Of a stretch of DNA of 64,000 nt, positions 1 through 64,000 are shown piece by piece (the stretch's first letter is position 1; each line of letters begins with the position of its first letter). The position numbers were made by a program, and so were the translations under genes. Location of the stretch: NCBI GenBank assembly GCA_938073905.1, contig CALJEN010000002.1, positions 1 through 64,000 on the forward strand, in the 5' to 3' direction. This DNA is from an uncultured Sulfolobales archaeon. Its GTDB lineage: Archaea > Thermoproteota > Thermoprotei_A > Sulfolobales > NBVN01. A model generated the notes under the pieces. That model had not been told where the DNA came from. It saw only the letters and a list, made by a program, of their open reading frames with translations, and did not search any database.

Positions 1-73
1 AGGCCAGCACCAGAGCCACGGCCACCAGTATCACGACGGCGATTATCGGCTCTATGCCCCTGCGCATGGACAT
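1..73 (-). CDS. N-terminus of an archaeal type IV pilin-like / class III signal peptide protein (truncated by window edge)
   Basis: Reverse complement reads ATG TCC ATG CGC AGG GGC ATA GAG CCG ATA ATC GCC... = MSMRRGIEPIIAVVILVAVALVLA, a typical archaeal pilin-type leader; open to window start. Confidence 0.6.
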   Translation of the reverse strand, partial: MSMRRGIEPIIAVVILVAVALVLA

Positions 74-135
74 TTTCTCCGCCGAGGGCGTATGCTCTCT
101 GGGAATATAAAAACACTGGTCACCGAGTCCCGGAG

Positions 136-417
136 CTAGGCCAACTGTTCCGCTATGCTCCTCCTGGCGGGCTCCGGGAGGGAGTCTAGCCTGACCACCC
201 TGGCCCTCTCGGGGACTCTGGCCGTCTCCGGGGAGACCACCAGGTACTTCGAGGGGCTATCGTCCGCCCTGCTCTTGACGACCCTCACCTTGACGTACCT
301 CCCGGGCTCCAGCTCCACGTATGCGTACTTCCCCTTCTTCAGCCCCACCTTCCGCACCGAGCAGAACTGCTCGCCGCTCGGGGCTATAAGCTTGCGCGAC
401 CGGGCATCGGCCCCGAC
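136..417 (-). CDS. small conserved hypothetical protein (start uncertain)
   Basis: C-terminal part of the 136..1230 minus ORF reads as a plausible protein (KLIAPSGEQFCSVRKVGLKKGKYAYVELEPGRYVKVRVVKSRADD...). Upstream part of that ORF is antisense to 510..1988. No ATG/GTG/TTG seen near the expected start. Confidence 0.45.
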   Translation of the reverse strand, partial: VGADARSRKLIAPSGEQFCSVRKVGLKKGKYAYVELEPGRYVKVRVVKSRADDSPSKYLVVSPETARVPERARVVRLDSLPEPARRSIAEQLA

Positions 418-509
418 CAGGGCCGCGGACCCGCAATAGTGGCTTATTAAGGTGCGACCCGCGCTAGGAAAAAAGAGCCGTGCTCTCGACCGGGGGACCT
501 GCCCTGGTT

Positions 510-1988
510 CTAGACCTCTATCTCGGCAGTCCGGGGCAGCTTGGTCAGCTGGTGGACCTCTATGACCGGGTACCTGCCCCCGTTCGCGTACCCCACGTAC
601 ACTCCGGTGCAGAACACCAGGTCGCCGACCGCGAGCTCCGCCGCGTTCTCGAGCCTGCTGAGGTCGAGCGCGAAGATCCCTATCCGCACCGCCGGCCTCG
701 CTGGCGTGGGCATCCAGGGCCTCCCCTCGTTTGCCGGCACCATCACCACCGCCCTCACCACCCCGAAGGCGAGCACGCTCTCGCCCGCGCTGACGATCAC
801 TCCCTTGAAGTAGACCTCGCTGCCAACCTCCGGGCAGACCAGCACCCTGGGCAGGACTTCTGTCATGATGAGCGTCCACTTCGCGACGGCGTACAGCAGG
901 GCCCGGCTCCTGACCTCCCCGAACCGCGGGACTGGTGGTGCTTTGGGCGGCATGCCCTCGGCCAGCTCCTCGATGACCCCCCTGGCTATCTCCCTGGCCT
1001 CGGCGAGGAGCTCCTCGTAGCCCTCCTCGCACCTCATCATCTTGACCACGGCCTCCCTGAGCTTCTCCAGCGCCACCAGGAGCTCGTCGGCCAGCCTCCT
1101 GAGGTCCTCCGGGAGAGTCTCCCTGTCCCTGAACCTCTTGAGGAACTCTATCCTGGTCTCGATAGCTCTGAGGAGCCCCACGGGCGCCGGGAGCATCAGC
1201 TCCTCGAAGACCTCGCCCAGCTCCTCCCATAGGAGGGGCAGGATCCCCTCGCTGGCGTTGGCCAGAGCCCCATCCAAGTCCTCCAGGGACTCGTTGACCC
1301 TCAGCCTCAGCATCTCGCTGAGCCTGGCGGCGGCCAGCACCCTCCCCACGGCCGAGAGGCTCCCCGCTTTCCTGAGCTCCTTGAGCAGCTCGGCGACCAC
1401 GTTGGCCTCGCGGACTCTGGCCCTGACCCTGGCCTCGATCTCGGCCCTCGCCCTCTCCACCACGGTCGCGCTCAGCTCGGCCTGCAGCCTCCTCAGCTCC
1501 CTGCGGACCTCACCGAGTATCCTGGCCGTCTCGTTGACCAGGCCCCTGGAGAAGTACTCCTCGGCCTCCTCGAGCTTGGCCTTCAGCTCCTCGATCCCGA
1601 GCTCCGCGACCAGCCTCTTCAGCGTGGCTATCTCCATCAGCAGACCGGCGGCCACGGGCCTCGGCGCTCCTAGGGTCTCCCTAGCCGCGGAACCCGCCGC
1701 TATCAGCGCTAGGAGGGCCAGGCTCCTGGCTCTGCCGATGTCCCCGGCGTCCAGCGCCTGGCGCGCCTGGACCAGCAGCTCCTCGGCCCTGGAGACGTCC
1801 ACGCCCGCTTCCTTCAGCCTCGCCACGACATCGGCTACCGCCTCGATCAGCTCGCGGACTGCCTCGGTGTCCCCCACCGCTCGGGAGCTCGGCTGGACCT
1901 GCGCCGCGGCCACCACGGCTGGCGGGATGCTGGATGCTACCACGATCGCTAGCAGCAGGACCCCCATCCACCGACTACGCAGTGCCAC
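510..1988 (-). CDS. predicted secreted coiled-coil protein, 492 aa
   Basis: N-terminal signal peptide-like segment (WMGVLLLAIVVASSIPPAVVAAA), long Leu/Glu/Arg-rich helical middle, beta-rich C-terminus. Confidence 0.75.
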   Translation of the reverse strand: MALRSRWMGVLLLAIVVASSIPPAVVAAAQVQPSSRAVGDTEAVRELIEAVADVVARLKEAGVDVSRAEELLVQARQALDAGDIGRARSLALLALIAAGSAARETLGAPRPVAAGLLMEIATLKRLVAELGIEELKAKLEEAEEYFSRGLVNETARILGEVRRELRRLQAELSATVVERARAEIEARVRARVREANVVAELLKELRKAGSLSAVGRVLAAARLSEMLRLRVNESLEDLDGALANASEGILPLLWEELGEVFEELMLPAPVGLLRAIETRIEFLKRFRDRETLPEDLRRLADELLVALEKLREAVVKMMRCEEGYEELLAEAREIARGVIEELAEGMPPKAPPVPRFGEVRSRALLYAVAKWTLIMTEVLPRVLVCPEVGSEVYFKGVIVSAGESVLAFGVVRAVVMVPANEGRPWMPTPARPAVRIGIFALDLSRLENAAELAVGDLVFCTGVYVGYANGGRYPVIEVHQLTKLPRTAEIEV

Positions 1989-2070
1989 TTGGCACCACCG
2001 GCAGGCTCCTCGCTTCCGGAGTACTTAGATACTGCGGCGAGACTCGCGGGGAACCTGGGCGAGACCGGGC

Positions 2071-2895
2071 TCAGGGCCCAGACCTCTCCAGCAGCTCCAG
2101 GTCCTCCGGCCTCAGCCTCCAGCCCAGGGCTCCCCGTATCTCCTCCACGTGCTCTACCCTCTCGGACTTCGGTATCGCTACGACCGCTGGGCGCGAGACG
2201 AGGAAGTTCAGGGCCACCTGGACTGGCGTCCTGCCGCACCTCGAGGCCACCTCCCTCACGGACTTGCTCCTCAGGACGGCCCCCCTCTCCAGGGGACTGT
2301 AGGCCACTAGGGTCACCCCTAGCCTCAGGCACGCGGGGAGGAGGTCTCCCTCCGCAGACCTGTCCAGGACGCTGTACTTGACCTGGTCGACGACTAACTC
2401 GTGCTTCGCCGCCGACTCCACGGCCTCCTCGAGCTGGCCCGCGTCGAAGTTGCTGACCCCCACGTACCTAGCGAGACCCCTCTCGGCCACCGCCTCGAGA
2501 GACCTCACCTGGACCCTTATCGGGGCCAGGTCGTCGGGCCAGTGTATCAGGACGAGGTCCGCGTGGCTCGCTCCGAGCCTCCGGAGGCTGGCCTCCGCGG
2601 CCCTGACGGCCCTCTCGGGGTCTCGGAACCTGTGCGGGTAGAGCTTGGTCACCACGAAGACGGACTCCCGCCCGACCTCCCTCAGGACTCTGCCGACGAG
2701 CTCCTCCGCTCTCCCGCCCCCGTACATCTCCGCCGTGTCCACCAGGTCGAGGCCGAGCTCCACCGCGCGGACGAGGGCCCTGAAGGCTCCCTCCTCGTTT
2801 TTTATGCCCCAGGTCCCCATGCCGACGGCGCTCACCGTCTCGCCGGTCCTCCCGAGGGGCTTCCTGTCCGAGTAGTCCACCGGGAACTTGGGCAA
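2071..2895 (-). CDS. aldo/keto reductase
   Basis: PLGRTGETVSAVGMGTWGI, DTAEMYGGGRAEELVG, VTKLYP, VLIHWPD, VGVSNFDAGQLEEA, ALNFLVSRPAVVAIPKSERVEHVEE motifs. Confidence 0.93.
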   Translation of the reverse strand: MPKFPVDYSDRKPLGRTGETVSAVGMGTWGIKNEEGAFRALVRAVELGLDLVDTAEMYGGGRAEELVGRVLREVGRESVFVVTKLYPHRFRDPERAVRAAEASLRRLGASHADLVLIHWPDDLAPIRVQVRSLEAVAERGLARYVGVSNFDAGQLEEAVESAAKHELVVDQVKYSVLDRSAEGDLLPACLRLGVTLVAYSPLERGAVLRSKSVREVASRCGRTPVQVALNFLVSRPAVVAIPKSERVEHVEEIRGALGWRLRPEDLELLERSGP

Positions 2896-2928
2896 GCGGC
2901 CCGCCGGAGAGCTGTCGCCGGAGCGCTA

Positions 2929-3612
2929 TTAACTGCCGACCCTCGCCAGGAGAGCGAAGTCTAGAGCCAGGACGAGAAAGCCGGCCAGGGCCGAGGTAGC
3001 GAAGGACTCGGTCACCAGGTACGCGAGCATTGCTACCGCAGCCGAGGGTCCCGCGAGCAGGACGGCTGCGTAGGCGTCCGAGCTGCCCGTCGAAGCGGGT
3101 CCCCGGATCCTGGGGCCGAACCACCCGAGCCACCTCACGCCGCTCTTCGTGAGGCTGTCCTCGGCCAGGTGGAGGCAGTAGGAGGTGAAGGACGCGGCGA
3201 ACGCGGCGAGGGCGGCGTAGCTCGCCGAGATCCCGAAGGGGACCCCCAGCGAGCCGGCGAGGACGCCCAGCGCGTGGACTACCAGAGCCACGAGGGCAGC
3301 GCAGAAGCCCGCGACGTAGAGAGCGGCCCACACGGAGTGGTAGAGGCCCCTGTGGGACTTGACTAGGGGGCTCACCGGGGCGTAGGCCACGAGCCCCAGG
3401 ACGCTGCCCCTGCACGAGACGTCGCAGTCCGGGGCCCTGGAAACGTCCATGAAGACCAGGACGGCCAGCACGTGCTCCGCCCTGACCAGCTCCAGGAGGC
3501 GCGCCGAGAGCTCCCCCAGCGTGCTCGAGGAGGCTAGGGGGTCGCCGTAGAGGAGCACCAGCGCCAGCAGGACGTAGTAGGCGTGCAGAGCTACGTGAGC
3601 GGACCCCCTCAT
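2929..3612 (-). CDS. membrane protein, YdjM/DUF457-like metal-dependent hydrolase family
   Basis: Multiple hydrophobic segments; DVSRAPDCDVS, SHRGLYHSV, HLAEDSLTKSGVRWLGWFGPRIRGPASTGS resemble the HRG-HS / DxLTxxGv pattern of that family. Confidence 0.6.
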   Translation of the reverse strand: MRGSAHVALHAYYVLLALVLLYGDPLASSSTLGELSARLLELVRAEHVLAVLVFMDVSRAPDCDVSCRGSVLGLVAYAPVSPLVKSHRGLYHSVWAALYVAGFCAALVALVVHALGVLAGSLGVPFGISASYAALAAFAASFTSYCLHLAEDSLTKSGVRWLGWFGPRIRGPASTGSSDAYAAVLLAGPSAAVAMLAYLVTESFATSALAGFLVLALDFALLARVGS

Positions 3613-3750
3613 GCACGCACCCAAACGTGTTCGCTAGACCGGGTATTATCGGCCCTCGGCGTCTCCGGACAGTCCGACACCGGGACGCGGGTGCGGTCTC
3701 GCGCGTTCCGTTTAAAAGCCGCCCGGTTTCTCAACCTTGGTGATAGACTA

Positions 3751-6657
3751 GTGTCGGCGAGGAAGTACGTCTACGCGTTCGACGAGGGGGACTGGAGGGA
3801 CAAGAAGCTGCTCGGCGGCAAGGGGTCCTCCCTAGCGCAGATGACCCAGATGGGCCTGCCGGTGCCGCCCGGGTTCACGATAACGACCGAGGCCTGCCGC
3901 GAGTTCTACGCTCCCAGAGCGGCGGAGATGGACCGCGTAGTCAGGGAGCTCGAGCGCAACCCGCCTCCCGCCGTCAGGGACGAGCTCATAAGGAGGGCCT
4001 GGGCCATCATAGACTCCCTGGAGCTCCCCGAGGGGCTCATGGAGCAGGTCAGGGAGTACATGGGGAAGCTCGAGGAGGCGGCCGGGAAGAGGTTCGGGGC
4101 CACCGAGGGCCTCCCTCTCCTCGTGTCGGTCAGGTCAGGAGCGGCAGTCTCGATGCCCGGCATGATGGACACCGTCCTGAACCTGGGGCTCAACGACGAG
4201 GTCGTCAAGGCCCTCGCCAGGGCCTCCGGGAACGAGTGGTTCGCCTACGACACCTACAGGAGGTTCCTCCAGATGTTCGGGCGCATAGTGCTCGGAATAG
4301 ACGAGAAGCTCTTCGACGAGGCCTTCAGGAGGGCCGACGAGGAGTTCAGGAGGGTCGCCGCCGAGAGGTACCCGGAGGAGCTGAGGGCCATCGGGGAGGT
4401 CTACCCGAAGTACAGTCCGAGGCTGGACGCCCAGCCACCGAGGGACGTGGCTCCCGGGCTCTGGGAGGAGTCCGTCGGCTACCTCAAGAGGCTCGTCGAG
4501 GAGTACAAGAAGATAATCCGGGAGAGCTGGGGCGAGTTCCCGCAGGACCCGATGAGGCAGCTGGAGCTCGCGATCAGGGCAGTCTTCAGGTCCTGGATGA
4601 ACCCGAGAGCCATATTCTACAGGATAGCGAACAAGATAACCCCCGACGTGGCCGACTGCACGGCAGTCAACGTAGTCACGATGGTCTACGGCAACATGGG
4701 CTGGGACTCCGGAACCGGGGTCTACTTCACTAGAGACGTGGCCACGGGCGAGAACACCCCCTACGGAGAGTTCCTGCCGAACGCCCAGGGAGAGGACGTC
4801 GTGGCCGGCATAAGGACTCCGCTCAGCCTGGAGGAGCTCGAGAAGTCCATGCCCCACCTCTACGAGCAGCTCATAGAGGCCGGCAAGAGGCTCGAGAGGA
4901 TAAACAGGGACGTGATGGACATAGAGTTCACGATAGAGAGGGGCAGGCTCTACTTCCTCCAGAACAGGGTAGCCAAGATGACTCCGCTGGCCAGGGTGAA
5001 GACGGCCGTGGAGATGGCGAAGGAGGGCGTGATAACGAGGGAGGAGGCGGTCCTCAAGGTGTCTCCCGAGGCAGTCCTCAAGCTCCTCTACCCGACGATA
5101 GACCCCAAGGTCAAAGCGACCCCTCTGACCAAGGGGCTGGCGGCCTCTCCCGGTGCCGTCTCCGGGCAGGTGGTGTTCGACCCGGATACGGCGGTCGAGT
5201 GGGCCAGGAAGGGCAGGAGGGTCGTCCTCGTCAGGGTCGAGACCAAGCCCGACGACGTCCACGGGTTCTACGCCGCCGTGGGCATACTGACGTCTAGAGG
5301 AGGGCTCACGTCCCACGCGGCCGTGGTCGCTCGCGGCATAGGGAAGCCCGCGGTGGTCGGAGCCGAGGCGATCAGGATAGACTACGATACCCGCACGTTC
5401 GCGGTGGGTGACGTGGTCGTCAGGGAGGGAGACTGGGTGACGATAGACGGCAGCACGGGCTACGTTTACCTGGGCGAGATACCGACCGTCCTCCCCGAGG
5501 TGAGGGGAGAGCTCGAGGAGCTGCTCTCCTGGGCCGACGGCATCAGGAGGCTGGGCGTGAGGGCAAACGCGGACGTCCCCGAGGACGCGGTCATAGCGAG
5601 GAAGTTCGGTGCCGAGGGCATAGGGCTCCTGAGGATAGAGAGAATGTTCAGGAGGCCCGAGAGGCTGGAGCTGCTCAGGAAGGTCATCCTGGCCGAGAGC
5701 AGGGAGGAGAGGGAGGTGTACCTCAGGGAGCTCTCGAGGATGCTCAAGGGAGACTTCAAGGAGATGCTGAAGATCATGGACGGCCTGCCGGTGGTCATAA
5801 GGCTGATAGACCCGCCGCTCCACGAGTTCCTGCCGGCACCCGAGGAGGTGATAAGGGAGCTCTACGAGACCAGGCTCGCCATAGTCGAGGCGAGGACTCG
5901 GGGCTCAGAGACCGAGATACCCAAGCTGGAGGAGAGGGCGAGGCACCTGGAGTGGCTCTACAAGAGGGTCTCCGTGCTCAAGGAGCACAACCCGATGCTC
6001 GGCCACAGGGGCGTCAGAGTCGGGGTGACGCACCCCGAGATATACTACTACCTCGCCAGAGCCATGGCGGAGGCGGCCGCGGAGCTGAAGCTCGAGGGGC
6101 ACAACCCCGTCCTCGAGATAATGATCCCGCAGACGGCCCACGTGAACGAGATAAGGTTCGTGAAGCAGAAGGCCATAGTGCCGGCCCTCGAGGACGTGAG
6201 GAGGGAGTACGGGGTAGACCTCGACGTCAAGGTGGGGACGATGATAGAGACCGTCAGGGCCTGCCTGACCGCCCGGGAGATAGCGAAGGAGGTGGACTTC
6301 TTCAGCTTCGGGACCAACGACCTGACCCAGGCTACCTTCAGCTTCAGCAGGGACGACGCCGAGAACAAGTTCCTGCCCCAGTACCTCGAGCTGGAGATAC
6401 TCAGGGAGAACCCGTTCGAGGTGATAGACGTGAGCGGCGTAGGCAAGCTCGTGGAGCTGGGCACGAGGGAGGGGAAGGAGGCCAACCCGAACCTCGAGGT
6501 CGGGATATGCGGAGAGCACGGCGGTGACCCGAAGTCGATAGAGTTCCTCCACAGAGCCGGTCTAGACTACGTGAGCGCGTCACCGTTCAGAGTGGTCATA
6601 GCGAGGCTGGCCGCGGCTCAAGCGGCCCTGGCCTCCAGGCGCCGGGAGCTGGAGTAG
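3751..6657 (+). CDS. ppdK: pyruvate, phosphate dikinase
   Basis: YAFDEGDWRDKKLLGGKGSSLAQMTQMGLPVPPGFTI; GGLTSHAAVVARGIGKPAVVG; FGTNDLTQATFSFSRDD; GICGEHGGDP. GTG start chosen at 3751 rather than the ORF-track start 3583. Confidence 0.97.
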   Translation: MSARKYVYAFDEGDWRDKKLLGGKGSSLAQMTQMGLPVPPGFTITTEACREFYAPRAAEMDRVVRELERNPPPAVRDELIRRAWAIIDSLELPEGLMEQVREYMGKLEEAAGKRFGATEGLPLLVSVRSGAAVSMPGMMDTVLNLGLNDEVVKALARASGNEWFAYDTYRRFLQMFGRIVLGIDEKLFDEAFRRADEEFRRVAAERYPEELRAIGEVYPKYSPRLDAQPPRDVAPGLWEESVGYLKRLVEEYKKIIRESWGEFPQDPMRQLELAIRAVFRSWMNPRAIFYRIANKITPDVADCTAVNVVTMVYGNMGWDSGTGVYFTRDVATGENTPYGEFLPNAQGEDVVAGIRTPLSLEELEKSMPHLYEQLIEAGKRLERINRDVMDIEFTIERGRLYFLQNRVAKMTPLARVKTAVEMAKEGVITREEAVLKVSPEAVLKLLYPTIDPKVKATPLTKGLAASPGAVSGQVVFDPDTAVEWARKGRRVVLVRVETKPDDVHGFYAAVGILTSRGGLTSHAAVVARGIGKPAVVGAEAIRIDYDTRTFAVGDVVVREGDWVTIDGSTGYVYLGEIPTVLPEVRGELEELLSWADGIRRLGVRANADVPEDAVIARKFGAEGIGLLRIERMFRRPERLELLRKVILAESREEREVYLRELSRMLKGDFKEMLKIMDGLPVVIRLIDPPLHEFLPAPEEVIRELYETRLAIVEARTRGSETEIPKLEERARHLEWLYKRVSVLKEHNPMLGHRGVRVGVTHPEIYYYLARAMAEAAAELKLEGHNPVLEIMIPQTAHVNEIRFVKQKAIVPALEDVRREYGVDLDVKVGTMIETVRACLTAREIAKEVDFFSFGTNDLTQATFSFSRDDAENKFLPQYLELEILRENPFEVIDVSGVGKLVELGTREGKEANPNLEVGICGEHGGDPKSIEFLHRAGLDYVSASPFRVVIARLAAAQAALASRRRELE

Positions 6658-6689
6658 AGAGGACAACGCTTTTACGCTCTCAGACCGCG

Positions 6690-6720
6690 GCAGCTCTTCC
6701 CGGGGTTTCGCCCCGGCCGG
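6690..6720 (+). terminator. GC-rich hairpin after ppdK
   Basis: CCGGGG-TTTCG-CCCCGG inverted repeat immediately downstream of ppdK. Confidence 0.4.
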
Positions 6721-6776
6721 GAGCGGGCTCCGTAGAACGCTTATAGGACGCTCCTCCAACTCACTCTCGGTACGAG

Positions 6777-7670
6777 TTGAGGCCCATATACGCGGGGTTC
6801 GCGATCAACGTGGTCCTGGTTATCCTGAAGTACCTGGCGAGCGTCGCCTCGGAGTCGGCCTCGGTAAACGCCTCGCTCCGCCACTCCCTGGCCGACCTCA
6901 CGTTCTCCGGACTGATACTGGTCGGAGTACTAGTCCTCAGGCTCAGACCCTCTCCTAGGTTCCCCTTCGGCTACGGGAGGGTCCTCTACGTGACCGGCTT
7001 CGCGGCCGTCATGGTCGCGGTCCTCTACCTGCTCGCCGGGGCCGTCGAGGAGGGCATGAGGAGGCTCTCGGAGCCGGTGATGGAGACCAGCGGTCTCTCG
7101 ATCGCCCTCGTCGCGGTCTCCCTCGCCCTGAACTCCCTCGTCCTCCTGGACGCCCTGCTGAGGTCAAGGGGGACGCACCACCCGGCTCTCCTGGCGACCG
7201 CTGCGGAGAACGGCGCCGACGTCGTCGGCGACTCGGCCGCCCTCCTGGCCCTCGCGCTGGGGAACCCCCTAGTGGACGGCTACGGAGCGTTCGTGGTGGC
7301 CGCGGTGATCGCGGTCTCCTCGGCCAGCCTCGGCTACAGGTACGTGGTCAGCCTGGTGGGGGTGTCGGCACCGAGGGACGTCGTCGGGAGGGTCGTCAAG
7401 GTGGCCCTCTCGGACCCCAGGGTGGTCGACGTCAACGAGGTGAAGTCCCTGCTCCTCGAGCCCGGCAAGTACCTCGTGTTCCTCCAGGTCGAGGTCGACC
7501 CGGAGACCAGGCTGCGCGAGCTCGAGGAGATACGCCACTACATCGAGAGCTCGGTAAGGTCTTCCACCGACGCGGTCGAGAGGATAGTGGTCGAGTTCGT
7601 GAGCCCCAGGGAGCCCAGGCGGAGCTTCACCCGTCTACTGAAGGAGGTCATGAGGCTGCCCAGGCTCTAG
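6777..7670 (+). CDS. cation diffusion facilitator (CDF) family transporter
   Basis: N-terminal TM helices with SASVNASLRHSLADLTFSGLIL, later TAAENGADVVGDSAALLAL, C-terminal cytoplasmic domain. Confidence 0.85.
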   Translation: MRPIYAGFAINVVLVILKYLASVASESASVNASLRHSLADLTFSGLILVGVLVLRLRPSPRFPFGYGRVLYVTGFAAVMVAVLYLLAGAVEEGMRRLSEPVMETSGLSIALVAVSLALNSLVLLDALLRSRGTHHPALLATAAENGADVVGDSAALLALALGNPLVDGYGAFVVAAVIAVSSASLGYRYVVSLVGVSAPRDVVGRVVKVALSDPRVVDVNEVKSLLLEPGKYLVFLQVEVDPETRLRELEEIRHYIESSVRSSTDAVERIVVEFVSPREPRRSFTRLLKEVMRLPRL

Positions 7671-7729
7671 CCGAGCCGCCCGGAGCGCGAGCATTTTTCC
7701 TCGGCCGAGCAGTCTCCGCGGTAGTCACC

Positions 7730-8158
7730 ATGTTCCGCGTCGGGACGGTCTACGTGTTCAGGGTTCCGGAGGACGAGGAGCTGGTCTCGTACCTAACGTC
7801 CTTCGCCAGGGAGAGGGGGGTCAGAGCGGGGCTCGTCACGGGCATAGGGGCCCTCAAGAGCTGCGTCCTGGGCTTCTACGACAGGGAGAGGCAGGAGTAC
7901 GAGCGGATAGGAGTGGACGAGGAGGTGGAGCTCGTGAGCCTCACCGGGAACGTGAGCCTCAGGGAGGGGGAGCCGTTCGTCCACGTCCACGCGGTGGTCG
8001 GCAGGAGAGACGGGTCTACGGTCTCCGGCCACCTCTTCGAGGCCAGGGTGTTCGTGGCGGAGGTCGCTGTGCTCGAGCTCCCCGGAGAGGTCGAGCTCCG
8101 CAGGGAGAGGTACGGCGGTCTGTGGCTCTGGGAGCCTGGCCCGCCGGCGCACCGGTAG
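7730..8158 (+). CDS. PPC domain (DUF296) putative DNA-binding protein
   Basis: VYVFRVPEDEELVSYLTSFARERGVRAGLVTGIGALKSCVLGFYD...FVHVHAVVGRRDGSTVSGHLFEARVFVAEVAVLEL. Confidence 0.85.
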   Translation: MFRVGTVYVFRVPEDEELVSYLTSFARERGVRAGLVTGIGALKSCVLGFYDRERQEYERIGVDEEVELVSLTGNVSLREGEPFVHVHAVVGRRDGSTVSGHLFEARVFVAEVAVLELPGEVELRRERYGGLWLWEPGPPAHR

Positions 8159-8291
8159 GCCGCGGTGCCGCGGATTACAGGGAAGACGACGTCGGGTCTC
8201 CGGGAGCCGCGTCGAGCTGGTATATAAGTAGAATAACGGTTGCAACAGGGTAGAGAGCACGAGGAGAGCCCAGAGTCCCATCCTCACCGAG

Positions 8292-8900
8292 GTGTTTCTG
8301 GCGAGCGCCGCGCTAGTAGTGGGCATGGCGATACTGGCCTACTTCGTGAGCTTCTCCTCGGTCCACTCACAGCAGGTCGACCTCGCGAACCTGGTCAGCT
8401 ACGAGTCCGCGGTCCAGGTGGTGAGGCTCGTGGCCTACGACAGCAGGAGCGGGACCGCGTGGCTGCTCCTGAGGAGGCTGGACGAGACCCCCAGGAACTT
8501 CGTGCTGCTGATCGAGGTCGACGGGGAGTTCCTCGAGTGCGAAAGTGTGTACGTGTTCGACGAGCTCAGGGACACCAACGGTCTGGTGTGCGACGGCGCG
8601 GACGGGGACTGCGTAGTCGCGTGCTCCTTCTACAGTGGGAGGGTCTCGTCCAGGGACGTCTTCGTGTGGACGAGGGACGGCCCCATGCCCCTCTACGACT
8701 ACCTCAGACGCCAGGCGCCCGAGCTGGTCAGTCCGCTACGGATCCCCCACCCGAGCCCGGCGGCGGGCTACCGAACACGTAACGTGGTCGTCGGGGTAAG
8801 GCTGAGCGAGCTGGAAGCGTCGGGGCTCAGGGTCTACCTCGGGGTGGACTACGGTGGGACGATACACGTAGCCAGGATATACGAGGTGAACCTCTCGTGA
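8292..8900 (+). CDS. pilin-like exported protein (natural start probably upstream, about 8259)
   Basis: In-frame upstream codons give TRRAQSPILTEVFLASAALVVGMAILAYF, a class III leader-like sequence, but no ATG/GTG/TTG between the stop at 8229 and GTG 8292. Confidence 0.6.
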   Translation: MFLASAALVVGMAILAYFVSFSSVHSQQVDLANLVSYESAVQVVRLVAYDSRSGTAWLLLRRLDETPRNFVLLIEVDGEFLECESVYVFDELRDTNGLVCDGADGDCVVACSFYSGRVSSRDVFVWTRDGPMPLYDYLRRQAPELVSPLRIPHPSPAAGYRTRNVVVGVRLSELEASGLRVYLGVDYGGTIHVARIYEVNLS

Positions 8901-10540
8901 GACCCCGGAGGGGCACCTCGAACCTGATAATCGCGGTCCTGGTCATGACAGCCATAGCCGTGAGCCTACCGAGCCTCTTCCTCTACGTCTACGCGGGGAG
9001 GGTAAGGCAGGAGGTGAGGGCTCTCAGCTACCTGGAGGTGGAGGACAGGGCCAGGTACGTCGACATCGACGCGGTAGCCGTGGTGGACCGGGACGTCCTG
9101 GAGGTGGTGCTCTGGAACAGGGGCGGTAGGGAGGTAGCGATAGAGGGGGTGCTCGCGCTCTCGAGCTGCGGCGGCGAGAGGGCTATGCTGAGGCTGACCG
9201 GCTCGCCCGAAGTCCTCGGCCCGGGCTCGGTCTACCATCTGACCGTAGACCTAGCAAGCCGGGGCTGCGGCGTGGACGGGGTCTACGTCGTTACCTCGGA
9301 GCCCAGGGTCTACTCGGCCAGGCTCTACAACGCGGACATGATTGAGGAGCTCGCCCCGCCCACCGGCGGGGAGTTCGGGCCCCCGGTCTCCACGATCTAC
9401 GTCCTCGTACCCGTGGAGGTGCGCACCGCTCCGTGGGAGATAGCCGGCGTGCTGGGGGACGCCGGCTTCGTACTGGCCATGCCCGACAGCAGCACGAGCC
9501 CGTCGCGGCTCACCCTGCTGGACGGGTACGGTGCTCTCGCGGGAGGGATGAACAGCGCCTCCGGCAGGTGGGTCTCCCAGAGCAACTACACCGACGTGAC
9601 GCTGAGCGCCAACAGGGTCGAGGTCAGGAACGTGTTCCTGGGCTACGACCCGAGAGACCCCTCGAGGTACGTGCTGCTAGTCACGAACGACGGCCCCATC
9701 GGGCTGGGGATCGGCGGCAGCTCGGTGACTCTCTGCTCCGGCTACTCGGCCACGAGGGTGAAGGTGTACGGGTTCGCGAGCGGTGACCAGAGGGGGATAG
9801 TCCTCGTCGAGGGCGACTCTAGCAGGTTCGGGAGCGGAAGGTGGGTGAAGAGGCCGGACCAGGACGTGGCCAACCTCACCTTCCTGAACAATAGGAACAG
9901 GGGGCGGATCACCCTGAGCGGCCGGGCGGAGAGGGTCGAGGTCTACTGCTTCGTGGTAGGACAAGCGAGGGAGAGCGGCTACGCTCCCTACCTCCTCCTG
10001 ATGAACACAGACGGCTCCCGGAGAGCCGGCGTCCTGTTCACGACCATCGACGTCGTCTACGGGTGGAGCGCGAACCGCAACGACCTCTCTGGGAGTGGAG
10101 TAGCGCTCCAGGACTACTCCGCCAGGCCGCTGGCCCTGGTCTACAGGAGGCTCGCCATCGATAACAACGCCACCAAGGCGGTCCTAGTATCTCTCAACTA
10201 CAGGTTCCACGACAACGAGGGCGAGGACTTCCGCGGTGCGACCGTGGACCGCCCCGTGCTGATCCTCGGGCTCGTCGACGAGGAGGGCAGGGTCCTCTCC
10301 TACAGGAGCTTCACATTCAGAGAGCTCACGCGCTACGAGGACACGTACCCCCCGGCGGCCCAGGCGCAGAGCGCCCTGGCCCTGATCCCACTTCCACCCG
10401 CGGAATCGGTCGGCTACAGGAGGCTCTACGTCTTCATCATAATCCAAGACCCCTACCTCTACAACACCGGAAACACCAACCTGGACGACCTCGACCTGAC
10501 GGTGTACGTGGAGTCCCTGGCCGTGCTCCTCTTCGAGTAG
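8897..10540 (+). CDS. large exported surface protein with pilin-like leader (paralogue 1)
   Basis: MRPRRGTSNLIIAVLVMTAIAVSLPSLFLYVYAG; C-terminal domain shared with the next two genes; 4-nt overlap with upstream CDS. Confidence 0.75.
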   Translation: MRPRRGTSNLIIAVLVMTAIAVSLPSLFLYVYAGRVRQEVRALSYLEVEDRARYVDIDAVAVVDRDVLEVVLWNRGGREVAIEGVLALSSCGGERAMLRLTGSPEVLGPGSVYHLTVDLASRGCGVDGVYVVTSEPRVYSARLYNADMIEELAPPTGGEFGPPVSTIYVLVPVEVRTAPWEIAGVLGDAGFVLAMPDSSTSPSRLTLLDGYGALAGGMNSASGRWVSQSNYTDVTLSANRVEVRNVFLGYDPRDPSRYVLLVTNDGPIGLGIGGSSVTLCSGYSATRVKVYGFASGDQRGIVLVEGDSSRFGSGRWVKRPDQDVANLTFLNNRNRGRITLSGRAERVEVYCFVVGQARESGYAPYLLLMNTDGSRRAGVLFTTIDVVYGWSANRNDLSGSGVALQDYSARPLALVYRRLAIDNNATKAVLVSLNYRFHDNEGEDFRGATVDRPVLILGLVDEEGRVLSYRSFTFRELTRYEDTYPPAAQAQSALALIPLPPAESVGYRRLYVFIIIQDPYLYNTGNTNLDDLDLTVYVESLAVLLFE

Positions 10541-12058
10541 GTGATCGCGGTGGGGACCGAGCGCAGGCCTAGGCTCAGGAGGGGCGTCGGGGCCGCCGCC
10601 GGAGCGGCCCTAGCGGTGGCGGTGGTGGTGCTGGCGACACTCTTCGTCTACTCGACCTCCCTGAGGCCCACGACGGCGCCTCCGGACACCCTCCTCAGGG
10701 TGCTCGACGAACACCTGAGCAGGAGAGTGTCGATAGGCCCTTCGGCGTCCGGGTACTACGTGCTGAACTCGGGGAACTCCCCGGTCTCGGTGGAGTACCT
10801 GGTCCTCCGAGACTCGGGAGGCGCCCTGGTCCTCGTCAGGACCGGGAGGGGATCTGTCTGCTCGATGTATGACCCGGAGATCCCCCCGGGCGGCCTCTCG
10901 GTGGTCGAGTGCGGCAGCGGGCTCGAGCTCGTAGCGGTCGTCGCATCGGACGGCAGGGTCTTCGTCAGAGACCCCAGGCTCACCGCACCCCACCTGGTCC
11001 AGAGGGCCGTTCCACAGAGGCTCCTGCTCACTCCGGAGGTCGCGACCAGGCTGGAGCAGTACGTCGAGAGGATCTCCGAGGTGAGGGTGAACGCGTCGCT
11101 GGCCCTCGTGAAAGTTCTCGAGAGGCAGGGCGCTAGTGTGAGTGTGGAGGTGAACGCGTCGCTGGTGGTGGCCCTCAAGTCCCCATCGTCGCCGAACCTG
11201 TGGAACGTCCTGATCGTGGGCCACGGGGCCTATGGTCGCAGATCATACAGTCGAGTGGAGGTTCCGGGCGGGGGTCCTCTGAACCTGTCGAGGAGCGGAG
11301 CCCTGAGGTTCAGGATCAAGATCGAGGGCCTCTCGGCGGGGGTCCTCAGGGTAAACGGCAGCGATGTGAATTCGCCCGGAGTGTTCCCGTGTTCGGTGAA
11401 CCGTGGGAGGCAGTGCTGGGTCAGCATAGAGGGGGTGGTCGACAGGATCGCCGTGTACGTGAACGGGACTGCGCCGAGCGCAGACGTGGACCCGTACCCC
11501 TACTATATAACCGGAGACCTGGACGGGAACGGGTACCCGGAGTTCCTCCTGATAACCCAGGACTTCAGCGTGGGGAGCAGTGAGAGCCTGAACGACGTGG
11601 TCTCGACGACTGTGGGGAGCAGAGAGGTCGTGGACTCCACGCGCGGGCCCCTCAGGATAGTCTTCACCGACGCACCGATAAACAACAGCGTATATGCCGT
11701 AGCGGTCGTCAGCATGAGGATGGTCTTCTGGGACAGCTCCCTGGACGACGTAACGGATAACGACAACCGCGTCATAGTGAGGGTGGGGATATACGACCCG
11801 GGCGCGGGGAGGTACCTGTACTCCGTCAGCCTGAGCTACCACGAGCTGTGTAGGTACAGGTCCGTCAGGCCCATGACTTTCTCCTACGTGGTCAAGGACT
11901 TCGTACTCTACATCCCGTCGCCCGAGGAGGTGGGGAGCAGGCTCCTGTTCGTGGCAGTAGACGTAGCCGACCCCTACTCTAGGGAGGGGACCAGGAACGA
12001 TGCGGAAATAATAGTCGGGATAGAGTACGTAGCGGTGGTCCTGGGGGTTAGGGCATGA
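10541..12058 (+). CDS. large exported surface protein with pilin-like leader (paralogue 2)
   Basis: N-terminal RRG-hydrophobic segment; ITGDLDGNGYPEFLLITQD and C-terminal domain shared with neighbours; abuts upstream stop. Confidence 0.75.
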   Translation: MIAVGTERRPRLRRGVGAAAGAALAVAVVVLATLFVYSTSLRPTTAPPDTLLRVLDEHLSRRVSIGPSASGYYVLNSGNSPVSVEYLVLRDSGGALVLVRTGRGSVCSMYDPEIPPGGLSVVECGSGLELVAVVASDGRVFVRDPRLTAPHLVQRAVPQRLLLTPEVATRLEQYVERISEVRVNASLALVKVLERQGASVSVEVNASLVVALKSPSSPNLWNVLIVGHGAYGRRSYSRVEVPGGGPLNLSRSGALRFRIKIEGLSAGVLRVNGSDVNSPGVFPCSVNRGRQCWVSIEGVVDRIAVYVNGTAPSADVDPYPYYITGDLDGNGYPEFLLITQDFSVGSSESLNDVVSTTVGSREVVDSTRGPLRIVFTDAPINNSVYAVAVVSMRMVFWDSSLDDVTDNDNRVIVRVGIYDPGAGRYLYSVSLSYHELCRYRSVRPMTFSYVVKDFVLYIPSPEEVGSRLLFVAVDVADPYSREGTRNDAEIIVGIEYVAVVLGVRA

Positions 12059-13695
12059 GGAGGGGTCTCTCCACTCTGCTCGCGGCCACGCTGGTTTCGG
12101 CCGTTGCTCTAGCCGCGTTCGCCTCGCTCTACGCCCTATCGCAGAGGAGAGCCCTCACCTCGGTCTCCGGCCTCGAGAGGCTCTCGGAGTACGTCCACCA
12201 GCACGAGGTGACGAGGCTGGCTATAGTGGTCACCGGGAGCGTCGCGCACGTCAGGAACCTGGGGAACAAGCCGGTCGAGCTAGAGCACCTGGTCCTCCTC
12301 CTGACCGACGGGTCTCTCAGGGTGGTCAGGCTCTCCGAGGGCGACCCGTGCTGGAGGCTGGACGTCGACGGGACGTGCTCTCTGGGCCTGGAGGAGGGCC
12401 TGCCGGTGGTGGCCGTGACGAGGTCGGGAGTCATAGTGTACCCCGAGAGAGTGGAGATGGTAGTCCCGACGGGCGAGGCGGCTCTGATAATACCCATAAC
12501 CTTCCCCTTCGCGAGCCTCAGCGAGTTCGCCGAGGAGTTCGGGGTGAGCCAAGATCTCGTGAACAAGCCCTACCCGGGGCGCAGCGGCGACGGCAAGAGG
12601 GGGGTCAGCGGGGAGACGCTGCTGATACTCCCGCGTGGTCGAGAGTCCGAGTACTTCAACGAGCTCGTCAGCACCGACTGCCCGGGCTCGAAGGACGCTA
12701 GGACGCCCTTCGGAGTCCTCGTCGTGGGCTACGATCCGAACTGGGTTCTGGAAAACAAGACCAGCCCGGGGCGCCCGCCCAGGTTCTCGATAATGTTCAC
12801 AGGCCCGCAGATGCCCGGGGAGAGGATCTGCACCAGGAAGGAGACCCTTCCCCTGACGCAGCAGGGCTTCAGGATCAAGATCCTCAACTTCACCGGGACC
12901 ATAAGGATCTACGACAGCAAGGGAGGTATCCTCGCCTGCTCCTCGTCCACCCCCGGCGAGTGCGGGAGCGCTAGGAGCGCGCTAGGCGTGTGGTACTACG
13001 GGATAGACCTGGGGTGGAGCGTGTACTTCCACGGGATCGCCGGCTACCTGGCCTACTACCAGAGGGCCCCCTCGGGGCAAGCGGAAGCGCAGGAGTCCAG
13101 CTACGAGCCCTACCTCTTCCTGGGCGACGTAGACGGGAACGGGGTGGTGGACCTCCTCTTCGTGACCGAGGACGCGTACTACGGAGACCGCACCAAGATC
13201 AACGACTCGAAAGACCTAGTGGACTACTCCACGGTGCCCCTGAGGCTCAAGCTGCTGAGAGTGGGCCGGGCTCTCGGCTACCCGGACGGCTCGGTAGACG
13301 GAAGCAGGTTCGCGGGGATCATCCTCTACGTCAACCTGCTGTTCCACGACAACTCGCACCCCGACGAGCGGCAGCTGGAGGACAACGACAGGACCGACTG
13401 GGTCATGAGGATCCTGCTGGTCGACGGGCAGGGCAACGAGTACGTGGTCAGGGAGTACAGGTACCAGGAGATATGCAACTACCACAAGACCCTGGTGAGG
13501 GACGTGCATAGGGACAACTACTTCGTCAAGATATCCCAGTCGGTCTTCGTGCCGATACCCTCGTCGGGGAGGTACTGGATAGCCATCGAGCTGCGCGACC
13601 CCTACTACCTCGAGAGACGAGACGGGTACTACATCAACGATGCGGACCTGACCGTCGGCATAGAGATAATCGGGGTACTGCCCCTAGCCAGGTAG
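12055..13695 (+). CDS. large exported surface protein with pilin-like leader (paralogue 3)
   Basis: MRRGLSTLLAATLVSAVALAAFASLYALSQ; FLGDVDGNGVVDLLFVTED; C-terminal domain shared with neighbours; ATGA overlap. Confidence 0.75.
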   Translation: MRRGLSTLLAATLVSAVALAAFASLYALSQRRALTSVSGLERLSEYVHQHEVTRLAIVVTGSVAHVRNLGNKPVELEHLVLLLTDGSLRVVRLSEGDPCWRLDVDGTCSLGLEEGLPVVAVTRSGVIVYPERVEMVVPTGEAALIIPITFPFASLSEFAEEFGVSQDLVNKPYPGRSGDGKRGVSGETLLILPRGRESEYFNELVSTDCPGSKDARTPFGVLVVGYDPNWVLENKTSPGRPPRFSIMFTGPQMPGERICTRKETLPLTQQGFRIKILNFTGTIRIYDSKGGILACSSSTPGECGSARSALGVWYYGIDLGWSVYFHGIAGYLAYYQRAPSGQAEAQESSYEPYLFLGDVDGNGVVDLLFVTEDAYYGDRTKINDSKDLVDYSTVPLRLKLLRVGRALGYPDGSVDGSRFAGIILYVNLLFHDNSHPDERQLEDNDRTDWVMRILLVDGQGNEYVVREYRYQEICNYHKTLVRDVHRDNYFVKISQSVFVPIPSSGRYWIAIELRDPYYLERRDGYYINDADLTVGIEIIGVLPLAR

Positions 13696-13860
13696 GGAGG
13701 GCCGACCGGCGGGGAACCGCGGGGCCGAGGCCTCCCCGTACATCTTAGTCACCTTCCTTAGCACGCCAAGCAGTGCGTGCCGAAGGGTTCGGCTGCAGCT
13801 CCTAAATAGTAAACTTTATATACTTCTCCCCAACACTACATGATGGCGGGATAGGCGCGC

Positions 13861-14005
13861 CCGGTATGTGGCGAAGCGAGTAAGCCGAATGGGCACGCTA
13901 TGAGGCGCTCGATGTGGGGTGCTTTACCGTTGCCCCCGAAAGCCACCGAGGCCTCCGAGGCCGAGGTGGAACGCGTAGTCACGAAGTGTTGACTACGCGA
14001 CAACG
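13861..14005 (+). ncRNA. candidate structured RNA / intergenic element, copy 1
   Basis: TATA-like TTTATATA at 13814-13821; shares GAYGTGGRGTGCTYYACCGTTGCCCCCG and a downstream GAGGCCTCC...TGGAACGC block with 28069..28204 (-); ends in a perfect 10-bp hairpin CGCGTAGTCA...TGACTACGCG. Confidence 0.45.
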
Positions 14006-14007
14006 GT

Positions 14008-15069
14008 CTACGTAAGCACCCTCTCCAGGGCTCCCCTCTCTCGAGCGAGCCTCACCTCCCTCGCTATCCTCCTCCCCACGCTCATAGGCTCGTCCCAGTA
14101 GAGGTAGGAGTACGGGCTGCCGTCCAGGTAGAGGTTCGTCCCGGCCACTATCCTTCCCGAGAACTCGAACACCCTTATGCGGGCCTCCCTGTCTATGACC
14201 CCCTCGAGGCAGAACGGCCCTATGATCCCCGGGGGCAGCAGCTCCCTAGTGGTCTTCAGGAACCTCATCCCGTACTCGTAGACCACCGGCAGGAGGCTCT
14301 CCCTCAGCACCAGCGGCAGGTTGCCCACGACCGTGAACGTCGGCTCGAGCCCGAGCTCTGCGAGGACCCTGAGGGGCATCCTCCTGAGACCGTCGACGTC
14401 CGACTCGTACCTCACGTCGGCGCCCGTTATCTCGAGGCGGTCTAGGACTGGACTGTAGAAGTAGTGGACGTAGGCCGTGACCCCGACCAGGTACTCCTGA
14501 ACCATGGCTTCGCTCGCGCTACTTATGTCGCCCCTCCTGACGGCCTCCTCCAGACCTCTCAGCACCTCCCGCCCCGAGGACGCTACGAAGTAGCCCCTCC
14601 CTCCCTTGGCTCCCGGGAGCTTGACTATCACGGGCCTGCCCGCGTCGCTCCCGGGTGGGAAGCTCTCCGGGGTCGGGACCCCGGACTTCCTGAGGAGCTC
14701 CATCTTGGCGTGCTGGTCTGCCTCCACGGCCAGCAGGCTCCTGAGACCGAAGATGGGTACCGGGACCCCCGTCGCGCAGTCGAGCCCGACGTACTCCACG
14801 AAGCTCCCGTGGGGGACCAGGACGGCACTGCTCTCGCGCAGGGCCCTCACCACGCGCTCGGAGCACAGGTCTCTCCACCTCTCCACGACCACCGCGCGGT
14901 CGACGAGGTGCTTGAACTGCTCGTAGAACCAGGCCCTGTCCTCGGTCACCACCAGCAGAGTACCGAGCCCCTCCTTCCTGGCTCCGTGGACTATCTGGAG
15001 GGAGCTGTGGCTGGCCAGCGTGGCTATCGTCAGCCTGTCGAGGTCGTAGCCCTCGAGCATTTCGCTCAC
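14008..15069 (-). CDS. purP: PurP family 5-formaminoimidazole-4-carboxamide ribonucleotide synthetase (paralogue 1)
   Basis: LTIATLASHSSLQIVHGARKEGLGTLLV; VFGLRSLLAVEADQHAKMELLRKSGVPTPE; FEFSGRIVAGTNLYLDGSPYSYLYWDEPMSVGRRIAREV. Confidence 0.9.
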   Translation of the reverse strand: MSEMLEGYDLDRLTIATLASHSSLQIVHGARKEGLGTLLVVTEDRAWFYEQFKHLVDRAVVVERWRDLCSERVVRALRESSAVLVPHGSFVEYVGLDCATGVPVPIFGLRSLLAVEADQHAKMELLRKSGVPTPESFPPGSDAGRPVIVKLPGAKGGRGYFVASSGREVLRGLEEAVRRGDISSASEAMVQEYLVGVTAYVHYFYSPVLDRLEITGADVRYESDVDGLRRMPLRVLAELGLEPTFTVVGNLPLVLRESLLPVVYEYGMRFLKTTRELLPPGIIGPFCLEGVIDREARIRVFEFSGRIVAGTNLYLDGSPYSYLYWDEPMSVGRRIAREVRLARERGALERVLT

Positions 15070-15165
15070 GGACTCTCCCGGCTGTTATATGGACTGAGTT
15101 AAAAATAGCGGTTCTCCAAACTTTGTTAACATATATAAGTTAAAAACTTGAGCGGACTCTCCCGA

Positions 15166-15187
15166 GGTGAAAGCTTATATTTTCACC
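15166..15187. promoter_or_regulatory. inverted repeat over the purC TATA region
   Basis: GGTGAAA-GCTTATAT-TTTCACC with a TATA-like centre, about 30 nt before the purC start. Confidence 0.45.
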
Positions 15188-15217
15188 CAAGATGTGCAAA
15201 AGTGAGGTCGAAGGCTC

Positions 15218-15925
15218 GTGCAGCTCGCGTACGAGGGTAAGAGTAAACGCGTTTACGTGAAAAACTCCGAAGAGCTCGTGTTCGAGTTCAAGGACGAGGT
15301 CACCGCGGCCGACGGCGCGGTCAGGGCGACGGCACTCGGGAAGGGAGCCCTCTGCGCCTCCGTCTCCGCCCACTTCTTCCGGGTCCTCGAGGAGTCCGGG
15401 ATCGAGACGCACTTCCTCGACTACGACGGCTCCAGGAGGATCACCGCCAGGAGGCTCGACATGGTCCCGCTGGAGGTGATAGTGAGGAACTTCTCGTACG
15501 GCTCCCTGCTCAAGAGGATGCCGCTCTACAGGGAGCTCGAGCCCCTCGACCCCCCGCTCATCGAGCTCCACTACAAGGACGACTCCCTCCACGACCCCCT
15601 CGTGCTACCCGAGGACGTCCTCAGGACGAAGATCCTCTCGGCTCCCGAGCTGGACGAGCTGGTCGGGAGGTCAGCGTCCGCGAACCGAGTCCTGGTGAGG
15701 TACTTCGAGTCCCTCGGTCTGAAGCTCGTCGACGTGAAGTTCGAGTTCGGGTTCGACGCGAGGCGGAGGCTCGTGCTGGCCGACGAGATCTCCGGTGACA
15801 CGTTCAGAGTCCTCGACGAGAGGGGGAGGCACCTGGACAAGGAGGTCTTCAGGAAGACGAGGAGGATCGAGGACCTGCTCGAGGCCTACCGAGAGCTCGC
15901 GTCCAGGCTCGGCCTGAGGGTGTAG
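15218..15925 (+). CDS. purC: SAICAR synthetase
   Basis: YEGKSKRVYVKNSEELVFEFKDEVTAADG; LDMVPLEVIVRNFSYGSLLKR; LADEISGDTFRVLD. Confidence 0.95.
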   Translation: MQLAYEGKSKRVYVKNSEELVFEFKDEVTAADGAVRATALGKGALCASVSAHFFRVLEESGIETHFLDYDGSRRITARRLDMVPLEVIVRNFSYGSLLKRMPLYRELEPLDPPLIELHYKDDSLHDPLVLPEDVLRTKILSAPELDELVGRSASANRVLVRYFESLGLKLVDVKFEFGFDARRRLVLADEISGDTFRVLDERGRHLDKEVFRKTRRIEDLLEAYRELASRLGLRV

Positions 15926-15946
15926 GAGCCGGGAGCTGGTTGGAGC

Positions 15947-17203
15947 ATGAGCGGGACGATCTCGATCCTCGCGTTCGAGCCCGGATGGGAGCTGCACCGC
16001 TTCGCGAGCTACGGGCTAGACGCGCTCGGCCACCGCGGGGGCTCCCGCAGGATCGTCTGCTGGCGGCAGAGCGGGAGGGTCGTCTGCGGAGACCTGGAGA
16101 GCGCGGACTCTCAGGCCCTATCGGACTCTGGAGCAGTGGTCGCGGCGTGGCTGAACGGGAGGCCCGACGGGCAGCTGGTCGAGGGGGAGAGCTCCGTCGC
16201 GGTCGCCGACAGACCGAGCGGTCTCCTCCCCGAGATCGCGAGGGACGTCGAGAGGGCCCTCTCGACCGACAGGCCGCACGCGAGGCTGGCGGAGAGCCTG
16301 AGCTCCTACGGGAGTGCTGACGCGCCCTCGCTCACCGTCCTAACCTCGAGGGGCGAGCTCGTCGTGTGGAGGTCCAGCGTCGGGCTCACCCCGCTGGTCG
16401 TCGGGGGGTACGGATTCGACATGGCGATAGCCTCCTCGGAGACCTCGGCGATCGAGATGCTCGACGCGGACGTCAGGAGGCACCTGCTGCCGGGCGAGGG
16501 GGTGTACGCGAGCAGGAGGCAGGTGAGGCTCTTCAGCACCGGTGCGGCGGAGAGGGCGAGGCTCTGCCTCTTCGAGCTCCTCTACACCGCGAGGCACGAC
16601 TCGACCGTCGACGGGGTCAGTGTCTACGAGTTCAGGAGGGAGCTGGGCAGGAGGCTGGGGAGGTACCTGGACGACCCCGTGGACGTGGTGACGGGGGTAC
16701 CGGAGACAGCTCTTCCGTACGCTGTGGGGCTCTCCCAGGCCACCGGAGCCCCCTTCGAGCTCGGCTTTGTCGGGACCCTCAGGAGGGAGAGGTCCATGAT
16801 GAAGGAGGGAGTCCGCGAGAGGCTGATAGCCGTGCACCTGAAGCTCAACCCTATCAGGAGGGTCTTCGAGGGGAAGAGGGTCGCCGTGGTGGACGACAGC
16901 ATGGTGACGGGCTCAACCCTCAAGACCGTGGCCCAGCTCCTCAGGTACAGGGTCGGCGCCAGGGAGCTCCACGTGCTGGTCGCATCGCCGAAGCTCGCTG
17001 GCACCTGTCCCTACGGCGTCGTCGGGCTAGACCCGGGCTCCCTCATCTCGGCCCACCTGGACGAGTCGGACATCGAGAGGTACCTCGACGTCGACAGCCT
17101 GGCGTGGCTGAGGGAGGAGGACGTGGAGACCGTGGCTAGGGGGTTTTGCCTGAGGCTCTGCGGCGCCTGCTTCGGGAGGAGCCTGCTGGGTGGTGGTGAG
17201 TGA
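15947..17203 (+). CDS. PurF-like amidophosphoribosyltransferase homologue lacking Cys1 and with altered PRPP motif
   Basis: KLNPIRRVFEGKRVAVVDDSMVTGSTL; TCPYGVVGLDP and CLRLCGACFG; N-terminus MSGTISILAFEPGW has no nucleophile Cys. Confidence 0.8.
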   Translation: MSGTISILAFEPGWELHRFASYGLDALGHRGGSRRIVCWRQSGRVVCGDLESADSQALSDSGAVVAAWLNGRPDGQLVEGESSVAVADRPSGLLPEIARDVERALSTDRPHARLAESLSSYGSADAPSLTVLTSRGELVVWRSSVGLTPLVVGGYGFDMAIASSETSAIEMLDADVRRHLLPGEGVYASRRQVRLFSTGAAERARLCLFELLYTARHDSTVDGVSVYEFRRELGRRLGRYLDDPVDVVTGVPETALPYAVGLSQATGAPFELGFVGTLRRERSMMKEGVRERLIAVHLKLNPIRRVFEGKRVAVVDDSMVTGSTLKTVAQLLRYRVGARELHVLVASPKLAGTCPYGVVGLDPGSLISAHLDESDIERYLDVDSLAWLREEDVETVARGFCLRLCGACFGRSLLGGGE

Positions 17204-18690
17204 GGGTACTGCTGGTGGGGTCCGGAGGCCGCGAGCACGCGCTGGCCAAGCTCATAGTCTCCTCCCGGAACACCGTCGAGCTCTACGTGTTAGCCGACTA
17301 CGCCAACCCGGGCCTCAGGAGGGAGGCCGAGGCCACTGGCGGGAGGCTGCTCGCCGTCAACACGAGCGACCCCCCGGCGGTAGTGAAGGTAGCCGAGGCC
17401 CTGTCGCCGGACATAACCGTCGTGGGTCCCGAGGAGCCCCAGTTCCACGGGGTCACCGACGCTCTGAGGGAGAGGGGGTTCGCCGTCTTCGGAGCCTCCC
17501 GCGCGTGCTCCGAGGTGGAGAGGAGCAAGGTCTTCGGCAGATACCTGATGTGGAAGCACGGGATCCCCGGGAGGCTCCACTTCACTTCCTTCAGGTCCCT
17601 GGAGGAGGCCGAGGAGTTCGTCAGGTACGCCGGCGACGTCGTCGTGAAGCCGGCGAGGCAGTTCGGGGGCAAGGGAGTGAGGGTGGTGAGGGACACGAAG
17701 GCCTTCCTCTCCGAGGCGAAGCAGCGGGTGAAGAGCTCCTCGGTGCTGAGGACGTTCGAGGAGCTCGACGCCCTCGGCGAGGAGTACAAGGTCCTCGTGG
17801 AGCAGAGGGTCGAGGGGGTGGAGTACACGGCCCAGGTCGTGACCGACGGCAGCTACGTCCTCCCGCTGCCGCTAGTCCAGGACTACCCCCACGCATTCGA
17901 GCTCGACGTGGGCTACGAGACGGGAGGCATGGGCAGCATCTCGGGACCCGGGCACCTGCTCCCCTTCGTGAACGAGGAGGAGTACGAGACCACCGAGAGG
18001 ATAGTGAAGCAAGTCCTCGAGAAGCTGCAGGAGGAGACCGGCGACAGGTATACGGGGGCCTTCGCGGGCCAGATGATGCTGACGGGGCTCTGGGGACCCA
18101 CCGTGATAGAGTTCTACAGCAGGTTCGGCGATCCGGAGCTGTCGTGCCTCGTGCCCAGGCTGGAGTCCGATTTCCTCGAGCTCCTGGACAGGGCCGCCAG
18201 GGGCGCCCTGGCCGGAGCCAAGCTGGAGGTGTCCGAGAGCACGGTCAGCATAGTGAAGGCTATCGCACCGGTCGGCTATCCGGCCTCCAAGAGCGAGGCC
18301 TCGGGACATCCGGTGATCGTCGACGAGGTGAGGATAAGGGAGCTGGGATGCCACCTGCTCTACGCGAGCGTCGAGGAGGGGGTCGGCGGGGGGATCTACA
18401 CGAAAGGCTCGAGGGCCTTCGAGGTAGTCTGCGCGGCCGAGGACTACGAGCGCGCCTACAGGCTCACTGAGGCGGCGATGGGCTACATAAGCTCCCTGGA
18501 CGGATGGCCCCTCTACCACCGGAGCGACATAGGCTCGGGCTGGCTGATCGAGGCGAGGCGGAGGGAGGCCGAGAGAGTCCGCGCGGTGTACAGGAGCAAG
18601 CAGCTGAGGGGCACCCTCGGAGAGTCGTTCACGGTGTGGATGCCGGGGAAGGGGATAGTGGCGAGCCCGCTTTTGTCACCCCTGAGGTGA
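17200..18690 (+). CDS. purD: phosphoribosylamine-glycine ligase
   Basis: MRVLLVGSGGREHALAKLI; ITVVGPEEPQFHGVTDAL; VVKPARQFGGKGVRVV; GGMGSISGPGHLLPF. Confidence 0.95.
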   Translation: MRVLLVGSGGREHALAKLIVSSRNTVELYVLADYANPGLRREAEATGGRLLAVNTSDPPAVVKVAEALSPDITVVGPEEPQFHGVTDALRERGFAVFGASRACSEVERSKVFGRYLMWKHGIPGRLHFTSFRSLEEAEEFVRYAGDVVVKPARQFGGKGVRVVRDTKAFLSEAKQRVKSSSVLRTFEELDALGEEYKVLVEQRVEGVEYTAQVVTDGSYVLPLPLVQDYPHAFELDVGYETGGMGSISGPGHLLPFVNEEEYETTERIVKQVLEKLQEETGDRYTGAFAGQMMLTGLWGPTVIEFYSRFGDPELSCLVPRLESDFLELLDRAARGALAGAKLEVSESTVSIVKAIAPVGYPASKSEASGHPVIVDEVRIRELGCHLLYASVEEGVGGGIYTKGSRAFEVVCAAEDYERAYRLTEAAMGYISSLDGWPLYHRSDIGSGWLIEARRREAERVRAVYRSKQLRGTLGESFTVWMPGKGIVASPLLSPLR

Positions 18691-19916
18691 TTGGGGTGAA
18701 GGTCCGGGACTGCGTCAGGTCTCCCATGCTCGAAGGCTCCGCGAAGGTGCTCCTGCTGGGGAGCGGGGAGCTGGGGAAGGAGATAGCCATAGAGGCGCAG
18801 AGGCTGGGTGCCGAGGTGATAGCCGTAGACCGCTACGACTGGGCACCGGCGATGCACGTAGCCCACAGGAGGTACGTCGTGGACATGATGAACCCGAGGG
18901 CCGTCAAGTCCGTGGTCAGGAGGGAGAATCCCGACGCCGTGATCCCGGAGATAGAGGCCATCTCCACCGACGCCCTGGAGGAGCTGGAGGCCGAGGGCTA
19001 CTTCGTCGTCCCGAACGCCAGAGCTGTCAAGATCGCGATGAACAGGCTCGAGCTGAGGAGGTTCGCCGCGGCGGACCTGGGTCTGCCGACCACGAAGTTC
19101 GCGTTCGCGGAGAACCCCGAGGAGGCCTTCGAGGCGTGCGAGAAGGTCGGCTACCCGTGCCTCATAAAGCCCGAGATGAGCAGCAGTGGGCACGGCCACA
19201 TCAGGCTCGACTCCTCGTCCAGGGACGCCGCGGCCAGGGCCTATGCCTACGCTGTGTCGCACTCCAGGGGCAGGAGCAAGAGGGTAATAGTCGAGGAGTT
19301 CGTAGACCTGGCACTCGAGTTCACGGTCATCGCCTACAGGTATCCCGAGGGCGACAGGGTCGCGACGGAGGTCTGCGAGCCGATAGAGCAGTGGAGGTAC
19401 GGCGAGTACCACTACATAGAGTCGTGGCAGCCACCGAAGTCGGACCCCGCCGTCCTGAGTAGGGCGGTCGAGATCGGGAGGAGGGTGGCGGAGGGGCTCG
19501 GCGGCACCGGGATATACGCGTCGGAGGTGTTCCTGACGAAGGACGGCAGGGTGCTCTTCAGCGAGGTGGCGCCGAGGTCTCACGACACGGGGCTCGTGAC
19601 CCTCGTCACCCAGGAGCTGAGCGAGTTCGCGGTGCACGCGAGAACGGCGCTCGGCCTCCCGGTGCCGAGACCGAGGGTGGTCTCGCCGGGAGCGAGCATG
19701 GCCATCTACACGGATCTGGGCGACGTCTGGAGCCCCGGGGTCTGCGGTCTCCAGGAGGTGCTGAGGATCCCGGGAGTCGACGTGAGGATCTTCGGCAAGC
19801 CCTGGGCGTACCCCGGGAGGAGGATGGCGGTGCTGCTGGCCAGGGGCAGCTCGGTGGACGATGCCCTCGAGAAGGTCAGGAGGGCGGCCAAGCTGATCTC
19901 GTTCCGTCCCGCCTAG
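18687..19916 (+). CDS. purT: formate-dependent GAR transformylase
   Basis: VLLLGSGELGKEIAIEAQRLGAEVIAVDRY; PEIEAISTDALEELEAEGYFVVPNARAVKIAMNR; KPEMSSSGHGHI. GTG start overlaps the purD stop; 18696 also possible. Confidence 0.93.
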   Translation: MIGVKVRDCVRSPMLEGSAKVLLLGSGELGKEIAIEAQRLGAEVIAVDRYDWAPAMHVAHRRYVVDMMNPRAVKSVVRRENPDAVIPEIEAISTDALEELEAEGYFVVPNARAVKIAMNRLELRRFAAADLGLPTTKFAFAENPEEAFEACEKVGYPCLIKPEMSSSGHGHIRLDSSSRDAAARAYAYAVSHSRGRSKRVIVEEFVDLALEFTVIAYRYPEGDRVATEVCEPIEQWRYGEYHYIESWQPPKSDPAVLSRAVEIGRRVAEGLGGTGIYASEVFLTKDGRVLFSEVAPRSHDTGLVTLVTQELSEFAVHARTALGLPVPRPRVVSPGASMAIYTDLGDVWSPGVCGLQEVLRIPGVDVRIFGKPWAYPGRRMAVLLARGSSVDDALEKVRRAAKLISFRPA

Positions 19917-20330
19917 GTGGGAGGCATGCCGTGCAGGGGGAAGGTCTCGATAGTGATCGGCAGCGAGAGGGACAGGCCGCACGCTGAGAGGGCGGCGGCC
20001 GTGCTCAGGGAGCACGGGGTGGAGCACGAGATAGTCGTCCTGAGCGCCCACAGGAACCCGAGGGAGCTCGAGAAGTACATCGAGACCTCGGACGCCGACG
20101 TCTTCATAGCGATGGCCGGTCTGGCCGCACACCTGCCGGGGTTCATAGCGTCTAGGACTCAGAGACCGGTGATAGGAGTCCCCCTGAACGTCGCGCTCGG
20201 GGGGCTCGACGCGCTGCTCAGCATAGTCCAGATGCCCAGGGGGGTTCCGGTAGCCACCATGGGAATAGACAACGCCGAGAACGCTGCCCACATGGCCATC
20301 AGGATACTGAGGCTGTGCCGGCAGGACTAG
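19917..20330 (+). CDS. purE: AIR carboxylase catalytic subunit
   Basis: [92 protein letters not shown]. Confidence 0.95.
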
Positions 20331-20419
20331 GTGCTCTCCTTGGAGTCCCGCACTAGAGTCAAGGAGGCGCGGAAGTCGTCCCGGAGCTCGGGTGAGACGG
20401 CCGCATCGGGGTGGTGCGA

Positions 20420-22606
20420 ATGACCCTGACTGAGACCGAGATCAAGGAGATAAGGAGGATCCTCAGGAGGGAGCCGACGCCCGAGGAGCTCGCGATGTTC
20501 GAGGCCCAGTGGAGCGAGCACTGTTCCTACAAGAGCAGCAGGAGGCTCCTCAGACTGCTGCCGACCAGCGGCAGGGGAGTGCTCGTAGGGCCCGGGAGGG
20601 ACGCTCCGGCCGTCGAGGTGTTTCCCGGCGTAGCCGTGGTCTTCAAGGTAGAGTCCCACAACCACCCATCGGCCGTTGACCCCTACAACGGTGCCGCGAC
20701 CGGAGTAGGGGGAGTGGTCAGGGATGTACTGTCCCTGGGCGCCAGGCCCGTAGCCCTGCTGAGCATGCTATACCTGGGCGACCCTCGGGACTCCAGAGCT
20801 AGGTGGCTGGCGAGGGGGATCGTCAGGGGAGCGAGCGACTACGGAAACGGGATCGGAGTCCCCACGGTCGCCGGGGACGCGTGGTTCGACGGCTCGTTCA
20901 ACGCGCAGCCCCTCGTGAACGTAGCGTGTGTGGGCCTGCTCAGGGTCGAGGAGCTGGTGAGCGGGAGGCCGTCCCCCGGAGACCTGATAGTGGTCGCCGG
21001 CAACCCGACTGGGCGGGAGGGGCTCCTGGGCAGCAGCTTCGCTTCGAAGCCTCTGGGGGAGGAGGGGGGAGAGGAGACCGGGGCAGTCCCCCCGGCCAAC
21101 CCCTCGATGGAGAGAGCCTTGATAGACGCGGTCCTGGAGCTTACGCGCACCAGGCTGGTGAAGTACGTGAAGGACGTCGGGGGAGGAGGTCTAGCGACGG
21201 CCGTCGTGGAGACGGCTTCGGACTTCGGGCTCGGGGCGGAGCTCAGGCTCGAGAGCCTCCACACCAAGGGAGAGCTGAGTCCTCTCGAGATGCTGGTCTC
21301 CGAGACCCAGGAGAGGATGATGTTGGTCGTAGACCAGCGCAGGCTCGAGGAGGTTGTGGGAGTCCTCGGAAGGCACGCCGTGCCGGCGAGCGTCGTCGGC
21401 TCCTTCGACGAGAGCGGGAGGCTCAGGGCCTACTACAGGGGCAGGCTGGTGGCCGACGTACCGGCTAGGGAGCTAGCGAGGCGGGGAGAGGTCTGGAGGC
21501 CCTCGAGGCCCCCCGCCGAGTTCGCGAGAGCGATAAAGCCTCTGAACCATCTCCCGGAGGTCTCCGTGCGCGACGCCCTCAGAGCCATCCTCTCGTCGCC
21601 GAACGTGGCCTCCAAGAGGTGGATCTACGAGCAGTCCGTCCACGAAGCCGGCTCCGGGATCGTGGTCGGACCGGGTCGCGGAGACGCGGCCGTCCTGAGG
21701 CTAGGTGCGGGAGACGGCAGGGGCATAGCCGTGAAGGGCGACGCGAACCCGCGGTACACGTCGATAGACCCGTTCAGGGGGGCGGCCAACTCCGTCGCGG
21801 AGTGCTACAGGAACCTCGTCGCCGTGGGGTCGAGCCCCGTGGCCTTCGTCGACGAGCCGAACGCCGGGAACCCGGAGGACCCGGAGCAGTTCTGGTACTT
21901 CGAGATGATGGTGAAGGGGATAGCCTGGATGGCCGATGGGCTCGGAGTCCCAGTGGTCGGGGGGAAGGTCAGCCTCTACAACGTCGACCACCGGGGGAGG
22001 CAGGTGAAGCCCACCGCGACCATAGTCGGCGTGGGGGCGGTGGAGGACGTCGGCAGGGTAGCTACGATAGACTTCAAGAGCGAGGGGTCGGCTGTCCTAG
22101 TCATCGGAACGACGCTTCCCGAGCTCGGCGGGACCGAGTACCTAGCAAGGGTCTTCGGGCTAGAGTCCGGAGAGGTGCCGGTCCCGAGACCTGCCGAGGA
22201 GCTCAGGAACTCTTCCTACATTGCGAGGCTGATCAGGGAGGGCGTGGCGCTCTCGGTCCACGACGTGAGCCTCGGCGGGCTGGCCGCGGCCGTGGCCGAG
22301 ATGGCCGTGCTCGGGAGGATAGGTGTGGAGGTGGACGTCGAGAGGATCCCCCAGAGGGGCTGCACCAGAGCGGACGAGCTGCTCTTCTCCGAGACGCAGG
22401 CTAGGTACGTCGTCGAGGTGCCAGCTGAGAGGGTCGGGGAGGCTCTGCGGATAGCCCAGCAGCTCGGCGCGGTGGTGACCGTGGTGGGGAGGACCACGGC
22501 CGCGGGCGTGGTCTCGGTCAGGAGCGGTGAAAGGGTGCTGCTCGAGGAGAGCCTGGAGGAGCTCCGGGAGCTCTACGAGGGGGCCTTGCCCAAGCTCCTG
22601 GTGTAG
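20420..22606 (+). CDS. purL: FGAM synthase II (PurL)
   Basis: EAQWSEHCSYKSSRRLLR; KVESHNHPSAVDPYNGAATGVGGVVRDVLSLGARPVALL; SVHDVSLGGLAAAVAEMA. 20411 also possible as start. Confidence 0.96.
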   Translation: MTLTETEIKEIRRILRREPTPEELAMFEAQWSEHCSYKSSRRLLRLLPTSGRGVLVGPGRDAPAVEVFPGVAVVFKVESHNHPSAVDPYNGAATGVGGVVRDVLSLGARPVALLSMLYLGDPRDSRARWLARGIVRGASDYGNGIGVPTVAGDAWFDGSFNAQPLVNVACVGLLRVEELVSGRPSPGDLIVVAGNPTGREGLLGSSFASKPLGEEGGEETGAVPPANPSMERALIDAVLELTRTRLVKYVKDVGGGGLATAVVETASDFGLGAELRLESLHTKGELSPLEMLVSETQERMMLVVDQRRLEEVVGVLGRHAVPASVVGSFDESGRLRAYYRGRLVADVPARELARRGEVWRPSRPPAEFARAIKPLNHLPEVSVRDALRAILSSPNVASKRWIYEQSVHEAGSGIVVGPGRGDAAVLRLGAGDGRGIAVKGDANPRYTSIDPFRGAANSVAECYRNLVAVGSSPVAFVDEPNAGNPEDPEQFWYFEMMVKGIAWMADGLGVPVVGGKVSLYNVDHRGRQVKPTATIVGVGAVEDVGRVATIDFKSEGSAVLVIGTTLPELGGTEYLARVFGLESGEVPVPRPAEELRNSSYIARLIREGVALSVHDVSLGGLAAAVAEMAVLGRIGVEVDVERIPQRGCTRADELLFSETQARYVVEVPAERVGEALRIAQQLGAVVTVVGRTTAAGVVSVRSGERVLLEESLEELRELYEGALPKLLV

Positions 22607-24007
22607 GTGATGGGCGGGGTCTCTGCCTACGCTGCCGGGAGGAGGCGGAGCTACGGGCAGACGGCAGAGGCGGCCCTGCTGCTGCTAGCGGAGCTCCAGC
22701 ACAGGGGCCAGGAGACCACCGGGGTGGCAGCTCTCGCCAACGGGGGGAGAGTCAGCACCGTGAAGGCGAGATCCCCGGCGCTGCGCCTCCTGAGGAGGCT
22801 CCTGGGCTTTCGGAAGGACGTCGAGAGGGAGGCATTCGGCTGCGTAGCGCACGCCGGGGACTCCACCCCGAGGGGCTCAGCCCAGCCGGTGGTTTTCGGA
22901 AACGGGAGGTCTAGGATAGCCCTCGCGTTCGACGGGGGTATACCGGACTACCGAGACGCCCACTCTCTCGCCGCGAGGCTGGCCCCCGACCTCGTCCCGA
23001 GCCACGCTCCGGGGGACTCCCACGCGCTAGCCCAGCTGGTCTACGCTTTGGCTAGGGAGGAGAAGTGGGACTTCGTGGAGGCCCTAAGGAGGCTCCCGGA
23101 GTACGTCTCGGGCGCCTACAGCCTGGTCCTCCTGACGTCGGAGCCCAGGCTCGTGATGGCTCGGGACCCCGGCGGGTTCAGGCCTTTGGCCTACTCATAC
23201 GGGGACGGGGAGGTCTACGTGGCCTCCGAGACCTCGGCGCTGGATTCCCTCGACCTCGAGTGGAGGGAGGTCGGGTTCGGCGAGGTGGTGTCGTTCGACG
23301 GGGGGTCCCTGGAGGTCGCCGGCGCCAGGGTTCCCGCAGAGCCGTCGCCCTGCGTCTTCGAGTACGTGTACATGAGCAGACCCGACTCCTACTTCAACGG
23401 GGTCAGCGTCTACACCTCCAGACTCAGGCTGGGCGAGCGCCTAGCCAGGGTGGCGCCGGTGGACGCCGATGCCATCGTCCCGGTCCCGGACAGCGGCAGA
23501 GTGGCTGCCGTGGGCTACAGCAGGTCGAGCGGTATCCCGCTGGTCGAGGGCATAGTGGTAAACAAGTACGTCGGGAGGGTCTTCATCTCATCGCCCGGGG
23601 AGCGCGACCTCGTGTCGAGGCTCAAGCACGGCGTCGTGAGACCCGCTGTGGAGGGCAGGAGGATAGTCGTGGTCGACGACTCGATAGTGCGCGGGACGAC
23701 CCTCGCCCCCCTGATGGGGAAGCTCCGCAGAGCTGGAGCCAGGGAGCTCCACTTCAGGGTCTCGAGTCCACCCTTCAGGTGCCCGTGCTACATGGGTGTC
23801 AACGTCGCGTCCGGTGAGGAGCTGCTGGCCTGGGGGAGGTCGAGCGCGGAGGAGGTCGGGAGGATGCTGGGTGCGGACTCCCTGGCCTACAACACCCTGG
23901 AGAACCTGGAGCTCTCTGTGGGGCTGCCCAGGGTCTGCAGCTCGTGCTTCACGTGCAGCTACGCCCACGCGGGAGCTAGTCTCCCGCGCGGCAGGTCTTG
24001 TCCCTAG
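22607..24007 (+). CDS. purF: amidophosphoribosyltransferase homologue with degenerate glutaminase domain
   Basis: ELQHRGQETTGVA; VVNKYVGRVFI; IVVVDDSIVRGTTL; PCYMGVN and CSSCFTC. N-terminus MMGGVSAYAAG: Cys1 replaced. Confidence 0.88.
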   Translation: MMGGVSAYAAGRRRSYGQTAEAALLLLAELQHRGQETTGVAALANGGRVSTVKARSPALRLLRRLLGFRKDVEREAFGCVAHAGDSTPRGSAQPVVFGNGRSRIALAFDGGIPDYRDAHSLAARLAPDLVPSHAPGDSHALAQLVYALAREEKWDFVEALRRLPEYVSGAYSLVLLTSEPRLVMARDPGGFRPLAYSYGDGEVYVASETSALDSLDLEWREVGFGEVVSFDGGSLEVAGARVPAEPSPCVFEYVYMSRPDSYFNGVSVYTSRLRLGERLARVAPVDADAIVPVPDSGRVAAVGYSRSSGIPLVEGIVVNKYVGRVFISSPGERDLVSRLKHGVVRPAVEGRRIVVVDDSIVRGTTLAPLMGKLRRAGARELHFRVSSPPFRCPCYMGVNVASGEELLAWGRSSAEEVGRMLGADSLAYNTLENLELSVGLPRVCSSCFTCSYAHAGASLPRGRSCP

Positions 24008-24009
24008 GG

Positions 24010-25044
24010 GTGGCCGAGCCCGTGGAGAAGCTCACGTACTCTAAGGCCGGTGTAGACCTCGCGAAGCACAGGAGCATGCACGCGGTGGCCCTGAGGGCTC
24101 TCGAGGAGCTAGCGAGGAGGCTGGGCGCCGAGGTCTCGGGGCTGGGAGGCTTCGCGCCGAGCATCAAGGCCTTCGGAAGGAGGCTATCGCTCCACGTAGA
24201 CGGAGTGGGGACGAAGACGATGGTCCTCAGGAGGCTGAACGCCATGAGGGTGGCGGGCTGGGACTGCGTCGCCATGAACGCCAACGACGTGGCGTGCGAG
24301 GGCAGCAGGTTGGTTGCCATCGCCGACTACATAGCCATGGACAGGGCCGACGAGGAATCCTTCGGGCAGATAGTGGAGGGGATGGTCGAGGCAGCCGAGG
24401 CCGTGAGGGCGCCGATAGTGTCAGGCGAAACCGCGATCCTTCCGGGGATGCTGAGCGGAATCGACGTGGTCTGCTTCACCCTCTCGGTCTCGGAGGGAGA
24501 GTTCGAGAACCGCGCAAGGCCCGGGGACATGGTGGTCGGGGTCGAGAGCTGGGGCCTCCACGCAAACGGCTACAGTTTGGTCAGGAGGGTGGTCGAGGAG
24601 AGGATAGGGGGCTACGAGCGCGTGGTGGACGGGGTAGACCTGGCGGCCGAGCTAGCGAAGCCCACGGCACTCTACTACGACTTCCTGCTGGAGGTCGTGA
24701 GGCTGGGCTACGTCACGTCGGCGACCCACGTGACCGGCGGAGGCTGGACTAAGATGAGGAGAGTCCTGGGCGGAGAGCTGGACGCGGAGGTCGAGGCACC
24801 GAGGCCCGGCAGAATATTCGAAGTGATCATGTCCTACGGAGACGTAGACCCCGGGGAGGCTTACAGGGTCTTCAACATGGGCGTGGGCCTCCTCCTGACC
24901 AGCCCACCGGATAGGGCTGCTCAGTTGGTGGAGCTCGCTGGGAGGGCCGGGTTCCGGTCCTGGATCCTGGGGAGGGTCGTGGAGGGGGCGGGCTCTATTA
25001 GGGTGAGGCTCGGGTGGAGGAGCGGTGAGAGGATCGAGGTTTAG
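24010..25044 (+). CDS. purM: AIR synthetase
   Basis: YSKAGVDLAKH; LHVDGVGTKTMVL; DCVAMNANDVACEGSRLVAIADYIAMD; GLHANGYSLVRRVV; VTGGGW. TTG 23998 is an alternative start. Confidence 0.94.
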   Translation: MAEPVEKLTYSKAGVDLAKHRSMHAVALRALEELARRLGAEVSGLGGFAPSIKAFGRRLSLHVDGVGTKTMVLRRLNAMRVAGWDCVAMNANDVACEGSRLVAIADYIAMDRADEESFGQIVEGMVEAAEAVRAPIVSGETAILPGMLSGIDVVCFTLSVSEGEFENRARPGDMVVGVESWGLHANGYSLVRRVVEERIGGYERVVDGVDLAAELAKPTALYYDFLLEVVRLGYVTSATHVTGGGWTKMRRVLGGELDAEVEAPRPGRIFEVIMSYGDVDPGEAYRVFNMGVGLLLTSPPDRAAQLVELAGRAGFRSWILGRVVEGAGSIRVRLGWRSGERIEV

Positions 25045-26137
25045 CCCCGAGGAGCTGCTAGAGGGCTACGAGAGCGACAAGATCAGCGTGGCCACCATAG
25101 CCAGCCACTCGGCTCTGGACGTCTTCGACGGGGCCAAGGACGTCGGGTTCCGCACCGTGGCCGTCTGCGAGAGGGGGAGGGAGAGGACGTACACCAGGTT
25201 CGACAGGGTGGTGGACGAAGTGGTCCTGCTGGACAGGTTCGCCGAGGTGGTGAGGCCGGACGTGGTGGAGCACCTGAGGAGGCGCTCCGCGATCTTCGTG
25301 CCCAACAGGAGCTTCGCCGTCTACGTCGGGTACGACAGGATCGAGAGGGAGTTCCCCGTGCCGGTCTTCGGCAACAGGTACCTGCTGAGGTACGAGGAGA
25401 GAGTAGGAGAGAAGACCTACTACAGGCTCCTAGACGAAGCGGGTCTGATGCGCCCGGCGGTCTTCGGGAGCGCGGACGAGGTCGACAGGCCCGTCATGGT
25501 GAAGGTCCCCCACGCGAGGAAGAGGGTCGAGAGGGGGTTCTTCGTAGCTGCCGACGGGGACGACCTCAAGCGCAAGCTGAGGAGGCTCGCGAGCAGGGGC
25601 GTGGTCAGGGAGGAGGACATGGAGAGGGCCTCGATAGAGGAGCTCGTGGTGGGAGCCCACTTCAACGTGAACTACTTCAGCTCCGTCGCCAGGGCGAGGG
25701 TCGAGATACTGAGCATAGACAGGAGGATCCAGACGAACCTCGACGGAGTCCTGAGGCTCCCGGCCAGCGTGCAGCTGGAGCTCGGGGAGTACGTCGACGT
25801 CGAGATGGTCGAGATAGGGCACGAGCCAGCGACGATACGGGAGAGCATGCTGGAGAAGCTCTTCGAGGCCGGCGACAGGTTCGTAGAGGCCGCGCGCAGG
25901 GTGGAGCCCCCTGGGATCGTGGGCCCCTTCACCCTCCAGCTGGTCGTCACGAAGGACCTCGAGATGGTGGTCTTCGACGTGGCCCTGAGGATAGGGGGAG
26001 GCACCAACGTGTACATGGGGGTGGGGAGCCAGTACTCGAAGCTCTACTTCGGCAGACCAGTCAGCATGGGGTGGAGGATAGCCGAGGAGATAAGGGAGTG
26101 CGTCGAGAGGGAGTGCCTGGGCGATATCGTCACGTAG
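25025..26137 (+). CDS. purP: PurP family ligase (paralogue 2)
   Basis: ISVATIASHSALDVFDGAKDVGFRTVAVCERGRE; PVFGNRYLLRYEE; VVGAHFNVNYFSS; FDVALRIGGGTNVYMGVGSQYSKLYFGRPVSMGWRIAEEI. Confidence 0.9.
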   Translation: MRGSRFSPEELLEGYESDKISVATIASHSALDVFDGAKDVGFRTVAVCERGRERTYTRFDRVVDEVVLLDRFAEVVRPDVVEHLRRRSAIFVPNRSFAVYVGYDRIEREFPVPVFGNRYLLRYEERVGEKTYYRLLDEAGLMRPAVFGSADEVDRPVMVKVPHARKRVERGFFVAADGDDLKRKLRRLASRGVVREEDMERASIEELVVGAHFNVNYFSSVARARVEILSIDRRIQTNLDGVLRLPASVQLELGEYVDVEMVEIGHEPATIRESMLEKLFEAGDRFVEAARRVEPPGIVGPFTLQLVVTKDLEMVVFDVALRIGGGTNVYMGVGSQYSKLYFGRPVSMGWRIAEEIRECVERECLGDIVT

Positions 26138-26215
26138 CTCGGACATGACCCGAGGGCTGGCATCTCCCTAGGCGGCTACTTTTTTGGGCAGCCTCGCAAG
26201 CGAGACCGGGAGCCC

Positions 26216-27148
26216 ATGGACAACCCGTTCAAAGGCTCGGACGTGGTCTCGGTCCTAGACTTCAGCAGGAGAGACCTCGAGCTCCTCTTCGAGTACGCGG
26301 ATAGGGCCCAGAGACACGCGGGCTCAAAGCTCGACGCCCTCAGGGGAAAGGTGGTGGCGCTGGCGTTCTTCGAGCCCTCCACCAGGACCAGGTTCAGCTT
26401 CGAGGTGGCGGCCAAGAGGCTCGGCGCCGACGTGATATCGGTCTCGGGGGAGGAGGCCACCAGCGTAGCCAAGGGGGAGAGCCTCGCGGACACGGTCAGG
26501 ATGCTCGACGCCTACAGCGACCTCATAGTCGTAAGGCACAGGTATGAGGGAGCGGCCAAGCTCGCGGCCGAGATCGCCGAGAGCCCCGTCGTAAACGGAG
26601 GGGACGGGTGGCAGCACCACCCGACCCAGGCCATGATAGACCTCTACACGGTCCTGAAGCTCTTCGGGACCATCGACGGGCTCAACTACGCTCTGCTCGG
26701 GGATCTGAGGTACGGGAGGGCGATAGTCTCGTTCCTCTACGGGCTCACGAGGTTCAGGCCCGGTGCCGTCTACCTGGTCTCCCCCGAGCCTCTGAGGCCC
26801 AGGAGGGAGGTCCTCGCTAAGCTCGGCGAGCTGGGCTTCAAGTGCGAGGCGACGTGCTCCCTCGAGCCAATCATCGGGGAGGTCGACGTGCTCTACGTCA
26901 GCAGAGTCCAGAAGGAGAGGTTCCCGGACCCCGCGGAGTACGAGAGGCTCAGGGGCTCCTACGTCGTGAACCTGAGGACTCTCTCCAGAGCGAAGCCGGG
27001 GCTCAAAGTCCTCCACCCCCTGCCGAGGGTCGACGAGATAGCCCACGAGGTCGACGGCACTCCGCACGCGGCCTACTTCTACCAGGCCTCCCTGGGAGTC
27101 CCGGTCAGGATGGCCCTCCTATCGCTGATCTCGGGTGTCGAGATATGA
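26216..27148 (+). CDS. pyrB: aspartate carbamoyltransferase catalytic subunit
   Basis: [72 protein letters not shown]. Confidence 0.97.
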
Positions 27149-27594
27149 GCTCCGAGGTCTCCCGGTTCGCGAGGATCAGGAGCGGGACGGTCATAGACCA
27201 CATACCAGCCGGCAGGGCCCTCGAGGTGCTCAGGGCCCTGGGGATATCGGGGAGGGAGGGGTACAGGACTATAGTCCTGATGAACGTCGAGAGCCGGAAG
27301 CTCGGGAGGAAGGACGTCGTCAAGATAGAGGGGAAGCTCCTGGACTCCAGAGAGGTGGCGCTAGTCGCCCTCGCCGCGCTCTCGGCGACCATAAGCACCG
27401 TCGAGGACTTCGAGGTGAGGAGGAAGGTCAGGGTCTCCGCACCGGACGAGGTGGAGGGGCTGCTGAAGTGCCCGAACCCCACCTGCATAACCAACAAGGA
27501 GCGCGAGCCTGTGAGGTCCAGGTTCAGGAGGGTCGGCGGCAGACCCGTCGAGTACCAGTGCGCGTACTGCGGAACGATGGTCCGGCTCGAGTGA
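27145..27594 (+). CDS. pyrI: aspartate carbamoyltransferase regulatory subunit
   Basis: [43 protein letters not shown] zinc-binding Cys; start overlaps pyrB stop. Confidence 0.96.
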
Positions 27595-27595
27595 G

Positions 27596-28078
27596 CTAGG
27601 GCTCTACGTCGAACGGGAGCTCGAGCAGCTTTTTCGCTTGGCGGAACCTGGCCTTGCCCAGCCTTATCCTCCCCACGGGGCCTATCGAGGGGAGGTGCTG
27701 CTTGCTGCACGCGTTCACGTTCCACACACTCCCGTCCTTCTCGCGGATTACGACTACGTAGAGCTCCCTCACCTCCTCGGGAACCCTGAAGAGGTCGTAT
27801 ACCGCGTCGCCGTAGACCCTCTCCGCCTCCTCTCTCGGCATCCTGACCACCTCGACCCCGAGGTCTTCGGCTATCTTCGCGTTCGCCAAGTCCTCGATGG
27901 CCTTGAGCTCCTCCTCGGTGGGCTTCCTATCGAACTGGACGACGAGCCTCCCGTGCTTCCCCTCGACGTAGGTCGAGGCGGTCCACATAGCGCCCTCGCC
28001 CAGGATCCTGACCACGGCTCCCTTTATGACGTGGAGGGCCGTGTGCGTTCGGACGTCGTCTGGGTACAGTTGCCACAC
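27596..28078 (-). CDS. alaX: AlaX-type alanyl-tRNA editing protein (start uncertain, 28078 or 28087)
   Basis: THTALHVIKGAVVRILG (HxxxH) and WNVNACSKQHLPSIGPVG (CxxxH). Confidence 0.85.
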   Translation of the reverse strand: MWQLYPDDVRTHTALHVIKGAVVRILGEGAMWTASTYVEGKHGRLVVQFDRKPTEEELKAIEDLANAKIAEDLGVEVVRMPREEAERVYGDAVYDLFRVPEEVRELYVVVIREKDGSVWNVNACSKQHLPSIGPVGRIRLGKARFRQAKKLLELPFDVEP

Positions 28079-28204
28079 GGCTACCACTCGGTGGCTAAGC
28101 GTTCCATCCCCGGCCCGGGAGGCCTCCGGGGGCAACGGTGGAGCACTCCACGTCCCGGGTCCCCCTCCGACGCCCCTCGGTGCTAACCTTCCACCACACA
28201 CCGG
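28069..28204 (-). ncRNA. candidate structured RNA / alaX leader element, copy 2
   Basis: Nucleotide similarity to 13861..14005 (+); CCGGTGTGTGG...GTGGAGTGCTCCACCGTTGCCCCCG...TGGAACGC...GGCAAC; TATA-like TTATAT upstream near 28260-28265. Confidence 0.45.
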
Positions 28205-28379
28205 ACACACTGACAACCCTTCCACGGTCCCTTCACTACTACGTGGCGCGGGAAGGAACATATAAGGCTATGCTATTCAGGGACAGCCGTTATGTCCTTT
28301 CGGGTCGAGCATCTCGGGCCCACAGTTCCTCGAGGGGCCCCGAGCAAGGATATAAGCCTCGTCGACCACCGGCTCGGCG

Positions 28380-31300
28380 GTGATGGAGGTGAGGAGGTAC
28401 AGCGGGCTCCTCCTAGCTCTCTTGGCGCTGTCCCTCTGCTCCACTCTAGTCCCGACCGTCTCTCAGAGCGGTGTGTTCTACGTAGAGACCACCAGCTTCA
28501 GGTCTTACGTGGGTGGAGACGTGTACCCCGGTTCTACCAGCGCGAGGCTTGAGGTCGGAGTGAAGTACCTCGGCACCGAGGTCGCTCGGTCGGTATACGG
28601 ATGCCTACAGCTCCCCGAGGGCTTCTCCGCCCGCTCGAGCTGTGCCGGAGCCAGGGGACCGGACGGGGGCTTCATCGCCAGCGTCGAGTACGGGGAGATA
28701 GTCTATTTCGTGTTCGTGGTGGACGTCGGCAGGGAGGTGAGCCCCGGCACCTACATCGCGAGTCTGAACGTCACAGCGAGGATAGGTGCGACCCTGGTAC
28801 TGGTCTCTGAGGTCTCGGAGATATCCCTCACAGTAAGCCCGTACCCGGAGCTCCGGCTCGAGCTGGTCGACTCCTACTGGTCTCCCGAGGCGTACCCCGG
28901 GACCGCGGGCACCACTCTCTACCTCGTGTTCAGGCTCGGTGGCGCAACGATGGACTCGGCCACGGTCGTGGTGGAGCTGCCGGAGGGGTTCTACCCGCGC
29001 ACCTCCAGGAGGACCGTCGGCAGCGTGAGGAAGCACACGACGTTCACCGTGGCCGTCCCGGGCATAAGCGTGAGCAGGCACGTGGCCCCGGGAGCGTACC
29101 GCGTATCGGTCAGGATGAACTCCACCGCGGTTACCGACGACGGGGTCTACTACAGCGCCGCGGTCTCACTCGAGGCCCGCGTGCCGGTCGGCGACCCGCC
29201 CCAGCTGCTGGTCAGGCTGGTGAACAGCGGCTGGACGGGCTCCAGGGTTCCCTACGGCAGCAAGGCCGCCGACTACAGGGTGGTGCTCAGGCTCGAGGAC
29301 TCCGCAACGGTGAGCTCCCTCGTCGCCGTGCTGAGGCTGCCTGCGTGCGCGGTGTCCTCCGACGGGAGCTCCAGCATAGTCGTCTACTCGAACAGACCTG
29401 TGACCTACGGCGAGGTCTTCGAGCTCGTGTTCGGGGGCATAACGTTCTCGTGCCGGTCGACGGAGTTCGCAGAGCTCTCCCTGGAGGTCTTGGCGGTCAA
29501 GGACGGCTCGGAGTTCTGGAGCACGCTGAGGTACCTGGTCCCCCTGGTCGTCCAGAACCCGGCGGTGGAGGTGAGGGTGGTCGCTAGCTACTGGAGCCCA
29601 GGTCCCGCGTACCCGGGCAGCTCCGGTATATCCCTAGTGCTCATCCTCGAGAACTTCGACTACGTCTCCCTCTACGACGGCGTCGCCAGGCTTCGGTCGG
29701 GGGTGACGGTGCCGGGAGAGCTCTCGGTCACCAACGTCGTGGTCGGGTCGCTGAGCAGGACGACCCTGGTCTTCCGCGGACTCTCGGTGCCGAGGACTGT
29801 GTCCCCCGGGGACTACTGGCTCGAGCTCGAGCTGGACACCCTGGTCGACTCGGGTGCCGTCTACGCCGCCTCCATGTGGTTCCGCGTCCCGGTGCGGATC
29901 GAGGAGCCCCCGAGCCCGAGGCTGGAGGTCGTGAGCTACGGCTGGGCCGACGGCAGGGCCTTCGGCCACTCCGTGGGGAACGCCCTCAGGGTGGTGATCA
30001 GGAACTCCGACCCGAGCGTGACGGTGAGGAGCCTCAGAGCCTCCCTAGACCTACCGGGCTGCTTCGAGATCGGGAGCCTGGAGAGGGAGGCGGTCGTGAG
30101 TGCAGTCCTGGCCTACGGGTCGTCCGCGACCCTGGAGTTCAGCGGCATAGACGTGCTCTGCCGGGGCGGCACCTACAGGGCGAACCTCACCGTAGAAGTC
30201 CTGGGGGAGATATCGGGGTCTGCGTTCTGGCAGACCCTGCGCTACGGCCTACCGCTGGTGGTCGAGGAGCCCTCTCTCAATGTCGAGGTGGCGGACGCTG
30301 GCTGGGTCTCCCGCGTGGCCTACCCCAACTCCAGCAGGCTGACGCCCTACGTGGTGCTGGTCTCCTACACCAGGGACAGTCTGGCGAGCGTGGTCGCCTA
30401 CGTGAGACCGGTTAACGCCAGGCTCTCCGACGGCGGTGAGGAGGCCGCCGTGGCTCTCGGGGGGCCCGTGTCCTACGGCTCCTCCCTCACCATCAGGCTC
30501 CCGAGCGTAGAGGTGGAGGGGGTTGCGGACTCGGTGGAGCTGGAGCTGAGGGTGGAGGCCCTAGCGCGCTACGGTCGGACGCACTACAACGCCTCCAGGA
30601 CTCTCCGGGTTAGGCTCCCGCTCGTCACGGAGAAGAACGTAGCCCTGGCGCACTCGCACGTGGAGTACATGGGCAGCCCGTCACCCCTCCTCCCGACGGC
30701 CAGGGGGGTCGAGGTCCGCATCCTGCTGGTCAACCTGAGGCCGGAGCCCCTCAGCCTATCGGGAGTTCGGGCGGACGCTCCCCGGGGCTTCAGAGTCCTG
30801 GGAATCGGGGGAGACTGTCCGAGGGTCACGCTGACGGCCGGGGGGACGTGTAGCCTCGGCTTAACGCTGGAGGTCTCCGGAGACGTCGAGCCGGCCACCT
30901 ACGAGCTCTCGGTGGGGATCGAGTACGTCAAGTCGTCCTCCGGCGCCTCCCTGTTCGGAGCCGAGGTCTTCCGCATACCGGTGGTCGTCGAGCCCGCGAG
31001 CGAGTACGTGCCCGAGGTGGTGGTCCTCGAAGCGTACTGGGGCTTAGAGCGGCCCACCGCGGTCTTCCCGAGGTCGCGGAACGTCCCCCTGACCGTAGTC
31101 CTCCAGAACCTCGGCAGGTACGACGCTGTGGGGGTCACCGTCAGTGTGGAGTCCGACGCGCTAGTCCCGGTGGTCGGCTCGGCCGCGTGCTCAACTAGGC
31201 TCCTCCCGGGGAGTACGTGCGCGTCAGTCCTCTACCTCGACGTGCCCGCCGGAGTCGAGGGATACGTGGAGGCTAGCGTGATGCTCTCGTACCACATGAG

Positions 31301-33044
31301 CTCGTTCGGGGCCTTCGTCCAGGTCTCGAGGAGCTACGTCCTGCGGATGTACGTAGAGCCCCTGGAGCAGTACGGTGGGACGCTGACGCCCCTGTCCTGG
31401 GGCTGGGCGAACAACTACAACGTGTTTCCCGAGACCGAGAACGCCACCCTCGTGGTCTCCATCGCTAACAGGTTCCCGCACAGCGTCGCGGGAGTCCTGG
31501 CAGAGCTCTACCTCCCGGAGGGCTTCAGGGGAGAGAGGGGGAGAGTCTCGGTAGCCTACGTGGACGGGCCCCTGAGGAGCCTCTCGACCACTCCGCTCGG
31601 GTTCAGGGTCTCGGTCGGCAGGGTCCCGCCGGGCTCCTATACCGCCGTCCTCAGGCTCGACTACGTCGTGCTCTCCGGGGGACCCGGGGTCAGGCTCGTG
31701 GAGGAGCACGAGGTCGGGATCCTCGTGGTCGACGATAGGCACGCTGTGGAGCTCGTCAGCTCGAGTTGGCTAGAGGGGTCGGTGGAGCCCGGGACGTACG
31801 GGGTCTTCCTCCACCTGGTCGTGAGGAACAACCTGGTCGACGGGATGAGCGGAGTCTTCCTGCAGCTCGACCTCCCCCATGGCATCTACAGCTCCCTGGA
31901 CAACTCCAGCACGGTCAGGGTGCCCCCGCTCTCGCGCCAGTTCGTCGAGAGTCTGCTAGCGCTGGGCACGTCGGCAGCCGGGAGACTCCCGATAGCTGTC
32001 CTGGAGCAGCTGCTCCAGCAGGCGGGGACTCCGGCGGCCACCTACAGGAGGGGCGACCTGGTGGAGTTCGTGGTACCGCTGAACCTGCTGGTCGACTCCA
32101 CCGGGAGGTACGCGGCCAACGCTACCCTGCACTACATCGACGGCTGGGGCACGCCGAGGCGGTGCGGGTTCACGGTGGAGCTGGCGGTCTTGGGGAGCGT
32201 CAGGTACGTCGAGGTCTACGTAGACGGGGGGACAGTCAGGGTCACCTCCAGGTTCACGCGGGCCACCCTCGCGCTCAGGAACTTCGGCAGCAGTCCCGCG
32301 TACAACGTCTACGTAGCGGTCTATCCCTACTCCCAGCTGCCCGTGCTGGTGGCCTCGCCGACCGTACACTACGTCGATAGGGTGGAGCCGGGCAGGGAGG
32401 TGGAGCTCGAGCTGACCCTCGCCTACAACCCCATGGGCGTCTACGCGGTGGCCGGAGCCCAGACCGTCGTCTCCTACGGCACCGTCCCCCTCGTCGTCGC
32501 AGTGGTCTACAGAGACGCCAGTGGGAGGCTCAAGGCCTTCAACACAACGGTGGTAGTCGTGGTGGAGCCGTTCATAGACCTGGTGCTCAGGGAGCAGAGA
32601 GCGGTGCTCGTCGCCGGGACCGTCCGAGTCTCGGGAGTCCTCGTGAACTACGGGTCGGCGACCGCGTACAGGGTCGGGGTCAGAGCGTGCGCGGGCGAGG
32701 GCGCGTGCGCCGAGAGCTTCGTGGGGGACGTGGAGCCCGGGGCTCAGAGGGCCTTCAGCGTCAACGTCGCGGTGGGCAGCGCTGCCACCGGTGAGGTCGG
32801 ACTGACGGTCCTCTACTACAACGCCTACAACGAGCTGCAGCAGTTAGAGCTCGGCTTGCCGGTCACAGTGGCAGCACCACAGACCCCGACCACCCCGCCG
32901 GCCGAACACGCCCTTGTAGCCGAGAGGTGGGTACCTCTAGCGGTCGTAGGGGTCTTCCTGGCAGCGGTAGCGTACGCGATCTACAGGCTAGCGTCCAGCT
33001 ATCGCGAGAGGCTGAGGAAGGCCTCGGAGGTGGTGCCCCCGTGA
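28380..33044 (+). CDS. large repetitive cell-surface protein with C-terminal transmembrane anchor (COG1361/CARDB-like)
   Basis: Signal peptide, recurring unit of type (V/L)-x-x-(Y/G)-W-x(5-10)-YPG-x(10)-(V)-x-L-x-x-LP, Pro/Thr stalk, TM helix PLAVVGVFLAAVAYAIYRLA. Confidence 0.8.
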   Translation: MMEVRRYSGLLLALLALSLCSTLVPTVSQSGVFYVETTSFRSYVGGDVYPGSTSARLEVGVKYLGTEVARSVYGCLQLPEGFSARSSCAGARGPDGGFIASVEYGEIVYFVFVVDVGREVSPGTYIASLNVTARIGATLVLVSEVSEISLTVSPYPELRLELVDSYWSPEAYPGTAGTTLYLVFRLGGATMDSATVVVELPEGFYPRTSRRTVGSVRKHTTFTVAVPGISVSRHVAPGAYRVSVRMNSTAVTDDGVYYSAAVSLEARVPVGDPPQLLVRLVNSGWTGSRVPYGSKAADYRVVLRLEDSATVSSLVAVLRLPACAVSSDGSSSIVVYSNRPVTYGEVFELVFGGITFSCRSTEFAELSLEVLAVKDGSEFWSTLRYLVPLVVQNPAVEVRVVASYWSPGPAYPGSSGISLVLILENFDYVSLYDGVARLRSGVTVPGELSVTNVVVGSLSRTTLVFRGLSVPRTVSPGDYWLELELDTLVDSGAVYAASMWFRVPVRIEEPPSPRLEVVSYGWADGRAFGHSVGNALRVVIRNSDPSVTVRSLRASLDLPGCFEIGSLEREAVVSAVLAYGSSATLEFSGIDVLCRGGTYRANLTVEVLGEISGSAFWQTLRYGLPLVVEEPSLNVEVADAGWVSRVAYPNSSRLTPYVVLVSYTRDSLASVVAYVRPVNARLSDGGEEAAVALGGPVSYGSSLTIRLPSVEVEGVADSVELELRVEALARYGRTHYNASRTLRVRLPLVTEKNVALAHSHVEYMGSPSPLLPTARGVEVRILLVNLRPEPLSLSGVRADAPRGFRVLGIGGDCPRVTLTAGGTCSLGLTLEVSGDVEPATYELSVGIEYVKSSSGASLFGAEVFRIPVVVEPASEYVPEVVVLEAYWGLERPTAVFPRSRNVPLTVVLQNLGRYDAVGVTVSVESDALVPVVGSAACSTRLLPGSTCASVLYLDVPAGVEGYVEASVMLSYHMSSFGAFVQVSRSYVLRMYVEPLEQYGGTLTPLSWGWANNYNVFPETENATLVVSIANRFPHSVAGVLAELYLPEGFRGERGRVSVAYVDGPLRSLSTTPLGFRVSVGRVPPGSYTAVLRLDYVVLSGGPGVRLVEEHEVGILVVDDRHAVELVSSSWLEGSVEPGTYGVFLHLVVRNNLVDGMSGVFLQLDLPHGIYSSLDNSSTVRVPPLSRQFVESLLALGTSAAGRLPIAVLEQLLQQAGTPAATYRRGDLVEFVVPLNLLVDSTGRYAANATLHYIDGWGTPRRCGFTVELAVLGSVRYVEVYVDGGTVRVTSRFTRATLALRNFGSSPAYNVYVAVYPYSQLPVLVASPTVHYVDRVEPGREVELELTLAYNPMGVYAVAGAQTVVSYGTVPLVVAVVYRDASGRLKAFNTTVVVVVEPFIDLVLREQRAVLVAGTVRVSGVLVNYGSATAYRVGVRACAGEGACAESFVGDVEPGAQRAFSVNVAVGSAATGEVGLTVLYYNAYNELQQLELGLPVTVAAPQTPTTPPAEHALVAERWVPLAVVGVFLAAVAYAIYRLASSYRERLRKASEVVPP

Positions 33045-34264
33045 GCTTGTTGCAGTTCTTACTCGACTCGCTCGGCATGTCCGCAAAGGTCTTGGGAGAG
33101 AGGAAGCTCAGGTCTGCCCTGACCATAGCAGGCGTGGTGGTCGGTCCGCTGATCATGGTCATGATGGGCTCCGTCGTCAGCGGGTACGCCAGCTACGTGA
33201 TGGAGGAGCTGAGATCCCTGGGCCAGAACGTCGTCGTGGTTTTCCCCTCGGGAGGCTACGAGCTGACGGAGCAGGATCTAGAGTACATCGCGTCCTTCGA
33301 GTACGTGGAGGCCGCGGAGCCCTTCTACTCCTTCCAGGGCGTAGTCAGGAGGTGCGGGTCCGAGGTCCAGGTCTACGTGTACGCGATCAAGCCCAGCATA
33401 ATATTCAGAGCGATGGGCAACCTCAGGATAGCGGAGGGAGACCCACCCCCGGAGGGAGACCTCGTGAGCGCCGCGATAGGGCATAGAGTGTCCGTGGTCG
33501 AGGACTCTCGCTGCCTAGGCGTCGGCGACGTGGTCTCCCTGTACGTAGCCGAGATGGAGGGGGGCAGGATTAGGAACGTCAGGAGCGCGAGCTTCATCGT
33601 CTCGGCCGTGCTGGAGGAGTACGGGGGCGCCCTGATCCTCAGCCCCGACCAGATGCTTCTAGTGAACGCGGAGGTCGGCAGGACGGTGCTCGGTGCCAAG
33701 AGGTGGTCCGGGATCTTCGTCCTGCTGAGGGACTCGGAGTTCGTCAGGGACTTCCTGAGGGATATGAGGAGGTCGTACGGCGGCAACGTCGAGCTCATCT
33801 CCTTCGCCGCTATAGCGGACGCGGTCTCCAGCGTGACCTCGGCCGTGTCCTACATAAACTACGTGACCTCCCTATCGGCCTTCGCGGTCGCCGTGGCCGG
33901 GGTATCGGCCACGATGGTCACGTCGGTCATCGAGAGGACTAGGGAGATAGGGGTGATGAAGGCCGTGGGCTTCACGAACAGACAGGTGGTATTCATGGTC
34001 CTCTCGGAGTCCCTGGTGATGTGCCTCCTGGGAGCGGCGATCGGGATAGCTCTCGGTGTAGCGGGCGCCTACGCTCTCTCGGGCCAGGGCCTTGAGATCA
34101 GGGCCGGGACCTCGAGCCTGGTGCTCGCGGCGAGGCCGGACGTATCGCTCGAGAGGGTACTCACGACCGCCGGCCTGACCTTGACGGTGGGCCTGGTCGG
34201 CGGCTCGTTCCCTGCCTACCTGGCAGCGAGGATACCGCCGGCCGTAGCTCTGAGGTACGAGTAG
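33041..34264 (+). CDS. ABC transporter permease, FtsX/MacB family
   Basis: MSLLQFLLDSLGMSAKVLGERKLRSALTIAGVVVGPLIMVMMGSV; TSVIERTREIGVMKAVGFTNRQVVFMVLSESLVMCLLGAAIGIALG. Start overlaps upstream stop. Confidence 0.88.
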   Translation: MSLLQFLLDSLGMSAKVLGERKLRSALTIAGVVVGPLIMVMMGSVVSGYASYVMEELRSLGQNVVVVFPSGGYELTEQDLEYIASFEYVEAAEPFYSFQGVVRRCGSEVQVYVYAIKPSIIFRAMGNLRIAEGDPPPEGDLVSAAIGHRVSVVEDSRCLGVGDVVSLYVAEMEGGRIRNVRSASFIVSAVLEEYGGALILSPDQMLLVNAEVGRTVLGAKRWSGIFVLLRDSEFVRDFLRDMRRSYGGNVELISFAAIADAVSSVTSAVSYINYVTSLSAFAVAVAGVSATMVTSVIERTREIGVMKAVGFTNRQVVFMVLSESLVMCLLGAAIGIALGVAGAYALSGQGLEIRAGTSSLVLAARPDVSLERVLTTAGLTLTVGLVGGSFPAYLAARIPPAVALRYE

Positions 34265-34272
34265 GTGTCGCT

Positions 34273-35025
34273 ATGACTATTACGAGAGACCTGCCCGCCG
34301 AGATCGGCAGGGCGCTCGCGAGGATCAGGAAGGCCCTGGGAGTCGAGAGTCTGGACTTCCTCATAGCCCAGTCGGAGGTCGAGGACGTCGGCGGGACCAA
34401 GGTCGTCGTCAAGAGGTTCTCCAGCGAGGTGGGTCTCCTGAAGTGGTTGCCGCCGGCGCTGCTGCTCAGAGCGAGCTACCCGTTCGCCCTCGCTCCGAGG
34501 GAGAGGCTTAGGCGGGAGCTGGAGTTCATGAGGTTCGGGGGCTGGCGGGGTCTCCGCGTGCCGAAGATCCTCAGCGTCGACGAGGGGGAGCTCATCATCG
34601 TCCGGGAGTTCGTCGAGGGGGAGCCCCTCAGGTGCGATAGGCCTGAGGACGTCGCTGTGCTGGGGAGAGTGCTGGCGGAGGTGCACGGCAGGGGCTTCAG
34701 CATGGGGGACGTGAAGCCGACGAACTTCCTGCTCAGCCAAGGGACACCCTACGTCGTGGACGCGGAGCAGTCCGCCCCCTCCAGGGATGACTGGAATAGC
34801 TGGGACCTAGCCGTAGCGTCCTTCTTCGTCTCCCTGACCAACTACGCGGAGACCTCCAGGTTCAGGGAGCTCTTCGGTGAGCTCTCCAAGGCCTACCTGG
34901 ACTCTGGTGGCAACCGGAGAGCTTACTGCGAGGTCCTCTCCCCCAAGAACGCTGCGGTGATAGCTTTCATGCCGCTGCCGCACCTGCTGGCCCTGACCGA
35001 GGTCAGGAGGGAGCTCTGCCGGTAG
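34273..35025 (+). CDS. Bud32/RIO-like protein kinase family protein
   Basis: VVVKRF; VPKILSVDEGELIIVREFVEGEPL; VLAEVHGRGFSMGDVKPTNFLL...YVVDAEQS kinase-like catalytic motifs. Confidence 0.65.
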   Translation: MTITRDLPAEIGRALARIRKALGVESLDFLIAQSEVEDVGGTKVVVKRFSSEVGLLKWLPPALLLRASYPFALAPRERLRRELEFMRFGGWRGLRVPKILSVDEGELIIVREFVEGEPLRCDRPEDVAVLGRVLAEVHGRGFSMGDVKPTNFLLSQGTPYVVDAEQSAPSRDDWNSWDLAVASFFVSLTNYAETSRFRELFGELSKAYLDSGGNRRAYCEVLSPKNAAVIAFMPLPHLLALTEVRRELCR

Positions 35026-35103
35026 GATCGAGGGGCTTCGAAGGAGCTGTCTTTGCGAAATTTATCGCCGCTCTTCGAACAGTATTCAGAGGAGGTGGCG
35101 TCG

Positions 35104-35925
35104 ATGAGATCTCGCGTTCCCGAGTACCTCAGAATAGACCCGGAGAAAACCGCGAACTCCGTAGCGAGCTTCATCAGGGACTACGTCAATAGGAGCGGAG
35201 CCTCGGGAGTGGTCCTGGGCCTCAGCGGCGGAACGGACTCGGCGGTGCTGGCGGCGCTGGCGGTGGTGGCCCTGGGAGCGGACAGGGTCGCGGTTCTCGT
35301 GATGCCCGAGAGGGAGAGCTCGTCAGAGGACGTGGCGGACGCCGGGAAGGTGGCGGAGCTCCTGGGGCTCGAGCCCACGAAGATCGACATCACCGAGGGG
35401 GTGGAGTTCGTTCTGAAGTCCTTCGGAGAGTCCTACGGAAGCTCCCCGAGGCTGGCCAGAGCGAACGTCAAGGCCAGGCTCAGGATGGTGATGCTCTACT
35501 ACGTAGCCAACAAGACCGGCTCCCTGGTCCTCGGCTCCTCCAACAGGTCCGAGTGGCTCCTCGGCTACTTCACCAAGTGGGGCGACGGGGCCGCCGACCT
35601 CTACCCCCTCCTCGGCCTCTACAAGACCCAGGTCAGACAGCTGGGAGACCACCTGGGCCTCCCGGAGTCCATAGTCTGGAAGCCCTCGTCTCCGGGTCTC
35701 TGGCCCGGGCACCTGGCGTCCGAAGAGCTCGGCGCGGACTACGATGTGATCGACCCGATACTCTACCTCTACGTAGACAGGGGAATGGGGGTCGAGGAGG
35801 TCTCGAGGACCACCGGGATAGACCCGGAGCTCGTGAGGAGGATAGTCTCCAGAGTGTCGGCCGCCGAGCACAAGAGGAGGGTCATCGCGGGACCCTTCCC
35901 CGTCCCGGCTTCGCGGCAGCTGTAG
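35104..35925 (+). CDS. nadE: NAD synthetase (ammonia-dependent type, no glutaminase domain)
   Basis: VVLGLSGGTDSAVLAALAVVALGADRVAVLVMPE; VLGSSNRSEWLLGYFTKWGDGAADLYPLLGLYKTQVRQL. Confidence 0.93.
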   Translation: MRSRVPEYLRIDPEKTANSVASFIRDYVNRSGASGVVLGLSGGTDSAVLAALAVVALGADRVAVLVMPERESSSEDVADAGKVAELLGLEPTKIDITEGVEFVLKSFGESYGSSPRLARANVKARLRMVMLYYVANKTGSLVLGSSNRSEWLLGYFTKWGDGAADLYPLLGLYKTQVRQLGDHLGLPESIVWKPSSPGLWPGHLASEELGADYDVIDPILYLYVDRGMGVEEVSRTTGIDPELVRRIVSRVSAAEHKRRVIAGPFPVPASRQL

Positions 35926-35940
35926 AGCGGGCGTGCGATA

Positions 35941-37089
35941 ATGTGGAGGGCTCTCTACTCCCTAGCCGCGACAATAAACACGGTCATGTGGGGCATATAC
36001 TTCCCATTTACGCGAAGGTACGTGGGGGTGGAGCTCGGCGGGGGCATCCAGTCTATCCTCCTCATAACTGGGCTCGAGTGGCTCTACGTCTTCTTTGCCC
36101 CGGCAGCGGGTAGGCTCTCCGGACGTCTGGGCGAGCGCGGAAGCATCCTGTTGGGGACCCTCGGGGCGGTGCCGCTCATCGCATCGGTCTTCCTGAGAGA
36201 CCCCGTATCCTTGGCCCTGACCCTGAGCCTCTCGTCACTGGGCTGGTCCATCACGTGGCCCGTAGTAGTGTCGGTAGTGCTCGCTGGAGCCGGTGGGAGG
36301 TTCGGTAGAGCTTACAGCGTCTTCACAATAGGCACGGGGCTTGGGTTCGGCATCGGCTCATCAGCGATGGGACTCCTCTACTACGCTGGAGGGCCTGGGT
36401 TCGTGCTCCTCTCGTGCGCTTTCCTCTACGTACTGACCTACGCGATATTCTACGCGTTCTACCCGCAGGAGGTCCGGAGGGGCGAGAGTGAGCGCGAGGG
36501 GAGAGACCCAGCGGTTCCCTGGGCGCGCGCGGCGGGCTACGCCCTCGCCGCATACACCCTCCTGGTCTTCTGCAGGGAGGCGTACTACTCTGTGGCCCCG
36601 GTGAAGCTCAGCACCGACATCGCGAGGGTGCTCCCCGATGCTCCCGAGGAGGCTCAGTACGTAGCCTTCGGCATCCTGTACGCCGGGATCACGTCTCTCC
36701 TGTCCATCCCGGCGAGGGTCGTGTACGGCTTGCTAGCGGACAGGCACGACCCCCGCCTGCTCCTGGTGTCCTCGTTCCCCCTGTACGTAGCGGTCTACTG
36801 GGCGTTCGTACTGCTCGAGGGGGTGGCCTCCATCGTGGTGTGGCAGTTGCCCCTCTACCCGATGGTGGACACCTCGGTAAACGTCCTCCTAGCCAGACAC
36901 TCCGGCGAGCGCGAGAGGGCTCACGCACTGGGGGTAGGACTGGCCCTCAGCGCGGTGGGCGGGCTGAGTGTGATGCCCCTCGCGGCCTATCCGGACGTAG
37001 ACCCGACCACCGTGGGCTCCCTGATAACGGTCGTAGCCGTCTTCGGGCTGTCTCTGATGCTCTTCGACCTCCTGAGGCGGAGAACGTGA
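35941..37089 (+). CDS. MFS transporter
   Basis: About 12 hydrophobic helices, MFS-like loop motifs. Confidence 0.75.
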   Translation: MWRALYSLAATINTVMWGIYFPFTRRYVGVELGGGIQSILLITGLEWLYVFFAPAAGRLSGRLGERGSILLGTLGAVPLIASVFLRDPVSLALTLSLSSLGWSITWPVVVSVVLAGAGGRFGRAYSVFTIGTGLGFGIGSSAMGLLYYAGGPGFVLLSCAFLYVLTYAIFYAFYPQEVRRGESEREGRDPAVPWARAAGYALAAYTLLVFCREAYYSVAPVKLSTDIARVLPDAPEEAQYVAFGILYAGITSLLSIPARVVYGLLADRHDPRLLLVSSFPLYVAVYWAFVLLEGVASIVVWQLPLYPMVDTSVNVLLARHSGERERAHALGVGLALSAVGGLSVMPLAAYPDVDPTTVGSLITVVAVFGLSLMLFDLLRRRT

Positions 37090-37193
37090 GAGGTGCGAGG
37101 CCGGGGCGAGACCTGGAGCCCGGCCCCGGTCGCTCCCCCAGACCCCACCTTATTATATCCACTCCCCGAGCAGCTCGGGGTTGGCCCGACAGA

Positions 37194-37949
37194 ATGACCT
37201 GGAGGTCCTATAGAGAGGAGCTCAGGCGCAGGGTGTGGCGGTTCATGGAGGAGACAAACGTGGCCTCGTTCCCGAGACCTGTCTACGGGAGGATACCCAA
37301 CTTCGTCGGGGCCGAGGTGGCCGCGGCCAGGCTAGCGGAGTCCGGGGAGTTCAGGAGGGCCAGGGTCGTGAAGGTGAACCCGGACGCTCCCCAGAGGGGG
37401 GTCAGGGAGGCCGTCCTGAGGGCGGGGAAGCTCCTGGTAGTGCCCACCCCGAGGATCTCCAGGGGCTTCCTCCTCCTAGACCCCAGGAGAGTGCCGGGCT
37501 GGCTGCACTCGGCGGCCTCCACCATACAGGGCTCCTTCAGATACGGGATCGGGGTGGAGCCGGACGAGCTGCCGGAGGTCGACCTGGTCGTAGCCGGGTC
37601 CGTAGTGGTCAACAGGTACGGCGAGAGGCTGGGGAAGGGAGAGGGCTACTCGGAGATAGAGTACGGAGTGTTGGTCGAGTACGGGAAGCTGTCCGAGGAC
37701 GTACCGGTGTTCACGACCGTTCACGACGTCCAGGTGGTCGAGGACAGGATCGAGCTTGCTCCCTGGGACATAACGGTCGACGCGGTCTTCACGCCGACAA
37801 GAGAGATCAGGTGCGAGGGCGAGAGGAGGAGGCCCGGGGGCCTCCTGTGGGAGTACCTGGATCCCGAGAAGGTGGACTCCATCCCCATCCTAAAGAAGCT
37901 GGCCGAGAAGAGGGCCCTCTCCTCGAACCCTCCCGCTGAGCGGGTGTGA
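37194..37949 (+). CDS. 5-formyltetrahydrofolate cyclo-ligase-like protein
   Basis: VKVNPDAPQRGVREAVLRAGKLLVVPTPRI; GSVVVNRYGERLGKGEGYSEIEYGVL; VFTTVHDVQVVED. Confidence 0.8.
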   Translation: MTWRSYREELRRRVWRFMEETNVASFPRPVYGRIPNFVGAEVAAARLAESGEFRRARVVKVNPDAPQRGVREAVLRAGKLLVVPTPRISRGFLLLDPRRVPGWLHSAASTIQGSFRYGIGVEPDELPEVDLVVAGSVVVNRYGERLGKGEGYSEIEYGVLVEYGKLSEDVPVFTTVHDVQVVEDRIELAPWDITVDAVFTPTREIRCEGERRRPGGLLWEYLDPEKVDSIPILKKLAEKRALSSNPPAERV

Positions 37950-38013
37950 GCTTCCCCTTCCGGGCTAGAGCCTGCGAGTCCCTCTCGAGCCGAGGCTGAC
38001 GGTGGCAGGTAGG

Positions 38014-38068
38014 GTCGCTCACGGCCGCAGCGCTTGGCGCGTGCGGTAAACGCCGCAGCACGAGTGAC
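38014..38068 (+). other. strong intergenic nested hairpin
   Basis: Outer stem GTCGCTC/GAGTGAC, inner CCGCA(G)CGC-TTG-GCG(CG)TGCGG. Confidence 0.35.
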
Positions 38069-38216
38069 GGTGCGCAAAGGCGTCCAGGGCCCGGGGACGT
38101 GGTCGCGAGCTTGAGTCCAGTCTCAGCGCGTTTCACGTTCTACCAGAGTAGTCGGGTGAGGAGCGTGGCAGGTAATATAGTCTGGTGCCCGATCCCTGGA
38201 GTGGAGGTGCTGCCGG

Positions 38217-38726
38217 TTGAGCTACGGCTACTGCGAGACGTGCGGGAGGCCGGTGCCGAGGCGCGAGCTGAGAGTGATCTACGTAGAGAGCGTGAGGCTC
38301 TCCGTCTGCCCGTCCTGCTACACCAGGCTCTCCAGGAGGGACGTGGCGCGGGAGATGGAGGAGGTCTCCAGGGCTCGCCAGCAGAGGCCGGTGCCCGGGA
38401 CCGAGAGGAGACCCGAGGAGAGGATCCTCGAGGAGTACGAGGTGGTTCCGGACTACGCGGAGAGAGTCCGCCAGGCCAGGGAGAGGCTGGGCCTGACCCA
38501 GAAGGCCCTCGCGGAGATGGTAAAGGAGAGCGAGGGCACGATAAAGAGGATCGAGTCCGGGAGACTGGTGCCCACGATAGCCCTGGCCAGGAAGCTCGAG
38601 AGCGTCCTGTCGGTAAAGCTCCTCGAGCCCGCCGTAGACGCGGAGCAGGCTCGCCTCCCGAGCCCGACCAAGATGAGGGAGCTCACCCTGGGCGACGTAG
38701 TCTCGCTGAAGAAGCGTGAGAAGTAG
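38217..38726 (+). CDS. multiprotein bridging factor 1-like transcription factor (Zn ribbon plus HTH)
   Basis: CETCGRPV...CPSCYTRL; RQARERLGLTQKALAEMVKESEGTIKRIESGRLVPTIALARKLE. Confidence 0.9.
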   Translation: MSYGYCETCGRPVPRRELRVIYVESVRLSVCPSCYTRLSRRDVAREMEEVSRARQQRPVPGTERRPEERILEEYEVVPDYAERVRQARERLGLTQKALAEMVKESEGTIKRIESGRLVPTIALARKLESVLSVKLLEPAVDAEQARLPSPTKMRELTLGDVVSLKKREK

Positions 38727-39869
38727 TTGAGCTCGGTACTGCTCGTCGCTAGAGAGAGGGACCTGGCGGAGGCTCTGGAGCTCGCGAGGACAGTCCACGG
38801 CAGCGTAGAGGTCGTGAGGCTCCCGGACAGGTACAGGGCCTCCACGTCCACCTACCTCACTCCCAAGTGGCTGGAGGTGGTCAGGAGGGAGCTCGAGGGG
38901 GGGCGCTACGAGAAGGTCTACGTCTACGACACCCTCAGCCCGAGACACGTGAGCCACCTCATGAAGGAGCTCCGGGTGCCCGTCGAGGACAGGGTCATGC
39001 TGATCCTCGCCGTGCTGGCCGAGCACGCGGGGTCGAGGGAGGCGAAGATGCAGATAGAGATGGCCAGGCTGAGGCACCAGATCCCCCTGCTCAGGGACTG
39101 GATAAACAGGGCGAAGCTGGGAGAGCTCCCGGGCTTCCTCGGTCCCGGAGGCTACGCGCTGGACGCCTACTACGCTCACGTGAGGAAGAGGATGAGCAGG
39201 CTGCGCAGGGAGCTGGAGAGGCTGAGGAGGATCAGGGAGCGCGAGAGGGCTAGGAGGGAGGAGGCCGGGCTAGTCCACGTAGCCATAGCCGGCTACACGA
39301 ACGCGGGCAAGACCACCCTCTTCAACGCTCTGACGGGCGAGAGCAGGGCCACGGGACCCGAGCTGCTGACCACGACGTCGACGAAGGCGAAGATGGTTCC
39401 CATCGACGGGCTGAGAGCGGTCTTCATAGACACTATAGGGTTCATAAGGGACATACCGCCGGAGATAGTCGAGGCGTTCTACGCGACCCTGAGGGAGATC
39501 TCGTCGGCATCTGCTGTCGTGCTGATCATGGACGCATCCGACGGGGAGGATGTGTTCAGGGTGAAGCTGCGCGAGTCCCTCAAGATCCTAACGAACATAG
39601 GCTACGTCGGTAAGCCTCTCCTCGTGACCCTGAACAAGCTGGACCTCGTAGACTCATCCAGGATAGCCAGGCTGAGGGAGCTCGCGGAGTCCGAGGTGAG
39701 GAGCGACCTGTGGCCCTACAGGGTGATCGGCATCTCCGCCCTCAGGAGGGTGAATCTCGACTCCCTCAAGAGCGCCCTGCTCGATGTTCTCGGGAACGCG
39801 AGAGCTCTCCCGCAGACGGGAGGCCCGGGAGAGCGCGCGGCGGGACCCCGGGCCTCCCCCGCAGGCTAG
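38727..39869 (+). CDS. hflX: HflX-family GTPase
   Basis: AIAGYTNAGKTTLFNALTGE; VFIDTIGFIRDIPPEIVEAFYATLREIS; LLVTLNKLDLVD. Confidence 0.93.
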   Translation: MSSVLLVARERDLAEALELARTVHGSVEVVRLPDRYRASTSTYLTPKWLEVVRRELEGGRYEKVYVYDTLSPRHVSHLMKELRVPVEDRVMLILAVLAEHAGSREAKMQIEMARLRHQIPLLRDWINRAKLGELPGFLGPGGYALDAYYAHVRKRMSRLRRELERLRRIRERERARREEAGLVHVAIAGYTNAGKTTLFNALTGESRATGPELLTTTSTKAKMVPIDGLRAVFIDTIGFIRDIPPEIVEAFYATLREISSASAVVLIMDASDGEDVFRVKLRESLKILTNIGYVGKPLLVTLNKLDLVDSSRIARLRELAESEVRSDLWPYRVIGISALRRVNLDSLKSALLDVLGNARALPQTGGPGERAAGPRASPAG

Positions 39870-39919
39870 GAGCCGCGGAGTCCGATCCCCCGACCCCCGG
39901 CAGCGTCTCTCTAGCCCGC

Positions 39920-39943
39920 TCGCGCTCGACGGGTCGAGCGCGA
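39920..39943. terminator. perfect 10-bp hairpin between hflX and the convergent ECF operon
   Basis: TCGCGCTCGA-CGGG-TCGAGCGCGA. Confidence 0.5.
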
Positions 39944-39992
39944 CGCGACCGCGAGGGTCTACTGACTCGGATGAGTGTGTTGTCAGGGATGG

Positions 39993-40045
39993 GTGCCGAC
40001 CCCCATCAGTCCGGAAGACCTAGTGCTGCGGGGCGGTGCCGAGCT
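39993..40045 (+). repeat. 53-nt intergenic repeat, copy A
   Basis: GTGCCGACCCCCATCAGTCCGGAAGACCTAGTGCTGCGGGGCGGTGCCGAGCT; ungapped alignment with 44881..44933, 39/53 by eye. Confidence 0.6.
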
Positions 40046-40067
40046 GAGCGGTAGAGCCGGGGCTCCA

Positions 40068-40775
40068 CTACAGAAGCGCGTACGCGAGCGACACCAGGAT
40101 CGCGGGGACCAGCATCAACGGGTCTCTCCTCGAGACCAGCTTCGGCTTGGGGGCCGGAGGGATTCCGTGGATGTAGAGAGCCTCGGCCACCTGCCTGCTG
40201 TTCAGCACGGAGTCCACCACGAGGGGCTTGACCAGCGCGGCGATCCTCCTCCTCCCGAGCTTGAGCTTCGCTACTACGTAGGCCTCCGAGAACGATACGA
40301 GGGTCGTGGGTAGCTGAGACATAGCTACCGCGAACATCTCCGAGTAGCGCTCGAGCCCCAGCCCCCGCAGGAGGAGCCTCATCTCCCCTACGGTCAGCAG
40401 CTGGAACACGAGGGTCAGGGCTATCACTATGCTGGCCATCCGGAGGGTCCTGGTGACGAGCACCGCGGCGTCCGAGGGCTCGAAGCCGAGGAGCGCGGAC
40501 AGCAGGTTCAGCGCGAAGCCTAGGACTAGGAAGAGCCCGACGAGCCTGAGGACTCCCAGCAGCCTCCTGGAGCCGGCTAGGTAAGTCACGAGGACTGCCT
40601 CGTAAGCCAGTGCCGCCGCGGTCTGGACTAGCGGTATCCTAGACCCGGGCACCACGTAGGGGAGGGAGAGTGAAGAGAGGAGGAGCAGGGGGGTGAGGAC
40701 TCTGGTCACCAGTCCGAACTCCCCGACCCTCTCCGACGCCAGAAACGCGTAGGCGAAGTCCCTGACGAGAGACAT
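40068..40775 (-). CDS. ECF transporter transmembrane component (EcfT/CbiQ)
   Basis: Hydrophobic helices; coupling-helix-like SEAYVVAKLKLGRRRIAALVKPLVV; overlaps ECF ATPase gene. Confidence 0.8.
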   Translation of the reverse strand: MSLVRDFAYAFLASERVGEFGLVTRVLTPLLLLSSLSLPYVVPGSRIPLVQTAAALAYEAVLVTYLAGSRRLLGVLRLVGLFLVLGFALNLLSALLGFEPSDAAVLVTRTLRMASIVIALTLVFQLLTVGEMRLLLRGLGLERYSEMFAVAMSQLPTTLVSFSEAYVVAKLKLGRRRIAALVKPLVVDSVLNSRQVAEALYIHGIPPAPKPKLVSRRDPLMLVPAILVSLAYALL

Positions 40776-42244
40776 CAGGCTACACCGTATATCCCCAGCT
40801 CCCTACACCTCTCGGCGGCACTCACCACCTCCGGGTCCACTCCGGGTCTGATGGCTGACAGGAGACCCTCCCTGAGCTCGTACACCCTGACCGAAGGCAG
40901 TGAGGATAGCATTGACAGAGTCTCCTTGTTGCTGACCGTGAGGATCTTGGGGACCTTCACGTCCGCGAGGAGCCTGGCTAGGGAGAGCCTGTCGGCGTAG
41001 GTCAGGCCGGTGAACGGCTCGTCGAGGAGGAGAACCACTTCGTCCTCCACAGACATTGCTATGGAGAGAGCGGCCCTCACCGCTTGGCCCCAGGAGAGGT
41101 TGAAGGGGGACGCCTCCGCGTCCAGGTCTGCCCCAAGGCTCTTCAGAGTCCTCAGACCCCTCTCCAGGCACCCTCCCCCCGCCCTCCGGGAGCAGACTAC
41201 CTCCAGCTCCCTCCTCAGGCTCTCCTCGGTGAAGAACAGGTAGACATTCTGCGGGAGGTAGACGGCTCTCACCCCCGGAGCCCTCTCGACCCTCCCCCTC
41301 TCGGGAACTAGGTACCCGGACAGCAGCTTGAGCAGGGTCGACTTCCCGCTCCCGTTCTGACCGAAGACGACTACGGTGTCCCCCCGGCTCTCCACGCTGA
41401 GGCTAGCTCCCCTGAGGAGCCAGGCGCTGTCCCTCTCGTACCTGAACCAGACGTCCTCCGCTCTCAGCACTGGCTCGCCGCCCCCGGGGCTCTCCGCGGA
41501 GCTTCTCTCGGACCGGCTAGGGAGCGCGAGCTTCCTCGGGTGCCTGAGCTCTCCGTGCTCCAGCGGGCTCAGAGTCCCGCTCCTCAGGACGAACACCCTG
41601 CTGGCGAGGTCTAGTAGACCCAGGAACCTGTGCTCCAAGACCAGGAGGGCCTTCCCCATAGACCTCAGAGTGATCAAGACCTCCCTGAGCTCCTCCAGCC
41701 CCTCGTCGTCCAGCCACATCAGCGGCTCATCCAGGATGACCACCTCGGGGTCCCAGACCATCGCTTTGGCTATGGCCGCTCTCCTCAGCTGACCCCCGGA
41801 GAGCTCGAAGAACCTCCTGCCGAGCAGCCCCTCCAGCTTGAAGGTGCTCACGACCCTCTTGAAGACCCTTCCGCCTCTCTCGGCGCCGTGTATGGCCGTG
41901 GAGATGTAGTAGAGGTCTAGCCCCACTCTGTGCTCTAGGAAGTGGGTGTAGGCGTTCTGGTTCACGACCTGCAAGGCCCTCCGCAGCTCGTCGAGCGCCA
42001 GGTCTCGGACTCTCCTGCCGCTGACCACGACCTCGCCCCTCATCTCGCCACCGTAGACCCAGACCCCCACTCCGGTCAGAGACCTCAGAAGAGTCGTTTT
42101 GCCGGAACCGCTCGCACCGAGAACGAGAACGACCTCGCCGCGACCTACGGACAGGCTCACTCCCCGCAGTACCCAGTCGGAGGAGGGGTACCTGAACCAG
42201 AGGTCCCTGACGACCAGGGGCGCGTCGACCGGTGGGCTCTCCAA
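40775..42244 (-). CDS. ECF transporter ATPase, two ABC domains fused
   Basis: LVLGASGSGKTTLLRSL / ELSGGQLRRAAIAKAMVWDPEVVILDEPLMWLD and VFGQNGSGKSTLLKLLSG / LSWGQAVRAALSIAMSVEDEVVLLLDEPFTGL. Confidence 0.92.
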   Translation of the reverse strand: MESPPVDAPLVVRDLWFRYPSSDWVLRGVSLSVGRGEVVLVLGASGSGKTTLLRSLTGVGVWVYGGEMRGEVVVSGRRVRDLALDELRRALQVVNQNAYTHFLEHRVGLDLYYISTAIHGAERGGRVFKRVVSTFKLEGLLGRRFFELSGGQLRRAAIAKAMVWDPEVVILDEPLMWLDDEGLEELREVLITLRSMGKALLVLEHRFLGLLDLASRVFVLRSGTLSPLEHGELRHPRKLALPSRSERSSAESPGGGEPVLRAEDVWFRYERDSAWLLRGASLSVESRGDTVVVFGQNGSGKSTLLKLLSGYLVPERGRVERAPGVRAVYLPQNVYLFFTEESLRRELEVVCSRRAGGGCLERGLRTLKSLGADLDAEASPFNLSWGQAVRAALSIAMSVEDEVVLLLDEPFTGLTYADRLSLARLLADVKVPKILTVSNKETLSMLSSLPSVRVYELREGLLSAIRPGVDPEVVSAAERCRELGIYGVA

Positions 42245-42252
42245 CTACGCTA

Positions 42253-42849
42253 TCACCGGACGCTGCCCGGGAGGGCACCGAACGTCTTCGAGACCACCCT
42301 AAACACCTCGACGCTCAGCGCTCCGACGTAGGAGGCCGTCACTAGGTTGAAGACCGCGACGTGCGGGAGCAGGGCGACGGTGGCCGCGTACGCCTTCTCG
42401 AAGCTGAAGCCGTAAGTTAGGACGAGCCAGTAGGGTGCGACCAGGTAGTTGCAGAGCATCATGGCGAGAGCTCTGCTCACCATCCCCAGAGCTACAGGCA
42501 GAAGGCGGTGCGCTAGGCCCCTCCTCTGGTACAATCGCCTGTACGCGTAGACTAAGGGCAAGAAGGTGGACGCCTCGGCGATGACCTTCATGCCGGCACC
42601 GACGAAGTCGGCGCCCATCAGCTGGAGCCCCACGAAGACTACGGGTAGGGCGGCTGCGGAGGCCCTCAGCGAGTAGAGAGCGAGGACTGCCAGGGGTATT
42701 CCCGTGCCGTCGAATTTGAGGAAGGGGGCGGGAGGGTATGGGAGCTTGAACAGGTGGAGCACGAGGGCCAGGGCCGTCAGCGTAGCGCCCAGAGACAGCT
42801 CTAGGAGTCCCTTGGTCGACCCCGGAGGCTCCACCCTTCGGACGCTCAT
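42253..42849 (-). CDS. putative ECF substrate-binding (S) membrane component
   Basis: Hydrophobic, ATLTALALVLHLFKLPYPPAPFLKFDGTGIPLAVLALY similar to RibU-type S components; adjacent to ECF ATPase. ORF-track start 43314 is too far upstream. Confidence 0.7.
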   Translation of the reverse strand: MSVRRVEPPGSTKGLLELSLGATLTALALVLHLFKLPYPPAPFLKFDGTGIPLAVLALYSLRASAAALPVVFVGLQLMGADFVGAGMKVIAEASTFLPLVYAYRRLYQRRGLAHRLLPVALGMVSRALAMMLCNYLVAPYWLVLTYGFSFEKAYAATVALLPHVAVFNLVTASYVGALSVEVFRVVSKTFGALPGSVR

Positions 42850-42959
42850 GGCGTTTCCCCGCGGTGGGTTATGTGTCGGAAATAAGCATGACCCAAGTTC
42901 CGGCTCGCGGGCGGCGATGAGCTTATAAGCAGCTCTGCGCGGAACCCCAGCGTTCCGCC

Positions 42960-43697
42960 TCAAGACCTGACCGAGGAGAGAGCTCTCCTGAAGTTCCCGG
43001 CTATCCGCTCGGAGACCTCGGCCACGTCCACGGACTTGACCTCGGAGACCCTCCTCAGGAGCCCCTCGAGCATCTCGGGACCGAGGGTCAGCCCCCTGTA
43101 GCTGTAGGGACCGTCCGACTCCGTGAGCACGTGCTCCAGGGGGGCTCTCTCGAGCACGGCCTCGTGCTTCCTCTGCACCAGGAGCGCCGGGTTTATCCCG
43201 ATGAAGTAGCCCTCGGCCACTATCTCCTCGAGGAGGTCTAGGGGGCCCGTGTACCAGTGGAATATGGCCACCGGGACACTGTACCTCTTGAGCATGTCGA
43301 AGGTCTCTCTCCACGCTCCGGCCGCGTGCACGCTCAGGCCGAGCCCGTAGTCCGACGCTATCCTGAGGAGCCCCTCGAAGAGCCTCAGCTGGGCGTCGAA
43401 GGTCTCGGGGTGGAAGGCCCTGTCGAGCCCCACCTCACCCAGGAAGCGGACTCCGCGCTCCACCACGAGCTTCTCGATGACTCTGAGAACTTCCCCCACG
43501 TCGACCCCGCCCGCGTTCCACGGGTGGACCCCTATGGCCGGGACGACGTAGACGCACTTCCTCCCCAGCTCGAGCGTCGCGATGCTGGAGTCCACGTCGT
43601 CGGAGACCGCGAGCATCAGGTACCTCCCGTCGCAGTACCTAGTCCACCCCTCTCCGTACTCGTGGAGGTGGACGTGGGAGTCGACCAGGACGCCCAT
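42960..43697 (-). CDS. TatD-family metal-dependent hydrolase
   Basis: DSHVHLHEYGEGW; AIGVHPWNAG; LGEVGLDRAFHPETFDAQLRLFEGLLRIA; LTESDGPYSYRG. Confidence 0.88.
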   Translation of the reverse strand: MGVLVDSHVHLHEYGEGWTRYCDGRYLMLAVSDDVDSSIATLELGRKCVYVVPAIGVHPWNAGGVDVGEVLRVIEKLVVERGVRFLGEVGLDRAFHPETFDAQLRLFEGLLRIASDYGLGLSVHAAGAWRETFDMLKRYSVPVAIFHWYTGPLDLLEEIVAEGYFIGINPALLVQRKHEAVLERAPLEHVLTESDGPYSYRGLTLGPEMLEGLLRRVSEVKSVDVAEVSERIAGNFRRALSSVRS

Positions 43698-43876
43698 GTA
43701 GCCTCCACCTGTCGACAGGCTCTCCGGGCATAATAGCGCGGGCAGCTCTCTGTGGAAACGCGTCGCGGAGCTCGCTCCGGGGAGCTAGACCTAGCCGAAG
43801 ACCGTCAGCCCCCCGGACGCTGCTTCGCTGCCGTGCTCTATATCTTCCGCAGGTAGCTACTCTGGCAGGTGCCGGG

Positions 43877-44731
43877 ATGCTCGGCTACGCTGCGATAGCG
43901 GTCGCATCGGTGATGTGGAGCCTGGGCCCGGCCATAGTGTCGAGGTTCAGGGAGTCCATAAAGCCGGTAACGTTCACTGCGGCGCAGTCGGCATTCGCTC
44001 TCCTGCTCCTGCTCCCCGCGGCACTGCTGAGTGGGATCGCGGTGCGGGATGCCTCTCTCTACGCCGTGCTGGTAGTCTACCTGTCCGCCGTCGCCGGGCC
44101 GGGGCTGGGCAACGCCCTCTACACTAGGTCCATACAGCTCGTGGGGGGATCGGTGGCCGTACCGGTCAGCTACACCTACATCTTCGTCGCGCAGGCGCTA
44201 GCGTTTCTGACCCTCGGAGAGCCTCTCAGGTACTCTGTGGTACTGGGCTCCGCCTCAGCGTTCCTCGGTGTGGTCGTGACCGTGCTCGGGGAGGGAGGAC
44301 GAGTAAGACCGGACCCGAGGGGCATAGCGTGCGCCGCGGCCGCGGCCCTGCTGTGGGGGGTGAGCACCGTTACGATCGGGATCGCCCTGGCGTACGCCGA
44401 CGCTCTGTCCCTGACTCTAGTGCGACTCTTCATGACGCTCGCCACCTTCCTGCCCGCAGGGCTCCTGTTGGAGGGCCTCCCGGAGAGAGCCCACCTGCGC
44501 CCCTTTCTGACGGCCTCGCTCCTGACCGGAGTCTTGAGCTGGGGGATCGGGATGTACCTTTTCGTCTACTCTATAGGGACCATCGGGGTCTCGGTAACCG
44601 CCGTGGCCACGGCCCTCACGCCGGTCATGTCCCAGGCTCTGACCAAGCTCGTGGCCAAGGAGGGTCTCGGGAGGAGGCGGCTGGTGGGAGCCTCTCTCGT
44701 CTCGCTGGGGGTGCTGCTAACGATGGTGTAA
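43877..44731 (+). CDS. DMT superfamily (EamA) transporter
   Basis: Ten-helix pattern with two EamA-like halves (LGYAAIAVASVMWSLGPAIVSRF; GIACAAAAALLWGVSTVTIGIAL). Confidence 0.85.
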   Translation: MLGYAAIAVASVMWSLGPAIVSRFRESIKPVTFTAAQSAFALLLLLPAALLSGIAVRDASLYAVLVVYLSAVAGPGLGNALYTRSIQLVGGSVAVPVSYTYIFVAQALAFLTLGEPLRYSVVLGSASAFLGVVVTVLGEGGRVRPDPRGIACAAAAALLWGVSTVTIGIALAYADALSLTLVRLFMTLATFLPAGLLLEGLPERAHLRPFLTASLLTGVLSWGIGMYLFVYSIGTIGVSVTAVATALTPVMSQALTKLVAKEGLGRRRLVGASLVSLGVLLTMV

Positions 44732-44880
44732 GCAGGGGGAAGAGTGGATCTCTCCCCACGCAGCCGCGGGTCCCGAGATCCGCGGGACCTCCGGGTGGTA
44801 GAGCTCCCTCATTCCACCTCACCGAGAGGTTCCTTGCTGGCGCGAAGCCTGCTAGCCAGACCGAACCTCACCGGGGAACA

Positions 44881-44933
44881 GTTCCAGCCCCTACTCGTCT
44901 CGAAGACCTGGTGCTGCGGTGCGACGCCGACCT
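44881..44933 (+). repeat. 53-nt intergenic repeat, copy B
   Basis: GTTCCAGCCCCTACTCGTCTCGAAGACCTGGTGCTGCGGTGCGACGCCGACCT; see copy A. Confidence 0.6.
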
Positions 44934-45017
44934 CGAGGACGCGCTCCGTCCCACCGACAGCGGCCTTAACGGCTCTGCCCTTTAAAATAAGTCTTCTGTA
45001 GCTAATGCAAGTACGGT

Positions 45018-46196
45018 GTGAAGTGCTTGAGCTACACGGGTAGCGAGAAGAGGGGCAACGTCTTCGAGTACGTCAGGCAGCTGGAGGAGAGAGTCCAACA
45101 GCTGGAGGCCGAGGTGGAGTTCCTGAGGAGGGAGCTAAACTACTACAGGGGGGAGATAGACAAGCTCCTGGCTGCTCCACTGGTCGAGGCAGCGCTCCTG
45201 GAGCTCCTGGACGACGGGAGGGCCATCGTCAGGAGCAGTGCGGGGCCGACCCTGGTAGTGAACGTGAGCGGCTCGGTGGACCAGTCGAAGCTGAAGCCGG
45301 GAGTTCACGTAGCGCTGAACCAGCGGGGGTCTGCGATAGTCGAGGTGCTCCCGATCGCTGAGGACTACTACGTGAGAGCCATGGAGGTGGACGAGAGGCC
45401 GAGAGTGACCTTTAGAGACGTCGGGGGGCTGCGCGAGCAGGTGAGAGAGCTGAGGGAGGTCGTCGAGCTCCCCCTCAGGACGCCCGAGCTTTTCTCCAAG
45501 CTGGGCGTCGAGCCCCCGAAGGGGGTACTGCTCTACGGTCCCCCGGGCTGCGGCAAGACCCTTCTAGCCAGGGCGGTGGCCGGGGAGGTCAAAGCTACGT
45601 TCATCAGGCTCGCCGCGTCAGAGCTGGCCCAGAAGTTCGTGGGCGAGGGGGCCAGGATCGTCAGAGAGGTCTTCAGGCTGGCCAGGCGCAAGGCCCCGGC
45701 GATAGTCTTCATAGACGAGCTCGACGCGATCGCGGCGAGGAGGGTGGACGTCGGCACGTCCGGGGAGCGGGAGATCCACAGGACGCTCTCCCAGCTCCTC
45801 GTCGAGATAGACGGCTTCGACCCCCTCGATAGGGTGAAGGTCATGGCTGCCACGAACAGGATAGACGTCGTAGACCCGGCGCTCCTAAGGCCCGGCAGGT
45901 TCGACAGGCTGATAGAGGTGCCGCCGCCCGACGCCTCGGGAAGGTACGAGATACTCAAGATACACACGTCCAGGATGGCTCTCGCGGACGACGTAGACCT
46001 CCGCAGGCTGGCCGAGATGACCGAGGGGCTCTGCGGAGCCGACATCAAGAACCTCTGCACGGAGGCCGGGTACAACGCCATAAGGCGCGACGCGGATGCG
46101 GTCTCGATGAGGGACTTCCTCCAGGCTCTCGAGAAGTACGCGCTCGAGAGGTTCAAGGACAGGGGGAGTCGGCCCGAGCGGCAGATAAGCATATAG
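45018..46196 (+). CDS. pan: proteasome-activating nucleotidase (AAA ATPase)
   Basis: N-terminal coiled coil, OB domain, [67 protein letters not shown]. Confidence 0.95.
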
Positions 46197-46218
46197 GGGG
46201 AGGGCTCTGCGGATCTCG

Positions 46219-46683
46219 GTGGTGCTCTCCGGAGTCTCCTCTCCTCACAGGCTCGTGGAGTCCGTCAGAGTCGCGTACGGGTTCAGGGGGATCGACGTCG
46301 AATCCTTCATAGTGGTCAGGTCTACGGGCCTGGCTTCCCAGGTGGGCATACCGGAGGCCTACAAGGCCGCCCTGAGGTATGGAAAGCCCCTAGTGGTGCT
46401 GCCGAGCGTTAGGGACGTCCTCGAGCTCTTCAAGTTCGACGAGGTCTACGCGGTTCTGCCCGGACGGGACGACCTGCGGAGGCTGGAGGACCTCGACCTG
46501 AAGGGACCGAGGTGCGCTCTGGTATTCTCCGGGGAGGAACACGGGAGGAGCGAGCTGCCGGTCGAGGTCATCTCGATTCCCGAGCTGCCCGCAGACTCGC
46601 CGCCCCAGGCTGCCATCGCTCTGGCTCTCCACACCGTCCTCAGGAGGAGGGCGGGAACAGGGGCGAACGCGATCGCGCGGTAG
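46219..46683 (+). CDS. SpoU-like/COG4080-type archaeal protein
   Basis: VVLSGVSSPHRLVESVRVAYGFRGIDVESFIVVRSTGLASQVGIPEAYKAALRYGKPLVVLPSVRDVLELFKFD; family recognised from memory. Confidence 0.6.
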   Translation: MVLSGVSSPHRLVESVRVAYGFRGIDVESFIVVRSTGLASQVGIPEAYKAALRYGKPLVVLPSVRDVLELFKFDEVYAVLPGRDDLRRLEDLDLKGPRCALVFSGEEHGRSELPVEVISIPELPADSPPQAAIALALHTVLRRRAGTGANAIAR

Positions 46684-46695
46684 GGTGTCGGGAAC

Positions 46696-47058
46696 TTGGG
46701 TCGCCCGCCTGCGCGCAGGCACCTCTACGCCAACCTCTACGGCATAGACCCGAGGCTGCTGGCGGACGAGGAGAGGCTCGTCGGCGCTATACTGGAGGCT
46801 CTCAGGAGAGAGGGGGTGGAGCCCGTCGACCTGAAGTCCTGGAGCTTCGGGGGCAAGAAGGGAGGGGTCTCGGTCATCGCTGTTCTCGAAGGAGCCCACA
46901 TGGTCATCCACACGTGGGTGGAGTACGGGTACGCTACCGTCGACATACTCGTAACCGTGGACCGCGACCCTTCGAGGATCTTCGAGAGGATCGTGACCGC
47001 GCTGAACCCCAGGTCATACAGGGTGGGCCTTACGTACCGGGGAGAGGGTCCCGGGTGA
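46696..47058 (+). CDS. S-adenosylmethionine decarboxylase-family protein lacking the processing serine
   Basis: RHLYANLYG, GGVSVIAVLEGAHMVIHTWVEYGYATVDILV; SH of canonical ESH-IHTWPE is AH here. Confidence 0.85.
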   Translation: MGRPPARRHLYANLYGIDPRLLADEERLVGAILEALRREGVEPVDLKSWSFGGKKGGVSVIAVLEGAHMVIHTWVEYGYATVDILVTVDRDPSRIFERIVTALNPRSYRVGLTYRGEGPG

Positions 47059-47651
47059 GCGGAGAGGAACTGCTCGTAGTCGAGCCGGACCGCGGCGCCG
47101 CGCCTGAGGTGGCAGACCTCGTCGGGAAGAGCATGGGTCCGTGGCAAGCGCGCTACGCCGCGGAGTGCCTCGCTCAGGGGATATGTCGAGCTTTCGTGGC
47201 CTACTCGCGGGCTCCGCTGGGAGCTTCGCTCTTCTACTCCCTAAGCCTAGAGCCCGGCCACGTCCTCGGAGTGATATACTACGTAGTGGTCAGGAGGGAC
47301 TACAGGAGGAGGGGCCTGGGCAGGGTGCTCGTGGCCTCCGCCGAGCACGCGCTGGAGGATGAGGGTGCGGACGTGGTCCTGGCCACTGCCAGGGCCGGGA
47401 ACCTCGCCTCGAGGAGGCTCTTCTCCAGCATGGGCTACAGAGAGGTGTCCCTCCAGTCCCTCGAGGAGAGGTGGGGGGAGCTCCTCACGATGGTGACCTG
47501 CGGCTACGACGACGACCTAGCCCTCGTGAAGGAGATCGGAGCGAGGCTCGAGGACGTGCTAGCAGCCCTCGGCGTGGAGTCCAATGCGCGGAAGGTGGAG
47601 AGGCTCTGGTACTCGCTGTGCTATAGGCCTTGGAGGTCGATGAGGGGTTAG
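47055..47651 (+). CDS. GNAT family N-acetyltransferase
   Basis: VIYYVVVRRDYRRRGLGRVLVASAEHALEDEGADVVLATARAGNLASRRLFSSMGYREV; GTG start at 47055. Confidence 0.88.
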   Translation: MSGEELLVVEPDRGAAPEVADLVGKSMGPWQARYAAECLAQGICRAFVAYSRAPLGASLFYSLSLEPGHVLGVIYYVVVRRDYRRRGLGRVLVASAEHALEDEGADVVLATARAGNLASRRLFSSMGYREVSLQSLEERWGELLTMVTCGYDDDLALVKEIGARLEDVLAALGVESNARKVERLWYSLCYRPWRSMRG

Positions 47652-47683
47652 ACCCCCTAGGGAGTCTGGCCGGCCTTCCAGCC

Positions 47684-48427
47684 TTACCTCCTCCAGCTCT
47701 CTATAGCGCGGAGAGCGACTACCCTGTCCCTCCCCTCCACTAGGCGCAGGTAGTCCTCCCAGGTGTCCACGTCCTTCCACAGATCCCCGGTGAGGTCGGC
47801 AACGACGCCTCCGCGCGTCGACCTCGAGAAGCACTCGTAGAGCGCGGAGAGCTCCCCCTCGGACCCGCACAGCTCTGCGTAGCTCGACAGACTGGCGGAG
47901 ACCACGTGCAGTCCCGTATCGACGTAGTCCCACCGGTCGAGGCCCTTGCCTATCCTCTCTATGACACCGTCCCTGTCCACCTTTACGAGAGTAGCCTCGC
48001 CGACGTCCGCGTGGGTAGGCTTCCTGTCCCCACCGACTACCAGGGGATCGCCCCTGTGCTTCCTCACCAGCCCGCTCACGAGAGTCGAAGGGTAGACGTG
48101 GTCGGCAACGGTCACCAGAGTCTCGGGCTCCCGGGCTCTGGCTAGCCCCAGGAGCAGGGAGCGAGCGTTCCCCTTCCGGGCGTCGTCGTTCACCGCGAAC
48201 TCCACCTCCAGGCCGAGCTCCCTCTCTAGCTCTGTCGCGAGAGGGCTCAGCCTCCTAAGCAGCACGCTGTTCGTCACTACGAGGAATCTCGATGTTCCGG
48301 TCGCGGCGATGCTCCTTATGGGGTACTCTATGAGGCGGTACCCGGAGATCCTCGCGAGCAGCTTGTGCTCGCTGCCTCCGAACCTCTCCCCGAGACCGGC
48401 CGCGAGGACTATCGCCCTCCTCAGCAT
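47684..48427 (-). CDS. nucleotidyltransferase, probable CTP:inositol-1-phosphate cytidylyltransferase
   Basis: AIVLAAGLGERFGGSEHKLLARISGYRLIEYPIRSI; TLVTVADHVYPSTLV; beside inositol phosphate synthase. Confidence 0.75.
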   Translation of the reverse strand: MLRRAIVLAAGLGERFGGSEHKLLARISGYRLIEYPIRSIAATGTSRFLVVTNSVLLRRLSPLATELERELGLEVEFAVNDDARKGNARSLLLGLARAREPETLVTVADHVYPSTLVSGLVRKHRGDPLVVGGDRKPTHADVGEATLVKVDRDGVIERIGKGLDRWDYVDTGLHVVSASLSSYAELCGSEGELSALYECFSRSTRGGVVADLTGDLWKDVDTWEDYLRLVEGRDRVVALRAIESWRR

Positions 48428-48432
48428 GGGCT

Positions 48433-49656
48433 CTACAGTCCGTAGAGCTTCCTCAGCTCCGGTATGAAGTTGTGGACGCTGTACCTGGGTATGGCAGTCA
48501 GTTCACCGAGCCTCAGGAGCCAGTCCAGGAGCAGCTGGTAGGCCACTATCCTGGATATAGACCTCGAGCCCTCGGGCCCGGGGTTCTTCATGTAGAACGA
48601 GTTGACCTCGTATATCGTCCCCCTGAGGCCCCTCTCGAGGGCTACCTTGGCCAGCCTGACGAGGTCTACCAGGAGGCCCGCGAGGGCTGGGCTATCGTTT
48701 ATCCTGGCGTTCACCACGATCTCGTCGACGGCTCCGTTGAACCCTACGTACTCTATGTGCATGGAGACGAACTTCCTGTCCCCCAGGTACTCTACGAAGC
48801 CCGTGGGCTTTATGAAAGTCGGGACCTCGAACCCGAGCACGTCCGACACCACCGAGCTCTTCGTCCTCTCCTTGGCCTTGTTCCTCTCCTCGTCGAGGAG
48901 CGCTAGGAAGTCGAGGTTCCCGCCGATGTTGAACTGGACCACACCCCTGGGAACCCTGCTCCTCTCGGCCAGGTACTCCAGGATGTCGCTCGTCAGGGGC
49001 GTGGCGCCGCTAGCCCCGTCGTCTCCCAGGACGAGGCTGCCCCTCTCCTCGAAGGCTCGGACTATGGCATCGCTCCTGGCCACGGTGGCCGGGATGGCGT
49101 TCACGAACGCGAGGGGCTTGACCGTCTCGGCGTAGACCGCCGCCGCGTACAAGTAGGCGTAGGTGGCCGGGAGGCTTCTCGACTCTCCGGACCTTATCCG
49201 CTCGCGCAGCTGGTCGAAGCTCTTGGGGGGCACGGTATACTCAGTCGTTATGAGGTTCACCACCACGTCCACCCCACTCTTCTCCCAGTGGTCTACGATC
49301 TCGTGCACGGCGCTCTCGAGCCCGAGCTCCTCCTCCAGTCCGACGGCCTTTATCGGAAGGCTCCTCGCGCTCCCGAGGTGCAGACCGGGCACCACCCTGA
49401 CCCTCTCCAGGGAGTCGTAGCTGCCGCTTGCGGTAGGGAAGTAGGTCTTGACCACGTCGAGCAGAGTGGAGCCGACCTTGCTCGCGTCCACGTCGATGCT
49501 AGACACTATCTCTACGTCGTTAACGGAGTAGCTCTTGAGGAAGTCCTGGAGCGGGATCCCGTTGAGCCCTATCTCACCCTTCTTGATCCTCTCCAGTCCC
49601 AGCGCGAACGTCGATGCTACGTACCCCTGGCCGATGATACCTACTCGTACGGGCAT
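48433..49656 (-). CDS. ino1: myo-inositol-1-phosphate synthase
   Basis: MPVRVGIIGQGYVASTFALGLERIKKG; FVNAIPATVARS; LGDDGASGATPLTSDILEYLAERSR; QFNIGGNLDFLAL. Confidence 0.92.
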   Translation of the reverse strand: MPVRVGIIGQGYVASTFALGLERIKKGEIGLNGIPLQDFLKSYSVNDVEIVSSIDVDASKVGSTLLDVVKTYFPTASGSYDSLERVRVVPGLHLGSARSLPIKAVGLEEELGLESAVHEIVDHWEKSGVDVVVNLITTEYTVPPKSFDQLRERIRSGESRSLPATYAYLYAAAVYAETVKPLAFVNAIPATVARSDAIVRAFEERGSLVLGDDGASGATPLTSDILEYLAERSRVPRGVVQFNIGGNLDFLALLDEERNKAKERTKSSVVSDVLGFEVPTFIKPTGFVEYLGDRKFVSMHIEYVGFNGAVDEIVVNARINDSPALAGLLVDLVRLAKVALERGLRGTIYEVNSFYMKNPGPEGSRSISRIVAYQLLLDWLLRLGELTAIPRYSVHNFIPELRKLYGL

Positions 49657-49860
49657 CTGGGTCACCTCCACTAAACTAGAGCTACCCCTTCCTGCGTACA
49701 GGCAATTTAAGCTTTAATCAGTTCTACTATGTAGAGAAAAGGTCGGTGGCGCCCCGTAATCCGGCTCTTCACCCAAGCGTTTTCGAGGCCTTAAATGAGT
49801 CTAACCTCTTTAGCAGAGAGCGACGGGCTCTCCCGCGCCTACCGCACGCTTCCTCCTCGA

Positions 49861-51429
49861 CTACATGGGCACCAGTCCGTGCTTCTTCGGCGGGACCCAC
49901 AGCCTTACCTCTCTCTTCGTGAACAGCATCTCCAGAGCCCTCGCCAGCACTCTCCTCGTGTCCCTCGGCTGGATCACGGAGTCTACGTAGCCCCTGCTGG
50001 CGGCTATGTAGGGATTCGCGAACTTGCTCCTGTACTCCTCGACGAACTTTTCCAGGAGCTTGGCCCTCTCCTGCGGGTCCTTCACCGCTTCGAGCTCCCT
50101 CCTCCATATTATCTCCGCGGCTCCCTCGGGTCCCATGACGGCTATCTCCGCGGTCGGCCAGGCCACCACGAAGTCCGCACCGAGGTGCTTGGACCCCATC
50201 GCTATGTACGCACCTCCGTACGCTTTCCTGACTATGACGGTGAGCTTGGGTACCGTCGCCTCGCTGTACGCGTAGAGGACCTTCGCTCCGTGCCGTATTA
50301 TGCCACCGTGCTCCTGCCTCGTGCCCGGCATGTAGCCCGGCACGTCTACGAAGGTCAGTATGGGCGTGTTGAACGAGTCGCAGAACCTGACGTGCTCGGC
50401 TATCTTGTCCGACGAGTCTATGTCGAGGACGCCGGCGAGGTAGTTGGGCTGGTTAGCCACGACGCAGACCGTCCTGCCGTCCAGCCTCCCGAAGCCCGTG
50501 ATCGCGTTCCGGGCCCACTGGGCCTTCACCTCCAGGAACGACCCCTCGTCCAGCACTCCGCTTATCACTTCGTACATGTTGTAGGGAGCGTTGGGGTCCT
50601 CAGGCACGACCCCGTCCAGTGACGGGGCCTCCCTATCGGGCGGGTCGCCGGTCTTCACGACCGGTGGGTCCTCCATGTTGTTGCTCGGGAGGTAGGTGAG
50701 GAGCTTCTTGATCACGGCGATGGCTTCCCTGTCGTCCTCGGCTACGAAGTCGGCCTGTCCCGACTTCGCCGCGTGGACCTCCGGTCCCCCGAGCTGCTGC
50801 TCGTCGACGACCTCACCTATGGCCGCTTTGACCACCCTGGGGCCCGTGATGAACATGAACGAAGTCCTCTTCACCATGACGACGAAGTCCATGAGTGCCG
50901 GTGAGTAGACGGCACCCCCCGCGCACGGACCCATTATCGCGGCTATCTGCGGCACTACGCCAGACGCCATGACGTTCATGTAGAATATGTCTCCGTAGCC
51001 CTTCAGAGAGTCGACGCCCTCCTGTATCCTAGCGCCTCCAGAGTCGTTCAGGAAGACTATGGGGACTCCCTGGCTCATCGCGAACTGCATCGCCTTGACT
51101 ATCTTGGCTGCGTGCATCTCGCCGAGAGACCCTCCCATGAACGTGAAGTCTTGGGCTATGACGACCGCCCTCCTCCCGTCGATCTTCGCTAGCCCGGTGA
51201 CCACGGCGTCCCCCCACGCCCACCTCTTGTCCATCCCGAACTCCGTTGCTCTGTGCCTGACGAACATGTCTACCTCCAGGAAGCTGCCGGGGTCTACCAG
51301 GAGCTCCACCCTCTCACGGGCAGTGAGCTTCCCCCTGGAGTGCTGCGCCTCTATGGCCTCCTTGCCGCCGCCCAGCAGGGCCTGCTCGTAGAGTCTCCTA
51401 AGCTCCTCCAGCCTGGATCCGGTGCTCAT
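49861..51429 (-). CDS. acyl-CoA (propionyl/acetyl-CoA) carboxylase, carboxyltransferase subunit
   Basis: RGKLTARERVELLVDPGSFLEVD; DFTFMGGSLGEMHAAKI; IVFLNDSGGARIQEGVDSL; VDVPGYMPGTRQEHGGIIRHGAKVLYAYSEATVPKLTVIVRKAYGGAYIAM. Confidence 0.94.
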   Translation of the reverse strand: MSTGSRLEELRRLYEQALLGGGKEAIEAQHSRGKLTARERVELLVDPGSFLEVDMFVRHRATEFGMDKRWAWGDAVVTGLAKIDGRRAVVIAQDFTFMGGSLGEMHAAKIVKAMQFAMSQGVPIVFLNDSGGARIQEGVDSLKGYGDIFYMNVMASGVVPQIAAIMGPCAGGAVYSPALMDFVVMVKRTSFMFITGPRVVKAAIGEVVDEQQLGGPEVHAAKSGQADFVAEDDREAIAVIKKLLTYLPSNNMEDPPVVKTGDPPDREAPSLDGVVPEDPNAPYNMYEVISGVLDEGSFLEVKAQWARNAITGFGRLDGRTVCVVANQPNYLAGVLDIDSSDKIAEHVRFCDSFNTPILTFVDVPGYMPGTRQEHGGIIRHGAKVLYAYSEATVPKLTVIVRKAYGGAYIAMGSKHLGADFVVAWPTAEIAVMGPEGAAEIIWRRELEAVKDPQERAKLLEKFVEEYRSKFANPYIAASRGYVDSVIQPRDTRRVLARALEMLFTKREVRLWVPPKKHGLVPM

Positions 51430-51472
51430 ACCTGAGCCACCGAGTCTTTAGGCCGCGTCGAGCAAAAAACAT

Positions 51473-52660
51473 TTAGGCCTTGGACTCGGACTTCGTCCAG
51501 TCCCGGGGAGACACCGCGAGCTCGAAGACGGCCCTCCAGGAAGCCAGGAAGTACACGGGGGACATCGCTGCTAAGTACTTGAGCCCCCCTCTCCCGTCGC
51601 GCCCCGCTAGGACCACCGGGAGGGCTCCGAGGGAGCAGACGACCGCTAGGACCGCGGCGGCGGACCAGGAGAGCGCGGAGGCGGACCCCGTGGCCAGTCC
51701 GACTGCGAGAAGCAGGAAGGCGACCGTGGAGACCACCGACGTCAGCGGCATGAGGCCGGTCACGAGAAGCAGGGGAGCCGATCTGGGCAAGGCCCTGAGC
51801 CCCGTCGGTATCGACAGTATCCCACCCCTTATCCAGCGGGCTCTCTGCTTGACCAGGCTCGAGGTGCGGACTACGGGCCTCGTGAAGGACGGCGGCAGGC
51901 TCACCAGCACCTTCAGACCCCTGGCCCCGAGCCTATACGTCAAGTCCAGGTCCTCGGCAGGCGACGAGGAGTTGAACCCGTTGAGGCTCTTGAGGAGCGA
52001 GAGCCTCATGAAGAAGGCGGACCCGCACACCTCCGCCAGGCCGGTTCTGTGTGCCAAGTAGGGCTGGAAGACCATGTAGTAGAAGTGGAAGTCGAACCTC
52101 TGGCTCTCGGCCAGGTTGCCGGGATAGGGGGAGACCTCTCGCACGAACTGCACGGCTCCCACAGACTCATCCTCGAGCAGCCTGACGGCGATCGAGATGT
52201 GGTCCGGGTGCACGGTGTCCTCGGCATCGTAGACGGCCACCACGTCGGCGTCCACGCGGCCCAGTGCGAAGTTCAGGGCCGCGGGCTTGCCGCGCGCCCC
52301 GGACTTGTTGATGATGTATACCCCCCTCACACCACCGCAGTCCAGGTAGCCCTCCGAGGTCTCGCAGAGCCTGGAGATCTCGCGGTACGTCTCGTCGTCG
52401 CCCTCCTCGCCGACCACGACGAGTGTAAGCCGATCTCTAGGGTACCGCACTCCCTTGAGCGACTGGAGCACGTAGCGCACGTGCGGCCCCTCCCTGTAGA
52501 CCGGCACGATCACAGCTACGCTGGCGTACTCCCGGGGGTTCCCCGGCTCCGGGTCCAGAGGTCTGGCCCCGCTCAGCGACGCGGCGAGCATCAGTGTGGA
52601 GCTGACTGCGAGGATCGCGGCCGATAAGGCGCTGAGTACGGCAGATGCCAGATCGAGCAC
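51473..52660 (-). CDS. membrane-associated glycosyltransferase family 2
   Basis: VIVPVYREGPHVRYVLQSL; VVAVYDAEDTVHPDHI; SPAEDLDLTYRLGARGLKV; KQRARWIRGG; C-terminal TM helices. Confidence 0.9.
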   Translation of the reverse strand: MLDLASAVLSALSAAILAVSSTLMLAASLSGARPLDPEPGNPREYASVAVIVPVYREGPHVRYVLQSLKGVRYPRDRLTLVVVGEEGDDETYREISRLCETSEGYLDCGGVRGVYIINKSGARGKPAALNFALGRVDADVVAVYDAEDTVHPDHISIAVRLLEDESVGAVQFVREVSPYPGNLAESQRFDFHFYYMVFQPYLAHRTGLAEVCGSAFFMRLSLLKSLNGFNSSSPAEDLDLTYRLGARGLKVLVSLPPSFTRPVVRTSSLVKQRARWIRGGILSIPTGLRALPRSAPLLLVTGLMPLTSVVSTVAFLLLAVGLATGSASALSWSAAAVLAVVCSLGALPVVLAGRDGRGGLKYLAAMSPVYFLASWRAVFELAVSPRDWTKSESKA

Positions 52661-52772
52661 CCCCGAGCCCGGCTACCGCTAGAGCGGGTCGAATTTAATC
52701 TCCCCGAGCCCGGGCTCCACGGCAGTAGCTTATTAGTCTTGCCCTCCAGCTCAGTAGGGGTCTGCTATTGAT

Positions 52773-55754
52773 TTGCCTCCGCTGGACGTGAGGAGGATAG
52801 AGGAGGAGGTCAGGAGGTACTGGAGAGAGCGGAGAATCCCGGTCAAGTGGCGGACGCCCGGCGGGGGGAGGCTCTTCAGCTTCCTCGAGGGGCCACCGAC
52901 GACCAACGGCTACCCGCACGTGGGTCACCTGAGGGGGAGGCTCTACAAGGACTTCGTCCTCAGGTACCACAGGATGCTCGGATACGACGTGTGGGCACAG
53001 GGAGGCTGGGACGAGCAGGGTCTGCCCGTCGAGGTCGAGGTCGAGAAGAAGCTGGGGGTGAGGACGAAGAGGGAGATCTACGAGAGGTTCGGGCTCGAGA
53101 GGTTCGTCGAGGAATGCAACAGGCTGGTCGACCACTACCTCGAGTACTGGAAGAAGTACGCGACCGAGCTGATAGGGCTCTGGCTGGACCTCGAGAACGC
53201 TTATGAGACCAGGCGGGGGAGGTACGTAGAGTACGTGTGGTACGTGATAAAGAGGGCCTGGGAGAGGGGCCTCCTCTACGAGGGTTACAGAGTCCTCCCC
53301 TTCTGCCCCAGGTGCGAGACTGCCCTGAGCGACGCGGAGGTCGACATGGGCTACGAGGAGAGGGAGTCCCCCTCGATATACGTGAAGCTCAGGGTGGAGG
53401 GCGGGAGCGGGGAGCACCTCCTGGTGTGGACCACCACTCCGTGGACGCTCGTGGACAACGAGGCCGTGGCCGTCCACCCGGAGGCGGAGTACTGCCTCGC
53501 GGACGTGGGTGGCGAGAGGTGGTACGTGGCCAAAGACCTCGCTGAGCGGGTAATGGGAGAGCTGGGGCTCCAGTCGTGGAGGTGCGTTGAGGTCAGGAGG
53601 GGGGTCGAACTAAGGGGGTTGAGGTACGAGCACCCGCTAGCGGAGGAGGTCCCCCTGCACGCGGAGCACCGCGAGAGCCACAAAGTCCTGGACGCGGAGT
53701 TCGTCAGCCTCGAGGAGGGCACCGGACTGGTCCACATAGCGCCCGGCCATGGGCCCGAGGACTTCGAGCTGGGAGTGCGCTACGGCCTGCCGGTGACCAG
53801 CACGGTCGACGTCGACGGCACCTTCGACGAGCGTGCCGGACTCTTCAAGGGGCTCTCGGTGAACGAGGCCTCGAAGCTCGTCGTAGATGTCCTGAGCAGG
53901 AAGGGCCTCCTCGTCAAGTCCGGGAAGGTGGTGCACAGGTACCCGCACTGCTGGCGGTGCGGGACTCCGCTGGTCTACAGGGCAGACAGGCAGTGGTTCA
54001 TAGCGATGAGCCTCCTCAGGGAAGACCTCCTGAGGGCCCTGGACTCGGTCGAGGTGTTCCCGAGAGTTCACAGGAACAGGTTCGAGTCCTGGCTCGCGAA
54101 CGTGAAGGACTGGACGATATCCAGGTCGAGGATATGGGGGACCCCGCTGCCGATATGGAGGTGCTCCGACGACTCCAGTAAGATACTCGTGATCGGCAGC
54201 ATAGAGGAGCTGAAGAGGTACGCCTCGAAGATCCCCGACGTGGACGAGGACAGGCTGGTGCACAGGCCGTGGATCGACGAGGTCGAGATCGGAACTCCTG
54301 ACTGCTCCAGGTGGGTCAGGGAGCCCTTCGTCGTCGACGTGTGGCTCGACAGCGGGGTCGCCTGGATAGCCTCGGTCGACGGGCTCAGGAACGGGGAGCT
54401 GTTCGAGAGGCTCTTCCCGTACACCTTCGTAACGGAGGCGGTAGACCAGACGAGGGGCTGGTTCTACTCCCTGATAGCCACGTCGGTAGTAGACAGGGGG
54501 GTGGCCCCCTACAGGCAGATCCTCGTCCAGGGGCACGTCCTCGACAAGTTCGGGAGGAAGATGTCCAAGCACCTGGGCAACGTAGTGTACGCCGAGGAGG
54601 CCATCAAGAGGTTCGGAGTGGACCCCCTGAGGCTGTACCTGCTGTCCAGGTACCCTCCGGGAGACTCCTTCATGTTCGACCCTGAGGAGGTCAGGAGGCT
54701 CTCGACCGGGGCTCTGAACATAGTGTGGAACGTGTTCAGGTTCGCGGCCATGTACATGGACCTGGACGGGTTCTCTCCCGGAGTCCACAGGCTCTCCGAC
54801 TACCTAGGGAGGCTCTCGGTGGAGGACGAGTGGATACTCTCGAGGGTGAACAGCGTGATGGCCGAGCTCGCAGACCTCATGTCGAGGTACGAGATAAACA
54901 GGGCGGTTCAGCTCGTGGTGGACTTCGCGGTCGAGGACTTGAGCAGAACCTACCTGAAGCTCGTCAGACCGAGGGTCTGGAGCGAGGTGAGCGACGACAG
55001 GTTCGTCGTCTACTCCACTCTCTACTACGTCCTGAAGCGCCTGCTGAAGCTTCTGGCACCGGTCGTCCCGCACGTCGCCGAGGCTCTCTGGATACACTTC
55101 GTCAGGCACTTCGAGCCGGAGGAGGAGAGCGTCCACCTGACTAGGTTCGACGGGGTGGACGAGGGGATGAGGAAGCCTCAGCTGGAGGAGTCCTTCGGGA
55201 CGGCCATGAGGGTCGTGGGTATGCTGGCCTCGCTGAGGAACAGGATGGGGCTCAAGACTAGGTGGCCCGTGCGGGAGGCGGTGGTGGTAGCCGAGGAGGG
55301 AGTCCTGCGGCAGCTCGAGCCGCTGAAGGACGTCGTGTCCAGACTGGCGAACGCGAAGAGAGTGGTGCTGGCGACGGACCCCTCTGCCTGCCGGAGCGGA
55401 GACTACGAGTCGGCCCAGGAGGGAGGCGTCGCGGTGTGCCTCCCAAGGGGCATAGACAGGGACCTCTACATGGAAGCCCTGGCTAGGGAGATAGTGCGCA
55501 GGATACAGGTTATGAGGAAGGAGATGGACTTGGGGGTGGCCGAGTTCATAGAGGTCGCCGTGGAGTCCGACTCGGAGGACGTGGTGGCCGCGGTGAGAGA
55601 CCTCCGCGACTACATAGCCGGAGAGGTCAGGGCCTCCGAGGTGCGCGTCGGAGAGCCCTGGGAGGGGTGCTTCGTGAAGACGTGGGACGTAGAAGGTGCC
55701 ACGGTTAGGATAGGGGTGAGGAGATCCCAGGGCTCCGGAAGGGCTGGGCCCTAG
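52773..55754 (+). CDS. ileS: isoleucyl-tRNA synthetase
   Basis: EGPPTTNGYPHVGHLRGRLYKDFVLRYHRMLGYDV; VLDKFGRKMSKHLGNVV; editing domain WTTTPWTLVDNEAVAVHP. Confidence 0.97.
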   Translation: MPPLDVRRIEEEVRRYWRERRIPVKWRTPGGGRLFSFLEGPPTTNGYPHVGHLRGRLYKDFVLRYHRMLGYDVWAQGGWDEQGLPVEVEVEKKLGVRTKREIYERFGLERFVEECNRLVDHYLEYWKKYATELIGLWLDLENAYETRRGRYVEYVWYVIKRAWERGLLYEGYRVLPFCPRCETALSDAEVDMGYEERESPSIYVKLRVEGGSGEHLLVWTTTPWTLVDNEAVAVHPEAEYCLADVGGERWYVAKDLAERVMGELGLQSWRCVEVRRGVELRGLRYEHPLAEEVPLHAEHRESHKVLDAEFVSLEEGTGLVHIAPGHGPEDFELGVRYGLPVTSTVDVDGTFDERAGLFKGLSVNEASKLVVDVLSRKGLLVKSGKVVHRYPHCWRCGTPLVYRADRQWFIAMSLLREDLLRALDSVEVFPRVHRNRFESWLANVKDWTISRSRIWGTPLPIWRCSDDSSKILVIGSIEELKRYASKIPDVDEDRLVHRPWIDEVEIGTPDCSRWVREPFVVDVWLDSGVAWIASVDGLRNGELFERLFPYTFVTEAVDQTRGWFYSLIATSVVDRGVAPYRQILVQGHVLDKFGRKMSKHLGNVVYAEEAIKRFGVDPLRLYLLSRYPPGDSFMFDPEEVRRLSTGALNIVWNVFRFAAMYMDLDGFSPGVHRLSDYLGRLSVEDEWILSRVNSVMAELADLMSRYEINRAVQLVVDFAVEDLSRTYLKLVRPRVWSEVSDDRFVVYSTLYYVLKRLLKLLAPVVPHVAEALWIHFVRHFEPEEESVHLTRFDGVDEGMRKPQLEESFGTAMRVVGMLASLRNRMGLKTRWPVREAVVVAEEGVLRQLEPLKDVVSRLANAKRVVLATDPSACRSGDYESAQEGGVAVCLPRGIDRDLYMEALAREIVRRIQVMRKEMDLGVAEFIEVAVESDSEDVVAAVRDLRDYIAGEVRASEVRVGEPWEGCFVKTWDVEGATVRIGVRRSQGSGRAGP

Positions 55755-55799
55755 AGCTGCCGCCGCTCCGGGTAGGGCGGCCGGCAGGTGGTCGCTCGG

Positions 55800-56183
55800 T
55801 TAATAGACGTCCCTGCAGGCAGCTCTCAGGTCTCTCTCGTACTCCCTAGCGATTGAGAGGAGGGATACTTCGAGCTCGGCGGCGCTACGCGACGTGAGCA
55901 ACGCCTCGATCACCCTATCGAAGACCTTCTTGCGCGGTAGCACGCTCCTGAGCAGCGCCTCTGCCGTCTTTCCACCCCCAAGAAGCTTGAGGAGGGTCTT
56001 CAGGTAGCCCTCCGGGTTCGCGAGCAGCCCCGCCTCCGGGTCTATCCCCGCGCGGCGGAGGCTCAGATCGAGCATGGCGTTGAGACCCGGGTAGCTGCTC
56101 GCGAGACCCCTGTGGATGAGCGTGGAGATGCATAGCAGGGCTCTGTGGACCATCTCGGCCTCGCTCAAGAACCTCCTCTCCAT
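55800..56183 (-). CDS. conserved hypothetical protein, 127 aa
   Basis: Intact ORF in an intergenic slot, helical composition. Confidence 0.55.
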   Translation of the reverse strand: MERRFLSEAEMVHRALLCISTLIHRGLASSYPGLNAMLDLSLRRAGIDPEAGLLANPEGYLKTLLKLLGGGKTAEALLRSVLPRKKVFDRVIEALLTSRSAAELEVSLLSIAREYERDLRAACRDVY

Positions 56184-56420
56184 TCCAGTTCACGCTCCAC
56201 GTCACAACCCGCCTTTTCACTATACCAAAAAAAGCACGCATGACAGCCTGCCGGCACCCGAAGACCTCTCTCAGGCCTCTCCCGAGGCGAAGACATCGGT
56301 ATATTTGGCCGAAGAGCGCAGCCCTGCTCGGGACACCTAATCGGCGGAGACGCCCTCTCGAAACCCACCGACGGGCTCGTAGCGAAGTACATAAACAGGA
56401 GGATATCCGTCGCGATAACG

Positions 56421-57005
56421 ATGTTCATACTCAGGAGGAACCTCCCCGTAACGCCCAACCAGGTGTCCCTCGCCTCGTTCCTGATAGCGGTCGCCTCGGC
56501 CCTCGGCTTCGCTCTGGGAGTCCCCGCCGCCGGCGGGATAGCCGCCCAGGTCTCCTCGGTGGTAGACGGGGTCGACGGGGAGCTGGCTAGGGCGAGGGGG
56601 CTCGAGAGCAGGGTCGGAGCGTTCGTGGACTCCATGCTCGACAGGTACGCCGACGTGCTGATCGTGGCGTCCGCGTCCGTGGCGTCGCTCGGCTGCCTCC
56701 CGGAGCCGTGGGGGCTCCTCGCGGCTCTGCTGGCCCTCTCGGGGACCCTGATGGTGAGCTACCTCCACGTGAGGGGTCAGTACGACCTGGGAGTCCACCC
56801 AGCCACGGTCGGGTTCCTGCCCAACCTCGCCTCGAGAGACGTGAGGATCTTCCTGATAATGGTCGGGGGAGTGCTCGAGCATGCGGTACCCGGAGCCCTG
56901 GCCTGCTCGCTGGTGGTCCTAGCCCTCCTGTGCCACCTCTACGTGGCCCTCAAGTTCGTCCAGGCGACACTCCCGAAGGTCAGAGAGCTTCCGGGCCGAG
57001 CGTAG
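56421..57005 (+). CDS. CDP-alcohol phosphatidyltransferase, probable di-myo-inositol-phosphate-phosphate synthase; natural start upstream of 56421
   Basis: DGVDGELARARGLESRVGAFVDSMLDRYAD active-site motif; in-frame upstream codons give ALSKPTDGLVAKYINRRISVAIT, expected of the family. Confidence 0.82.
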   Translation: MFILRRNLPVTPNQVSLASFLIAVASALGFALGVPAAGGIAAQVSSVVDGVDGELARARGLESRVGAFVDSMLDRYADVLIVASASVASLGCLPEPWGLLAALLALSGTLMVSYLHVRGQYDLGVHPATVGFLPNLASRDVRIFLIMVGGVLEHAVPGALACSLVVLALLCHLYVALKFVQATLPKVRELPGRA

Positions 57006-57074
57006 AGCTCCTTACGCTGGCCGATCGCGACGCGCTTATATACCTCGCCTTAGCACATACTTCGGTGCGCTGAG

Positions 57075-57770
57075 ATGCCGTCTTCCCCCCTCGACGTTCT
57101 AGTACCGAGAGACCCGCTGGCGGAGGTCCTCATCGCCATCCCGCTCTTCTTCTACGTGCTGGGGGTCCTGGTGCTGACAAAGTACGTCTACGAGTTCCTG
57201 AGGGCGAGGGGTCTGAGCGACAACGTAGTAGTGTACTACAACCGCAAGATAATCCATATGCTGGCCGGCGGCGCGGTGGCCCTCGCGGTTCCCCACCTCT
57301 TCACCTCGCCTCTGGTGCCGACCCTCTTCGCACTGGGCCTAGCCGTGATGACGTACGTGCCGCACAGGACCGGGAGGCTCCTCTACTGGTTCCAGGTGAG
57401 GGACAACATGTACGAGGTGAACTTCTGCATCGCGTGGGGCCTGGCCCTGCTCGTCCTCTGGACGATGTTCGGCGGCCCCTTATACGCGGTCATCCCCCTT
57501 GCCTTCATGTCCTTCGGGGACGCGGCTACCGGCATCGTGAGGAACACACTGTACAGGAGGAGGACGAAGTCGTGGATCGGCAACCTGGGGATGCTCGCCG
57601 TCACTCTCCCCATCGGGATCTACTACGCCGGGCTCGTGGGTGCCGCCGCGGCCCTCGTCGCCAGCCTGGTCGAACACTACGAGATCCCTCCCGCTCTCGA
57701 CGACAACGTCATGATAACCCTCTCCACACTGCTCGTCCTGGCGGTCAGCGGAGCCCTCGGGCTCCTCTAG
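57075..57770 (+). CDS. dolichol kinase/phosphatidate cytidylyltransferase-like membrane protein
   Basis: NRKIIHMLAGGAVALAVPHLF; PLAFMSFGDAATGIVRNTLYRRRTKSWIGNLGMLAVTLPIG. Confidence 0.75.
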   Translation: MPSSPLDVLVPRDPLAEVLIAIPLFFYVLGVLVLTKYVYEFLRARGLSDNVVVYYNRKIIHMLAGGAVALAVPHLFTSPLVPTLFALGLAVMTYVPHRTGRLLYWFQVRDNMYEVNFCIAWGLALLVLWTMFGGPLYAVIPLAFMSFGDAATGIVRNTLYRRRTKSWIGNLGMLAVTLPIGIYYAGLVGAAAALVASLVEHYEIPPALDDNVMITLSTLLVLAVSGALGLL

Positions 57771-58402
57771 CTGGTCAAGTGAGCGATGACGTGGGACACG
57801 GCCTTGAGGCAGTCGACGAGCTCCTCCTCCGCGAGCTTCTCGACCCCCTGCAGAGACCTAGAGACGGTGAACTGTGCGCTGACCAGTCCACCACTCCTCT
57901 CCTGGACCAGAGCAATGGCCACGTCTAGCTTCTTCACGGAGACTATGTACTTGCCCCTGAGGACCCTGATGGTGTACCAGCCCGCGTCGTAGCTCCCCGC
58001 GTCGGACACCTCTACGCCACCGGCCTTCAGGTGCTTCACTATGTTGCCTCTGTACGCGGAGGCCAGGGCCAGCTTAGTCCTGACCACGTAGTCCACCCTC
58101 AGCACCTCTACGAGGTCTCTCAGCTCCCAGAGCAGCCTCCCGGCTACTCTGGTAACCTCCCTGACGGGCCCGGCTATGCACTTCCCCTCGTCGTCGCAGA
58201 CCGAAACCACCACGAGGACTCCCAGGTTAGACCTCGAGAGGTAGAGGGCCACGGAGGTCCCGCTGACGGAGCCCACGACCTCCGAGAAGTAGACCGTGTC
58301 TAGCTCGGACGTCCCCAGCTCCTTCAGAAGCTCGTGAGCCTTCATAGCCAGGTACTCTGAGTCCCCCGTCCGGACTCTGCAAGAAACTCCTACCTCGAAC
58401 AT
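57767..58402 (-). CDS. conserved hypothetical protein, 211 aa
   Basis: Intact ORF, convergent with the preceding gene, no recognised domain. Confidence 0.6.
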   Translation of the reverse strand: MFEVGVSCRVRTGDSEYLAMKAHELLKELGTSELDTVYFSEVVGSVSGTSVALYLSRSNLGVLVVVSVCDDEGKCIAGPVREVTRVAGRLLWELRDLVEVLRVDYVVRTKLALASAYRGNIVKHLKAGGVEVSDAGSYDAGWYTIRVLRGKYIVSVKKLDVAIALVQERSGGLVSAQFTVSRSLQGVEKLAEEELVDCLKAVSHVIAHLTS

Positions 58403-58538
58403 CGGAGCTCCGCCGGCACCCCTCTCTGCAGCCCCTCCGGGCTATTAACTCGCGCTGGCTCCAGCTCCCGACTCCGACACGGGCACGTCTCGACGTCTCC
58501 CCACTACGCTTCCCGGAGAGCCTTCGGGTTGACGCTGA

Positions 58539-59570
58539 TCACCCACTCGCGGACACCAAGAGCTCGATGAGCCTCTTCTTCGGTCTCCTGGCAACGACCT
58601 CCTCGGCGATCGCGTGGACCAGCAGCGGTAGAGCTATGGTAGCGTCGACGTGCACCGTGGCCTTATAGCCCCACGGCGAGGTCTTGCCCCAGCTCACCGC
58701 TTCCTCGAGGGTTGCTCCCGAGAGGCCGCCCCACTGCGGGAGGTCCGTAGTCACCTGGACGGCGAACTTGTGCGGCTTGTAGTAGTCCCGCCGCCCAGAC
58801 CTCTCGGCTATCAGGGTCTGGGCCACGGTCACCAGGTTGATTATGTCCTTCGGGACTCCTCCACCGACGTAGATCGCGGCCGTCTCCTCTGAGTGCTCGG
58901 CTATCCTGATCAGCTGGTCGAAGTCCCTGACCATGTCGATTACCACTCTCTTGCCCTCCCTCAGGGCCAGGACCGCGGCTATCCCGTAGCCGGAGTCGAC
59001 GAGCGCCGGGGAGAAGACCGGCACCCCGGACCTGTAGGCGGCCGTCACTATGGAGTCTATCCCCCTGCCGCTCAGGAAGCGCCCGAAGAGGTAGAGGAGC
59101 TCCGCGGTGGAGTAGGCGCCGTCGGGCAGAGTCAGCAGGAACTCGAGCACCAGGTTCTCCATAGACCTGTAGTCGAGCTCGGAGGCGTAGACGTCGTAGA
59201 ACCTATCGACCTTGTGCTTGAAGAGGTCGTAGTCGTCGGCGTGCGGGGAGCCCCTGTAGTAGCCGAAGCCCATGGCCTCGACTATGTCCTCGGATATGTT
59301 CGCACCCGTGGACACCAGGACGTCCACGAACCCCTCGTCCACGAGCCACCTTACGATCTTCCACATGCCGGCGGGGGCCATGGAGCCCGCGAGCCCCATG
59401 AACACGGTGACCCTCGGATCCTCGAACATCTTTAGGAGAATCTCGTAGACCTCCCCGAGCTTCCTCCCCTGGTACGCCGTCCTCGACATGCTCCGCAGAA
59501 GCTCGCTCACTCTCCTGGGCTTCACCTCTACGGACTCCACCCTCTCCTTGAGGTACGGGTTCTCCTCCAT
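58539..59570 (-). CDS. dys: deoxyhypusine synthase
   Basis: VFMGLAGSMAPAGMWKIVRWLVDEGFVDVLVSTGANISEDIVEAMG; AIYVGGGVPKDIINLV; VQVTTDLPQWGGLSGATLEEAVSWGK. Confidence 0.96.
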   Translation of the reverse strand: MEENPYLKERVESVEVKPRRVSELLRSMSRTAYQGRKLGEVYEILLKMFEDPRVTVFMGLAGSMAPAGMWKIVRWLVDEGFVDVLVSTGANISEDIVEAMGFGYYRGSPHADDYDLFKHKVDRFYDVYASELDYRSMENLVLEFLLTLPDGAYSTAELLYLFGRFLSGRGIDSIVTAAYRSGVPVFSPALVDSGYGIAAVLALREGKRVVIDMVRDFDQLIRIAEHSEETAAIYVGGGVPKDIINLVTVAQTLIAERSGRRDYYKPHKFAVQVTTDLPQWGGLSGATLEEAVSWGKTSPWGYKATVHVDATIALPLLVHAIAEEVVARRPKKRLIELLVSASG

Positions 59571-59585
59571 AGTTCATCAGCTTGC

Positions 59586-60170
59586 GTGTTAGGCCTCAAC
59601 CTTAAATACGCACCACGGGATTTCTCTGTGGTGGCTGTAGTGAGCTGCAGGAGCGAGGACATGCTGGAGTTCCTCCTCACGAGGAGAAGCATAAGGCAGT
59701 TCAAGCCCGACCCCGTGCCGGACGACGTCCTCTTCAAGATACTCGGCGTGGCGAGGTACGCTCCGAGCGCAGGCAACAAGCAGCCCTGGGTCTTCGTGGT
59801 GGTGAAGGACAGGGAGGTGAAGGAGAAGCTGGTGAGCGTTCGAGCCGGCTTTTCGCTGCTGCTGAACGCACCGCTCGGAGTGGTGGTCGCGTGCGACAAG
59901 GAGCTCGCGCAGGTCTCCTACCAGGTGGACTGCGCCAACGCTGCGATGTACGTGATGCTGGCCGCCCACGCTCTGGGCCTGGGAACGGTCTGGCTCCAGA
60001 CCCTGAGGGACGTCGAGGGAGTCCAGAAGGTGGTCGGACTGCCGGAGAACTACGTCCCGGTGGCTCTGATAGCCATGGGCTACCCAGCGGAGAAGCCGCA
60101 GCCCAAGCCTAGGAGGCCTCTGGATGAGATCACCTATCTAGACAGCTACGGGGTCAAGTACCCCGTCTAG
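59586..60170 (+). CDS. nitroreductase family protein (start uncertain)
   Basis: LTRRSIRQFKPDPVPDDVLFKILGVARYAPSAGNKQPWVFVVVKD; ALGLGTVWLQ. Confidence 0.88.
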   Translation: MLGLNLKYAPRDFSVVAVVSCRSEDMLEFLLTRRSIRQFKPDPVPDDVLFKILGVARYAPSAGNKQPWVFVVVKDREVKEKLVSVRAGFSLLLNAPLGVVVACDKELAQVSYQVDCANAAMYVMLAAHALGLGTVWLQTLRDVEGVQKVVGLPENYVPVALIAMGYPAEKPQPKPRRPLDEITYLDSYGVKYPV

Positions 60171-60185
60171 AGCCCCTATTTTGTC

Positions 60186-60509
60186 CTACCTGCCCGCTAC
60201 GGCTCTCTCTACGCTCTCGACCGAGGCTTTCAGGTCGTTCTCCTTGCTTATGTTTCCTAGAGAGTCCAGGACGGGCTTCGTCAAGACCTTGACTATCTCC
60301 CCCGTGTCCAGCTGACCGAGCAGCTGCGGCAGCCACGCCATGCCGTACTCATCGGTGTCCCCGTGCTCGATCAGGAAGAGGTAGTCTTCCACCCTCACCT
60401 CCACCGGGACTCCGTACTTCTTGCCCAGCTCCTCGGCCAGCTCCTTGAAGTACCTGTGGAGCGGGTGGTGGTCCGCGGTCACCAGTATCAGCTTGCTGAG
60501 CTTGCCCAT
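60186..60509 (-). CDS. conserved hypothetical protein, 107 aa
   Basis: Intact ORF with alpha/beta character. Confidence 0.6.
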   Translation of the reverse strand: MGKLSKLILVTADHHPLHRYFKELAEELGKKYGVPVEVRVEDYLFLIEHGDTDEYGMAWLPQLLGQLDTGEIVKVLTKPVLDSLGNISKENDLKASVESVERAVAGR

Positions 60510-60571
60510 GCCTGCGCACCGCTAGACATGCTAGGTCGAGAATATATGCGTGTCCGCGAGCCCCACCGGAG

Positions 60572-61258
60572 CTAGGCAGCGCGCTCGAGAGATCTCAGGC
60601 ACCTCTCGGCGGCCTCCCTGGGGTTGGGAGACCTGGTGATGGTCCCTCCCACCACCACTATCCGGGCCCCGGCGTCCAGCAGTGCCGGGATGTCCTCCGG
60701 TCTGATCCCGCCGCTCACGGACACCACCACGTCGCTCAGCTCCGCCGAGAGCCTCCTCACAAGGTCTCGCATCCCGGCGGCGGTGAGACCCCGAGACCTC
60801 TGCACGTCTATACCGACGTGCACGTTCACGGCGCGCACCCCCATGTCTCTGAGCTCCTTGGCTCTCTCCAGGAGGTCACCCCTGAACCCTATGAAGTCGG
60901 CTATCACGTCGCCCCCGAGCTCGCGGGACGTCCTCGCGGCGGACTCCACCACGGCGTCGTCGGCCGTGGCCAGGACTGTCACGAAGTCGGCACCGGCCCT
61001 CAGGAAGAGCTCGGCCTCGAGAGCGCCCACGTCAACGGTCTTCGTGTCGGCGAGGAGAGGGGTCTCACCGGCGAGCCTCCTGACCTCGGACACCGACCTG
61101 GCCCCCTCGGACTTTATGAGGGGAGTCCCGACCTCCACTACTCCTATACCCAGGTCGAGGATCTCCCTCAGTACGCGGAGGGCTTGGTCGAGGGAGGTGA
61201 AGTCAAGCGCGACCTGGAGCGCGGGAAGCCTTAGCTGCTCCACCTTCATCAAAAACAC
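60572..61258 (-). CDS. 3-hexulose-6-phosphate synthase / OMPDC-suprafamily
   Basis: LQVALDFTSLDQALRVL; VEVGTPLIKSEGARSV; LLADTKTVDVGALEAELFLRAGADFVTVLA; VSGGIRPEDIPALLDAGARIVVVGGTI. Confidence 0.85.
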   Translation of the reverse strand: MFLMKVEQLRLPALQVALDFTSLDQALRVLREILDLGIGVVEVGTPLIKSEGARSVSEVRRLAGETPLLADTKTVDVGALEAELFLRAGADFVTVLATADDAVVESAARTSRELGGDVIADFIGFRGDLLERAKELRDMGVRAVNVHVGIDVQRSRGLTAAGMRDLVRRLSAELSDVVVSVSGGIRPEDIPALLDAGARIVVVGGTITRSPNPREAAERCLRSLERAA

Positions 61259-61289
61259 TTCTCGGCTTTATCTCGACGAGGCCCTGGAT

Positions 61290-61583
61290 TTACCTCCTCG
61301 CTAGGATTATCTCGATAGTGGAGACTCTGGACTGCCTGCCGTCGCTGGTGGTCAGCACCTGGCTCCCGATCCTTATGTCCTTGATCTCGACTCTCTCGGG
61401 CAGGAACCTGCTCCTCACTATCTCGACGGCGTCCACGGCCTTGCTGATGGCCCTTCCCCTGGCCTTCACCACTATCTCCGGAACTCCCTGGTGCAGCAGG
61501 GTCAGGGTGGCCATCACGTAGTTCATTACCGGCTTCTTTCCTACCAGGACCACGTTCGTAGCTGCGGGTGTCGCACCGCTCAT
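61290..61583 (-). CDS. albA: DNA/RNA-binding protein Alba
   Basis: [52 protein letters not shown]. Confidence 0.95.
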
Positions 61584-61755
61584 GCTCTACCACCTTCGTA
61601 CGTTTCACAGGGATAGACTAGCATGTCCTTATAAGCTTTTTCCGCGCCTCGACCATCCCTCGAGTCTGAGGCAAGTGCGGGCTCCTCGCGAGCCGGTGGG
61701 ACACGATTTAGCTAACCGCTTTAAAGCTTCGACCTCCGGAGCACCGAGCCAGGTG

Positions 61756-62094
61756 CCGGGTCTGGAGTACATGGTGATCGCCGTACTGTTGCTGCTAGCG
61801 GCTCTGGTCGTGTATACGAGCATGGACAAGCGCTTCGCGTTCAGGTTGGCCGGAGCGTCGAAGGGGCTCTCCCGCGACTCCGCGAGGAGGGACGTGGTGT
61901 CCGATCTCCTGACCAAGAGCGTAGTGAGGAAGGTGAAGGTGAGCAAGGTGGGCGAGTACCTGATAGTGACGCTCGTCCTCAGGACTGCCACGGACTCGGG
62001 CACGGAGGTCGAGGTCGAGGAGCCTCTAGTCCTGCTCGGTGACGGCGAGGTGCTGTCGAGGTCGAGGAACGGTGTCGGCGAGCTGAGTGCTTAA
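61756..62094 (+). CDS. small membrane-anchored hypothetical protein
   Basis: N-terminal TM segment MVIAVLLLLAALVVYTSMD then soluble domain; start inferred downstream of the ORF-track start. Confidence 0.5.
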   Translation, partial: PGLEYMVIAVLLLLAALVVYTSMDKRFAFRLAGASKGLSRDSARRDVVSDLLTKSVVRKVKVSKVGEYLIVTLVLRTATDSGTEVEVEEPLVLLGDGEVLSRSRNGVGELSA

Positions 62095-62114
62095 TTAAGC
62101 TCAACAGCGCGTAG

Positions 62115-63776
62115 GTGGTAGCGGTAGGGCTATTGGACCCCCTCGAGATCAGGGTCTGCCGCTGGCTCTCCGAGGAGGAGTTCGAGGAGCTGCTCGAGTA
62201 CACAGACTACGTGGGTCGCGAGGGCGGGTGCTCGGTCTTCAGGGTCAGCAGGGTCAAGGTGTCCCGGAAGTCCGTCGACGCGGAGGACCTCGTGGCCCTC
62301 CTCAGCGACATAGGGGCGGAGTTCGACGAGGGATCTCTGCGGGAGCACCTCTCAAGGCCCAGGAGGAGGGTGGTAGAGCTTACCTACTGCCCCGAGTACC
62401 TCTGCGCCAGGTTCAGCTTCTTCCTCGGGGAGGACTTGCGGGGAGCCCTCTCGGAGTTCGGGATGAGGTACCGCCGCAGGGACGGCGTCTTCCTGCTCCA
62501 CCCCTGCTACTACGGTTCCTTCGTGGAGGCCGCGAGGAGGCTCGGGATCGACGTGGTCGACAAGACCGGATTCCTGGCGAGGGCGGAGCTGGGGCACCGG
62601 ATCTCGCTTAGGATGGTCCTCAGAGACTACCAGCGAGAGGCTCTCGAGAGGTGGGTGAAGAGCGGGCACCGGGGGATAGTGGCCCTCCCGACGGGGTCCG
62701 GGAAGACGCTGGTAGCCATAGCGGCCATCGCCGAGGTGGGCGAGAGGGCTCTGGTGGTGGTCATGACGAAAGACCACGTCAGGCAGTGGTACGAGGAGCT
62801 GTCCAAGGCGTCCGACGTGCCTCCCGAGCTCGTGGGCTTCTACTACTCGGAGGAGAAGAGGCTGGCTCCCATAACGATAGCCACCTACCAGTCCGCCTCC
62901 AGGTACATAGAGAGGCTGGCCCCCCACTTCAGCCTCCTGGTCATAGACGAGGTCCACCACCTGCCCTCCGAGAAGTTCAGAGCGATAGCTCTGGGCTCCC
63001 CCGCTCCGAAGAGGCTGGGCCTCTCGGCTACCCCCTACAGGGAGGACGGCAGACACGTGGAGCTCTTCCCCCTGATGGGCGGTGTGGTATACTACAAGTC
63101 GCCGGCGGAGCTGGCCGAGGCGGGTTACCTGGCCCAGTACGAGGTAATGACGGTCAGGGTGAGCCTAAAGCCCGACGAGAGGCGCAGGTACCTGGAGCTC
63201 AAGAAGAAGTACCGAGAGCTAGTCGGCTGGGCGAAGTTCGGGGAGGTCCTCGAGGCGGCGAGGAGGGGGGATAGGAGAGCCGTCGAGGCACTGAAGCTGG
63301 CGACGGAGATGAGGAAGATAGTCCAGATGAGCAAGTCCAAGGTCGAGAAGGTCAAGGAGATAGCGGAGAGGGAGCGCGGCTCCAAGATTATAGTCTTCGC
63401 TCACTACGTAGACCTGGCCCGGGAGCTGGCCAAGGAGCTTAACGGACTGCTCCTGACGGGGGACACGGAGGAATCCGAGAGGATGAGGACACTGAGGTCG
63501 TTCCGCGAGAGCAGGGAGGGAGTCCTCGTGGTCACGACCGTTGGGGACGAGGGACTGGACATACCGGACGCCGCGGTCGGCATACTGGTGGCCGGGACCT
63601 CCTCGCCGAGAGAGTTCGTGCAGAGGCTCGGGCGCCTCCTCAGACCCGGTCCGGGTAAGGTCGCTAAGCTGTACGAGATAGTGACCAGGGGGACCGCGGA
63701 GGAGCTGCACGCGAGGAGGAGGAAGGATCTGTCCGTGGTTAAGGAGCTGGAGGTGGGCGAGGAGGACCGGGAGTAG
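62115..63776 (+). CDS. xpb: XPB/Rad25-type DNA helicase (SF2)
   Basis: LRDYQREALERWVKSGHRGIVALPTGSGKTLVAIAAI; LLVIDEVHHLP; LGLSATPYREDGR; VVTTVGDEGLDIPDAAVGILVAGTSSPREFVQRLGRLLRP. Confidence 0.94.
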   Translation: MVAVGLLDPLEIRVCRWLSEEEFEELLEYTDYVGREGGCSVFRVSRVKVSRKSVDAEDLVALLSDIGAEFDEGSLREHLSRPRRRVVELTYCPEYLCARFSFFLGEDLRGALSEFGMRYRRRDGVFLLHPCYYGSFVEAARRLGIDVVDKTGFLARAELGHRISLRMVLRDYQREALERWVKSGHRGIVALPTGSGKTLVAIAAIAEVGERALVVVMTKDHVRQWYEELSKASDVPPELVGFYYSEEKRLAPITIATYQSASRYIERLAPHFSLLVIDEVHHLPSEKFRAIALGSPAPKRLGLSATPYREDGRHVELFPLMGGVVYYKSPAELAEAGYLAQYEVMTVRVSLKPDERRRYLELKKKYRELVGWAKFGEVLEAARRGDRRAVEALKLATEMRKIVQMSKSKVEKVKEIAERERGSKIIVFAHYVDLARELAKELNGLLLTGDTEESERMRTLRSFRESREGVLVVTTVGDEGLDIPDAAVGILVAGTSSPREFVQRLGRLLRPGPGKVAKLYEIVTRGTAEELHARRRKDLSVVKELEVGEEDRE

Positions 63777-63794
63777 AGCCTGGAGTTCCCGGGG

Positions 63795-64000
63795 CTAGCC
63801 GCTCGCCCTCAGGGCACCGAGTATCTTCAGGGCGTCGTCCTCCAGGTTCGGGGACTCGGAGATCACGACCCCCTCTACCCCGAACTCCTTCAGGACCTCC
63901 ACGGCTGCCCTCCAGTTGAACTCGGACTCGTCGAAGTTCCTGTGAGCCCTCTCCCCCCTCTCCCCGAACTCCATCCCGGACATGTGCACGTGGGAGTTCC
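63795..64000 (-). CDS. nfo: endonuclease IV C-terminus (truncated by window edge)
   Basis: HMSGMEFGERGERAHRNFDESEFNWRAAVEVLKEFGVEGVVISESPNLEDDALKIL. Confidence 0.85.
   Translation of the reverse strand, partial: NSHVHMSGMEFGERGERAHRNFDESEFNWRAAVEVLKEFGVEGVVISESPNLEDDALKILGALRASG

Follow-up and report, generated by a model that had tools for sequence, protein, structure and literature searches.

The four-gene cassette described here, g1 to g4, probably encodes a minor-pilin set forming a hetero-oligomeric, presumably adhesive complex at the tip of a type IV pilus (T4P). The parts of this explanation differ in strength: the four proteins are very likely minor pilins of a T4P, a hetero-oligomer at the tip is a rather likely arrangement for them, and a role of the cassette in calcium-dependent adhesion falls somewhat short of an even chance. 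We propose that a PibD/EppA-type peptidase would cleave g1 to g4, that a T4P ATPase/TadC platform would insert the processed pilins, and that these would come together at the PilA filament's tip as a hetero-oligomer with a set composition; there the heads would contact a surface or a partner cell and a calcium ion would probably be bound in g3 and g4. In such a complex g2, g3 and g4 would each consist of a class III leader, a helix of about 50 residues, an Ig-like beta domain and a two-part head of about 400 residues.

The cassette lies in a stretch of 64,000 nucleotides (the window) from a metagenome-assembled genome (MAG) of the order Sulfolobales sensu GTDB, with a G+C content of 65% and a completeness of 79%. 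ORF calling resolved four tightly coupled genes, all with pilin-type N-termini. The coordinates bear out the four-gene operon of a preliminary description of this DNA, with 4-nt overlaps at g1/g2 and g3/g4 and direct abutment of g2 and g3:

8221..8228, + strand: TATA-like box TATATAAG, candidate single promoter for g1 to g4, proposed from a reading of the sequence only
8259..8900, + strand: g1, small pilin of 213 aa (from ACG 8259) or 202 aa (from GTG 8292)
8897..10540, + strand: g2, large modular pilin of 547 aa (ORF; orthologous clade support 99/94)
10541..12058, + strand: g3, large modular pilin of 505 aa (ORF; orthologous clade support 98/93)
12055..13695, + strand: g4, large modular pilin of 546 aa (ORF; orthologous clade support 100/100; modelled with AF2)

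A scan for sigma-70 promoters was set aside as meaningless because the host is an archaeon. Searches of Pfam, NCBIfam (above cut-off) and PHROG returned no family match for any of the four proteins. A viral origin of the cassette was rejected, since relatives of the large proteins were not found in viral contigs and PHROG likewise gave no match.

The three large proteins were previously taken for tandem paralogues with a common C-terminal module. Both points hold, and g2, g3 and g4 can in fact be aligned along their entire length. Their mutual similarity ranges from 1e-13 to 1e-22; g4 searched against its own genome found, besides itself, only g3 (1.2e-14) and g2 (1.6e-13), and g3 matched g4 at 3.7e-20 across 570 columns. 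As judged from sequence comparison, paralogy of the three is far above chance. The best conserved among them is g4. All four cassette genes and 64 of 69 large relatives, compared with 45 of 372 background ORFs, have a class III type leader motif (scored as [KR][GAS] with a hydrophobic stretch after it), in support of the earlier view that these are pilin-leader surface proteins; g1 carries the motif only if translation begins at ACG 8259 or further upstream.

The start of g1 had been placed at position 8259, where the codon is ACG and thus not canonical. No ATG, GTG or TTG lies in frame upstream of the leader motif, and the first canonical in-frame start, GTG 8292, is downstream of it. In the closest relative (L063) the codon aligned to the g1 start is GTG, so that the leader is encoded there; a further relative (L068) also has ACG. 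The leader would read TRRA/QSPILTEV..., followed in the AF2 model (pLDDT 85) by a helix at residues 6-52 and a beta domain. The best full-length pilin match of g1 by fold was the archaeal T4P pilin 8fk7 (probability 1.00, E 4e-3, TM to target 0.49), and matches to poxvirus proteins (E about 0.1) were discarded as chance. By its predicted fold, g1 is a small pilin.

For the large proteins, the AF2 model of g4 (pLDDT 80.8, pTM 0.69; input alignment of 27 relatives and paralogues) predicts a helix at residues 2-52, strands at 55-122 and a beta-rich head at 154-546, connected by a low-confidence linker at 135-143. On this model and on module-wise profiles, the protein is a modular pilin, with a pilin module at 1-122 and a separate C-terminal module at 154-546:

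12055..12420, + strand: g4 pilin module, leader MRRG/LST, helix 2-52 and strands 55-122 (AF2; profile match to 8fk7)
12514..13074, + strand: g4 head, middle part, residues ~154-340 (AF2; profile matching only its own family among 1600 ORFs)
13087..13692, + strand: g4 head, C-terminal part, residues ~345-546 (AF2; family-specific; the module flagged in the preliminary description)

The profile of the large family matched 8fk7 over positions 4-133 (E 9e-4) and pilins of 127-155 aa from Sulfolobaceae over positions ~5-145. Three of these short pilins exceed the NCBIfam cut-off for UpsB, and two of them stand in the gene order ATPase-TadC-UpsA-UpsB. With the membrane helix removed, the Ig part still matched pilins adjoining T4P ATPases (7.9e-9 and 1e-7; best shuffled ORF 0.17), and the UpsB proteins themselves weakly (0.007-0.03). 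The alignment of all large relatives was too diverse to serve as a query for scanning the collection, and the g4 set was used. A phmmer search of the PDB with g4 alone gave chance matches only. PDB sequence searches matched no subunit of archaeal threads, bundling pili or cannulae, only a T4P pilin. The long N-terminal helix and Ig-like beta domain of archaeal T4P pilins are thus present in g1 (by fold) and in g2 to g4 (by profile and AF2), and in the large proteins a full archaeal pilin module, related to the UpsB pilins, occupies residues ~1-122. Since the pilin profile matches are confined to this part and the profiles of the head find only the family itself, the N-terminus is the pilin and the head an addition.

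At least one T4P gene (ATPase, TadC or PilA) was found in 15 of 40 stretches carrying related loci. A T4P ATPase and TadC occur in the same stretch in G031 (which we take to be Ignisphaera aggregans), G041, G066, G047, G037 and G205, mostly together with PilA-type pilins, and a locus with another type of head (L099) unites ATPase, large pilin, g1-like pilin, two PilA-type pilins and TadC in one block. The preliminary description was right that the window has no secretion ATPase; a T2SSE ATPase (120.6 bits) and T2SSF/TadC (60.6 bits) lie with a pilin-like gene on another contig of the same genome (C10); a third contig (C5) carries an archaeal A24-type prepilin peptidase. PilA starts were found at C2:1-73 and on C12, the former within the window:

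1..73, - strand: 5' end of a PilA-type prepilin gene, MSMRRGIEPIIAVVILVAVALVLA... (TIGR02537 22.5 bits, cut-off 20)

This gene, a candidate for the shaft pilin, is cut off by the contig end, and the contig of the sister genome G006 also starts inside one. The pilin domain and the neighbouring T4P genes together indicate that g1 to g4 are T4P subunits rather than parts of a new machine. An independent appendage with a shaft made of g2, g3 and g4, in line with the undescribed, separate appendage suggested previously, would explain why one operon holds three large beta-rich subunits and why the window lacks an ATPase. Such a structure is highly improbable given that relatives and the host genome itself encode separate PilA-class shaft pilins with the usual ATPase/TadC pair, that a single large subunit suffices in some lineages, that the N-terminal ~122 residues are a T4P pilin domain, and that T4P genes adjoin the cassette in relatives. 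The machine is therefore known in kind, and what stands of the earlier placement outside characterised pilus families is that the subunit set itself is uncharacterised.

In the genus of the window the cassette does not adjoin the ATPase, which makes its link to a given pilus indirect. Class III leaders occur on sugar-binding proteins too, and g1 to g4 could accordingly form a membrane-anchored surface complex outside any filament, a model put forward for the Sulfolobus bindosome; the location of the genes away from T4P genes in the window's genus and in Hyperthermus- and Pyrodictium-like genomes would fit such a complex. We consider this quite improbable, because the N-terminus comprises an entire pilin domain and hence more than a leader, no substrate-binding domain was detected with Pfam or NCBIfam, and T4P genes adjoin the cassette in other families.

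Incorporation into a pilus would, in our preferred reading of a tip complex, place the heads at the end of the filament, because heads of ~400 residues would be too bulky for packing in the shaft, by analogy with PilB of Streptococcus sanguinis (PMC8179133). Minor pilins can also function while staying in the membrane, outside the fibre (PMC11178785). Pfam, NCBIfam and PHROG contain no recognisable functional domain for the head, and profiles of both head parts found nothing outside the family below 1e-3 among 1600 ORFs. The domain-sized Foldseek matches of g4 were galactose-binding-like jelly rolls (Eph ligand-binding domains, CBM4-2 and Fbs-type sugar-binding domains), with probabilities of 0.9-0.99 but E values of 3e-3 to 2e-2 and TM to target of 0.35-0.46. 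This likeness in the modelled head may hint at a binding module; since the matches are weak, the putative adhesive role rests on analogy. Foldseek matches in the PDB to arabinanase, TcdA1 and PHM were judged uninformative, as were the viral matches, which consisted only of long, high-rmsd beta-sandwiches.

The C-terminal part of the head contains a loop resembling a calcium-binding site:

13126..13152, + strand: g4 calcium-loop-like motif DVDGNGVVD (D358, D360, N362, D366)
11516-11542: g3 loop DLDGNGYPE; g3 has FWDSS in place of FHDN
10001-10030: g2 loop, degenerate, MNTDGSRRAG

The conservation of this loop noted earlier extends to the relatives: DxDx(N/D)Gxx(D/E) is intact in all g4 proteins (13/13) and all single-copy proteins (14/14), is largely kept in g3, and is absent from every g2 (0/14). 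D373, D390, F430, D432, P502, D515 and Y517 are conserved across all classes. Should calcium indeed be bound by the loop, g2 would no longer serve in binding and would retain a structural role.

The g4 protein was matched in 28 of 100 related genomes, the named relatives being uncultured Sulfolobales and Desulfurococcales MAGs, Ignisphaera spp. and one MAG labelled Thermosphaera. Among the 40 loci that we read, two arrangements share the head of the window's family. In one, g1-g2-g3-g4 follow each other in fixed order in 16 genomes, all Sulfolobales sensu GTDB (the window, G002, G004, G006, G026, G028, G031, G041, G066, G077, G085, G091, G097, G130, G205 and G209; the G028 copy is split over contigs). 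In the other, a single large protein (540-880 aa) that bears this head is accompanied by one g1-like protein; its hosts include genomes that we take to be Fervidicoccus-, Hyperthermus- and Pyrodictium-like. In a wider circle the same pilin module is joined to other heads (360-940 aa), mostly with a g1-like neighbour. A g1-like gene adjoins the large gene in 36 of the 40 loci, a count that is not fully independent since the broad g1 profile was derived partly from adjacent genes; three of the other four loci have a pilin-like ORF of 156-184 aa, under the threshold, at that place. The UV-type promoter motif ANTTTC occurs upstream of three of four Sulfolobaceae pairs, but in such AT-rich DNA this uncontrolled count was given no weight.

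In a tree of 55 C-terminal modules, g2, g3 and g4 are each separated by one branch, with the support listed above, and each clade spans several families. The copies are therefore not interchangeable, and the triplication is old and happened once within the head family of the window. All three genes are retained together in every complete locus read. A second set of three large pilins (404, 386 and 371 aa), encoded in tandem and bearing another type of head, was found in G033 (L089); these are mutually paralogous (blastp 1e-7 to 6e-23 between pairs), and G053, of the same family as G033, has one gene, so that the set is most simply read as the product of another triplication, independent of the first. 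A change from one gene to three on two occasions would fit the replacement of an ancestral homotrimer by a heterotrimer. We tentatively suggest a tip complex whose ancestral form comprised three identical large modular pilins, with a g1-type pilin as cap or seat, and which at least two tandem triplications (in the window's family and in L089) turned into an obligate heterotrimer; one subunit, g2, would have lost its calcium site.

The same one-small-plus-several arrangement in fixed order would be expected if g1 to g4 were a complex that primes pilus assembly or senses mechanical force, like GspIJK or FimU/PilVWX, with no adhesion of its own. Priming roles are reportedly frequent among bacterial minor pilins (PMC10191384) and would account for retention of the genes alongside the T4P machinery. 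Such a role would make the 400-residue heads unnecessary, and the heads vary among lineages while the pilin module stays, a variation more typical of ligand contact; we therefore regard it as unlikely, and the heteromeric adhesin of the preliminary description is upheld as plausible. The pairing of a small with a large modular pilin, conserved across Sulfolobales and mostly unannotated, supplies named candidates for the pilus tip, and the lineages with one large gene and with three form a natural comparison that makes the stoichiometry of the tip testable. In the Aap pili of Sulfolobus the tip was not reconstructed and a minor pilin there was merely suggested (PMC11178785).

Several known systems bear comparison with the cassette. 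Pfam detected neither the C-terminal PilC beta-propeller domain of PilY1/PilC tip adhesins nor the DUF2341 domain of the archaeal pilus adhesins of Makarova 2016. UpsB and BasB of Sulfolobaceae have a pilin module homologous to that of g2 to g4, but UpsB, at ~130 aa, has no head; against the NCBIfam equivalogs of Ups pili (UpsA/UpsB), g2 scored 11.7 bits (UpsB cut-off 70) and no other cassette protein matched. A connection with UpsC of Saccharolobus islandicus was also considered (PMC11868833). CofB/TcpB and GspIJK resemble the cassette in having large minor pilins proposed to lie at the tip, a trimer and small partners (PMC8179133), with no sequence relation found; CofB and TcpB are bacterial homotrimers, whereas the cassette has three distinct paralogues. 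For the T4P of Desulfurococcales clade 4A, Makarova, Koonin and Albers (2016) reported 3 to 4 extra components of untraceable origin and proposed them as a minor pilin set (PMC4858521). This set, from the same taxa and the same T4P context, very probably includes the cassette genes; the main text of that paper describes neither domain structure nor paralogy, orthologous classes, or any idea of a tip or trimer. Similar in design is PilB of S. sanguinis, in which, as in g2 to g4, a pilin module is followed by a bulky, shaft-incompatible C-terminal module with a metal loop (PMC8179133). The head of PilB is a vWA domain with a MIDAS, whereas the heads of g2 to g4 match no known domain. The survey of modular pilins searched bacteria by an N-terminal domain signature, and archaea are not mentioned in it (PMC8179133); the cassette, which differs from PilB in its archaeal pilin module and in its three paralogous heads per operon, extends the modular-pilin principle to archaea.

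The start codon of g1, the small pilin of the cassette, was examined in three species. Upstream of its leader motif in the window, ATG, GTG and TTG are all absent, and the expected start position (8259–8261) is occupied by ACG. An ACG is also found at this position in a second species (locus L068, approximately 42 bases upstream of 6252), while a third species carries GTG. Judged from the sequence, g1 may be translated from ACG; base errors in both metagenome-assembled genomes are a possible alternative.

At Ignisphaera-type loci, the gene immediately 5' of g1 encodes a protein of approximately 400 aa with a pilin-like N-terminus, possibly a fifth cassette member; the window lacks it.

Genes for the approximately 400 aa protein in related genomes
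L038, 4223–5461
L039, 12593–13801
L042, 13730–14914
L066, 255–1439

The window also encodes a very large secreted protein (28380–33044; 1554 aa) with repeated beta domains and a C-terminal transmembrane segment, probably an S-layer or surface protein. The profile of the family's pilin Ig-like domain, membrane helix left out, matched it weakly (2.4e-5 total, best domain 0.005).

At L089 (5871–9350), a locus from a different family of the same order, three modular pilins of 404, 386 and 371 aa are again encoded in tandem. In this second triplication the heads show no relation to the heads encoded in the window. In Sulfolobaceae, four loci (L095–L098) contain an unannotated gene pair consisting of a pilin-like ORF of 156–184 aa and a protein of 518–736 aa that bears a pilin module. 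This pair may represent a counterpart in better studied species.

Follow-up and report, generated by a model that had tools for sequence, protein, structure and literature searches.

A mobile element derived from IS607 within the alaX gene of a Sulfolobales archaeon, and the start signals it is likely to have supplied

In the window (the whole stretch of 64,000 nucleotides analysed here), the tRNA-editing gene alaX lies on the minus strand, in the gene order pyrB, pyrI, alaX, and a divergent surface-protein gene. Directly upstream of alaX is a repeat at 28069–28265(−), which the preliminary description had matched to a copy 1 at 13785–14006(+). That homology is confirmed, as are the TTATAT at 28265–28260, the in-frame GTG codons at 28087 and 28078, and the passage of the 3′ end of the element into the AlaX frame, to which it supplies possible starts. 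The repeat is longer than first noted: its true extent is 28295–28067(−), reaching from a GG at 28297–28296 to a core at 28068–28067, and its match to covariance model R1 is well above chance (67.6 bits, E = 1.9e-11). The features, in the direction of alaX transcription and followed by copy 1, are these:

28350..28355, minus strand: native alaX TATA box (TTATAT), aligned with AATAT at the same place in the nearest congener, genome G006
28277..28312, minus strand: stranded native alaX start (ATG CTC GAC CCG AAA GG, continuing into the element), from alignment to the uninterrupted G006 locus
28296..28297, minus strand: left-side GG core dinucleotide (target), from the GG pattern of the family and the GG crossover of IS607 (PMC10711439)
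28067..28295, minus strand: IS607-derived non-autonomous element (MITE), spanning left end through right core, from alignment with other genomic copies, left-end (LE) and right-end (RE) boundaries, and the full IS607, and from the R1 match
28260..28265, minus strand: TATA-like box within the left end, likely the present alaX promoter, aligned with MITE CTTTATATAC and with CCTTATATAC upstream of the full-IS607 tnpA
28168..28210, minus strand: remnant of the tnpB zinc-knuckle codons (CPVCGGRLAP) with stem SL-A, in the same frame as TnpB
28067..28138, minus strand: terminal guide-RNA (reRNA)/right-end module CCGTTG...CAACTG, from alignments A1–A3 and pair counts
28101-28074, minus strand: terminal hairpin, degenerate in the alaX copy
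28076..28087, minus strand: candidate new starts GTG 28087 and GTG 28078, within the right end
28067..28068, minus strand: right core, TG rather than GG when set against the family
28047..28066, minus strand: putative guide position if the alaX copy still made a reRNA, that is, the first retained alaX codons (TACCCAGACGACGTCCGAAC), from its position relative to RE and the passage of IS607 reRNA beyond RE (PMC10711439)
27596..28066, minus strand: retained alaX body (YPDDVRTHTALH...FDVEP), 85% identical in amino acids to that of G006
13785..14006, plus strand: copy 1, a complete young-subfamily MITE with LE and TATA box, SL-A, 3′ module, and GG at both ends

What had been called a second copy is instead one of about 39 dispersed copies detected in the 1.3-Mb genome by a covariance model built from the element family, a count that is a lower bound, as several tnpB matches lie at contig ends and the assembly breaks at these elements. 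DNA search finds 24 similar places in the same genome. Copy 1 is 98% identical to the young-subfamily query (model E 1.0e-24), whereas the alaX copy differs by about 23% from the consensus of its own, older subfamily and reaches little more than half the model score of the young copies (129 bits). The 19-mer GTGGTAGCCGTGTGGCAAC is the alaX copy's own variant, other copies reading TGTTGACTACGCGACAACGG, and a search of the 64-kb window allowing up to three mismatches finds it only once. LE is preceded by GG and RE terminates in GG in almost all well-preserved copies, and the first flanking base to the right of RE is T in most copies. The 24-nt downstream flanks all differ among the copies, and no target motif beyond GG can be read from the flanks.

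Three of the copies extend upstream into a TnpB gene, and one of these is a complete IS607 on the same contig (C2, about 135.3–137.2 kb), comprising left end, TnpA, TnpB, and right end. Its TnpA combines a MerR helix-turn-helix with a serine recombinase (Resolvase 5.9e-24, MerR 9e-12), and its TnpB carries a TNB domain (2.5e-15) and is matched by sequence to Cas12f and TnpB proteins of solved structure; the same CAACGG followed by T also terminates relatives of this TnpB from other archaea. In the solo copies, ~58 nt from the start of the left end—with the TATA box that precedes tnpA—are fused to two segments from the 3′ region of tnpB. One consists of the zinc-knuckle codons; the other comprises the final ~105 nt, presumed to be the scaffold of the TnpB guide RNA together with the right end. 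LE and RE align with those of the copy that holds both TnpA and TnpB, and GG cores lie at both ends in the family (GG on the left and TG on the right in the alaX copy). IS607 is known to cross over between GG dinucleotides with a fixed right-flanking base (PMC10711439). Judged from these alignments, the repeat family is a non-autonomous, MITE-like IS607 derivative that has lost tnpA and tnpB. The preliminary description had found a motif common to a free RNA and an mRNA leader, and that sharing exists because both originated as copies of a single mobile element derived from IS607.

Within the full IS607, the tnpB reading frame meets no stop codon (TGTCGA in place of TGTTGA; L041:4672 onward) and passes through the right end into flanking DNA. 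The same full IS607 lies inside or against a 5′-truncated second tnpB (L041:1821–2807), the other half of which was not found adjacent. At L042:3020–3455(−), the C3 tnpB element has a short ORF at the position of tnpA that, by eye only, resembles two ribbon-helix-helix-type repeats.

Among described systems, the IS607 elements with TnpB and reRNA—ISXfa1 (PMC10711439) and ISFba1/RAGATH-18 (PMC11061315)—are alike in their MerR-helix-turn-helix and serine-recombinase TnpA, TNB-domain TnpB, GG core, reRNA running past the right end, and fixed right-flanking base (here T in most copies), but the element at alaX lacks both genes. Closer in form are the IS607-related MITEs reported in 2009 from Staphylothermus marinus, of about 260 nt and 14 copies, which are similar to the flanks of IS607 ORFs and disrupt two ORFs; the paper describes them as MITEs only and not as carriers of guide RNA (PMC2678158). 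A complete genome from the same order but another family (G048) yields 11 model hits with compensated helices (loci L127, L130, L133, and L135–L137), in which the layout of SL-A and 3′ module is the same and the sequence differs; these are probably the published S. marinus MITEs. Ends-only IS200/IS605 derivatives (PMC7290912), including the PATEs of Haloquadratum (PMC3119063), are likewise short, consist of ends only, and are presumed to be moved in trans, but they depend on a Y1 transposase and have no GG core. The Coxiella QMITE1 and QMITE2 also are MITEs that carry promoters, give rise to small RNAs, and insert in frame into ORFs; they are, however, bacterial and unrelated to the present element, and the paper saw none acting on the 5′ end of a gene whose function is known (PMC5896051).

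At the alaX locus, the nearest congener has the same gene order as the window and no element, and the element is absent at alaX from all same-genus relatives. With the element removed and one base added, the window sequence can be aligned gap-free with G006 over the interval between the native TATA box and the conserved RTHTALH, apart from one small gap just on the downstream side of the TATA box. In the window, ATG 28312 (CTC GAC CCG AAA GG) runs into the element, and TAC CCA GAC GAC GTC CGA ACG follows it; the native start now yields an 11-residue peptide ending at TGA 28279–28277. As the G006 locus is element-free and the excised sequence aligns to it, the element is placed as having entered alaX at about codon 6, separating the native promoter and ATG from the rest of the gene. 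Once the element is cut out exactly, the alaX frame lacks one base, which requires a one-base change at or after insertion; the least complicated account is that the stranded stub suffered a small deletion. The element, probably moved in trans by the IS607 TnpA, inserted at the GG at this point in this lineage, after its split from the nearest congener, and thereby cut alaX off from its own promoter and ATG.

The retained gene is still under constraint. Against G006, dN/dS is 0.11 for AlaX, as compared with 0.16 for pyrB, 0.28 for pyrI, and 0.22 for the surface gene, and the polarised amino acid changes number 11 on this branch and 9 on that of G006, with 4 ambiguous. The insertion is probably old, given the ~23% divergence from the subfamily consensus, and the gene has not decayed since. 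Constraint on the AlaX body makes expression from element-borne signals probable: AlaX is probably expressed from the TATA box in the left end of the element and translated from an in-frame GTG or TTG within it, which would give a replaced N terminus of a few to ~50 residues. Alternatively, alaX may be an intact-looking pseudogene silenced by the insertion. Its native promoter and start are severed, standalone alaX occurs in 14 of the 31 genomes searched (AlaX is thus dispensable in its family), and AlaRS has an editing domain of its own; with so many family members lacking the gene, silencing retains a minor share of the probability. Against it stand the open frame free of stops, the similar numbers of changes on the two branches, and the long time that the divergence of the element suggests has passed since insertion, and overall we regard it as rather unlikely.

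Which start would serve expression from the element is less narrowly fixed than the preliminary description had it, in which GTG 28087 and GTG 28078 were the only plausible ones. No stop interrupts the AlaX frame upstream as far as ATG 28261, the open stretch crossing the element in the TnpB frame, and further in-frame GTG or TTG codons lie at 28225, 28216, 28210, 28201, and 28135. An N-terminal extension with a zinc-ribbon-like motif had also been considered, and VCPVCGGRLAPRG does prove to come from the TnpB zinc ribbon, of which it is the first half (the chromosomal TnpB reads CPVCGGRLAP). A domesticated, functional TnpB-derived extension beginning at GTG 28225, 28210, or 28201, or at ATG 28261, would make use of the frame that stays open through the element and into AlaX, and of in-frame starts downstream of the predicted promoter, some of them with Shine–Dalgarno-like bases upstream. 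Nonetheless, a single CxxC pair of the ribbon remains, the extended protein has no Pfam domain, the extension is unique to this genome, and ATG 28261 lies upstream of the transcription start expected from the TATA box of the element; such domestication is unlikely. AlaX of G006 opens with MSGSGDHRDEVRTHT and that of other relatives with, for example, MSRPEDYPDEVRTHT or MPRPEDYPVEVRTHT; in general the relatives begin M-x(4-5)-YPDEVRTHT. The comparison of AlaX N termini that had been called for therefore finds neither element nor protein extension conserved, and a conserved zinc-ribbon extension is rejected, as half of the ribbon only is present and no orthologue has the extension.

The family as a whole has features of a structured RNA. 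The well-preserved copy L010 has a fold of −76.3 kcal/mol over 162 nt (z = −3.0), in which the SL-A stem is joined by a second hairpin and by a terminal domain where CCGUUG/CAACGG encloses two hairpins. Covariation is found in the terminal helix, the terminal hairpin, and the zinc-knuckle stem: the closing helix becomes CCGUUC/GAACGG in genomes G048 and G039, four pairs of the hairpin show double changes, and the stem in the tnpB zinc knuckle, located in tnpB genes through protein homology, shows more pairing than shuffled sequences do (p about 0.005, uncorrected for relatedness). Such pair counts use a structure named from the best copy and hence lean towards it, and the covariation alignments hold related sequences fitted around one fold; RNAalifold on the mixed alignment, degraded copies included, gives a poor consensus. 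Position and sequence place the scaffold of the family from the tnpB 3′ end to RE, with a variable guide after it. In genomes G000 and G048 alike, the solo copies have SL-A and the terminal module but not the tnpB stretch between them, and we read these two parts as the RNA-forming segments of the TnpB guide RNA; the hairpins could in part be sites for the transposase at the DNA level instead. Rfam searches at strict and relaxed E-values give no relevant match, RAGATH-18 included, and the 64-kb window contains no tRNA.

A mostly 7–8 bp stem in the tnpB zinc-knuckle codons covaries across archaea (L041:4457–4500; loci L147–L161). This stem suggests a guide-RNA scaffold that extends far into the coding part of tnpB; scaffold and coding sequence overlap here, whereas the reRNA of RAGATH-18 is described as separate (PMC11061315).

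The alaX copy shares little of this order. SL-A pairs at 6 of 8 positions, a partial stem compared with 8 of 8 in most other copies, the core and terminal hairpin are broken, and the fold is no better than that of shuffles (z = +0.47), so that the copy has not retained the structure. The part of the preliminary description that proposed an RNA structure thus stands for the family, and the part that proposed a structured 5′ leader or riboswitch controlling AlaX translation, and a role as an independent free RNA for copy 1, does not stand for alaX. The element does sit directly upstream of alaX in the right orientation and behind a TATA box, and it belongs to an RNA-structured family; it is, however, missing from all orthologues, is among the worst-preserved copies, has ~38 counterparts at unrelated places, and finds no match in Rfam, and a leader is so improbable that we reject it on the element-free orthologues.

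The alaX copy might instead still be an active guide locus, with alaX codons as the guide of its reRNA, so that TnpB would cleave element-free alleles and thereby fix the element. Homing by TnpB and reRNA is established for other IS families. The order of left-end promoter, scaffold, RE, and guide is intact in the alaX copy, and the TnpBs of the genome keep, by sequence, their RuvC residues. The scaffold end is mutated in both core and terminal hairpin, however, the fold is weak, and the low model score sets the copy apart from the young ones; continued guide activity is very unlikely, and the alaX copy is probably inert as a guide. Our preferred reading, to which we assign a probability of about 0.9, is that a solo IS607 derivative inserted in alaX, stranded the native start, and likely supplied the replacement signals.

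For the better-preserved copies, a working TnpB guide RNA is inferred. Each putative solo guide gene would consist of its own left-end promoter, a trimmed scaffold made of two tnpB RNA parts, and its own guide. We offer as a tentative and rather unlikely proposal that some 30 such tnpB-less guide-RNA genes serve a shared pool of TnpB in trans, each defending its own insertion site, and that alaX has been rewired onto the promoter and start of one of these elements.

The TnpB proteins at L041:3479–4671(+) and L042:1793–3027(−) are 40% identical overall, and in DNA their last 25 codons (~75 nt) and right end are 99% identical, with upstream blocks mostly at about 50–65%; the boundary of similarity is sharp and falls at CCGTTG. 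This pattern looks like exchange of an RNA/right-end cassette: TnpBs so different carry the same right-end module, as though that RNA end could be swapped between them.

MITEs linked to IS607 (PMC2678158) and ends-only IS605 derivatives (PMC7290912) are already known, and the alaX case is a further example. Here, the puzzle of an RNA common to a free transcript and an mRNA leader resolves into a transposon insertion, one whose uninterrupted site exists in a relative and which appears to have given a tRNA-editing gene a rewired 5′ end. Of more interest, though unproven, are the tnpB-less guide-RNA loci as a set. It is suggested that archaeal IS607 MITEs are more than transposon ends and are tnpB-less guide-RNA genes that retain the RNA-forming segments of tnpB, including a covarying stem within the zinc-knuckle codons, whereby the action of solo reRNAs in trans with a shared TnpB becomes directly testable.
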